The position numbers and the translations under genes were made by a program. Of a DNA stretch of 33,426 nt, positions 1-33,426 are shown piece by piece. The stretch covers positions 1-33,426 of the forward strand of contig CAINGB010000020.1 of assembly GCA_903848275.1 (NCBI GenBank), written 5' to 3'. Within the stretch, counting starts at the first letter, position 1. Every line of letters begins with the position of its first letter. This stretch comes from Candidatus Uhrbacteria bacterium (GTDB lineage Bacteria > Patescibacteriota > Patescibacteriia > UBA9934). Under the pieces are notes generated by a model, which saw only the letters and a list, made by a program, of their open reading frames with translations, ran no database searches and was not told the origin of the DNA.

Positions 1-128
1 TCTTGGGCCATATAACTATACTGTACCATCTTCTTATAATTGTGTCAAAGCTCATTGACAAACGAATTATAAAGTTAATTTTACTCAATAATAACAGAAT
101 AAACACAGTATTTTTATGTCATTTAAGA
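1..128. other. AT-rich stretch with no gene seen
   Basis: AT-rich sequence before the first promoter. I see no open reading frame with a start signal, no RNA gene and no clear hairpin. It may hold the end of whatever lies to the left. Confidence 0.5.
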
Positions 129-157
129 TTGACTTTTAGCTAATTTTCAGGTATTCT
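129..157 (+). promoter_or_regulatory. Sigma70-type promoter of the radical SAM gene
   Basis: The -35 box TTGACT (129-134) and -10 box TATTCT (152-157) are separated by exactly 17 bp. Transcription should begin near 164, leaving a leader of about 90 nt before the start codon at 254. This also argues against the in-frame GTG at 161, which lies upstream of the likely transcript start. Confidence 0.75.
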
Positions 158-163
158 GGAGTG

Positions 164-253
164 TTACAGGGTCGAGCACTGCCCCGTCCTCTCGGGATCG
201 ATACCGGGAGGTCTGGGCTGCTCATCCCGAGCGGCTCCAACTCTGGAGTCACC
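164..253 (+). promoter_or_regulatory. Structured 5' leader with alternative hairpins and a masked RBS
   Basis: Three pairings are visible. CCTCTCGG (188-195) can pair with CCGGGAGG (204-211). CTCGGGAT (191-198) can instead pair with ATCCCGAG (224-231), and the two are mutually exclusive. CTCCA (235-239) pairs with TGGAG (244-248), which contains the ribosome binding site GGAG. This layout resembles a riboswitch or other translational control leader, but no known class is recognised. Confidence 0.5.
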
Positions 254-1591
254 ATGCACTTTGTTCTCATTCAGCCCCGTTACCAGTGGGGCCGGCACAT
301 CTACCTTCCAAACGGCCTGCTCTCTCTGGTCGCCCGCCTCATGGCTGCTGGGCACACCGCCACCATTGTCGACGAGAACCTGGACGACCTGGACTCCCAG
401 CGGGCTGTCTTCGCCCGCGCTGACTACCTCGGTCTCGGTGTTCTCGGTCCGCCATACCTCCCCGCCGCTCTCCGCGTCGCTACCTGGTTGCGCCAGTCTG
501 GCTACGCGCAGCCCCTCATCTTCGGCGGCGAGTTGGTCAACCGCCTGACTGCAGCCGAAAAGCAGACGCTCTTCGTGGACCGCTTCTCGAACATCGTCAC
601 GAGCTTGCCAGTTGTTCTTGCCTCGCCCGAGAGCGTCTCCATGACGCCAGCTCTGCGCGCCCTCCCCGAGTATATGCAGGCCGCCTACTTCAGCCGCGAG
701 TGGTGCCTCTACACTTCGCAGGGTTGTGCCTTCAAGTGCAATCCATGTGCGGCCAGCAAGGGTCAGGTTGAGAAGTTCCGTGATCTCGCAGTGCTCGACG
801 ACGAGACCAAGTGTCTGGCCGAGTTGGTTCACCGGTACGCGGGTCCGCAGCCCAACTATCAGGTGTATCTCTCGAGCCTCGACGCTTGCCAGACGCCCAA
901 GAAGATGGACCCGGTTCTAGCCTTGGCTGCTCGCAACTTTGCTGCAGCTGGTGTGTCCATGGAGTGGCGCTGCCTGGCCACGGCCAAGTGTACGGTCATG
1001 GCCGCGCAGCATGACCAGGAACTTCTCCAGCGTTGGCGGCAGTATGGCCTGTGCTGTATTGCTATCGGCGCCGACGGTGACGACGCAGAAGACTGGTCAG
1101 TGCAGAACAAGCGTCACAACACCACGGAACTGGTCAACCAGTCGCTGGCACTCATCCGTGCCGCCGACATGTTGCCCGAAGCCCTCATGGTTTTTGGCTT
1201 CCCCGGCAGTTCGCCGAAGTCGCTCGTCAAAGGCTTCGCGGCCTGCGCGCGCTTTAGCTATCACGGCTACCGCGCTCGTCCCTACTTGGGTAAGGCTCAT
1301 TTGCCTGGCACCGAGTATTGGGCACAGGACAAGGCCATCACGAACCAGTACCTGGCCAACCCCGAGACGTTTCTGGAGATCGACTTCGGCAGCTTGGGCT
1401 CCTCGCTCACGCACGCCAACTCTCGCCAACGCTACGCGGCCAACGTCACCTACTTTGCCACTGTTCTGCTACTCAAGGCCTTCTCCTACCACGGCTGTCC
1501 GACGCAACCCCTCCTTCCCACCGTCACTATTCCTCGCCCGCTGCGCCCCCTGGCTCGCGCCTGGAATCGTCTCTTGCCCGCCGACAAGTAA
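254..1591 (+). CDS. Radical SAM protein with N-terminal B12-binding-like domain
   Basis: A 445-residue protein. The start at 254 is chosen because GGAG lies 5 bases upstream and the product then begins directly with the Rossmann-like strand (HFVLIQP) typical of B12-binding-type domains; the GTG at 161 sits at the transcript start. The N-terminal ~130 residues resemble the cobalamin-binding-like domain of the BchE/MiaB-type radical SAM families, but the classic DxHxxG cobalamin ligand motif is not seen. The CxxxCxxC motif (C158, C162, C165) should bind the [4Fe-4S] cluster that cleaves S-adenosylmethionine. The substrate cannot be told from sequence. The gene is transcribed alone from its own promoter through a structured leader and ends at a strong terminator; the following orphan gene could be partly co-transcribed. 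Confidence 0.85.
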   Translation: MHFVLIQPRYQWGRHIYLPNGLLSLVARLMAAGHTATIVDENLDDLDSQRAVFARADYLGLGVLGPPYLPAALRVATWLRQSGYAQPLIFGGELVNRLTAAEKQTLFVDRFSNIVTSLPVVLASPESVSMTPALRALPEYMQAAYFSREWCLYTSQGCAFKCNPCAASKGQVEKFRDLAVLDDETKCLAELVHRYAGPQPNYQVYLSSLDACQTPKKMDPVLALAARNFAAAGVSMEWRCLATAKCTVMAAQHDQELLQRWRQYGLCCIAIGADGDDAEDWSVQNKRHNTTELVNQSLALIRAADMLPEALMVFGFPGSSPKSLVKGFAACARFSYHGYRARPYLGKAHLPGTEYWAQDKAITNQYLANPETFLEIDFGSLGSSLTHANSRQRYAANVTYFATVLLLKAFSYHGCPTQPLLPTVTIPRPLRPLARAWNRLLPADK

Positions 1592-1612
1592 ACCTCACCT
1601 CTACATCTTTCA

Positions 1613-1666
1613 CCGGGCCTCTGAGTACCCCTCAGAAGCCCGGTCTTCTTGCTCTCTTTTTTCTCC
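1613..1666 (+). terminator. Intrinsic terminator after the radical SAM gene
   Basis: CCGGGC and GCCCGG flank an inner CTGAG-type stem (1613-1643), giving a long near-perfect hairpin followed by a T-rich tract to about 1666. Confidence 0.85.
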
Positions 1667-1694
1667 TCAAGTACAGTCTCCGCGGAGACCCACC
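1649..1694 (+). promoter_or_regulatory. Weak promoter and palindromic RBS of the orphan gene at 1695
   Basis: TTGCTC (1649-1654) and TACAGT (1672-1677) are 17 bp apart and could form a weak promoter, though the T-rich part belongs to the preceding terminator. A perfect 14-bp palindrome (GTCTCCGCGGAGAC, 1676-1689) contains the ribosome binding site GGAG, seven bases before the ATG, so the site can be folded away. Confidence 0.4.
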
Positions 1695-2195
1695 ATGAAC
1701 CTCAACGTCCACGTCCTGCAGTCAGACGAGCTGCTTGCCCTCGAACGTCAAGCCCATCCCGACGATCCTGTAGCCCTGCGCTTCATCGCCGTTCAGCTAT
1801 CGGCGGCGGAGGCTGCGGCCGTCATGGGCTACACCTCGCAACATCGCTGCTTGGCTCTTTGGCATCACTTCGGCTACGACCTCGCCCGTCTCGTGGCCTG
1901 GTACACCGCGGCGCTCGCTCTGCCCAAACAACCCGAGTTCTCCTTTCCGCGCGAGCTCCACACCTACACCTACGTCGCCGGTGGCTTCATCGCGCCTGGC
2001 ATTCGTCGGGGTCAACATGTGCCTGCCGAAGACACCATCTTCAACTGGGAGTCATGGTCCCTAGGCGTACGTATCACTCCACCCTCGTGGCGCGCTCTCC
2101 TCGAGCCGGCCGTCTTGCCTCACGTCACCACCCTCATCGAACCTCGTCTCGCCGAGGCCCGTCGTCTCCTCGATCATCCATCAGACGACTTCTAG
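1695..2195 (+). CDS. Hypothetical protein, 166 aa
   Basis: Starts at the ATG preceded by GGAG at 1684-1687; the much longer open frame upstream runs through the radical SAM gene and is not real. The product is soluble-looking, with an Ala/Leu-rich helical first half and a His/Trp/Tyr-containing middle (LWHHFGYDLARLVAWY, about residues 55-70). No signal peptide or membrane segment is apparent. I do not recognise the family. Codon use is GC-rich like the radical SAM gene upstream, and the gene ends at its own terminator. It lies about 100 bases after the radical SAM gene in the same direction, so a functional link is possible but not shown. Confidence 0.7.
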   Translation: MNLNVHVLQSDELLALERQAHPDDPVALRFIAVQLSAAEAAAVMGYTSQHRCLALWHHFGYDLARLVAWYTAALALPKQPEFSFPRELHTYTYVAGGFIAPGIRRGQHVPAEDTIFNWESWSLGVRITPPSWRALLEPAVLPHVTTLIEPRLAEARRLLDHPSDDF

Positions 2196-2208
2196 CTCGC
2201 GTCTTAAA

Positions 2209-2255
2209 AGCCGGACTCAGGGAACCCTCCCCGAGCCCGGCTCTTTCATTTCTTA
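2209..2255 (+). terminator. Intrinsic terminator after the 166-aa orphan gene
   Basis: AGCCGGACTC (2209-2218) pairs with GAGCCCGGCT (2233-2242) with one mismatch, followed by a T-rich run. It abuts the stop codon of the small minus-strand gene. Confidence 0.7.
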
Positions 2256-2398
2256 TCCAACTCCTCCAAAGCTTTATCTATCGCCTCACTTTCCTCTAAT
2301 TTCTTAAGATACACCCTCTCCCTTTCTTCCTCCTCACTTCTACGCTGCAAATTCACTGGCTCCAAGGCCATGTTTCTGATCTGGACAGAATTTTGCAT
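2246..2398 (-). CDS. Small charged protein, 50 aa, downstream of TrmB-1
   Basis: A small gene read on the minus strand with ATG at 2398-2396 and TGA at 2248-2246. The product is 50 residues, begins MQNSVQIRNM, and its second half is a strongly charged Glu/Lys/Arg-rich stretch (RRSEEEERERVYLKKLEE) that should form a helix or coiled coil. It begins 18 nt after the stop codon of the TrmB regulator and probably shares its transcript. No clear ribosome binding site is seen in the AT-rich spacer. Function is unknown; a helical partner or regulator of TrmB-1 is speculation. The lack of in-frame stops over 50 codons, the operon position and the ordered charge pattern support it being real. Confidence 0.55.
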   Translation of the reverse strand: MQNSVQIRNMALEPVNLQRRSEEEERERVYLKKLEESEAIDKALEELDKK

Positions 2399-2416
2399 AA
2401 TCAAAAAAATAAATAA

Positions 2417-3157
2417 TTAACCCTCCTTCGCAAACTCCCACGCCATCGCAAAAATCGACCTCTGCGTCTCATACATCGCCTGGTCATGAATAAGAATCCC
2501 TCCATACGGCGACTTATGGGACATTATCGCTACTTTACCATCATAAATTTTAATCTCGTTCGGCATGGCATAAGTCTTCGGTACCAACCTCACCTCACGC
2601 AACTCTTCCCTACTCGCCGCAAAAAACTTCTTACCCACATTCCCCTCATTCAAAACCGCCTGCGTCCTAATCCCCGCCGCCGTCCGCCTAGCAATATAAT
2701 CGCTGTAATAATCTTTCAGGTTGGCCACCACCAAATCCGCATCGCCAAACGTCAAAATAGTTTCTTTCGCCGTCAGTGTATCTTCCAGTACCGTTTTCAC
2801 CCCCTCAATTCCCGGATAATATTGCACTCTTGGTTGTTTACTCGACACCCGGCCTGACAACGCTCGCAAATCCGGCAATGTCTTCCGCAAATCCTCCACG
2901 CTTCTCTCCGCCTGTTTCAATAACAAGTCAGGCTCCTTGGCATAAAACAACTGCGTGCCATTAGTTTCCGTTGACCCCACCAATCCTCTTTTCTCCATGG
3001 CCTTTAAGCCAACATAAGTAGTGGATCTATTCATCCCCGTTTTCCTGGCAATCACGCTCGCCGGCGCTTCTCCCAACGCCGTACAAGCCACATATAAATC
3101 CGCCTCAGTCTGACTCAACCCTACATTCTTGAGCGTCTCGGTATAAGCAATAGCCAT
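2417..3157 (-). CDS. TrmB-family transcriptional regulator (TrmB-1)
   Basis: A 246-residue protein when started at the ATG at 3157. An earlier in-frame start at 3190 would lie in the promoter -35 box. Residues ~5-80 form a winged helix-turn-helix of the TrmB/MarR type (LSQTEADLYVACTALG, then TGMNRSTTYVGLKAMEKRGLV). A linker helix and a C-terminal sensor-like domain (residues ~100-245) follow, with the TFGDAD and IARRTAAGIRTQAV segments typical of these proteins. TrmB proteins usually sense small metabolites, often sugars, and bind near promoters; the effector here cannot be told. The promoter places the transcript start within about two bases of the ATG, so the mRNA should be leaderless. A small 50-aa gene follows. 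A paralog is encoded at 24496-25275. Confidence 0.85.
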   Translation of the reverse strand: MAIAYTETLKNVGLSQTEADLYVACTALGEAPASVIARKTGMNRSTTYVGLKAMEKRGLVGSTETNGTQLFYAKEPDLLLKQAERSVEDLRKTLPDLRALSGRVSSKQPRVQYYPGIEGVKTVLEDTLTAKETILTFGDADLVVANLKDYYSDYIARRTAAGIRTQAVLNEGNVGKKFFAASREELREVRLVPKTYAMPNEIKIYDGKVAIMSHKSPYGGILIHDQAMYETQRSIFAMAWEFAKEG

Positions 3158-3161
3158 AGTT

Positions 3162-3190
3162 GTTATATATAGTAACAGTATATACCTCAA
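3162..3190 (-). promoter_or_regulatory. Leaderless-type promoter of TrmB-1
   Basis: On the minus strand TTGAGG (3190-3185) and TATAAC (3167-3162) are 17 bp apart. The predicted transcript start falls at the ATG (3157). The AT-rich repeats around the -10 (TATATA on both sides of GTAACAG) could be an autoregulatory operator. Confidence 0.6.
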
Positions 3191-3241
3191 TAATAAGGCT
3201 GTAAATAGGACTTATACACAGTAACACACGGCATACAGTTA

Positions 3242-3270
3242 TTGAAATTAACACCAAAATATGGTATAGT
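3242..3270 (+). promoter_or_regulatory. Promoter of the 111-aa orphan gene
   Basis: TTGAAA (3242-3247) and TATAGT (3265-3270) with a 17-bp spacer. The leader is about 58 nt and holds a small hairpin (CGAGT/ACTCG) before the ribosome binding site. Confidence 0.7.
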
Positions 3271-3334
3271 ACTCAGTCGAGTTGGAGCGCTTCTGCTCAC
3301 ACTCGGCCTCACCACCCACCCCACGGAGTTCAAC

Positions 3335-3670
3335 ATGAAAATCACCCTCAGCGATTTCACCCAGCACGGCAAGCCATACGAGTTCAAGGCTGGAGACGTG
3401 TTGTCAATTCGGCGCTCCCAATACGGCTTGTACATAAAGATCCGGTTTAATTGCAAAGGCGGGTACATCCGGTTTACGAGAAAGGTAGGCGGGCAAAAGA
3501 TCAAACTCGCTGGCGGCTTCACTGTCCACCCAGAGGACGAAATCTGTTCCATCAACGATGTACTGGAGTCTATTAGACGTCTAGGAATCATTGATTGGCA
3601 GGAGCACAGAAGGATTCCACATCCGACGTCTGGTGACATCGAAGTAGAGTACGTCATCACTCCAAAATGA
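3335..3670 (+). CDS. Hypothetical protein, 111 aa
   Basis: Starts at the ATG preceded by ACGGAGTTCAAC; the nearly identical ACGGAGTTCAAG precedes the gene at 25983, which supports this start. An upstream in-frame start at 3242 is inside the -35 box. The product is basic and probably beta-rich in the middle (YGLYIKIRFNCKGGYIRFTRKVGG, about residues 30-53), then ends in a short acidic-basic tail. No membrane segment. I do not recognise the family. It is a self-contained single-gene unit with its own promoter and terminator, placed between the divergent TrmB-1 gene and the class V enzyme. Confidence 0.7.
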   Translation: MKITLSDFTQHGKPYEFKAGDVLSIRRSQYGLYIKIRFNCKGGYIRFTRKVGGQKIKLAGGFTVHPEDEICSINDVLESIRRLGIIDWQEHRRIPHPTSGDIEVEYVITPK

Positions 3671-3678
3671 CGAGCCTT

Positions 3679-3722
3679 GCGTGAGGGTCGAGTGCTCACT
3701 CCACTCCCCTCGCGCCCCTTTC
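3679..3722 (+). terminator. Terminator hairpin after the 111-aa orphan
   Basis: GCGTGAGGG (3679-3687) pairs perfectly, with one G-T pair, with the complementary arm at 3707-3715. An inner GAGTG/CACTC stem extends it, and CCCTTT follows. The T-tract is weak. Confidence 0.65.
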
Positions 3723-3785
3723 CAAGTCGTGGCTAAACGACGCTTTGGATTCGGTCGATCGTGCTAAAATTGTTAGTAATAAAAT

Positions 3786-5129
3786 ATGCCTAATATGAAA
3801 CTACCAACAGTTCTCGGCCTTAATACCAATATTACCCTCAAAACTGGCTTAACCACACCAGTAATTTTACTTAATAACGCCGCCACCACGCCGCCTTTTG
3901 CGGATACTTTGGCTACCGTTAACGACAGTTTGCAAACTTACGGCGCCCTCCATCGCGGCGCCGGCCCTTTTGCTGCCAAAACCTACGCCCGTGTCGCTTC
4001 CGCCGTCACTTCTATTCGCCAGTTTCTCGGTTTGAGTAGCGAGCAACAACTTCTCTTCACGTCTAACACTAGTGCCGCCATTAACCTCTATATTCGCTTA
4101 CTCGCCCTTAAAAAGGGTGACGTTATCATTACCTCCATCATCGAGCATACCTCCAATAATCTTCCCTGGTCTTATAACAGTGAAGCGACCGTTGTTTACG
4201 TCAATGCCTTCGCCGATGGTTCACTCGATTATCTCGACTTAGCCAAAAAAGTTGCCGAGCACGCAGCCAATCTTAAACTTATCGCGATTACTGGCGCCTC
4301 GAACTTAACTGGTTATATTCCTGATCTAAAACATCTGTCCGACTTAGCGCACAGTCATGGTGCTCAGCTGTTTGTGGACGCTGCCCAACTTGCCCCTCAT
4401 CGCCCAATCAACATGACCGCCAGCGGAATCGACGCCCTCGCCTTTTCCGCCCACAAAGTTTACGCCCCTTTCGGCGTCGGCGTTTTAGCAGTCCACGAGA
4501 AATTACTTGAACGCTTGCCGGTAGATCCCGGCGGTGGCTCCATCGACATGATCAGCGAAACTGACATTGTTTGGGCTCCACCAAGCATCCGTCACCAAAC
4601 TGGCACCTGGAACGTGACCGGTATTATTGCCACTGGCGCTAGTTGTCAGACTATACTCGATACAGGTTGGGATAATATTCTCAAGCACGAGCAGGAACTT
4701 GTTCACTACGCTGCGCAAAAACTAGCAACAGTGCCCGGCCTCACCATGTACGTCGCTCCCGCCACTTATCAACGTGAAGACCGCATTGGTACCTTCTGTT
4801 TCAACCTAGCTGGCTATCATCACGCTTTGGTTTCGGCTATTCTCGAAAACGAATACGCTATCGAAACTCGGGCCGGTACTATCTGTAATCATCGTTTAGT
4901 TCGCCGTTGGTTTGCTGTTAGTGACTATGATCAAAAAATTATCGAAGCCAAAATTATCGCTGGTGATCGCCTCGCTTCCTACGGCATTGTGCGCGCCAGT
5001 TTAGGTATTCATAACACTCAGGCTGACGTCGACGCCCTAGTCGCCGCTCTCATCAATATCGCAAAATCTGGACCACAACTTCAGTATGCTCCAGTGCCAG
5101 CCGAGGAAGTTTATATTTGCACCTCGTAA
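3786..5129 (+). CDS. Class V aminotransferase, cysteine desulfurase-like (SufS/Csd type)
   Basis: A 447-residue fold-type I PLP enzyme. Visible features are a substrate-side motif LLNNAATTP near residue 30, the EHTSNNLPW segment with H121 that stacks on PLP, VDAAQ with D198, and SAHK with K224 as the PLP Schiff-base lysine. R362 and C367 (RAGTIC) sit where group II cysteine desulfurases carry the binding Arg and the persulfide Cys. It may release sulfur from cysteine, or act on a related amino acid; the sequence around the Cys (ICNHRLVRRW) is not the canonical SufS form. A possible -10 (TAAAAT) lies about 15 bases before the ATG. The methyltransferase gene begins one base after the stop, so the two form an operon. 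No sufB, sufC, sufD or iscU gene is in view. Confidence 0.85.
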   Translation: MPNMKLPTVLGLNTNITLKTGLTTPVILLNNAATTPPFADTLATVNDSLQTYGALHRGAGPFAAKTYARVASAVTSIRQFLGLSSEQQLLFTSNTSAAINLYIRLLALKKGDVIITSIIEHTSNNLPWSYNSEATVVYVNAFADGSLDYLDLAKKVAEHAANLKLIAITGASNLTGYIPDLKHLSDLAHSHGAQLFVDAAQLAPHRPINMTASGIDALAFSAHKVYAPFGVGVLAVHEKLLERLPVDPGGGSIDMISETDIVWAPPSIRHQTGTWNVTGIIATGASCQTILDTGWDNILKHEQELVHYAAQKLATVPGLTMYVAPATYQREDRIGTFCFNLAGYHHALVSAILENEYAIETRAGTICNHRLVRRWFAVSDYDQKIIEAKIIAGDRLASYGIVRASLGIHNTQADVDALVAALINIAKSGPQLQYAPVPAEEVYICTS

Positions 5130-5130
5130 T

Positions 5131-5820
5131 ATGACTAACGTCGCCGCAGCGGAGCTCAACTATCACCACTATCCTCTAGCCAAATACGACCGTGACATTG
5201 TTAACGCCATTCCCTTTCACCGCGAACTCCACGAGCAGTTGCTAGCCGCGATCGAAGCTCATTTTGACGTTAATAAGAATTACCAAGTTCTCGATCTCGG
5301 CGTCGGCACCGGCCTCACTACCGAGCTCACCAAGAATTATTTACCACAATCTACTTTTACCGTTGTCGACTTCTCAAGCAAAATGTTGCAACGGGCCAAG
5401 CAACGCCTCGGTAGTGCTAACATCGAATACATATTGGGTGACTATTCCCTCCTCAATTTCGACCACCAATATAATCTCGTCACCTCTGTCATCGGCCTTC
5501 ACCACCAAGATTCGGCCGGCAAACGCGCCCTCTTCAAAAAAATATATAAACTCCTCAAACCCGGCGGCCTCTTCATCCTGGGCGACCTCATGACGAGCGC
5601 CAATCCTCACCTCTCCGCCGCCAACACCGCCTATCACTATCATCATTTAGTGGAACAAGCCACGGACGAGCAGACTCTCACCGACTGGGCGCACCATCAC
5701 CTCTTCCTCAACCAACTCGACACCATCGAGGATCACCAGCAGTGGCTTGAGGACGCTGGCTTCAAGGTCGAAGTAGCCTTTCAGCAGTGGAATACGGTGC
5801 TGTTAGTTTGCCGAAAATAA
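5131..5820 (+). CDS. Class I SAM-dependent methyltransferase
   Basis: A 229-residue protein. The ATG at 5131 is one base after the stop codon of the preceding gene, so translation is probably coupled; a start at 5086 would overlap that gene by 44 bases and adds a non-conserved tail. Motif I is LDLGVGTG (residues 54-61), motif II is VVDFSSKML (~78-86), and the post-motif segment LLKPGGLFILGDLM (~147-160) closes a standard Rossmann methyltransferase core. The C-terminal part ends WLEDAGFKVEVAFQQWNTVLLVCRK, a usual last strand for UbiE-like enzymes. The substrate is unknown. Co-transcription with a cysteine-desulfurase-like enzyme hints at sulfur or amino-acid chemistry, but this is inference only. 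Confidence 0.85.
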   Translation: MTNVAAAELNYHHYPLAKYDRDIVNAIPFHRELHEQLLAAIEAHFDVNKNYQVLDLGVGTGLTTELTKNYLPQSTFTVVDFSSKMLQRAKQRLGSANIEYILGDYSLLNFDHQYNLVTSVIGLHHQDSAGKRALFKKIYKLLKPGGLFILGDLMTSANPHLSAANTAYHYHHLVEQATDEQTLTDWAHHHLFLNQLDTIEDHQQWLEDAGFKVEVAFQQWNTVLLVCRK

Positions 5821-5822
5821 AA

Positions 5823-5862
5823 CATCTCCCGGAGCTTTGCGCAGCTCCAGGAGGTGATTTTA
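5823..5862. terminator. Bidirectional terminator between methyltransferase and tig
   Basis: Convergent genes end on either side. CATCTCCCGGAGC and GCTCCAGGAGGTG form a 13-bp stem with one mismatch and one wobble pair. T-rich ends are present on both strands. Confidence 0.75.
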
Positions 5863-5874
5863 TTATCTCGTTAT

Positions 5875-7164
5875 TTACTTCACCATTCTTTCTTTCAAAA
5901 GGTCGATGGTCTTCCGGTTCACCATCTGGCGCTCAATGTAGTCACGATACTGTGGCTCGTAAATCTGCTTAGCAGCGTCTGCATCATCCTTGTACTGCTC
6001 CGCAATCTTGTCTAATTCTGCGTCGAGCACTGTCTGGTCAACAGTTACTTTTTCCTCGGCGGAAATCTTTTTCAAGATAATGCCTACCTTGATTCGTTGC
6101 AAAGCCGCTGGCGTGAAATCAATCTTGAGGTCGACCAAGGACTTGTTGATGGATGCTAAGTATTGCGTAAAGTCCATGCCCTGGCTCGTTACCTGGTGTT
6201 CCAACTCATGCGTCATCTTTTCAATTTCTTGGTTCACGAGCAAGTCTGGGATAATATCGAACGTCGACTTGTCGGCCACGAGGTCGAGCACCGCCTTGTC
6301 CAAACGCCTGGCCTCCTCAATCTTGTTCTCAGCGCGCAAATTCTCCATCAGCTTCTCCTCCATTTCACTGGCACTCGTCAAACCAACGGTCACGGCAAAC
6401 GCGTCGTCGAACATTGGTGGCTGGAGCAAGAAAATTTCGTTGAGCTTAATCGTGAAGTCAACTGGCTGACCGGCCAAATGTTTTTGGTAGTGCTCCTCTG
6501 GGAAGTTCAAAGTAAAAGTCTTTTCATCTCCCTCCTTCAAGCCCAAAATCTCGTCGACAAAGCCCGGTACGTAATAGCTCTCATTCGTAAACACGCCGTG
6601 GTTCTTGCTCTCGCCGCCTTCCAGGACTACGCCGTCCTTCTTCATGGTCAAGTTCACAATCGCCTTGTCACCTATTGTGAGCGCCCGACCAGCATCCGCC
6701 TTCACCTCTTTGGTCTGCATGCGCACAATGTCGGCCTTGGCTTGTTCGAGCAATTCCTTGGTTGGTTCTGTCTCTTTCTTCTCGACGGATAGCTTCTGCC
6801 AATCCGCCAACTTGGTGATTTGTGGCATCAAGGCAATCTCCGCGGTATAAATAAACTCGTTATCTGGGGCCAGTTTCTCCATGGCAAAAAACGGCTGGCC
6901 GACCACGTCCAAGTCAGCTTCTACCATCGCGGCCACAAAGGTCTGACGCACCAAATCTTCGGTGGCGTGCTCCAAAATGGCCATCTCGCCGAGCTTCTGC
7001 TTAATCGCTTCGTACGGTGCCTTGCCTGGGCGGTAGCCTGGAATGGTCACATCCTCCGCCATGTGTTCGGCGGCGACGTGACAGGCCTCAGTGACCTCGT
7101 CGGCCGGGATGGTTACGGTGATCTTGGCCTTGTGTTCGGGGAGCTGTTCAACGACGTATGACAT
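5875..7164 (-). CDS. tig: Trigger factor, ribosome-associated chaperone
   Basis: A 429-residue protein when started at 7164 (MSYVVEQLPEHKAKITV), the usual trigger factor beginning; an in-frame extension to 7215 would run into the promoter. The N-terminal ribosome-binding domain carries the signature around GYRPGKAPYEAIKQKLG (residues ~45-62), close to the family GFRxGKxP motif. A central FKBP-like peptidyl-prolyl isomerase domain spans ~150-235 (DKAIVNLTM, YYVPGFVDEILGLKEGDEKTF). The long helical C-terminal chaperone arms follow. It binds at the ribosomal exit tunnel and shields nascent chains. The gene stands alone, without clpP/clpX next to it. It is divergent from the M23 peptidase gene, has its own promoter, and has a short leader of about 26 nt without a clear Shine-Dalgarno. 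Confidence 0.95.
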   Translation of the reverse strand: MSYVVEQLPEHKAKITVTIPADEVTEACHVAAEHMAEDVTIPGYRPGKAPYEAIKQKLGEMAILEHATEDLVRQTFVAAMVEADLDVVGQPFFAMEKLAPDNEFIYTAEIALMPQITKLADWQKLSVEKKETEPTKELLEQAKADIVRMQTKEVKADAGRALTIGDKAIVNLTMKKDGVVLEGGESKNHGVFTNESYYVPGFVDEILGLKEGDEKTFTLNFPEEHYQKHLAGQPVDFTIKLNEIFLLQPPMFDDAFAVTVGLTSASEMEEKLMENLRAENKIEEARRLDKAVLDLVADKSTFDIIPDLLVNQEIEKMTHELEHQVTSQGMDFTQYLASINKSLVDLKIDFTPAALQRIKVGIILKKISAEEKVTVDQTVLDAELDKIAEQYKDDADAAKQIYEPQYRDYIERQMVNRKTIDLLKERMVK

Positions 7165-7196
7165 AAAGAAAATTTCAGCTGATTCTAAGTCGCCAG

Positions 7197-7225
7197 AGTA
7201 TAGGCAACTTGACAAAATGTGTCAA
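7197..7225 (-). promoter_or_regulatory. Promoter of tig
   Basis: On the minus strand TTGACA (7225-7220) and TATACT (7202-7197), 17-bp spacer. This is the closest match to consensus in the window. Transcription should start near 7190. Confidence 0.8.
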
Positions 7226-7275
7226 TTCTTTTGCTACAGTTAGCGAAATTATTTTTTACTTTTGAACTTGCGTCT

Positions 7276-7304
7276 TTGACCCTATGCAGTTTTCGCGCTA
7301 TTCT
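7276..7304 (+). promoter_or_regulatory. Promoter of the M23 peptidase gene, leaderless type
   Basis: TTGACC (7276-7281) and TATTCT (7299-7304) with 17 bp between. The predicted transcript start coincides with the TTG codon at 7310. Confidence 0.65.
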
Positions 7305-7309
7305 ACAGG

Positions 7310-8698
7310 TTGTTATTCTTGACCCCTAGGCATATTCCTACTATCAAGAACATCTTCGTCCGTGGCAGTTTAGTCGTCGTCCGCACTTTGGTGCGTGCGA
7401 AGTCTCTTGGTTTGCGCAGCCTTAAAGTAGTCGGCCGGCCTTTTATTGCCGTCGGTCGCGTTGTTCTCCCTCGCCTTATTGTTCCTGTTTATCACGGTCT
7501 TTACCTCCTCCGCCGCCGCCTCGAGCACTGGTACCGCCCGGCCAAAAATAAGTTCATGTACGCCTTGGCTAACCGGCACATGCTCCATATTACGGCTGTA
7601 GTTATTGCTGTTGTGGCCGGTGTCGTCAATTTCCAATTAGGCACTGTGCGCGCTGAAACCTACGGCCAACGCAGCCTTATGTACGGCTTGGTCACTCAAC
7701 ATTCCGAGCAGCTAACCGACGAATACGCCAATGTCACCCATATTAGTGCTTCCGCCCCAGTTAAATATTTGGCTGGCACGACCCTCACCCCCTCACTCGA
7801 TGCCAACACCCTCATTGGTTACGAACAAGTACCTAGCTCCATGGTCGTCGGTAGCAGTTCTCTCTCTGCCCTCACCATCGCCGACGGCAGTGCCAGCGTC
7901 GCTCCTCGCGAAAAGATTGAAACTTACATCGTGGGTAGCGGCGACACTTTGTCGACCATCGCTTCTCGTTATGGCATTAGCCTTAACACCCTGCTCTGGG
8001 CCAACAATCTAACTTCGCATTCACTCGTCAAACCTGGCCAATCTCTCACTATCCTGCCGGTCACTGGTATTGCTGCTACCGTCAAAAAAGGCGACACCTT
8101 GGCTCGCCTTGCTAAACTCTACAGCGTCGACCAAAGCAAGATTATCGCTTACAACAAGCTCGACGCTAGTGGTACCTTAACAGTTGGTCAGCAAGTTATC
8201 ATCCCTGGTGGCTCGGCTATCTACGTTGCTCCTGCTATTAAAACAAGTACCGCCGGTCGTGTTCTTACTGCCGTTCCAACCACCGCTAAACCATCTACCA
8301 CTCGTTACTCTGGCGCCAAAATGAACTGGCCAACTGACGGTACTTACATCGTTCGTGGTCTTAGCTGGTCACATACCGGTCTCGACATCGATTGTAACGG
8401 CCACTCTAATGGTACTTCTACCAACGACAACTATGCTGCCATGGACGGCGTTGTCTCCTATGCCGGTTGGCGTAACGGTTACGGCAACACCGTCGAAATC
8501 CAGCATGCTAATGGCCTTATGACACGTTACGGCCACCATTATTCCCTCTACGTTAAAACCGGCCAAACAGTCACCGCCGGTACGCCAATCGGTCGCTGTG
8601 GCTCCACCGGTAGCTCTACCGGTACTCACTTACACTTCGAAGTTATCGGCACTGGCGGCCGCCATGACTTCCGTAACCCACTTGAATACCTTCGTTAA
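7310..8698 (+). CDS. Membrane-anchored LysM / M23 metallopeptidase
   Basis: A 462-residue protein if TTG at 7310 is the start; no ATG occurs before residue ~83, after which the membrane anchor would be lost. A long basic cytoplasmic N-terminus is followed by one membrane segment (~92-110). Two LysM domains (~205-250, YIVGSGDTLSTIASRYG; ~254-298, TVKKGDTLARLAKLYS) should bind peptidoglycan. The M23 domain (~343-460) shows HTGLDID (H355, D359), the HH pair 409-410, and HLHFEV (H440, H442), so the zinc site and catalytic His look intact. It probably cuts peptidoglycan cross-bridges at the cell surface. The start codon lies at the predicted transcript start with no ribosome binding site. Confidence 0.9.
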   Translation: MLFLTPRHIPTIKNIFVRGSLVVVRTLVRAKSLGLRSLKVVGRPFIAVGRVVLPRLIVPVYHGLYLLRRRLEHWYRPAKNKFMYALANRHMLHITAVVIAVVAGVVNFQLGTVRAETYGQRSLMYGLVTQHSEQLTDEYANVTHISASAPVKYLAGTTLTPSLDANTLIGYEQVPSSMVVGSSSLSALTIADGSASVAPREKIETYIVGSGDTLSTIASRYGISLNTLLWANNLTSHSLVKPGQSLTILPVTGIAATVKKGDTLARLAKLYSVDQSKIIAYNKLDASGTLTVGQQVIIPGGSAIYVAPAIKTSTAGRVLTAVPTTAKPSTTRYSGAKMNWPTDGTYIVRGLSWSHTGLDIDCNGHSNGTSTNDNYAAMDGVVSYAGWRNGYGNTVEIQHANGLMTRYGHHYSLYVKTGQTVTAGTPIGRCGSTGSSTGTHLHFEVIGTGGRHDFRNPLEYLR

Positions 8699-8894
8699 AC
8701 CTTTTAGCAAGACGGAGGTCTTTAGCAGCGGAGGAAAAGCTTCAAGAGAAGGCCTCGTATACAACTTCCTCTAGTCGGGTGACGCGAAGGGAGGTCCCTG
8801 CTTGGGCGCGCAGCTTGCGAGCACCCAGCGGGGTCCGCAGCGGCAGGACCCGACGAAGGCCGAACGAGAAGCTGTGCGAGTTGTGAACGACGCT
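8699..8894. other. Intergenic region with long nested inverted repeats
   Basis: No gene is seen in these 196 bp between two convergent genes. GTCGGGT (near 8777) is complementary to ACCCGAC (near 8847). Inside lie CCTGC/GCAGG and a stem of the form TGGGcGCgC/GCGaGCaCCCA. A further small hairpin (GTGAA/TTCAC) sits just after the comM stop. It could be a joint 3' structure of both transcripts or a small RNA; no family is recognised and there is no T-tract. Confidence 0.45.
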
Positions 8895-10424
8895 TCACTG
8901 CACCGCCGTTCTTGGCCTGTACTGCAAAGCCTCAGCAATATGCCCGGCCGTGATTATCGACACACCCGCTAAATCAGCAATCGTTCTCGCTACCCGCAAA
9001 ACTCGTGTATAGCCTCGGGCACTCATCGCTAATCTGTCGACGGCGTGCTTCATCAAATTGTTACTCTCATCGTCGAGCACACAATGTTCCCGCAATAATT
9101 GCGACCGCAGCTCAGCGTTGGTGTGGACGTTAGTGCCCGCGAATCTCTTCGTTTGCACATCTCGTGCCGTTTGTACTCGTTCCCGAATGTCGCCAGACGA
9201 CTCCTCGTTCTCGCGACTCGTTAGCTTAGCGAAGTCGACCCGTGGCACTTCGCAACACATATCAATGCGATCCAGCAACGGCCCCGAGATTTTTTGCTGG
9301 TACTTGAGTATCTGGTGCGGATTGCAGGTGCAGGCACGTCCTGGGTCATTCAGGAACCCACACGGACACGGATTCATGGCGGCCACCAACATAAATCGCG
9401 CCGGAAATTCCAACGTTCCCGCTGCTCGCGAAATTGTTACCACACCATCTTCCAATGGCTGTCGTAAATTTTCGAGTACCGTGCGCGAGAACTCCGGGAA
9501 CTCATCTAAAAACAATACTCCCCGATGCGCCAACGATACTTCGCCAGGCTTCGGCCACGCCCCACCACCAACTAAGGCCGTCCCCGAACTCGTATGGTGC
9601 GGACTCCGGAACGGCCGCACTGCCGCCAACGCCCTCGCCCCATCAAGCGTGCCTGCCACCGAATGAATCATCGTAATCTCGAGTGCCTCGCTGAACGTCA
9701 GCGTCGGCAGTATCGACGGCAACGCTCTGGCTAACATCGTCTTGCCACTTCCTGGCGTCCCGGAAAGCAGAATATTATGCCCTCCCGCCGCCGCAATCTC
9801 CATCGCTCGTTTTACTTGAGCTTGTCCGCGAATATTATGCATATCATCCGCCGGTGGTGTCTCGGTCGCTACGGCTGGCTGGCTAATCTGCGTTGTAAAC
9901 GATCTTTCAATTCCTTCTAAACACGTCAAACACTCCTCCAATGTCGCTACTGGGTGCACCGGCAAATCAGCCACCAGCGCCGCCTCATCCGCATTCTCGC
10001 GGGCGACAACTATCCCTTTAAACCCTTGAGCCTTCGCCATCATGGCGGCGAGTAGCGCCCCTCGTACCGGGCAGACTCGACCATCCAACGCCAGCTCACC
10101 CAGGAACACATAATCACTTAATTTCACTGGCGTTTCAAAATGCCCGTGCGCCGCTAGCACCGCCACCGCAATCGCCAAATCATAGGCTGGCCCCTGCTTC
10201 TTCACATCCGCTGGCGCCAAGTTAATCGTAATATGCGTCCGCGGAAATTTCAGGCCACTATTCTTGATCGCCGCTCGCACTCTTTCCCGGGACTCATTCA
10301 CCGCCGTATCAGGCAGCCCCACAATCAGGAACTTCGGTAGTCCCGATGTAATATCCGCCTCCACCCTAATCGTTTGTGCTGTTAAACCCAGTAACGCTGA
10401 CGCATAACTACAAGCAGACCCCAT
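8895..10424 (-). CDS. comM: YifB/ComM family Mg-chelatase-like AAA+ ATPase
   Basis: A 509-residue protein of full family length. The N-terminal ChlI-like domain (~1-170, GLPDTAVNESRERVRAA, INLAPADVKKQG) precedes an AAA+ module with Walker A GTPGSGKT (222-229) and Walker B VLFLDEF (303-309). The PFRSPHHTSS and MNPCPCG/CTC signatures of the family are present. The C-terminal Mg_chelatase_C region has the SARGYTRVLRVARTIADL motif. ComM is a hexameric helicase that moves branched DNA during integration of transformed DNA; chromosomal ATPases of this type occur even in non-competent lineages. It lies downstream of lspA in the same direction. A CATATT box six bases before the ATG suggests its own leaderless transcript. 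Confidence 0.92.
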   Translation of the reverse strand: MGSACSYASALLGLTAQTIRVEADITSGLPKFLIVGLPDTAVNESRERVRAAIKNSGLKFPRTHITINLAPADVKKQGPAYDLAIAVAVLAAHGHFETPVKLSDYVFLGELALDGRVCPVRGALLAAMMAKAQGFKGIVVARENADEAALVADLPVHPVATLEECLTCLEGIERSFTTQISQPAVATETPPADDMHNIRGQAQVKRAMEIAAAGGHNILLSGTPGSGKTMLARALPSILPTLTFSEALEITMIHSVAGTLDGARALAAVRPFRSPHHTSSGTALVGGGAWPKPGEVSLAHRGVLFLDEFPEFSRTVLENLRQPLEDGVVTISRAAGTLEFPARFMLVAAMNPCPCGFLNDPGRACTCNPHQILKYQQKISGPLLDRIDMCCEVPRVDFAKLTSRENEESSGDIRERVQTARDVQTKRFAGTNVHTNAELRSQLLREHCVLDDESNNLMKHAVDRLAMSARGYTRVLRVARTIADLAGVSIITAGHIAEALQYRPRTAVQ

Positions 10425-10480
10425 AAAAAATATGTTGTTGGGGAGAGATTTAAATTTTTAGAAAACCCTGGGGGAGTTCT

Positions 10481-10927
10481 CTATTTCGTCGACTGGGGAT
10501 TACCTTTATTATAACCTATCAAAATAATCGCGCCAGCCACTATGAGGATATCCGACAAATTAATCGCCGACAGCCTAAAAAATATCAAATAATCCGTCGT
10601 AAACCCATGCGTAATCCTATCAATCAGGTTACCAATCGCACCAATCACCACTACACTCGCTCCCGCCGCTTGCATCACATTTACCTTTCTCTTAATCCAC
10701 GCAAATCTCACCAAACATCCAATCACAACCATGGTGAGCGGTATCACTATCACGAGCGGAATCATCGTATCCCCCGTAATCCCCGGATTTTTATGCAGCG
10801 CCAAATCCACTGGCCACCGCAGCACTTCACTATCCGGTTTAAAACCCCTAATTGCCATCAACTTCAAAATCACATCGATCACCTCGACCATCACAGCTCC
10901 TGTAATTATTGCTAACAATTTTTTCAT
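10481..10927 (-). CDS. lspA: Lipoprotein signal peptidase (signal peptidase II)
   Basis: A 148-residue membrane protein with four hydrophobic segments. The aspartyl protease pair is visible in GNLIDR (about residues 106-111) and INLSDILI (~125-132). It removes signal peptides from lipid-modified prolipoproteins in the cytoplasmic membrane. The ATG at 10927 gives the usual beginning (MKKLLAIITGAVMV). Earlier in-frame starts (ATG 10969, ATG 10960, TTG 10972) would add a basic tail encoded partly by a dispersed repeat, so I prefer the shorter form. No lgt or lnt gene is near. The upstream region holds a leaderless mini-ORF and a 9-bp-stem hairpin. Confidence 0.85.
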   Translation of the reverse strand: MKKLLAIITGAVMVEVIDVILKLMAIRGFKPDSEVLRWPVDLALHKNPGITGDTMIPLVIVIPLTMVVIGCLVRFAWIKRKVNVMQAAGASVVVIGAIGNLIDRITHGFTTDYLIFFRLSAINLSDILIVAGAIILIGYNKGNPQSTK

Positions 10928-10968
10928 ACTGCGGATAAACCCCCGGACGACGCGGAACATCGACTTCA

Positions 10969-11007
10969 TCAATGTTTACAGGCCTAGGACGACGCGAGAC
11001 GTCGTCC
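10969..11007 (-). repeat. 39-bp dispersed repeat, copy 1 (lspA leader)
   Basis: On the minus strand this matches 32 of 39 positions of the segment at 32798-32836. The first 16 bases (GGACGACGTCTCGCGT) and the last nine (AAACATTGA) are identical in both copies. This copy holds a perfect hairpin: AGGACGACG (10986-10994), five-base loop, CGTCGTCCT (11000-11008). Confidence 0.65.
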
Positions 11008-11023
11008 TTTGCACTTTTTCCAT
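10976..11023 (-). CDS. Possible 15-codon leader peptide upstream of lspA
   Basis: ATG at 11023 is preceded on the minus strand by TATAAT and four bases (TACC), so it would be the first codon of a leaderless transcript. The frame reads MEKVQRTTSRVVLGL and stops at 10976. The whole frame overlaps the hairpin of the dispersed repeat. It could be a translated leader affecting lspA, or chance. There is no homology evidence. Confidence 0.3.
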   Translation of the reverse strand: MEKVQRTTSRVVLGL

Positions 11024-11062
11024 GGTAATTATATTTCGATGATACTGTAATTCATCACCAAA

Positions 11063-11092
11063 CAAAAGACCCGCGAGTCATTCGCAGGTCCT
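11063..11092 (-). terminator. Terminator of the DksA-like gene
   Basis: On the minus strand GACCTGCG and CGCGGGTC form an 8-bp stem with wobble, followed by TTTTGTTTGG. Confidence 0.7.
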
Positions 11093-11098
11093 TTACTC

Positions 11099-11464
11099 TT
11101 ATACCTCTTGGGTAAGGGTCTTCTTACAAGCAATGCACGAAGTGCTCGTCGGACGAGCTAGCAAGCGTTGCACATCAATTACTTGCTTACAGTACTTACA
11201 CTGGCCGTAGGTTCCATTCTCAATCGCCTTCAAAGCCGATTTAATGTCCTTCAAGCCATCTTCCAATTCACTCTCGAGTGACAAGTTGTCGCTAAACTCA
11301 GCCACTTCCGCCGCATTCTCATCTTCGCTATCACCATGATCTGGGAAGTCAGTGGCGACCGCCCCATCTACGCCACGATGCGCAATTTTGCCAATCTCAG
11401 CTTCAAGTTTAGTCTTTTCAGTATTTAAAGCCTCGGTCAACTGGGCCAAAAGTTTCTTGTCCAT
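11099..11464 (-). CDS. DksA/TraR-type zinc-finger protein
   Basis: A 121-residue protein. A long N-terminal coiled coil with acidic stretches (DHGDSEDENAAEVAEF, ~43-57) leads to a C4 zinc finger: C89, C92, C110, C113 (YGQCKYCK and SCIACK). DksA-type proteins bind in the RNA polymerase secondary channel and tune initiation, often with ppGpp. This one keeps the globular finger and acid-rich coiled-coil layout, but the exact DxxDxA tip motif of DksA is not plain, so the general TraR/DksA call is safer. A TATAGT box lies about 45 bases before the ATG on the minus strand, and it ends in its own terminator. Confidence 0.85.
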   Translation of the reverse strand: MDKKLLAQLTEALNTEKTKLEAEIGKIAHRGVDGAVATDFPDHGDSEDENAAEVAEFSDNLSLESELEDGLKDIKSALKAIENGTYGQCKYCKQVIDVQRLLARPTSTSCIACKKTLTQEV

Positions 11465-12103
11465 ACGGGAAAATTCAGATGCCTGTTAAGTGCTGGCTAC
11501 TATAGCAAAATTTGGGAAAAAGAAAAGAGGGAGATAAGCGAGAAAAGTGTTGAGGCGCGAGGCCTAAGGAAAGATAGAAATAAATCTATGATAATGTCCT
11601 GGCTCAACAGATTGGCTTATGTCCCTCAGACGAGGGCGTAGGATGGACACCGGCTCTGTTGCTGGGTTTCCAGGTCATATCCATATTCGGACATCACCGG
11701 GCAACGCAGCCTCAGATCGGCGTCAACAGTCAGACGCTTTGACGTTCTACTCTACCCCGATAGGGTTCCCTGGCATGCCGGACGCATACAGGACGCAAGC
11801 CCAGTCGACCAAAATATGAGAGTAAAGTAGTGAGGTATCCCCCGAAGCTGAATTGTGGGGGCTTCGGAGGACTTCCCCTATGTCAGCCGTGCGATGCTTC
11901 GCACAGCGCTTAGAGGTTTTGTGGAAAGAACAAGTGAAGAGTTCACATTTACATTATAGTTCCCTGAACACCTATTGTAAACAGGCTATAAGCCCTGCAA
12001 AATAAGGAAAATCTCTATTTGTGGATAACTTTCCGAACTAATTCTGTATAGGCCTGTGGATAACTTGTGGGGATAACGGCACTTATCCCCTTTCCTCACT
12101 TTT
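11465..12103 (+). ncRNA. Candidate structured RNA of unknown family in a 639-bp gene-free region
   Basis: No convincing protein gene is present. A TATGAT box near 11588 could start a plus-strand transcript near 11600. Hairpins include CTGTTGC/GCAACGCAG (11656-11662 with 11701-11709), CGTCAA/TTGACG (11721-11726 with 11739-11744), CCCCCGAAGC/GCTTCGGAGG (11839-11848 with 11861-11870), GTGCGA-TGCT-TCGCAC (11889-11904) and GTGAA/TTCAC (11934-11946). GGGGATAA/TTATCCCC (12069-12090), followed by T-runs, could end it. I tested by eye for RNase P, tmRNA, 6S and SRP RNA signatures and found none. Strand is inferred from promoter and terminator placement. Confidence 0.4.
12020..12090. other. Cluster of DnaA-box-like sites
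   Basis: TGTGGATAA, the reverse complement of the DnaA box TTATCCACA, occurs perfectly at 12020-12028 and 12055-12063. TGGGGATAA (12068-12076, one mismatch) and an inverted TTATCCCC (12083-12090) follow. Two exact and two degenerate boxes in 71 bp next to a moderately AT-rich stretch resemble part of a replication origin. All flanking genes to about 16.8 kb point the same way and dnaA is not in view, so this is only a candidate. Confidence 0.45.
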
Positions 12104-13345
12104 TTACCAACAAAGCTTAGTCCGATTGTTATTAATTGCCACTTCACTGAAGTTTTCTAAGAACATTGCAGCTGCACGATTATTGTTCAGGAGCATTGTT
12201 GGCGTCTGCCCGGTGATCAGCGAAGTTGCCAGCCAAGTATGTGCATCGCTTAAGCAGGTCGACGCTGGTCTAGCTCCATTTTCTAAAGAAATTTCGCGAT
12301 TTGCTACGGTAATCAAGCTGGGTGTCTTGGCTATACGCAGTGTTTCCCCGGCCTTATTCGCTAAAGTGATGAAAGTATAAGTTTCTTCGGCTTTAATATC
12401 GGTTGTAATATCCGCCGGGTTACTCCTCAGCTCGTTGTAGCTGGTGCCATCACTAGTTGTCCACGCTAGCGTAGCCAAACTCACTCTATTCATCATATCT
12501 TTGCCTAAGCTGGCCGCTTCATCCACGGTCATATCGCCCGGCGCAAAGCTCAAATAATAGCCGAGCCCGGCCTTATCCTCGGTCAACAAGATCGAGCCAC
12601 CATTTGCTAGTAGCATCGCTAGTGCTCGGCTATCCGCTGGAATTGGTAAAAGTTCCGCTGCTAAAACCGGCAACTGTAACGAATTAGCTGGCACGGTTAA
12701 ACTAGCCAAAACCTTAGCATCTGCACTAATCATCGGCATCATTGCCTCATCCGCCGCTACATCCGTACCTCGAATCGTTATCCCTTTAGCATTAATGTGC
12801 AGTGGCTCACGAGTAGCTTTAGCTCCATATGTAATCACCTCGCCCTGAAAGAATGGCGACAAAGCTCGTAAAGTTACGTGAACGCCAGTATCTTGCACTC
12901 CATTACTGCTCTTTGTTACCACCGTAGTGTTGCCGTGGATGCTCGTTTTGTAACCGAATCCTGCTAAACTCTTGCCACTCTCCTCATCTAACGCTTTATC
13001 AATAACATAACTAACTGAGCCATCATTGCTAATATCGAACGTTACTTCCCTCTTACTCTCAGCAATTATTTCGTTGAGTGTTACTGGCGACCCAGCCATC
13101 ACTGTCAATCCGCTCAAATGGTCAGCTATTAAGTGTTTATTGTTCGGGGTCACAAGCAAATGAATACTCATTGCCGTATCGTTCGGCTGATACCGTAAAG
13201 TCGGAGCAATCACGTATTGCAAGCGCCAAGCCACCACCGCCAACACCAAGCCCAACCCGAGCGCGCTATAAAGGGCAACAACCCGGGCGTAATCACGCCG
13301 GGTTGTTATTTGTCCCTCAAGAGGAATATTGAGCGCTCCTGGCAC
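12104..13345 (-). CDS. Membrane-anchored protein of unknown function, 413 aa
   Basis: The product has a short cytoplasmic N-terminus, one membrane segment (~22-43, VVALYSALGLGLVLAVVAW) and a ~365-residue outside portion rich in Ser, Thr, Ala and Asn with regular hydrophobic alternation, probably beta-rich. A second half repeats themes such as PADSRALAMLLANGGSILLTEDKAGLGYYLSF. I do not recognise a family. The GTG start at 13345 is four bases after the pnp stop codon, so translation is probably coupled to pnp. A very strong hairpin lies in codons 11-22. A later start would lose the membrane anchor. Confidence 0.65.
   Translation of the reverse strand: MPGALNIPLEGQITTRRDYARVVALYSALGLGLVLAVVAWRLQYVIAPTLRYQPNDTAMSIHLLVTPNNKHLIADHLSGLTVMAGSPVTLNEIIAESKREVTFDISNDGSVSYVIDKALDEESGKSLAGFGYKTSIHGNTTVVTKSSNGVQDTGVHVTLRALSPFFQGEVITYGAKATREPLHINAKGITIRGTDVAADEAMMPMISADAKVLASLTVPANSLQLPVLAAELLPIPADSRALAMLLANGGSILLTEDKAGLGYYLSFAPGDMTVDEAASLGKDMMNRVSLATLAWTTSDGTSYNELRSNPADITTDIKAEETYTFITLANKAGETLRIAKTPSLITVANREISLENGARPASTCLSDAHTWLATSLITGQTPTMLLNNNRAAAMFLENFSEVAINNNRTKLCW
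13277..13307. terminator. Strong hairpin between pnp and its downstream gene
   Basis: AACAACCCG pairs with CGGGTTGTT, and after a one-base bulge GCGT pairs with ACGC around an AATC loop (plus-strand reading), for 13 bp in all. It lies inside the first codons of the downstream minus-strand gene and could block exonucleases, end part of the pnp transcripts, or control the downstream gene. It has no proper T-tract. Confidence 0.4.
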
Positions 13346-13349
13346 ACTA

Positions 13350-15524
13350 TTAGCGCTTAGTAGTCGGTGCCGCAGCCGCTGGGCGTTCTGGGTACACGTT
13401 CCCTTCTGCCTGTTTCATGCTCAAATTCGTGCGGCCCTTGTCGTCAATTTCAATCACCTTAACTTTCACCTTGTCGCCAACTTTCACAATGTCGGTCACC
13501 TTATCCACGCGCCATGGAGCCAGCTCGGAGATGTGCACCAAGCCATCCTTGCCTGGCAAAATCTGCACAAACGCGCCGAATTCCATCAAGCGGACAACTT
13601 CACCATCAAACAATTCACCGGCTTGCACCTCGCGGGTCAAGTCCGTCACCCACTTGAGGGCAGCTTCACCAGATGGGCCGTCAAGCGCCGTAATCATCAC
13701 CAAACCATCCTGTTCAATGTCGATCGAGCTGACACCAGTCTTAGCAATAATCTCGTTGATCATCTTGCCGCCCGGGCCAATAACCTCGCGAATCTTTTCT
13801 GGGTTAATCTTCAACTGCAAGATACGTGGCGCGTTCGGCGACAATTCCTTGCGTGGCGCTGCGAGTGCCGCCAACATAACGTCGAGCACTTGCAAACGGG
13901 CCGTCTTAGCGCCGCGCACTGCCTCGACTAGAATGTCGCTGGTCAACCCCTCGGTCTTGGTATCCATCTGAATTGCTGTAATACCCTTGGTAGTACCGGT
14001 GATCTTAAAGTCCATGCCGCCTTCGCCGTCTTCCAGGTCCTGCAAATCAGTAATCACCACACTGCGCTTACCATCACTGGCCAAGCCCATGGCAATACCG
14101 GCCACTGGGGCCACAATCGGCACACCAGCATCCATCAAAGCGAGCGTGGTACCGCAGGTAGAGCCCATCGAACTGCTACCGTTGCTGCCGAGCACTTCCG
14201 ACACCACACGAATTGAATACGGGAAGATCTCCTTCTCCGGAATCATGAAGTTCAAAGCCTTTTCCGCCAACGCTCCATGACCAATATCGCGACGACTAGC
14301 CCCGCGGAGTGGCTTAGCTTCACCAACCGAGAATGGCGGGAAGTTATAGTGATGCATGAAGCGCTTTTCGCCAGTCAACTCCATACCATCAAGCGTTTGC
14401 TTATCGCCCGGCGCACCGAGCGTACAAATGGAGAGCACTTGAGTTTCACCACGCATGAACAAAGCCGATCCGTGCACACACGGCAACGTCGCGACCTCGC
14501 TCGACAACGGCCGAATCTCATTTAAGGCCCGACCATCAACACGCTTGCCTTCATCCAAAATCATCTTAGTAATCACGGCCTCAATCGCGCCATACACCAG
14601 GCTATTAGCGTAACCCACTTCCGCCGACTCCACACCTTGCGCCACCAAGTACTCGCTCAAACGGTGCTTCACCTCGTCGCGCGCCACGGCCCGTTCCGTC
14701 TTGCTAGCTTTTGGTGCCCCAAAGAACAATTCACGAATCACTGGTTCCAAGAACGTCAAAGCCATCTCTTTCACCGCCTCACGCTTAGCATGGCCGAGCT
14801 TCTCCGCCTCCGTAGCTGGCGTAAACAAATCCTTCTTCTCCTTACCTACCTTGGCGCGCACTTCCTCAATCAACTTAATAACCGGGCCGAGTGCTTTGCT
14901 GCCGAAGTCAAAAGCCTTCAGCACCATCTCCTCGTCCACCTGGTTCGCTCCAGCTTCGATCATGACAATCTTTTCTGGTGTTCCAGCGACGTCGATATCA
15001 AACTGGCTGATTCCACGCTGTTCGTAAGTACCGTTAATGATCAACTCGCCATTAATTTCGTTGACGCGAGCGGCAGCAATTGGGCCGTTCCATGGGATGT
15101 CACTCATGTGGAGTGCACAGCTAGCGGCGATCAAGCCCGGTACGTCCGCGTCATTCTCACCATCAAAAGCCAGCACGGAAACAATCACCTGCACGTCATG
15201 TTCAATCCGCTTATCAAACAACGGGCGAATCGCGCGGTCAATAAACCGAGCATTCAATACAGCCTCATCGGTCGGCCGACCCTCACGCTTAATGAATCGT
15301 GAGCCTTTAATGCGGCCTGCGGCGTACAACTTTTCTTCAAACTCCACCATCAGCGGGAAAAAGCCGAGGCCTGGGCGCTTGTCCTTGGCCAACACCGCAG
15401 TCGCGAGAACCACCGTGTTGCCGTATTGCACCAAACAGCTACCGTTCGCTGCCTGTGCCATCTTGCCCGTCTCAATCGTCAGCGTTTTACCGCCGTACTC
15501 CATGCTAAACTTGTTCGTTGCCAT
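13350..15524 (-). CDS. pnp: Polyribonucleotide nucleotidyltransferase (PNPase)
   Basis: A 724-residue enzyme of standard size. It has two RNase PH domains (~1-220 and ~310-540), with the active second one showing GASRRDIGHGALAEKAL and the acidic DLQDLEDGEGGMDFKITGT segment. A KH domain (~550-610, INPEKIREVIGPGGKMINEI) and an S1 domain (~615-690, FDGEVVRLMEFGAFVQILPGKDGLVHISEL) bind RNA. It degrades RNA phosphorolytically from the 3' end and takes part in degradosome-like complexes. It is downstream of rpsO with a NYN nuclease gene between; rpsO and pnp are neighbours in many bacteria. The leader before the ATG contains a GATATCCC/GGGATGTC hairpin, a layout reminiscent of pnp autoregulation in enterobacteria, but this is inference. 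Confidence 0.97.
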   Translation of the reverse strand: MATNKFSMEYGGKTLTIETGKMAQAANGSCLVQYGNTVVLATAVLAKDKRPGLGFFPLMVEFEEKLYAAGRIKGSRFIKREGRPTDEAVLNARFIDRAIRPLFDKRIEHDVQVIVSVLAFDGENDADVPGLIAASCALHMSDIPWNGPIAAARVNEINGELIINGTYEQRGISQFDIDVAGTPEKIVMIEAGANQVDEEMVLKAFDFGSKALGPVIKLIEEVRAKVGKEKKDLFTPATEAEKLGHAKREAVKEMALTFLEPVIRELFFGAPKASKTERAVARDEVKHRLSEYLVAQGVESAEVGYANSLVYGAIEAVITKMILDEGKRVDGRALNEIRPLSSEVATLPCVHGSALFMRGETQVLSICTLGAPGDKQTLDGMELTGEKRFMHHYNFPPFSVGEAKPLRGASRRDIGHGALAEKALNFMIPEKEIFPYSIRVVSEVLGSNGSSSMGSTCGTTLALMDAGVPIVAPVAGIAMGLASDGKRSVVITDLQDLEDGEGGMDFKITGTTKGITAIQMDTKTEGLTSDILVEAVRGAKTARLQVLDVMLAALAAPRKELSPNAPRILQLKINPEKIREVIGPGGKMINEIIAKTGVSSIDIEQDGLVMITALDGPSGEAALKWVTDLTREVQAGELFDGEVVRLMEFGAFVQILPGKDGLVHISELAPWRVDKVTDIVKVGDKVKVKVIEIDDKGRTNLSMKQAEGNVYPERPAAAAPTTKR

Positions 15525-15673
15525 AATATTGTGCTTCTTTGCACCACAGCGATATCAGCCGACATCCCACACGGGATATCATCTTCTATCGACATGGCAA
15601 AGTAAGCGGTGATGAATTAGTGACGGAAGTTATCGAATACTTTACTCGATAACTCTACATCAATGTTCATCGA
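15525..15673 (-). promoter_or_regulatory. pnp leader region with two hairpins
   Basis: Between the NYN gene and pnp. GTTATCGA/TCGATAAC (near 15632-15656) forms an 8-bp stem, and GATATCCC-GTGT-GGGATGTC (near 15561-15580) a second. No clear promoter boxes are seen, so these may be processing or control elements in a shared transcript. Confidence 0.4.
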
Positions 15674-16312
15674 TTAACTCTTTCTAATATACCTTCGTGG
15701 CTTTCTCTCCGCATCATTCACTACATTCTTATCTACTCCGAGACTTGGTTCATCTTCCGTCGACGTTGGATCAATACTGCTGCTGCCTGGTTTAGCTGGT
15801 CTTGGCTTGTTGCTGCCAGGTAACAGGAAAGTGGCAATATCATCACTCAAGTTGGTATAAATATCCGCACATTCTACCAAGCGGGTCGACGTCGACTCGC
15901 GGAACGAAGCTACATGGAAAATTCGGCCATGACCCTTCACATATTCGCCAACTGGTACGTAATCGCCATCGCCACTAACGAGGACGACGACATCGAGCAT
16001 ATCCAGCATGCGAATAATGTCGATCGTAATCCCCACATCCCAGTCACCTTTCTTGTGACCAGAATCATACTCGAGCAACTCCTTGGTCATCACCTCAATG
16101 CCAGCCCCGTGCAAAGCCTCGAGGAATGGCGTTTCGTCACCCGTCTTGGTTGACACACAATAAGCAATGGCCCGAATCAACTTCTGGTTACCCGTTGTAC
16201 CCGTTACAATGTTTGTAAAGTTGACCTTGTTGCCGTACAGATTACGGGCACTGTAATACATGTTTTGGATGTCGATGAAAACACCCACTCGGCGGTTTGA
16301 AGTATCTAACAT
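15674..16312 (-). CDS. NYN-domain (LabA/DUF88-like) putative ribonuclease
   Basis: A 212-residue protein. The PIN-like NYN fold is clear: VFIDIQNMYYSARN (D14), KGDWDVGITIDI (D90, D92) and VLVSGDGDYVPVGEYVKGHG (D115, D117) supply the acidic residues that bind metal in this family. The last ~50 residues are a Pro/Ser/Lys-rich, basic tail (TFLLPGSNKPRP to RKPRRYIRKS) that may bind RNA. NYN proteins are RNA-cutting or RNA-binding enzymes. Its place between rpsO and pnp suggests a role in RNA turnover alongside PNPase; an endonuclease feeding an exonuclease would make sense but is inferred. Confidence 0.85.
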   Translation of the reverse strand: MLDTSNRRVGVFIDIQNMYYSARNLYGNKVNFTNIVTGTTGNQKLIRAIAYCVSTKTGDETPFLEALHGAGIEVMTKELLEYDSGHKKGDWDVGITIDIIRMLDMLDVVVLVSGDGDYVPVGEYVKGHGRIFHVASFRESTSTRLVECADIYTNLSDDIATFLLPGSNKPRPAKPGSSSIDPTSTEDEPSLGVDKNVVNDAERKPRRYIRKS

Positions 16313-16367
16313 AAAAGGAAAAACTCTTTAAAAAAATGATAATGAAAGGCGGTCTTAGTATACAACA

Positions 16368-16391
16368 GCACCCCGCAATAAAGCGAGGTGC
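16368..16391 (-). terminator. Hairpin after rpsO
   Basis: On the minus strand GCACCTCGC and GCGGGGTGC pair around a TTTATT loop, nine pairs with one mismatch. No T-run follows, so it may slow or stabilise rather than end transcription. Confidence 0.5.
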
Positions 16392-16401
16392 AGCTGAGCC
16401 A

Positions 16402-16689
16402 TTACTTAACGGCTTTAATTTGCTGTGTTTTGAGACCAAGATCGGCTACCAACTCGAGGTAAGCCTTCTCGTCTTCTCGTTCCAAGTACTTCATCAAGCG
16501 TCGGCGTTCGGCGACCTTCTTGATCAAACCACGGCGGGAGCTAAAGTCCTTGCGGTGATCCTTCAAGTGCTTGGTCAATTCTTCAACTTCCTTGGTCAAA
16601 AGGGCGATCTGCACCTGTGGGGAACCGGTGTCCTTGGCGTGCGTACCGTACTTTTTGATCAAATTCTCCTTCTGTTTAGGGCTGAGCAT
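16402..16689 (-). CDS. rpsO: Ribosomal protein S15
   Basis: A 95-residue protein of small-subunit size. The start at 16689 (MLSPKQKENLIKKYG) is chosen because the family begins so; an in-frame extension to 16815 would cross the promoter. S15 signatures are GTHAKDTGSPQVQIALLT (~15-32), LKDHRKDFSSRRGL (~43-56) and the C-terminal YLEREDEKAYLELVADLGL. S15 binds 16S rRNA helices early in small-subunit assembly. The leader is about 75 nt and holds a hairpin that might be an S15 autoregulatory site. NYN and pnp genes follow in the same direction. Confidence 0.97.
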   Translation of the reverse strand: MLSPKQKENLIKKYGTHAKDTGSPQVQIALLTKEVEELTKHLKDHRKDFSSRRGLIKKVAERRRLMKYLEREDEKAYLELVADLGLKTQQIKAVK

Positions 16690-16765
16690 AGTTACATTGT
16701 TCACTCGAGGATAGGAGTCGCCAGTGCTCAAACTGGTCAACCTCAGTCCACGACTTTTATTAAGT
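16690..16765 (-). promoter_or_regulatory. rpsO leader, possible S15-binding site
   Basis: On the minus strand CCAGT-TTGAGC-ACTGG forms a hairpin, enclosed by a possible GAGG/CCTC stem. rpsO leaders in several phyla bind S15 as feedback; structures differ between phyla, so this is a position-based suggestion. Confidence 0.4.
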
Positions 16766-16771
16766 AGGCCA

Positions 16772-16800
16772 ACAATAGCGGAATTGCCTCGCGAGGTCAA
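16772..16800 (-). promoter_or_regulatory. Promoter of rpsO
   Basis: On the minus strand TTGACC (16800-16795) and TATTGT (16777-16772), 17-bp spacer. Confidence 0.7.
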
Positions 16801-16851
16801 TAGATTGTCCTCCAAATAAGCTAATTTTAGCCAATTATTGCATCAGCCAGG

Positions 16852-16880
16852 TTGACTTTAGGCCCATTTTCTGCTATACT
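16852..16880 (+). promoter_or_regulatory. Promoter of the 154-aa orphan gene
   Basis: TTGACT (16852-16857) and TATACT (16875-16880), 17-bp spacer. The leader is about 58 nt, with a CGTTGG/CCAACG hairpin and a run of eight C before the GGAG ribosome binding site. Confidence 0.8.
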
Positions 16881-16944
16881 AAACCGTCGTTGGTCCTATC
16901 CCAACGTATCCTTTCACCCCCCCCACAAACCCCCGGAGTCTCTC

Positions 16945-17409
16945 ATGACCGCCTCTCCCATCATCATCGACTACAGCAGCGTCCCGCCCACATTCTTTCC
17001 GAACTGGATTACCCTTCCTGCCGGCAGGCAGCTGCCCAACTTGCACCGGGGTCAGCTCGACATTAACACGGTCAAGGCGATGCAAGGACCCAGTCAGAAG
17101 TACGATCCACCAGAGCTCGGCGTCATCGAGCGTGAATTGAAGGATTACATACTGGTGGGTGGCAGCGCCGCTGAATCGTTTCGTCGCCCTGAGAATCTAG
17201 ACGTCTTCGTCAACATCTGCCCAAAAGGCTGCCTTGTATTTCTCGAAAAATACGGCACAGAAAACAGTGGCTTGAAGGTCGTTGTCCTCTACGTCCGTGA
17301 TGGTCTGGTGCATGCCGCCAGTCTCTGTGCTTCCGACGGCGTCTTCCCGTGGGTCGGCGGCGAATTCTACTTCGCCGTCATCGATCCGGCCGCCCAACCC
17401 ACCCCCTGA
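16945..17409 (+). CDS. Hypothetical protein, 154 aa
   Basis: The ATG is preceded by CCCCGGAGTCTCTC, and the same GGAGTCTCTCATG arrangement precedes the gene at 30984, which fixes the start. The product is probably a soluble mixed alpha/beta protein with a Pro-rich first third; a middle segment (GVIERELKDYILVGGSAAESFRRPENLDVFVNI, ~58-90) is followed by VVVLYVRDGLVHAASL. It has no membrane segment and I do not recognise it. It is a stand-alone unit with its own promoter and terminator between rpsO and the Xer gene. Confidence 0.7.
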   Translation: MTASPIIIDYSSVPPTFFPNWITLPAGRQLPNLHRGQLDINTVKAMQGPSQKYDPPELGVIERELKDYILVGGSAAESFRRPENLDVFVNICPKGCLVFLEKYGTENSGLKVVVLYVRDGLVHAASLCASDGVFPWVGGEFYFAVIDPAAQPTP

Positions 17410-17446
17410 CCCTCGGCACTTCCTCGCGAAGTGGCCGGGCGTCTCT

Positions 17447-17490
17447 AACCGGAGTTTGCCGCCATCGTGCGGCCGACTCTGGTTTTTCTT
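17447..17490 (+). terminator. Terminator of the 154-aa orphan
   Basis: AACCGGAGT (17447-17455) pairs with ACTCTGGTT (17476-17484) with one wobble, an inner GCCG/CGGC extends the stem, and TTTTTCTTTT overlaps and follows. A second smaller stem (CACTTC/GAAGTG) lies just upstream. Confidence 0.8.
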
Positions 17491-17531
17491 TTACCTCACA
17501 TTACCTACTACCCTCTCCGCCAGCTGTGTCG

Positions 17532-17537
17532 TATAAT
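17532..17537 (+). promoter_or_regulatory. -10 box of xer, leaderless type
   Basis: A perfect TATAAT ends nine bases before the ATG at 17546, so the transcript should start at or within two bases of the start codon. The -35 is weak. Confidence 0.6.
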
Positions 17538-17545
17538 ACATTCGT

Positions 17546-18466
17546 ATGGCCAAACTCATCGACAAATATCTCCAACAATTTTTAGAATACTTAGAAATCG
17601 AACGTGGGCGTTCTTTGCTCACGGTCAAGAATTATTGTTTTTACCTCCGCCGTTTTCTCGACTGGGCCGCCATTAGCGAACCAGCGGATATTACGCAGGA
17701 ACTAGTCCGCAAGTTTCGCCTCTTTCTCAACCGCGACTTGGCCGGCCGCGAAGAAGCCACCCTTCAAAAAACTACGCAAAACTATCACCTCATCGCCTTG
17801 CGCTCGTTTCTCAAATTCTTAGCCAAGCGCGACATTAAAAGTCTTTCCCCTGAAAAAATCGAACTCGCCAAGCAAGAAGGCCGCCACGTCAGCTTCCTCG
17901 AAGCCGAGGAATTAAAGCGCATGCTCCTGCTCGCCGCCCGCGACACCTCACTCGTCGGCCTCCGCGATCGCGCCATTCTCGAACTCCTCTTCTCATCGGG
18001 CCTCCGCGTTTCTGAACTTTCTAATCTCCTCATCGAGCAAGTCAATCTTAAGCTCGACGAATTCACCATTAAAGGCAAAGGCAGCAAGCACCGCGTAGTC
18101 TTCCTCTCACCTGCCGCCAAGCAGTGCCTCAAAATGTACTTAGACGTCCGCCAAGACGTCGCTCCCTTCATGTTTGTCCGCCACGATCGCGCCAAAAAAG
18201 GTGGTGTTGCCGCCCTCACTCCCCGTTCCGTTCAACGAGTCATCGACGGTTTTGCCCGTAACGCCGGCATTACTAAACGCGTCACCCCGCACACTCTCCG
18301 TCACACTTTCGCCACAGATCTCCTCCGTAACGGCGCCGACATTCGCTCCGTCCAATCCCTCCTCGGCCATTCGAGCATCGTTACCACCCAGGTCTACACT
18401 CACATTACAGACAAAGAACTCAAACGCGTTTACACCAAATTCCACGACAAGCCGGAAGCTACCTAA
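17546..18466 (+). CDS. xerC: XerC/XerD-like tyrosine recombinase
   Basis: A 306-residue recombinase of standard Xer length. The N-terminal SAM-like core-binding domain spans ~1-95. The catalytic set is complete: R154 (SGLRVSEL), K178 (KGKGSKHR), H249 and R252 (HTLRHTFA), H275 (LLGHSS) and nucleophile Y284 (TQVYTHIT). It should resolve chromosome dimers at a dif site; many reduced genomes carry only one Xer protein, so C versus D cannot be decided. No integrase-type att site or phage gene is adjacent, which favours the housekeeping role. The mRNA looks leaderless. Confidence 0.9.
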   Translation: MAKLIDKYLQQFLEYLEIERGRSLLTVKNYCFYLRRFLDWAAISEPADITQELVRKFRLFLNRDLAGREEATLQKTTQNYHLIALRSFLKFLAKRDIKSLSPEKIELAKQEGRHVSFLEAEELKRMLLLAARDTSLVGLRDRAILELLFSSGLRVSELSNLLIEQVNLKLDEFTIKGKGSKHRVVFLSPAAKQCLKMYLDVRQDVAPFMFVRHDRAKKGGVAALTPRSVQRVIDGFARNAGITKRVTPHTLRHTFATDLLRNGADIRSVQSLLGHSSIVTTQVYTHITDKELKRVYTKFHDKPEAT

Positions 18467-18495
18467 GCTTCATTCCTTCCTCATTTTCGGTAGTG

Positions 18496-18501
18496 TATAA
18501 T
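18496..18501 (+). promoter_or_regulatory. -10 box of ndh, leaderless type
   Basis: A perfect TATAAT ends nine bases before the ATG at 18510, predicting a 5' UTR of about two bases. Confidence 0.6.
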
Positions 18502-18509
18502 CCCGCTAC

Positions 18510-19760
18510 ATGAAAAAGCCGCATATTGTCATCGTCGGTGGTGGGTTCGGCGGGATGGAAGTCGCTTGGGGGCTTCGATCCCAAGTCAAACAAGGCAAAA
18601 TCGCTGTCACCCTCATCAACGTCACCAACTATTTTCTCTTTACCCCCCTCTTACACGAAGTCGCGACCGGCGGCCTCAGTGCTGGCAGCGTCGCCGAGCC
18701 TCTGCGTGAAGTTTTCGCTCACACCGGCATCAGTGTCATTCAAGGCGAGGTGACCAAGGTCGACGTCGACAAGAAGACCGTCTTCCTCGGTCATCACGCT
18801 ATCCCCTACGACATCCTGGTTCTCTCAACCGGTGCCAGCACCAACTACTTCGACACGCCCGGCGCTCTCGAGTATGCTCTGCCTCTCAAAACTTTAGCCG
18901 ACGCCAGTGCCATCCGGGCTCGCATTATCGACGCCTTCGAAACTGCCTCACTCGTTACCACTTCGGCCGAACGTAAACAGTTACTCTCTTTCGTCGTCGT
19001 CGGGGCCGGCGCCACCGGTGTCGAGCTCGCCGCGGAACTCGCCGAATTCGCTTTCCATATTGCTCACCGCTATTTCTGCGACCGCACCAGCTGCATTTTG
19101 CATAATGAAGTCTCCGTCACGCTCGTCAGCGCCGGCCCAGAACTCCTCGCTCAGTTCCCTCTCCCCACCCGGCTTGCTGCCGAGAAGCGTCTCCGCAAAC
19201 TCGGCGTGCAACTCCGCCTCGGCATCCAAGTCGGCGAGGTCGACGCCACCGGGGTGAATATGAACGACGGCTGGCGCATCCCCTCCGGCCTCACTGTCTG
19301 GACCGCTGGCGTCAAAGCAGTTCTCCCTCCCCTAGCTCAATCTTCTACCTCCGCTAAAGCTCAGCTTTGGCCGCAAACCAACAACCGAGCTGAGCTCGGG
19401 CCAACCTTACTAGCCGTCAACCATAAGAACATCTTTATCCTCGGCGACGCGGCTAACGGCCTACCCATGCTAGCCCAGGTCGCCGTTGCTCAAGGTCGCG
19501 CCGTAGCTAACAATATCGTTTTACTCCTGGCTGGCCGTCCCCTCATCCCCTTCGTTTATCACTCTCGCGGCTCTTTCGTTTCCCTGGGCCAATGGTTCGC
19601 CGCCGGCACCATCGGCAAGCTCAACATCCACGGTCGCCTCACCTGGTGGCTCTGGCGCACCATTTACCTCTTCAAATTCGCCAGTAACAAAAAGCGCCTT
19701 CGCATTGTGTTCGAATGGACACTAAACCTCCTCTATCCCCGCGACATCACCCGTCTTTAA
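18510..19760 (+). CDS. ndh: Type II NADH dehydrogenase-like flavoprotein
   Basis: A 416-residue FAD/NAD(P)H oxidoreductase. The FAD-binding GGGFGGME lies at ~10-17, the second nucleotide fold VVVGAGATGVELAAELAEF at ~162-180, and the third FAD motif NIFILGDAAN at ~307-316. VWTAGVKA (~263-270) is typical of NDH-2. The C-terminal segment is amphipathic and basic, fitting peripheral binding to the membrane, where it would pass electrons from NADH to quinone. In many reduced genomes this is the only respiratory-type enzyme; NADPH use or another acceptor cannot be excluded. Residues 281-297 are encoded by a dispersed palindromic repeat and make the loop before the last FAD motif longer than usual by my estimate. 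Confidence 0.88.
   Translation: MKKPHIVIVGGGFGGMEVAWGLRSQVKQGKIAVTLINVTNYFLFTPLLHEVATGGLSAGSVAEPLREVFAHTGISVIQGEVTKVDVDKKTVFLGHHAIPYDILVLSTGASTNYFDTPGALEYALPLKTLADASAIRARIIDAFETASLVTTSAERKQLLSFVVVGAGATGVELAAELAEFAFHIAHRYFCDRTSCILHNEVSVTLVSAGPELLAQFPLPTRLAAEKRLRKLGVQLRLGIQVGEVDATGVNMNDGWRIPSGLTVWTAGVKAVLPPLAQSSTSAKAQLWPQTNNRAELGPTLLAVNHKNIFILGDAANGLPMLAQVAVAQGRAVANNIVLLLAGRPLIPFVYHSRGSFVSLGQWFAAGTIGKLNIHGRLTWWLWRTIYLFKFASNKKRLRIVFEWTLNLLYPRDITRL
19351..19399 (+). repeat. 49-bp double-palindrome repeat, copy A (inside ndh)
   Basis: Matches 44 of 49 positions with 26123-26171. It consists of AAAGCTCAGCTTT, a short linker, and CCGAGCTGAGCTCGG. It is read in frame as part of ndh (residues 281-297, SAKAQLWPQTNNRAELG). 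Confidence 0.85.
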
Positions 19761-19764
19761 ACCA

Positions 19765-19791
19765 AAAACTTCCGGTTAGTCCGGGAGTTTT
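19765..19791 (+). terminator. Terminator of ndh
   Basis: AAAACTTCCGG and CCGGGAGTTTT form an 11-bp stem with one wobble around TTAGT, with T-rich sequence at its foot. Confidence 0.75.
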
Positions 19792-19809
19792 ACTATTTCA
19801 CGGTTTCAT

Positions 19810-19846
19810 ACTTCTAATAACTAAAAATTAGAAGTAGATTAGAAGT
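19810..19846. repeat. Inverted and direct 9-bp repeats upstream of the ATPase gene
   Basis: ATTAGAAGT occurs at 19827-19835 and 19838-19846 (11 bp apart, about one helical turn), and its inverse ACTTCTAAT at 19810-19818. Regularly phased copies suggest a protein-binding array, either an operator or an iteron-like site for the downstream ATPase. The rest of 19847-19922 is AT-rich without a gene. Confidence 0.6.
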
Positions 19847-19922
19847 ATTATATATACATACAAAAATATGTTTATTTTTAAACAATCAATCACTCCAATA
19901 TTATAGCTAGTCACAGCCAAAA

Positions 19923-19951
19923 TTGATTATACATACAATATTTGTTATGAT
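19923..19951 (+). promoter_or_regulatory. Promoter of the Orc1/Cdc6-like gene, leaderless type
   Basis: TTGATT (19923-19928) and TATGAT (19946-19951), 17-bp spacer. The predicted transcript start is about three bases before the ATG at 19961. Confidence 0.65.
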
Positions 19952-19960
19952 CATAGTCAT

Positions 19961-21337
19961 ATGAATGAATCTATTTGGAATAAATTTGGTTTGCGTGGCA
20001 ATCCATATGATACCAATCCGTTAATCGAAGGAAATAATATAAATGTCGAAAATGCTTTTGTCGGCAGGTCTCAAGAGATTTCTTCTATAAATAAGATATT
20101 GTCCTCATTTGACGAGGGGAATATCTGTATCCTAGGTAAAGCTGGTGTTGGTAAAACTACCCTAGCCAATCACGTAAAATATAATTGGAAATCTAAGAGG
20201 GTAGATAAAGTTTTATTTTCGGCTAGGACTGAACTTGAGGCTAATATACAAACCTTAAACAAACGAAGCTTTATTTTTGAAATACTCAGCTCTCTCTATC
20301 GAGAAATTAAGTTAATCGAACCGAAATTAGCAGAAAGAGATGTCATGCCCGAGATAAGAGCTCTGATCGACCTAGGGCGAATAAAAGAAATGTCCGGCAA
20401 CCTAGCGGTTAACTTAGCCACATTTGTTCAAATAGGTATTACTAAAAGTGCGAGTAATATACTTAATCAACCACTAGAAATTCCTGACTCGGCACTTGTG
20501 GATTACCTAAGGCAACTTATTGATTTTATCAGATCTCATGAAATCGGCGGTATCAAATACAGCGGAGTTATTATACACATGAATAATTTTGATGTCGTCA
20601 TGCATGATGTAAAGAATTATCCAATTGTTTTGAACTTCTTTAACGAAATTAGAGACATAATGCAAATCCGGTATACCTATTTTATTTTTCTAGGACCACC
20701 TGATTTGTTCAGTGAGATTATTAGTAAGCATACTAGAGTTAAGGCTATTTTTAATCAGCCCCTAGCTCTAATTCCACTTAAAAAAACCGAACTCGTTGAT
20801 GCGCTTACTTATCGTATCGAAGCTCTGAAATCGCAAGGCACCAATCCCATTAATCCATTTACCGACGAGGTTATTTTTAAGCTATACGAAATATATGAGG
20901 GAGACACACGTACAATATTGAAAGCTCTCAGTGATATTGTTATTGAAGCCGGAGAAACGAATATTGGCACTCTTGGGTACATGGAGGCCCTACATTATCT
21001 AGCCAATGAAAGGCTGAGTAAACTTCGTGTATTTTTAACGCCACTACAATTCTCCTTATTAGAAAAAATCATTGAAAAAGACGGGCCAAGTACACAGCAT
21101 GAATTAATTGCTGCTACAGGAATTGCTGCCAATAATATGGCTGGTTACTATTTTAAAGAATTCAAGAAGCACGAAATAATTAAAGAAATAAGTAAAGAAT
21201 CGAGGACAAAGTATTGGGATCTCACAGAGCATTATTTGCCATTGCGTGAGTATTACAAAAATCGCAAAAATCTAGAGACATCATTAGGTACGAAGCTAGA
21301 GTCTGATACAAAACTCATTCAAGACAGCTTATTCTAA
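19961..21337 (+). CDS. Orc1/Cdc6-like AAA ATPase with C-terminal winged helix
   Basis: A 458-residue protein. Walker A is GKAGVGKT (59-66). The Walker B position reads GVIIHMNNFD (202-211), with Asn-Asn where most AAA proteins have Asp-Glu, so hydrolysis may be altered. YIFLGPPDLFSEII (~236-250) resembles the sensor 1 region. The C-terminal ~100 residues (LTPLQFSLLEKIIEKDGPSTQHELIAATG, ~352-380) form a likely winged helix. The layout is that of Orc1/Cdc6 or STAND-type ATPases that bind DNA. The gene is clearly AT-richer than all its neighbours and uses many AAA/ATA/TTA codons, suggesting horizontal origin. Phased repeats lie just upstream. It is flanked by terminators and stands alone. Replication, defence or regulation are all possible. 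Confidence 0.7.
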   Translation: MNESIWNKFGLRGNPYDTNPLIEGNNINVENAFVGRSQEISSINKILSSFDEGNICILGKAGVGKTTLANHVKYNWKSKRVDKVLFSARTELEANIQTLNKRSFIFEILSSLYREIKLIEPKLAERDVMPEIRALIDLGRIKEMSGNLAVNLATFVQIGITKSASNILNQPLEIPDSALVDYLRQLIDFIRSHEIGGIKYSGVIIHMNNFDVVMHDVKNYPIVLNFFNEIRDIMQIRYTYFIFLGPPDLFSEIISKHTRVKAIFNQPLALIPLKKTELVDALTYRIEALKSQGTNPINPFTDEVIFKLYEIYEGDTRTILKALSDIVIEAGETNIGTLGYMEALHYLANERLSKLRVFLTPLQFSLLEKIIEKDGPSTQHELIAATGIAANNMAGYYFKEFKKHEIIKEISKESRTKYWDLTEHYLPLREYYKNRKNLETSLGTKLESDTKLIQDSLF

Positions 21338-21340
21338 ATA

Positions 21341-21366
21341 AAAACCCTCCACTATGGAGGGTTTTG
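21341..21366. terminator. Bidirectional terminator after the ATPase gene
   Basis: AAAACCCTCC (21341-21350) and GGAGGGTTTT (21356-21365) form a perfect 10-bp stem. It can serve the ATPase gene and the convergent methyltransferase-SDR gene. Confidence 0.85.
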
Positions 21367-21383
21367 CCTGCCTCTAAATCACC

Positions 21384-22883
21384 TTACCGGTCTCGATCAT
21401 TCCCCCCCCCCTGCATTATTTGCTTCCCAATCACGCCCATCACCGTGTCCACAATCATACTCGGATGTTTAGCTAACTTTTGCAGCTGTGGTCCGACTTT
21501 TTTGATGTACGCATCACCGAGCGTGGAGGGTGAAATCACCGTAAACGGCAAGTAGAACGCCTCGACAATACTCGAGTAATGACGATTCAACTCATTCACA
21601 AACGACGCCAAGCCAGAGTTAACCAAGCCGTACATAATCAAATCCTTCGGCTTATCCTTGGCAGATCCCGCACCCCAAATCATCTGGATCGGCGTTTGTC
21701 GACTTTTGAATTTCTGGACGATCGCCTTCGTTAGCAAGACGCTACCTACCAACTTCGCGCCAAAACAATTCTCAATGCCCTCTTTATTCAGTTCCTCGAT
21801 TGTGCCGTGTCCTCCCTCAGCATCCGCGAACATCAACACCAAGTCCAAGCTCTTCACCTCGCCGAGCAACCTCGTAATACTCTTCTCACTCGTAATATCA
21901 CAAGCCCGTTCGTGCCAGCCAGCCTTATCGATCTTCTTGGCACTACGGCTATACAACCAAATCTCATAACCCAACTTATGCAAAGCGACGGCGACGTAGC
22001 GACCAATTGACTTCGTCTTCGTGCCCGCAATTAAGGCCGTTTTCTTGGCTGGCTTCTGAGCGAAGAAAAAGCCCCAGCCCATTTTGCCGTTCTCAACCTC
22101 ACTGACAATCCCCTCATAACGGTTTTTCAAATCCGTATAAGTGCCATCAGTCTTGTTCTCATGCGCCTTCATCTTCTTAGCTAGCTTGGCGTACGTCCAA
22201 ATCATATCCTGGTCACGCTGTTCGCCCTTAACCACATTTAAACCAACTGTCTGCAAGATCTGCTGATACATCTTAAACGAGAAGCCCTCGTTCCAGTTCA
22301 CCATCTTGTACACCAAATCATGCTCGGTCGTAGTCAACTCACTTTGCGCCTTCTGCGCTAAAAAGTCAGCAATGGCGAACACACCACCCGGCGCTAACAA
22401 ACGGTGCACATTCTCATACAATGCTTGTTTGTCTGCCACGAGCATGATCGCGTCCTGGCTGATCACATGGCTAAACATTTCGTCCTCAGCGAAGACCTCG
22501 CCAAGTTCGCTAGCACTAGCCCGCACAAACTTAACCCGCAGCTTCGGAAACTTCTGTAAATATATCTTCGCATCCTTAATCTGCTCATCACTTAAGTCAA
22601 CGCCGACCCCACTACAATCAAACTTAGCGCACAACTCGATTAATGTTTTTCCCGTCCCACAACCAACGTCGAGCACATTAGAGTTCTTGCTAATCGGCGC
22701 GATCGTTTCAACATTACTCAAGAGATGTTCAGTCGCCTGTTTGTAAGCTGTGGGGAGAGAATCAGTTTCTTTCTTAAACAAACCAACATGCAGCGTATGC
22801 GCCGCTTCATCCCAGGTTTCGTCGTAATATTTCTTGAGGAAATTAAATTTCGTGCGGGTCGTCTTTTCTTGTTCATTAATCAT
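21384..22883 (-). CDS. Fused SAM methyltransferase and SDR-like protein
   Basis: A 499-residue two-domain protein. The N-terminal half is a class I methyltransferase: LDVGCGTGK (71-79), VGVDLSDEQ (~93-101), RLLAPGGVFAIADFL (~161-175), resembling small-molecule N- or C-methyltransferases such as the sarcosine/tocopherol type. From ~280 a short-chain dehydrogenase-like Rossmann fold begins (ALIAGTKTKSIGRYVAVAL), with a catalytic-like Ser region WGAGSAK (403-409). Where SDRs have YxxxK this has YGLVN (418-422), so the Lys is replaced by Asn and redox activity is doubtful. It starts 5 bases after the stop of the dehydrogenase-like gene. A run of ten G in codons 491-494 lies near the C-terminus. 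Known fusions of these two domains are uncommon as far as I know. Confidence 0.8.
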   Translation of the reverse strand: MINEQEKTTRTKFNFLKKYYDETWDEAAHTLHVGLFKKETDSLPTAYKQATEHLLSNVETIAPISKNSNVLDVGCGTGKTLIELCAKFDCSGVGVDLSDEQIKDAKIYLQKFPKLRVKFVRASASELGEVFAEDEMFSHVISQDAIMLVADKQALYENVHRLLAPGGVFAIADFLAQKAQSELTTTEHDLVYKMVNWNEGFSFKMYQQILQTVGLNVVKGEQRDQDMIWTYAKLAKKMKAHENKTDGTYTDLKNRYEGIVSEVENGKMGWGFFFAQKPAKKTALIAGTKTKSIGRYVAVALHKLGYEIWLYSRSAKKIDKAGWHERACDITSEKSITRLLGEVKSLDLVLMFADAEGGHGTIEELNKEGIENCFGAKLVGSVLLTKAIVQKFKSRQTPIQMIWGAGSAKDKPKDLIMYGLVNSGLASFVNELNRHYSSIVEAFYLPFTVISPSTLGDAYIKKVGPQLQKLAKHPSMIVDTVMGVIGKQIMQGGGNDRDR

Positions 22884-22888
22884 AGAAT

Positions 22889-24343
22889 TTATTTATCGTT
22901 CATTAAGTAGTTCGTCATCTCGCCTAACAGTTTATAAGTTTTGACTCTAATCGACTCTTGCGTTTTCCAACCTGCTCGGTACGCCAGCACATTGTTAGCC
23001 AGCACTTTATGCAATTTCCAATCCTTCTTATCCGTCATCGGCAGCCCCAAAATATCTTTTCGCGGTAGCCCGGGGTAGACGTCGAGATAAGCGAATATCT
23101 CATTCCTCACCATTCTCTCCGTCAACGCCAACTGATCGACGGCATTTCCATCCGCCGTATTAATGAACAGCACGCCGTCTTTCATCGCCTCGATAAACCT
23201 CTTATCGACAATCCCCTCAGCCTTATGCGCCGGCACATGAATCGACACCACATCACTCACTTTTGCTAGCTCGTCGAGCCCTACATACTTAATGCCGAGC
23301 CGCTCTTCGATTACTTCGTTACGTCGTTTCGAATAATAGACAACCTCAAACCCCAGCTCTCTCGCCATTCGCGCTACCTGCTGGCCGATTCTTCCCAATC
23401 CTACTAGCCCAAAAACTTTATCGGCGAACTTATAATCGGACTTAGCTAGAGTCTCAACGTCGACCAACTTCCCTGGCCACATCTGCTCAATCTTATCGAC
23501 TTCGCTCTTCGCCACTAATCGTTTATCGCAATAGACCACCTCATTCTCGGCTAAGAACTTATAGGTCGACGCCAGCGTAAAGTCACTAATCTTCTTCTCC
23601 TCGACAATCACGCCAAACGTCCGCAGCGCCTTCATTGCCTTCTCTGCCTTATCGACATTCAATATGCCGATCAGCTTATTCTCAACCATTCGCTCCGGAA
23701 TCAACTGCTCTAAGTTCTTCTTCGTAAAATCGAACTTCACTTGCCCCAACTTATGAAAGTGATGCGCGAACTTCCCGAGTCTCGTATTCTTCTCATTCTC
23801 GGGCAATAACCGAATGCGGGTAAACACATCATTCACGATTGCATTCTTTAACCCATCTCCCTTCTTATCAGCCGAGCCGTCACTCGCATAATTTCTCGTC
23901 AACAATTGCCACAAACCGGCAAACACAACTTCGGCCACAGCTTCAGTGCCATAGTCTGGAATATTCTTAACCTCAATCCCCAACTCTCGCGCCAAGTCGA
24001 CGTTAATCCTATGTTCTTTCTCATGCGTCCAAAAAATAACCAGTTTTAATTGCGGGTTCAATCTCAAAATCTCATCTGGAATATTCGTCCAGCAACTAAT
24101 AATCACCTCCGCGCCCTCCATCCGGTTCATCAAAAGTTGCAGTGGCGTATTATTCGCTCCGAGTTCGGTGTAACACTTAGTGTTGGCAAACATCTCCGGC
24201 ATCTCCGCAAACTGCTTACTCAATCCCTCCGGCAAACTCGACGGAAACTCCAGCACTTCATCCGCCAGTTTATTCAATAACTGACGATGTTCGGGATAGA
24301 AGATGACGGTATCTAGTATCACCACTTTCTTGAATTTTTTCAT
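22889..24343 (-). CDS. 2-hydroxyacid-dehydrogenase-like protein with large insertion and altered active site
   Basis: A 484-residue protein, about 150 longer than usual D-2-hydroxyacid dehydrogenases. The N-terminal catalytic lobe carries ELGIEVKNIPDYGTEAVAE (~120-138). Residues ~152-305 are extra sequence of unknown fold, charged and mostly helical. The nucleotide fold follows with GLVGLGRIGQ (312-321); the strand after it ends YYSKRR, so the NAD-selecting acid is absent and NADP(H) would fit better. The usual active-site Arg in NxxRGxxVD is Asp here (NTADGNAVD, D399), DVFEE-type Glu is missing (DVYPGLP), and the TPH His is missing (LANNVLAYRAG). It may bind nucleotide without normal catalysis. 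It is first in an operon with the methyltransferase-SDR gene and divergent from TrmB-2. Confidence 0.75.
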   Translation of the reverse strand: MKKFKKVVILDTVIFYPEHRQLLNKLADEVLEFPSSLPEGLSKQFAEMPEMFANTKCYTELGANNTPLQLLMNRMEGAEVIISCWTNIPDEILRLNPQLKLVIFWTHEKEHRINVDLARELGIEVKNIPDYGTEAVAEVVFAGLWQLLTRNYASDGSADKKGDGLKNAIVNDVFTRIRLLPENEKNTRLGKFAHHFHKLGQVKFDFTKKNLEQLIPERMVENKLIGILNVDKAEKAMKALRTFGVIVEEKKISDFTLASTYKFLAENEVVYCDKRLVAKSEVDKIEQMWPGKLVDVETLAKSDYKFADKVFGLVGLGRIGQQVARMARELGFEVVYYSKRRNEVIEERLGIKYVGLDELAKVSDVVSIHVPAHKAEGIVDKRFIEAMKDGVLFINTADGNAVDQLALTERMVRNEIFAYLDVYPGLPRKDILGLPMTDKKDWKLHKVLANNVLAYRAGWKTQESIRVKTYKLLGEMTNYLMNDK

Positions 24344-24392
24344 AGGTTTTAATCAATAGCTGCAACTAACAGCGCAGCGTCACTGACTAAAC

Positions 24393-24421
24393 AGAATACC
24401 AGAAATATACACTAAAGTCAA
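24393..24421 (-). promoter_or_regulatory. Promoter of the dehydrogenase-like operon
   Basis: On the minus strand TTGACT (24421-24416) and TATTCT (24398-24393), 17-bp spacer, with a leader of about 43 nt. The spacer and -35 overlap AATATA and ATATATT arms of an imperfect inverted repeat that could bind the neighbouring TrmB protein. Confidence 0.7.
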
Positions 24422-24449
24422 TATATTTGCGCTCTATTTACTAACAATG

Positions 24450-24473
24450 TATAATAAAAATATACGATATTAT
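24450..24473 (+). promoter_or_regulatory. Promoter/operator region of TrmB-2
   Basis: TATAAT (24450-24455) and TATTAT (24468-24473) are candidate -10 boxes and together form an ATAATA/TATTAT inverted repeat. From TATTAT the leader would be about 16 nt. Confidence 0.4.
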
Positions 24474-24495
24474 CACGAATAACTAGCGAATCGCT

Positions 24496-25275
24496 ATGCT
24501 TTCTAATACCGAGGTGAAACAAAATCTTTACACTTCCCTCAAAGAACTAGGCCTCACCGAGTCCGAAGCCAATCTCTACCTCACCTCTCTTACCCTCGGC
24601 TCCGTCACCATCGTCTCTTTAGCCGAGCATTTAAGCATGCCCCGGCCCAACGTCTATAAAGTCATCGCCGGCCTCGAAAAGCACGGTTTAACTAAGTTTT
24701 CCGAGCGTAAAAAGCAATCTCGCACCTTCGTGGTGGAGCCACCAACCGTCGTTCTAGAGCAATTACGCAAAAAGCGTGCCGCCATGGAGAGTCTCGACCA
24801 AACCCTAGTTGGCTCTATGCCAGACTTGCTCGCCCTCTACCACCAAGGCGAAACTCCTACCAAAATAAAAGTTTACGAAGGCGAGGACCAGTTCAATAAG
24901 ATTTTCTTCAAAGTTTTAGACGAAGCCAAAGACAAAATCGACTTCTTCGGTTCCGCCGACGCCTTTATTGGCCTCATCTCCTGGGAAACCGAACTCGAAT
25001 GGATCAGGCTCCGCACCAGCCGCCATATTCACATGAACTCCCTCCTCACCCCCGGTGTCGACGCTGCTAAACTCGAACAAAACGACAAACTACAAATGCG
25101 CACCACCCGCCTCTTCACGGGCACCCTCCCCTTCGTCACCGGCTTCATGCTCTACGCCAACAAAGTCATCATCTGGCAACCCAAAGCCCCCCTCGCTGTC
25201 CTCGTTGAAGACGAGTACATCGTGGCCATGCTCCGTAGCATCTTCGCCGCGCTGTGGGAGAGCAGTAAAAACTGA
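24496..25275 (+). CDS. TrmB-family transcriptional regulator (TrmB-2)
   Basis: A 259-residue paralog of the regulator at 2417-3157. The winged helix-turn-helix occupies ~10-85 (LGLTESEANLYLTSLTLG, HLSMPRPNVYKVIAGLEKHGL). The C-terminal sensor domain (~120-255) has KVYEGEDQFNKIFFKVLDEAKDKIDFFGSADAF and WIRLRTSRHIHMNSLLTPG, matching the layout of TrmB-1. It is divergent from the dehydrogenase-like/methyltransferase-SDR operon with 152 bp between, the usual position for a local regulator. The effector is unknown. A large hairpin element follows its stop codon. Confidence 0.85.
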   Translation: MLSNTEVKQNLYTSLKELGLTESEANLYLTSLTLGSVTIVSLAEHLSMPRPNVYKVIAGLEKHGLTKFSERKKQSRTFVVEPPTVVLEQLRKKRAAMESLDQTLVGSMPDLLALYHQGETPTKIKVYEGEDQFNKIFFKVLDEAKDKIDFFGSADAFIGLISWETELEWIRLRTSRHIHMNSLLTPGVDAAKLEQNDKLQMRTTRLFTGTLPFVTGFMLYANKVIIWQPKAPLAVLVEDEYIVAMLRSIFAALWESSKN

Positions 25276-25280
25276 CAAAA

Positions 25281-25436
25281 CTAGAACTTTCACATTTGTG
25301 ACTAGTTTGAGTGCGGAGCAAGCCACGTCAGTCGCGACTGACGTGGCAAGCCGAGCTTTCGAGACTCACTAGAGCCGTGAGTTGAGGAAGTCGGCGCAGT
25401 GACAAGCCCAAAATAGGCCAAATGAGGAAGTTCTAG
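25281..25436 (+). repeat. Large cruciform element after TrmB-2
   Basis: CTAGAACTT (25281-25289) and AAGTTCTAG (25428-25436) bound the element. Its core is a perfect 26-bp palindrome at 25322-25347 centred on TCGCGA, flanked by CGG and CCG. Further hairpins are TCAC-ATTT-GTGA and ACTCA/TGAGT. No coding frame is evident. It could be a 3' UTR structure, a small RNA or a mobile palindrome. Confidence 0.55.
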
Positions 25437-25442
25437 CTAAGC

Positions 25443-25466
25443 AAAAACCCTCCAATTACGGAGGGT
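25443..25466 (-). terminator. Terminator of tRNA-His
   Basis: On the minus strand ACCCTCC and GGAGGGT form a 7-bp stem followed by TTTT. Confidence 0.8.
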
Positions 25467-25473
25467 CTCCTGC

Positions 25474-25549
25474 TGGGGTGCCTAGAGGGAATCGGACCCT
25501 CGTAGCCGGGACCACAACCCGGTGCACTAACCACTGTGCTATAGGCACC
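25474..25549 (-). tRNA. tRNA-His (GTG)
   Basis: A full cloverleaf on the minus strand. The acceptor arms are GTGCCTA and TAGGCAC, the anticodon loop TTGTGGT sits between CCGGG and CCCGG, and the T-arm contains GGTCCGATTCC. The extra 5' G (G-1, at 25549) opposite C73 is the histidine identity element. CCA is encoded. Confidence 0.95.
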
Positions 25550-25615
25550 ATGCTCGTTTGCGGGAAAATAATAACCGAAAACCATTAAATTAGCAAGCCA
25601 TCAGCCGTTAATCAC

Positions 25616-25655
25616 TAAAAAGAGGACGCCCCCACCAGCGAGACTGGCAGGGGGC
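25616..25655 (-). terminator. Terminator of the 107-aa membrane protein gene
   Basis: GCCCCC-TG-CCAG and CTGG-TG-GGGGC (25655-25628, minus strand) fold into a strong stem, followed by GTCCTCTTTTTA. Confidence 0.85.
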
Positions 25656-25659
25656 TAGG

Positions 25660-25983
25660 TCACGGGTTGATCCACTGCTGGTAGCGGATCACCAACCCCG
25701 CTGTGCACAACACAATTCCCAAGGCATACAGGGACTTTGTCCTCCATTGAGCACGTCCACCCCAGAAAACACTGGCCAGTGCCAACACGAGCATGCTGAT
25801 CATGATCCCGGCCTCTACAAGGATGAAGAGCAACTGGCCGCTAAGCGTGTGTACTGGAATCAGCAGCGCATCGAGCATCACGCCTGACCCCAAAGTCACG
25901 AACAAGGTCTCTGTAGTGATCCGTTTCCTCGGGTTGTTTTCACTGATCACTCGTACCAACGTCTGTCTTGCATTCTCTTTCAT
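25660..25983 (-). CDS. Small membrane protein, 107 aa
   Basis: A basic N-terminus (~1-24) is followed by three hydrophobic segments: ~25-45 (TLFVTLGSGVMLDALLI), ~49-71 (GQLLFILVEAGIMISMLVLALAS) and ~84-99 (SLYALGIVLCTAGLVI). I do not recognise the family. The ATG has ACGGAGTTCAAG before it, nearly the same as at the gene starting at 3335. It is a stand-alone cassette with its own promoter, a leader of about 40 nt, and its own terminator, placed between two tRNA genes. Confidence 0.7.
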   Translation of the reverse strand: MKENARQTLVRVISENNPRKRITTETLFVTLGSGVMLDALLIPVHTLSGQLLFILVEAGIMISMLVLALASVFWGGRAQWRTKSLYALGIVLCTAGLVIRYQQWINP

Positions 25984-26029
25984 CTTGAACTCCGTGTATG
26001 TCTCCCAGTAATTTGGCTAAGACCTCAAG

Positions 26030-26058
26030 AATATAGCTAATCCAACAGAAAAAGTCAA
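26030..26058 (-). promoter_or_regulatory. Promoter of the 107-aa membrane protein gene
   Basis: On the minus strand TTGACT (26058-26053) and TATATT (26035-26030), 17-bp spacer. Confidence 0.75.
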
Positions 26059-26122
26059 AACAAAACCACCCGTCAATTGACGAGTGGCATTGTTTACCGA
26101 ATTCAGCTACTAACTATAGAGT

Positions 26123-26171
26123 CCGTCAAAGCTGAGCTTTGACCGCAAACCTACAACCGAGCTGAGCTCGG
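26123..26171 (-). repeat. 49-bp double-palindrome repeat, copy B (abutting tRNA-Arg)
   Basis: Matches the ndh-internal copy (19351-19399) at 44 of 49 positions when both are read on the plus strand. It ends exactly one base from the CCA end of tRNA-Arg. In the tRNA's direction it would form two hairpins right after the mature 3' end. Confidence 0.85.
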
Positions 26172-26248
26172 TGGTGCTCCAGGATGGAATCGAACCATCG
26201 ACCTTGGGCTTAGAAGTCCCCTGCTCTATCCAACTGAGCTACTGGAGC
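26172..26248 (-). tRNA. tRNA-Arg (TCT)
   Basis: Minus-strand cloverleaf with acceptor GCTCCAG/CTGGAGC, D-arm GCTC-AGTTGGATA-GAGC, T-arm GATGG-TTCGATT-CCATC, A73 and encoded CCA. The anticodon loop CTTCTAA reads TCT. The anticodon stem is weak: only three G-C pairs (28-30 with 40-42), with mismatches at 27-43 and 31-39. Confidence 0.9.
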
Positions 26249-26312
26249 ATGTCCGAACGCCATAAATATAGCCTTTTTTGTGCGTATTAGCAAACCCATG
26301 GCCCCAAAATTA

Positions 26313-26341
26313 TTGACTTATCCTCTAATCTCAGGCATATT
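26313..26341 (+). promoter_or_regulatory. Promoter of the 324-aa orphan gene
   Basis: TTGACT (26313-26318) and CATATT (26336-26341), 17-bp spacer, with a leader of about 66 nt. Confidence 0.65.
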
Positions 26342-26413
26342 CGTTTAGCTTCAGTCTAGTGTCATTCCGACCCTCGACTAAGCTGTTTCAACATCCAAGA
26401 CCAGGCACACCCA

Positions 26414-27388
26414 ATGGACCTCAAGATCCTTCACCTCCTCGGCCTCAACGCCCTCCTTCGTGATCAGCGCCTGAACAGCGCCCTCTACCGGCTGCACAGG
26501 GTCGGGAGCGACCAGCTCATCCGCCCGGACACCATCACCCACCTGGCCATCAATGCTGACGGCCTGGTCAAGGTGTCGACGAGCGACAAACGCTTCCCGG
26601 TGGTCGACGGTTTCACCGAGCGGAGCGAGTGCATCTGCCTCGGCGAACACGACTCCAGCCTCTACTACCTGGTTACCCACCAGGCCGGGCACGACCCCCT
26701 GCCGAGCGCAACCGCCGCCCTGGAAGCCACCATGCTCTTCGAGCTCCTCCCGGTGCTCGGTTCCAGCTATGGCACCACGGCCCAGGCGGACACGTCCTTC
26801 CAGACGACCGGCTTGCTCTACATCACAGACAGGGCCGGCATCATGGAGCGCGTTTTGCCAATCAATGGCGAGTTCGCCGCCTTCTACGCCGGTCACGGGG
26901 TGCTCTCCATCATGACTGCCACTCACTTCGACCTGATCCGCGTCAGTGCCTTCCTCGGGCGGGTCGAGAAGAACCAACCGTTGATCAAGGTGGACGAAGG
27001 TCGCCCCCGGCAGTCCGGTGAGCGTTTGGTGCGGGGTCGTCAGCAGGCCCAGCCGCTCATGGCTGTTTTGGCCGCCGGCACCATCAACTACTACGATGAT
27101 CTCGGTCTCGAGTACAGTGCGCACCAGATCACGTTGACTGACAGACGGCACCTCGAGGTTCCGGCCGTGGACCACATCGGTCTGCAGGGCAGCCGTTGCG
27201 TCCGTTTGCGACGCGACTCTCACCTGGACGCAGGCACGGTCGAGACCTTCACGCCTCCGCCGCCTCCGCCGCAGGGCCCGCTCGAGGTCGACCTGCTCCA
27301 GCCGGATCGCTCCTACCAGAACCCCTGCTCTACCGGCCGCTCGCTCGACAGCCCCGCTCCTAGCCTCGCGGCCCGCACTTTCGACTAG
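26414..27388 (+). CDS. Hypothetical protein, 324 aa, Pro-rich C-terminus
   Basis: The start ATG follows a weak CAGG-type site. The product seems soluble, with a mixed alpha/beta body (~1-275), for example ITHLAINADGLVKVS, LLYITDRAGIMERVLPINGEFAAFYAGHG and FDLIRVSAFLGRVEKNQPL. A run of six prolines near residue 283 opens a low-complexity Pro/Ser-rich tail. I do not recognise the family. GC content is high. It is the first of two tandem cassettes; its terminator T-run runs straight into the -35 box of the next gene's promoter. A 281-codon frame on the opposite strand is a shadow of this gene. Confidence 0.7.
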   Translation: MDLKILHLLGLNALLRDQRLNSALYRLHRVGSDQLIRPDTITHLAINADGLVKVSTSDKRFPVVDGFTERSECICLGEHDSSLYYLVTHQAGHDPLPSATAALEATMLFELLPVLGSSYGTTAQADTSFQTTGLLYITDRAGIMERVLPINGEFAAFYAGHGVLSIMTATHFDLIRVSAFLGRVEKNQPLIKVDEGRPRQSGERLVRGRQQAQPLMAVLAAGTINYYDDLGLEYSAHQITLTDRRHLEVPAVDHIGLQGSRCVRLRRDSHLDAGTVETFTPPPPPPQGPLEVDLLQPDRSYQNPCSTGRSLDSPAPSLAARTFD

Positions 27389-27393
27389 CCCCT

Positions 27394-27434
27394 CGCGCCC
27401 TCCTGATCTTCCTCGGGTGGGCGTCTCCTTTTTT
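27394..27434 (+). terminator. Terminator of the 324-aa orphan
   Basis: CGCCC (27396-27400) pairs with GGGCG (27419-27423), followed by CTCCTTTTTT. The last T's are also the start of the next -35 box. Confidence 0.65.
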
Positions 27435-27461
27435 GACCAATCTCACGCAAAAGTGTAAACT
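27433..27461 (+). promoter_or_regulatory. Promoter of the DUF1292 gene
   Basis: TTGACC (27433-27438) and TAAACT (27456-27461), 17-bp spacer. The leader of about 38 nt contains GCTGG/CCAGC and an AGGAAG site before the ATG. Confidence 0.7.
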
Positions 27462-27505
27462 CCCCGCGCTGGAATCCACCAGCATCCACCAACAGGAAGC
27501 ACCTC

Positions 27506-27988
27506 ATGCCCGTTCATTCCAACCACCTCGACGACGATCATGACACCGGCACCGACGAAGACGAGTTCGCCAGCGACGCCGAGGCCGAAGACTCCGACAT
27601 CGTCACCCTCCTGGACGCGGCAGGCCACGAGCAGAACTTTCTGTTCCTGGCCGTCATCGACGTCGAGGGGGAGGGCCAGTTCGCCGCTCTGACGCCGGCC
27701 GACGAGGACGAAGAGGCCGAGAACACCGAAGTCTTCCTCTTCCACTACGAGGCCGACGAGGACGGTGGCGAGACCTTCACCCCCATTGACGACGAAGAGC
27801 TCTTCGCCAAGGTCCGGGCCGCCGCCGAAGCGTACTTCGCCGAGCAGGAGGCGGAAGAGACCAGCGCCGAAGATCCCGCAGCTGACGAGGCCGCGGACCA
27901 GGCCGAACTCGCCTCCATCCAGGACATCGTCAGCGCCACCGGCCCGGAGGTGGACATCGTTCTGCCGACCGAAGAGGTCAGCCTCTAG
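27506..27988 (+). CDS. DUF1292-domain acidic protein, 160 aa
   Basis: A very acidic protein. Residues ~30-112 match the DUF1292 (YrzB-like) layout: IVTLLDAAGHEQNFLFLAVIDVEGEGQFAALTP, an acidic break, EVFLFHYEADEDGGETFTPIDDEELFAKV. The family is small, cytoplasmic and of unknown function, common in Firmicutes. Both flanks (~1-30 and ~113-145) are Asp/Glu/Ala-rich and probably disordered. It is a stand-alone cassette: own promoter, AGGAAG ribosome binding site, own strong terminator. It is the only cassette gene here with a recognisable family besides the radical SAM protein. Confidence 0.78.
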   Translation: MPVHSNHLDDDHDTGTDEDEFASDAEAEDSDIVTLLDAAGHEQNFLFLAVIDVEGEGQFAALTPADEDEEAENTEVFLFHYEADEDGGETFTPIDDEELFAKVRAAAEAYFAEQEAEETSAEDPAADEAADQAELASIQDIVSATGPEVDIVLPTEEVSL

Positions 27989-28021
27989 TCGCCGTTTCTT
28001 GATCCCCTGCGGATCACCCCT

Positions 28022-28059
28022 CGCCCATCCGAGTCTCTCGGGTGGGCGCCTTCTTTTTT
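28022..28059 (+). terminator. Terminator of the DUF1292 gene
   Basis: CGCCCATCCGAG (28022-28033) and CTCGGGTGGGCG (28037-28048) form a 12-bp stem with one wobble around TCT, followed by TTCTTTTTT. Confidence 0.9.
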
Positions 28060-28073
28060 ATCTGTTCGACCTG

Positions 28074-28079
28074 TACAAT
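28074..28079 (+). promoter_or_regulatory. -10 box of polA, leaderless type
   Basis: TACAAT ends ten bases before the ATG at 28089, predicting a 5' UTR of about three bases. The -35 region falls in the T-run of the preceding terminator. Confidence 0.5.
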
Positions 28080-28088
28080 CTAACCATT

Positions 28089-30764
28089 ATGACATCATCT
28101 CCCGCCAAAACTTTCCTTATTCTCGACGGCAACGCTTTGCTCCACCGCGCCTGGCACGCCATTCCGCCCCTCACCACTAAAGATGGCCGCGTGGTCAACG
28201 CTGTTTACGGCTTTATCATAGTCATCGAGAAAATGCTTTCCCAACTCAAGCCCGACTACATGGCCGTCGCTTGGGACTTGCCTGGCAAAACTTTCCGCCA
28301 TGACGAATACGTCGAATACAAATCCCAGCGTGAAAAAAAGGCTCCGGAACTTTACGCTCAAATCCCCATGATTCAAGAGGTCCTCAAGGCTTATCATCTC
28401 CCCTCACTTTCCGTCCCTGGTTTTGAAGGCGACGATATTCTCGGCACCATCGCTACTCAAAACAAAGCCCGTGGCCTCAAAACCCTCATCGTCACGGGCG
28501 ATCTTGATGCTCTCCAACTGGTCGACGACACCACTCACGTTGTCTTCTTCGTCAAAGGCCTGTCGCAGACCACTCTTTACGACGAAGCCGCTGTCATGGC
28601 CCGCTATCACCTCCGTCCCAACCAACTAATCGACTACAAAACTCTCATCGGCGACCATTCGGATAATCTCCCAGGCGTCGCCGGCATTGGCGAGAAGTCT
28701 GCTCTGGAACTTCTCGAACAATTCGGCACCGTCGACGGCATCTTCGCCAACTTAGAAACTGGCCTAGTCCCCAGTAAATACGCCAAAAAGCTGACCGGTC
28801 AGGCCACCGTCGCCAAGCAAATGAAGCGCCTGGTCACCATCGTCCGCGACGTCCCCCTCGACAACTTCACTCTCGACCAAGCTATCGTCCAACCTCCCCA
28901 CCTCGACGACCTCATCCCTCTTCTCCGCGATCTCGAATTCCACACCATCCTCAAAAAGTACCTCCCCACAGTCGAACTCGTAAACCCTCCCCCAGGCGAT
29001 GGTGCCAATACCGTTGCCCTAGCCGGTAGGGAGTTGGAGGGGGCCGTTAAGGTGCCAGCAGTAGTTCGAACCGTAAAAACCCCGACCACCAAACTCGGCA
29101 CACTAGCAGACCTCAACTCAACTAAGTTAGCCATCCTCTTAACCAACAAACCCCAACAGGATCTCTTCAGTACCGCCGGCCTCGCTAGCATCGCCTTAAC
29201 CGACGGCAAAACCACCTTCATCGCGAACTCGCCAACGTCGGAAGTCATGGCCGACATCGTAAAATTACTCTCAACCAGCAACTTCATCATCGCCCACGAC
29301 CTCAAAGCCATCTGGCATACCTTCGCCAAAGCCGAGGTCGACGTCACCCCAGCCCTCACTCGCCCTTGCTTCGACACCATGGTCGCCGCCTATCTCCTTT
29401 CCTCCGGCGAACGGGCCATGGCCTTCGCCGACATTGTCCGCGATTCACTTAACATCGAGCTCGCTGACAACATCGCCTCGACACTCAGCACGCTTCTCAC
29501 CTTATCGACCGCATTGCAGGCCAAACTCGCCCACGTCGGCATGACCAAACTCGCCAGCGAAATCGAAATGCCCCTCATCGGCGTTCTTTTCCAAATGGAA
29601 CATACGGGCATCGCCGTCGACAGCTCCATCCTGCAAGAATTATCCAAAAAGTTTGCCATCACGCTCGCCGACTTAACTACCAAGATCTACGCAGCTGCCG
29701 GAAAAGAATTTAACATCCAATCCCCTTCGCAGCTAGCCGACATCCTCTATCTCGACTTGGCCATTCCAACTAAAGGCCTCAAAAAAACTAAGAGCGGCTT
29801 CTCCACTGCCGCGCCCGAGCTCGAAAAGATTACCACTCTGCACCCCATCGTCGCTCTCATCAGCAACTACCGCGAAATCGCTAAATTAAAAAATACTTAC
29901 GCTGATTCCCTCCCCCTTCTCGTAGCTGCCGACGGTCGCATTCACGCCGAATTCAACCAGTGCATCGCCGCCACTGGTCGCCTCTCCTCCAGTAATCCCA
30001 ACCTCCAGAACATTCCAGTGCGCTCCGAACTCGGTCGCGAGATTCGCCGCGCTTTCATCGCGCCATCAGGTCGCGCCCTCGTGAGCGCCGACTACTCGCA
30101 AATCGAATTACGCCTAGCCGCCGTTCTGGCTAAAGATGCCGCTTTCATCGCCGCCTTCAAAGATAACGCCGACATTCACAAGCGCACGGCCGCCGAAATG
30201 TGGGGCATTTCAGAAGACGAGGTGACCAAAGAACAGCGTTACGCCGCCAAAGCCATTAACTTCGGCATTCTCTACGGCATCGGCGCCCGTGCCCTAGCAC
30301 GCTCATCAAAGGTTAGCTTCGAAGAAGCTAAAGGATTTATAGAGCTGTATTTCCAAGCCCACCCCGGCATCCGTGATTTCATCGACGCCATGAAAGCCAA
30401 GGCTCACGCCGATGAATACGTCGAAACTCTCTTCGGTCGTCGTCGTTATTTGCCCGAGATCAACGGCAACATGCCCCAACTGGTCGCCATGGCGGAACGT
30501 ATGGCCATCAACATGCCAGCTCAAGGCACCCAGGCCGACATTATAAAAATCGCCATGCGCCGCGTCCAAGACTGGCTCACCTCCTCCGGTCTCAGCGCCA
30601 AACTCCTCCTCCAAGTTCACGACGAACTTGTCCTGGAAGCAGATCTCGCCGACGTCCCCGTAGTCTCCCAAAAAGTCCAAGAAATTATGACCTCGGTCAT
30701 AACCCTTGACGTTCCCCTCCTCGTCGACGTGGAAACTGGCACTAACTGGGGCGACTTAGCTTAG
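28089..30764 (+). CDS. polA: DNA polymerase I
   Basis: An 891-residue protein; the ATG at 28089 gives the family beginning (FLILDGNALLHRAWHA), and the longer upstream frame overlaps the DUF1292 gene and is discarded. The 5'-nuclease domain spans ~1-290 (SVPGFEGDDILG, GDHSDNLPGVAGIGEKSA). The middle 3'-5' exonuclease-like domain (~340-500) lacks the DTE motif of Exo I (AILLTNKPQ there), although FDTMVAAYLL remains, so proofreading is probably lost. The polymerase domain has motif A DYSQIELRLAA from D668, the O helix RYAAKAINFGILYG, and motif C QVHDELVLE with H844, D845, E846. It fills gaps and removes RNA primers. A cruciform element begins at its stop codon. Confidence 0.95.
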   Translation: MTSSPAKTFLILDGNALLHRAWHAIPPLTTKDGRVVNAVYGFIIVIEKMLSQLKPDYMAVAWDLPGKTFRHDEYVEYKSQREKKAPELYAQIPMIQEVLKAYHLPSLSVPGFEGDDILGTIATQNKARGLKTLIVTGDLDALQLVDDTTHVVFFVKGLSQTTLYDEAAVMARYHLRPNQLIDYKTLIGDHSDNLPGVAGIGEKSALELLEQFGTVDGIFANLETGLVPSKYAKKLTGQATVAKQMKRLVTIVRDVPLDNFTLDQAIVQPPHLDDLIPLLRDLEFHTILKKYLPTVELVNPPPGDGANTVALAGRELEGAVKVPAVVRTVKTPTTKLGTLADLNSTKLAILLTNKPQQDLFSTAGLASIALTDGKTTFIANSPTSEVMADIVKLLSTSNFIIAHDLKAIWHTFAKAEVDVTPALTRPCFDTMVAAYLLSSGERAMAFADIVRDSLNIELADNIASTLSTLLTLSTALQAKLAHVGMTKLASEIEMPLIGVLFQMEHTGIAVDSSILQELSKKFAITLADLTTKIYAAAGKEFNIQSPSQLADILYLDLAIPTKGLKKTKSGFSTAAPELEKITTLHPIVALISNYREIAKLKNTYADSLPLLVAADGRIHAEFNQCIAATGRLSSSNPNLQNIPVRSELGREIRRAFIAPSGRALVSADYSQIELRLAAVLAKDAAFIAAFKDNADIHKRTAAEMWGISEDEVTKEQRYAAKAINFGILYGIGARALARSSKVSFEEAKGFIELYFQAHPGIRDFIDAMKAKAHADEYVETLFGRRRYLPEINGNMPQLVAMAERMAINMPAQGTQADIIKIAMRRVQDWLTSSGLSAKLLLQVHDELVLEADLADVPVVSQKVQEIMTSVITLDVPLLVDVETGTNWGDLA

Positions 30765-30877
30765 AGTAAGTGAGTTACGCCGACACAAGCACCGGCCCTG
30801 CGCCAGCTCCCGAGTCACACGAGGTGAGTTAGCTGGTGCGGTTGACGGTGCGAAGTTAGAAGTAGCTCACTTACTCT
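30763..30877 (+). repeat. Nested inverted-repeat element at the end of polA
   Basis: AGAGTAAGTGAG (30763-30774) and CTCACTTACTCT (30866-30877) are perfect 12-bp arms; the left arm begins within the polA stop codon. Inside are GCACCG/CGGTGC (30789-30794 with 30846-30851) and GCGCCAGCT/AGCTGGTGC (30800-30808 with 30831-30839). No coding frame and no T-tract. Confidence 0.65.
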
Positions 30878-30891
30878 GAGCGAGATTAAGG

Positions 30892-30920
30892 TTGACTATT
30901 ATTGTATTTAGTGGCAAACT
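30892..30920 (+). promoter_or_regulatory. Promoter of the 106-aa orphan gene
   Basis: TTGACT (30892-30897) and CAAACT (30915-30920), 17-bp spacer. In the ~57-nt leader CCACGTTT (30925-30932) pairs perfectly with AAACGTGG (30968-30975), which overlaps the GGAG ribosome binding site. Confidence 0.65.
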
Positions 30921-30983
30921 ACAGCCACGTTTTGCCCCCTCGTGCCAATTCCTGGCCCGTCACCCACAAACGTGGAGTCTCTC

Positions 30984-31304
30984 ATGGCCGTTCCCCCTTC
31001 GGTGATTCCTCGACCTGCCGAATTGATCCGCAAACTGCAGCCTTACTGCTCCGTGTTCGGCAGCAGCGCCCTCCTCGACGCTTTCATCAGTCGCTTGCAA
31101 TCCGGGCGTGAAGTGAGGCTCCGGGTCTGCTACACCGAGGCGCAGCGTCCCGAGTATGATGCTGTTCTTGGCTTGCTGAATGAGGCTGTGGGCATTCGTG
31201 CAAGTCTCAAGGTCGTCCAGCTCGAGTCCAGAAGCAACGGTGAAGATGTTTACGCGTGGACCTTCACCACCCGTCGCCAGCTCACCACGGCAGACTGGCT
31301 CTGA
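30984..31304 (+). CDS. Hypothetical protein, 106 aa
   Basis: The ATG follows GTGGAGTCTCTC, the same arrangement as at the gene starting 16945, so this start is preferred over the in-frame one at 30942. The product is a small alpha/beta protein (SALLDAFISRLQSGREVRLRVCYTE, ~29-53, then AVLGLLNEAVGIRASLKVVQLES) with basic and acidic residues mixed and no membrane segment. I do not recognise it. It is a stand-alone cassette between polA and holA with its own promoter and terminator. Confidence 0.68.
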   Translation: MAVPPSVIPRPAELIRKLQPYCSVFGSSALLDAFISRLQSGREVRLRVCYTEAQRPEYDAVLGLLNEAVGIRASLKVVQLESRSNGEDVYAWTFTTRRQLTTADWL

Positions 31305-31325
31305 ACGCTTCGTCACCCGTCGTTC

Positions 31326-31363
31326 GGCCCCTCGTCCACCTGGACCTGGGGCCTTCGCTTTTT
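31326..31363 (+). terminator. Terminator of the 106-aa orphan
   Basis: GGCCCC (31326-31331) and GGGGCC (31348-31353) with an inner TCCA/TGGA stem, followed by TTCGCTTTTT. Confidence 0.85.
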
Positions 31364-31376
31364 CCGTAAAATCCGT

Positions 31377-31382
31377 TACTAT
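31377..31382 (+). promoter_or_regulatory. -10 box of holA, leaderless type
   Basis: TACTAT ends ten bases before the ATG at 31392, predicting a UTR of about three bases. GGGGAG lies between, but is too close to the ATG to act as a normal ribosome binding site. Confidence 0.5.
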
Positions 31383-31391
31383 CGGGGAGCT

Positions 31392-32363
31392 ATGATAATT
31401 TTCATTTACGGCGACGACGGTGTGCGTTTGAAGGCTAAGCTTTTACAATTAACCACCCAATTCACCACTAAACTTGATACTACTGGCCTCAACCTCACCT
31501 CTTTTATCATCGGCCAGGATCGCGCCGACTACCCCGACGTCCTCCAGGCCGTCATGTCCTCGCCTTTTCTAAGTGAGAAGCGCCTGGTCGTTGTTCATAA
31601 TCTGATCGATGGCTTAAAGAAGGACGACGCCATCTTGTGGTCCGAGGGTCTAGCCAAAACTCCCTCCTCGACCATCCTCGTTCTCGTCGACAACTTGGAT
31701 TCCGCCAAAGTCGAAAAACACGAACTCTTCAAACGCCTCAAAGACGGGGCCGAAGTGCACACTTACTCCGAAGTTAAACGCACCGGCGCTGCTCTCTACG
31801 CCTGGCTGGTCGACGAAGCTAAAAAACAAGGCGGCCAACTCAGCTTATCGATAGCTACAGATCTCGCCACGCGGGTCGGCTCCGACGCCTGGCAGCTACA
31901 AAACGAGCTCGCCAAACTCGTCGCCTACGCAAATGGCCAGTCAATTACCACCGCCATGCTCGACCTACTAGTCCAAAGCTCCAGCGAATCCAACATCTTT
32001 GCCTTCGTCGACGCCATTAGCCAACGCGACGCCAAAAATGCTTTGCGCTTGCTCGCTACCGAACGAGCTGCCGGTTCCGTCGACTTCTACCTCCTCACCA
32101 TGCTAGCCCGCCAAATTCGCATTCTTCTGCAGATTCGCGTCCTCTTAGCCGACGAGCCTGGTGCCGCGGCGGACATATCTAAACGCCTATCTTTACACCC
32201 CTTTGTGGCTGGCAAAGCCACCGGTCAGGCTAAGCGCTTCACCCTCCTGCAGCTCCTTAACCTCCATCAACTTCTCGTTAAACTCGACCAAGACGCCAAA
32301 ACAGGCGCTCTCGATGCTGGCCTAGCTGTGGACCGCCTAGTCGCTGAAATGCTCGCTATTTAA
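31392..32363 (+). CDS. holA: DNA polymerase III delta subunit
   Basis: A 323-residue protein of usual HolA length. The beginning (MIIFIYGDDGVRLKAKLLQL) matches the family's degenerate nucleotide-binding strand; SSPFLSEKRLVVVHNL (~56-71), VFVDNLD-like LVLVDNLDSAK and the lid and C-terminal helices (LATRVGSDAWQLQNELAKLVAYA; ARQIRILLQIRVLLADEP) follow the HolA pattern. It opens the beta clamp as part of the clamp loader. It precedes rpsT, an arrangement (holA-rpsT) seen in many bacteria, which supports the call. Confidence 0.9.
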   Translation: MIIFIYGDDGVRLKAKLLQLTTQFTTKLDTTGLNLTSFIIGQDRADYPDVLQAVMSSPFLSEKRLVVVHNLIDGLKKDDAILWSEGLAKTPSSTILVLVDNLDSAKVEKHELFKRLKDGAEVHTYSEVKRTGAALYAWLVDEAKKQGGQLSLSIATDLATRVGSDAWQLQNELAKLVAYANGQSITTAMLDLLVQSSSESNIFAFVDAISQRDAKNALRLLATERAAGSVDFYLLTMLARQIRILLQIRVLLADEPGAAADISKRLSLHPFVAGKATGQAKRFTLLQLLNLHQLLVKLDQDAKTGALDAGLAVDRLVAEMLAI

Positions 32364-32384
32364 GGCCTATAATACCCACTCATC

Positions 32385-32413
32385 TTGACTGTTTTCCTTC
32401 ATTCCGCTACACT
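32385..32413 (+). promoter_or_regulatory. Promoter of rpsT
   Basis: TTGACT (32385-32390) and TACACT (32408-32413), 17-bp spacer, with a leader of about 35 nt that has no Shine-Dalgarno-like site. Confidence 0.7.
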
Positions 32414-32454
32414 TCGCACAATCTTGAGTTAATCAATTCCCCACCAATTTTGTT

Positions 32455-32724
32455 ATGCCAAACCTACAAAACGCCATCAAAGCCTTGCGCCAAGCCAACA
32501 AGCGCGCCGAGCGTAACGCCGTTCGTCGCAACCTCGTCGACAGCTTGAAGCGCCAGTTCCGCAAAGCCTTGGAAGCCGGCAAAGCAGTGGATGCTAAGAC
32601 CATCTACGCCAAGCTCACCCAAGCCTTGGACAAAGCCGCTGGCAAGAACGTCATCAGTGCCAACACCGCCGGCCGCACCAAGTCCCGCTTGGCCGCCAAG
32701 CTCAACCTCGCCCTCAAAAAGTAA
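32455..32724 (+). CDS. rpsT: Ribosomal protein S20
   Basis: An 89-residue basic, fully helical protein of family size. It has the S20 features: N-terminal MPNLQNAIKALRQANKRAERNAVRRN (Lys/Arg-rich helix), the central KALEAGKAVDAKTIYAKLTQALDKAAGKNVI, and the closing NTAGRTKSRLAAKLNLAL. The usual SAxKRxR beginning is replaced by AIKALRQANK. S20 binds 16S rRNA early in small-subunit assembly. It has its own promoter and a perfect terminator. Confidence 0.93.
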   Translation: MPNLQNAIKALRQANKRAERNAVRRNLVDSLKRQFRKALEAGKAVDAKTIYAKLTQALDKAAGKNVISANTAGRTKSRLAAKLNLALKK

Positions 32725-32740
32725 TTGACGCCATTCACTA

Positions 32741-32775
32741 CAAAACGTTACACCACTCCGGTGTAACGTTTTGTG
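32741..32775 (+). terminator. Terminator of rpsT
   Basis: CAAAACGTTACACC (32741-32754) and GGTGTAACGTTTTG (32760-32773) form a perfect 14-bp stem around ACTCC with T's in the 3' arm. Confidence 0.9.
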
Positions 32776-32797
32776 TTTAGCGACCTCATCAGCTTCG

Positions 32798-32836
32798 GGA
32801 CGACGTCTCGCGTAGTACCTACCCTGCAAACATTGA
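32798..32836 (+). repeat. 39-bp dispersed repeat, copy 2 (between rpsT and maf)
   Basis: Read on the plus strand it matches the lspA-leader copy (10969-11007, minus strand) at 32 of 39 positions, including an identical 16-base start. Its hairpin is imperfect because of changes in the right arm. Confidence 0.6.
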
Positions 32837-32837
32837 G

Positions 32838-33407
32838 TTATTCCATCTCTCTCATCAACCTTTTCACCAACTCAATCGGCATGCCCATAAAACTATTAAT
32901 CTCCCCTGTTCGCCGTAGCTCATGCGGCGTCATTTGCGGATCCTCCTCCACTAACGCACCTGCTGCCTCCAGTGCAAACGAATTATCCACGATATCTTCA
33001 ATCTTAGGTAACAGCGTCCGTTTATAAATAATCTCTGCTCGATCAATCCCAGTCGCCACTTTACCCGTCGCCGTATTCGTCACCTGCAAGCCATTTACTG
33101 CCGTTGCGGGCCACTCTACATAACTCGCCAAAAACCTTATCGCTTCTGCCCTATCCACCGGTTTCTCCCGCATATCGCCATTGCACAGCACCACCTGATC
33201 GGCCGTAATCAAGATCGCTGGCCCTTCAATCTTATTGATTATCGCTTCCGCTTTCGCCTTAGCCAACATCAACACTAATTCCTCTGGGTCATCACATCGT
33301 ATCGCTTTCTCATCTATCCCCGGGCTAATACATTCATCTACCTCAATCCCCGCCTCCCTCAGTGCCTGCGCCCTAAACCTCGATTGCGAACCAAGAATAA
33401 TTTTCAT
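32838..33407 (-). CDS. maf: Maf-family nucleotide pyrophosphatase
   Basis: A 189-residue protein of family length. The start ILGSQSRFRAQALREAGI corresponds to the Maf LASxSPRR motif, in a divergent form. TADQVV (D70) and REKP (80-83) match the conserved GADTVV and xKP active-site segments, and the C-terminal INSFMGMPIELVKRLM aligns with the family GxxGLP ending. Maf proteins hydrolyse non-canonical or ordinary nucleoside triphosphates to monophosphates and affect cell division. It is convergent with rpsT; its promoter lies at the edge of the window. Confidence 0.88.
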   Translation of the reverse strand: MKIILGSQSRFRAQALREAGIEVDECISPGIDEKAIRCDDPEELVLMLAKAKAEAIINKIEGPAILITADQVVLCNGDMREKPVDRAEAIRFLASYVEWPATAVNGLQVTNTATGKVATGIDRAEIIYKRTLLPKIEDIVDNSFALEAAGALVEEDPQMTPHELRRTGEINSFMGMPIELVKRLMREME

Positions 33408-33426
33408 ATCATCGATAACTATTCAA

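Follow-up and report, generated by a model that had tools for sequence, protein, structure and literature searches.

The locus and the fold of the encoded protein

The window is a stretch of 33,426 nucleotides (contig CAINGB010000020.1) from a Candidatus Uhrbacteria bacterium whose genome assembly comprises 984,837 bases in 48 contigs and is 99.3% complete. Its central feature is a gene for a protein of the 2-hydroxyacid dehydrogenase (2HADH) fold, hereafter the dehydrogenase-like gene, the closest relatives of which lie in genomes titled Uhrbacteria. The locus contains:

22889..24343, minus strand: 2HADH-fold protein of 484 aa with a rebuilt active site (open frame, Pfam, structure model)
21384..22883, minus strand: methyltransferase and SDR-like fusion of 499 aa, starting 5 bases past the dehydrogenase-like gene (open frame, Pfam)
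24496..25275, plus strand: divergent TrmB-like regulator of 259 aa (Pfam, gene order)
24449..24465, no strand: palindrome GTATA-N7-TATAC, a likely operator (spacer comparison, genome scan)
24393..24421, minus strand: sigma-70-like promoter TTGACT-17-TATTCT toward the dehydrogenase-like gene (from a scan that alone is not above chance)

A preliminary description of this DNA had placed the gene correctly at 22889-24343; to this we add the strand, which is minus. It had also proposed alignment to PF00389 and PF02826, and the protein exceeds the curated cut-offs of both families (108.2 bits against 25.1 and 30.6 bits against 24.6). The 2-Hacid_dh_C domain matches at residues 303-428, the 2-Hacid_dh match is split, and both are matched at E <= 0.01 by all ten close members of the family. 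The best profile match is 2dbq (E 2.5e-33), with 6p2i (Bsp5) second (E 1.1e-32). All top structural matches of the model (pLDDT 79) are 2HADHs, among them 5tx7_A (Z 24.4, rmsd 6.4, 298 aligned over residues 4-483) and 1wwk_A (Z 24.4, rmsd 6.5, 295 aligned), and model and matches together place the two-lobe 2HADH fold across the whole chain; the loops carrying HHFHK (193-206) and GLPRK (424-431) are modelled with pLDDT below 50. The nucleotide loop, GLVGLGRIG, is unbroken, as previously described. A likeness to S-adenosylhomocysteine hydrolase was considered and rejected, there being no such Pfam match in any of the 10 members.

The protein is about 150 residues longer than the frames most often seen among canonical proteins (325-342 aa, counted from stop to stop, in 20 of 30). 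About 150 extra residues had been noted before, and this total is about right, but they fall into two inserts, one on each side of a canonical segment that is kept:

23816..23893, minus strand: first insert, a variable linker of about 26 aa (about residues 151-176; alignments, conservation)
23438..23743, minus strand: second insert, a small, weakly conserved alpha/beta domain of about 100 aa (about residues 201-302; model, conservation)

The segment kept between them, canonically R..E...R.GK[YF], reads R178...R188-x-G-K-F192 and is followed by HHFHK. Modelling, which had been suggested as a means to identify the insert, yields a four-strand alpha/beta domain for the second insert but no clear fold match: a Foldseek search for a known fold returned nothing under 1e-3, and a receiver-domain identity was rejected because the best match, the BaeR receiver domain (Z 7.5, 2.5 A over 74 residues), is at background level. 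We call this insert a generic alpha/beta domain. An origin by internal duplication is unsupported (hhalign against the NAD domain, P 0.034, probability 1.5).

Replacement of the catalytic residues

We compared the ten full-length members of the close family (the window protein, L007-L014 and L016) with a canonical set made up of the best 2HADH from each of 30 loci of related genomes, including the host's own ordinary copy (L018). A wider alignment set 13 full-length members from Patescibacteria and Nanoarchaeota (the ten close members and three distant ones, L062-L064) against 36 canonical rows. The places of the catalytic Arg, Glu and His are held by Asp, Leu and Arg in 10/10 close members, as opposed to Arg, Glu and His in 30/30 canonical proteins; the three distant members have the same Asp398/Leu426/Arg456 set, making 13/13 overall. 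Among the 36 canonical rows the three places are nearly uniform (R 35, E 35, H 36), the exceptions being one Q and one I. The catalytic Glu is Asn or Gln in formate dehydrogenases. The replaced positions, and further conserved elements around them, are:

23150..23152, minus strand: Asp398 codon, catalytic Arg place (D 10/10 vs R 30/30, and D in 3/3 distant members)
23066..23068, minus strand: Leu426 codon, catalytic Glu place, in DVYPGLP (alignment, L 13/13)
22976..22978, minus strand: Arg456 codon, catalytic His place, in LAYRAGW (alignment, R 13/13)
24173..24175, minus strand: Cys57 (invariant in 13/13 and in L065)
24089..24094, minus strand: Cys84-Trp85, beta3-alpha3 loop (invariant in 13/13 and in L065)
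24008..24034, minus strand: FWTHEKEHR loop (104-112), replacing the canonical NYAVGFDN loop (alignments)
23945..23956, minus strand: DYGT (130-133; invariant in 13/13 and in L065)
23750..23764, minus strand: HHFHK (194-198; H194, F196, H197 and K198 invariant in 13/13, H195 replaced by Gln in 3)

The earlier claim that all three catalytic residues are changed is borne out, and the change is a fixed state of the whole family (13/13). In all ten close members Leu426 stands where Glu had been found absent from DVYPGLP, and Arg456 where His had been found absent from LANNVLAYRAG; the substitution of Arg by Asp is likewise real, but its numbering was off by one (Asp398, not Asp399). The invariance of the changed triad excludes a chance origin. 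The carboxylate cradle is affected as well, such that none of the 13 proteins has the catalytic Arg, Glu, His or cradle that mark a D-2-hydroxyacid dehydrogenase. In canonical enzymes a small residue and a Gly in the NYAVGFDN-type loop hold the substrate carboxylate, according to a passage of PMC6303947; here that loop is exchanged for FWTHEKEHR in all ten close members, with the pattern WTHE[KF]EHR in 13/13.

Several cleft residues are as fixed as the triad: C57, C84-W85, WTHE108, E110-H111-R112, DYGT, H194, H197-K198 and R456-x-G-W. Beyond the triad, the invariant His, Glu, Asp, Arg and Cys residues lie within loops that line the cleft in the 2HADH fold. The residues that keep the Arg loop and nicotinamide in place, N395, G399, D421 and V422, are shared by 10/10 close members and 30/30 canonical proteins, with Gly399 changed to Ala in two of the three distant members. 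In SERA enzymes, the alphaB-betaA loop of one subunit extends an Arg or Lys into the active site of its partner (passage in PMC6303947). HHFHK lies in the alphaB-betaA loop, and by analogy might reach the active site of a partner subunit.

Invariant positions among the 13 full-length members number 97/484 and are crowded into lobe 1 (40/150), residues 177-200 (11/24), the NAD domain (27/138) and the C terminus (16/44); the inserts have few, 2/102 for the alpha/beta domain and 1/26 for the smaller one. Between the window gene and L007, dN is 0.098 and dS 1.16, the latter near saturation, giving a dN/dS of about 0.1. This crowding of invariant positions, together with the low dN relative to dS, indicates a site under strong selection rather than a relic.

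Cofactor loop

23321..23332, minus strand: S338-K-R-R341, NADP(H)-type loop (alignment and a passage of PMC6303947)

The first place of the S338-K339-R340-R341 loop is Asp in 25/30 canonical proteins and carries no acid in 10/10 close members. Asp is tied to NADH, and the motif [ST]R[ST]X[RK] to NADP(H) in the GHRA subfamily (PMC6303947, in its account of that subfamily). The strict GHRA-type motif occurs in 2/10 members (L012, L016), and two more (L009, L013) have Lys for its Arg. The preliminary description was thus right that SKRR has displaced the dinucleotide-selecting acid, but this is not an oddity, because S-[KR]-x-R resembles the GHRA NADP(H) motif. Given the missing acid and the rule linking Asp and motif to cofactor, the protein likely prefers NADP(H), which is an ordinary part of the finding.

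Extent and distribution of the family

When 279 genomes from the phylum that includes L013, a locus titled Nanoarchaeota, were searched with a profile, 42 lay above threshold: L013's own, three with the full-length proteins of the distant group (L062-L064, E 1e-124 to 6e-145), one with L065, and 37 in which, among the matches listed, only the NAD-binding part was matched. In L065 (338 aa, truncated by the contig end short of the His position) the large insert is missing and the first two triad places are Ala and Leu; the FWTHD, TCWT and PDYGT motifs are kept. A 50-row tree separates the 14 unusual proteins (close family, distant group and L065) from the 36 other 2HADHs with support of 100/100; the placement of L065 inside its branch is unsure because of long branches (L065, L070, L072).

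Occurrence of the gene is sparse. Full-length members were found in 3/95 relatives, host included (a fourth match, in G075, covers 108 residues only), in 2/379 genomes of the phylum (one of them incomplete), in 4/279 genomes of the archaeal phylum if the distant group is included, and at ten loci, one incomplete, in the species collection. Within the host genus the gene is present in G000, G002 and G004, and not in G001 (92% complete) or G003 (94% complete). Members come from separate assemblies titled Uhrbacteria, Vogelbacteria, Falkowbacteria and Nanoarchaeota, and this patchy spread likely reflects transfer and loss. Elsewhere in the window, a pyridine nucleotide-disulphide oxidoreductase (18510-19760) has close homologues in the genus (87%, 74%) only in G002 and G004, both holders of the dehydrogenase-like gene. 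Elsewhere in the genus, a 455-residue frame with one internal TGA matches 2-Hacid_dh_C weakly at G000:C26:2255-2542.

A viral origin was rejected: scans of viral_contigs found no relative, and the plasmid and phage matches are of ordinary level, none covering 80% of the query. Residues 71-430 do match one PHROG (1.2e-21), a family without assigned function. Assignment to a defence system was also rejected, the dehydrogenase-like protein matching no PADLOC family. The methyltransferase matches PADLOC mad2 (5.7e-21) in its methyltransferase part only and the regulator weakly matches CasR/Csa3-type models, both of which we take as domain-level likeness.

A probable dedicated regulator and a variable methyltransferase

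The TrmB winged-helix domain of the divergent regulator scores 44.6 bits in the window (cut-off 25.6) and 45.3, 44.0 and 53.9 bits in the distant group. Nine close-family loci have at least 1 kb of upstream sequence (the window, L007, L009 and L011-L016), and a divergent TrmB-like gene adjoins in seven of them; L013 has an AsnC-type regulator instead, and none was seen in L014. In L016 a 122-aa frame lies between the regulator and the dehydrogenase-like gene. A divergent TrmB-domain gene is found at all three distant loci, and at L065 an AsnC-type gene is divergent from the SDR gene that precedes L065.

The palindrome GTATA-N7-TATAC is exact in seven of ten upstream regions (the window, L007, L008, L009, L011, L015 and L016; not L012, L013 or L014). 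It occurs once in the window, as opposed to 0 sites in 100 shuffles, and this is the single site in the 985-kb genome, which points to a dedicated regulator with a single target. By eye, all three spacers between regulator and dehydrogenase-like gene in L062-L064 contain a different, imperfect inverted repeat, TTGTCGT..TAAGACAACA. Two further features of the surroundings are a 324-aa open frame beside polA in the window (26414-27388), with no Pfam or NCBIfam match, and the position of the cassette on the Vogelbacteria contig of L009 (2045-11327), close to genes resembling xerC and PNPase, an arrangement shared with the window.

Downstream, the SDR part of the fusion carries an altered motif:

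21618..21632, minus strand: Y418-G-L-V-N422 in the SDR domain, a YxxxK motif in which Asn stands for Lys (alignment)

YxxxN takes the place of the classical SDR YxxxK in all four readable fusions (window, L008, L009, L012). A methyltransferase is next downstream in the window and in six of nine named loci with downstream DNA (L007, L008, L009, L012, L013, L016), and there is none in L010, L011 or L014; the window, L007, L008, L009 and L012 have the SDR part, L013 lacks it, and in L016 it is unreadable. Across genomes, the methyltransferase is present in 4/8 searched genomes that hold the dehydrogenase-like gene and missing in the other four, and is therefore not obligatory; among 286 genomes of the phylum it occurs in one, the host. 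In the same-genus relative L007 (8635-9453), the fusion is split by a transposase-like gene, named by eye, while its dehydrogenase-like neighbour is uninterrupted. A 10-C run (21402-21411) lies within the final codons of the window fusion, after which the C terminus departs from its relatives, possibly through a frameshift or assembly error. In an alignment to 3osu, based on one sequence, the SDR that precedes the insert-less L065 (789-1496) carries Ala where Tyr is expected and Gln where Lys is expected.

Proposed function

The reading we favour, and consider reasonably probable as a whole, is that the window protein belongs by descent to the 2HADH-fold superfamily and has been turned into a different enzyme, representing a new subfamily of NADP(H) oxidoreductases with a rebuilt site and a substrate other than a 2-hydroxy or 2-oxo acid. 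That it is probably a new enzyme is suggested by the replacement of the catalytic centre with a strictly conserved set and by the presence of its own regulator alongside. The charges of the site are rearranged, Arg-Glu-His becoming Asp-Leu-Arg and the carboxylate-holding loop becoming WTHEKEHR, and the substitution of Asp for Arg and of Arg for His speaks against a substrate bound by its carboxylate and keto group in the conventional manner. In the proposed mechanism, the protein would bind NADP(H) and move hydride to or from its substrate; Asp398 and Arg456, perhaps with His107, His111, His194 or His197, would bind and protonate that substrate, and the second insert may serve as a peripheral lid or contact domain. 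Gene order suggests that the TrmB-like protein could sense a related small molecule and switch this one operon through the single palindrome, and that in many hosts, though not in every one, the methyltransferase and SDR-like domain may work on the same compound.

A more specific version of this proposal, which as a whole we hold to be distinctly unlikely, is a mechanistically new enzyme, for example the first metal-assisted enzyme of the 2HADH fold. Cys57/Cys84, His107/Glu108/Glu110/His111 and His194/His197 would bind a metal or polarise a cationic substrate (an imine, an iminium or a conjugated alkene) to receive hydride from NADPH; Asp398 would donate the proton and Arg456 would serve as the anchor. 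The enzyme would belong to a self-regulated pathway that handles a methylated small molecule and is shared, through transfer, between Patescibacteria and Nanoarchaeota.

A protein that has lost three catalytic residues, retains its nucleotide loop and is encoded beside a regulator gene might instead be a non-catalytic NADP(H)-binding pseudoenzyme, acting as a redox sensor or holding a partner (the methyltransferase, for example, or the TrmB-like regulator), and the plant CTBP homologue AN offers a precedent (PMC6303947, in its remarks on AN). We consider this unlikely, since the invariant His, Asp, Glu, Arg, Cys and Trp residues sit in cleft-lining loops, not on the surface, the added domain, which would naturally offer a contact surface, is the least conserved of the large parts, and half of the searched genomes with the gene (4/8) do without the methyltransferase. 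The invariant Arg and His residues in the relevant loops are numerous enough for an ordinary 2-hydroxyacid dehydrogenase or 2-oxo acid reductase with relocated catalytic residues (e.g. Arg456 or Arg112 for Arg, and His107, His111 or His194 for His), and a residue change need not abolish activity, SERA type IIIK being active with Lys for His (passage in PMC6303947). Set against this are the Asp at the place of the carboxylate-binding Arg, an Arg described as the most conserved residue of the 2HADH site (PMC6303947, in the same context), and the replacement of the Val-Gly main-chain cradle by a charge-rich loop, such that this explanation appears improbable to us. Decay or mis-assembly of the gene might be suspected from its patchy occurrence (3/95 relatives, 2/379 phylum genomes) but is refuted by the identical residues in independent assemblies titled Uhrbacteria, Vogelbacteria, Falkowbacteria and Nanoarchaeota and by a dN/dS of about 0.1, and we give it almost no credence.

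The 2HADH triad has been studied in detail, and the swap of all three triad positions and the substrate cradle for another fixed set is a natural experiment in the re-purposing of a dehydrogenase fold, and L065, with no alpha/beta insert and with Ala and Leu at the first two places, suggests an order of the evolutionary steps. The gene is carried by ultra-small bacteria and archaea, in tiny genomes where surplus enzymes are rare. Since it has its own regulator and a one-site palindrome, its function should be approachable through the ligand of the regulator.

Comparison with known systems

Our search of the open-licence literature found no description of this protein family. Altered triad residues are already on record in single clades (X4, SERA IIIK and plant AN; passages of PMC6303947). 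The window family shares its fold, Rossmann loop and NADP-type loop with archaeal glyoxylate/hydroxypyruvate reductases and GHRA/GHRC-type 2HADHs (2dbq, 5tx7), and differs from them in its replaced triad and Val-Gly cradle and in its two inserts. The 2HADH subfamily X4 (PDB 1qp8) is an uncharacterised archaeal clade with Trp for His, Val for Glu and a probable preference for NADP(H) (PMC6303947). The passage on X4 describes changes of His and Glu only, whereas the window family changes all three residues, to other ones, and has an inserted domain.

The match between the window SDR domain and AerF (PDB 6jh7), an NADPH-dependent double-bond reductase (passage in PMC13256417), is weak (E 1.7e-4). 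Both have Asn at the SDR Lys place, but the match is too weak for membership, and the window domain retains Tyr418. The acyclic imino acid reductase Bsp5 (6p2i) has the 2HADH fold, uses NADPH and acts on an imine; its chemistry is not transferable to the window family, because Bsp5 has Arg at the Asp398 place in the alignment. The long name of the plant protein AN is ANGUSTIFOLIA. AN is a 2HADH relative said to be without catalytic residues, which may act non-catalytically (PMC6303947, in its remarks on AN). Compared by description only, the site of AN is merely lost, whereas that of the window family is replaced and invariant.
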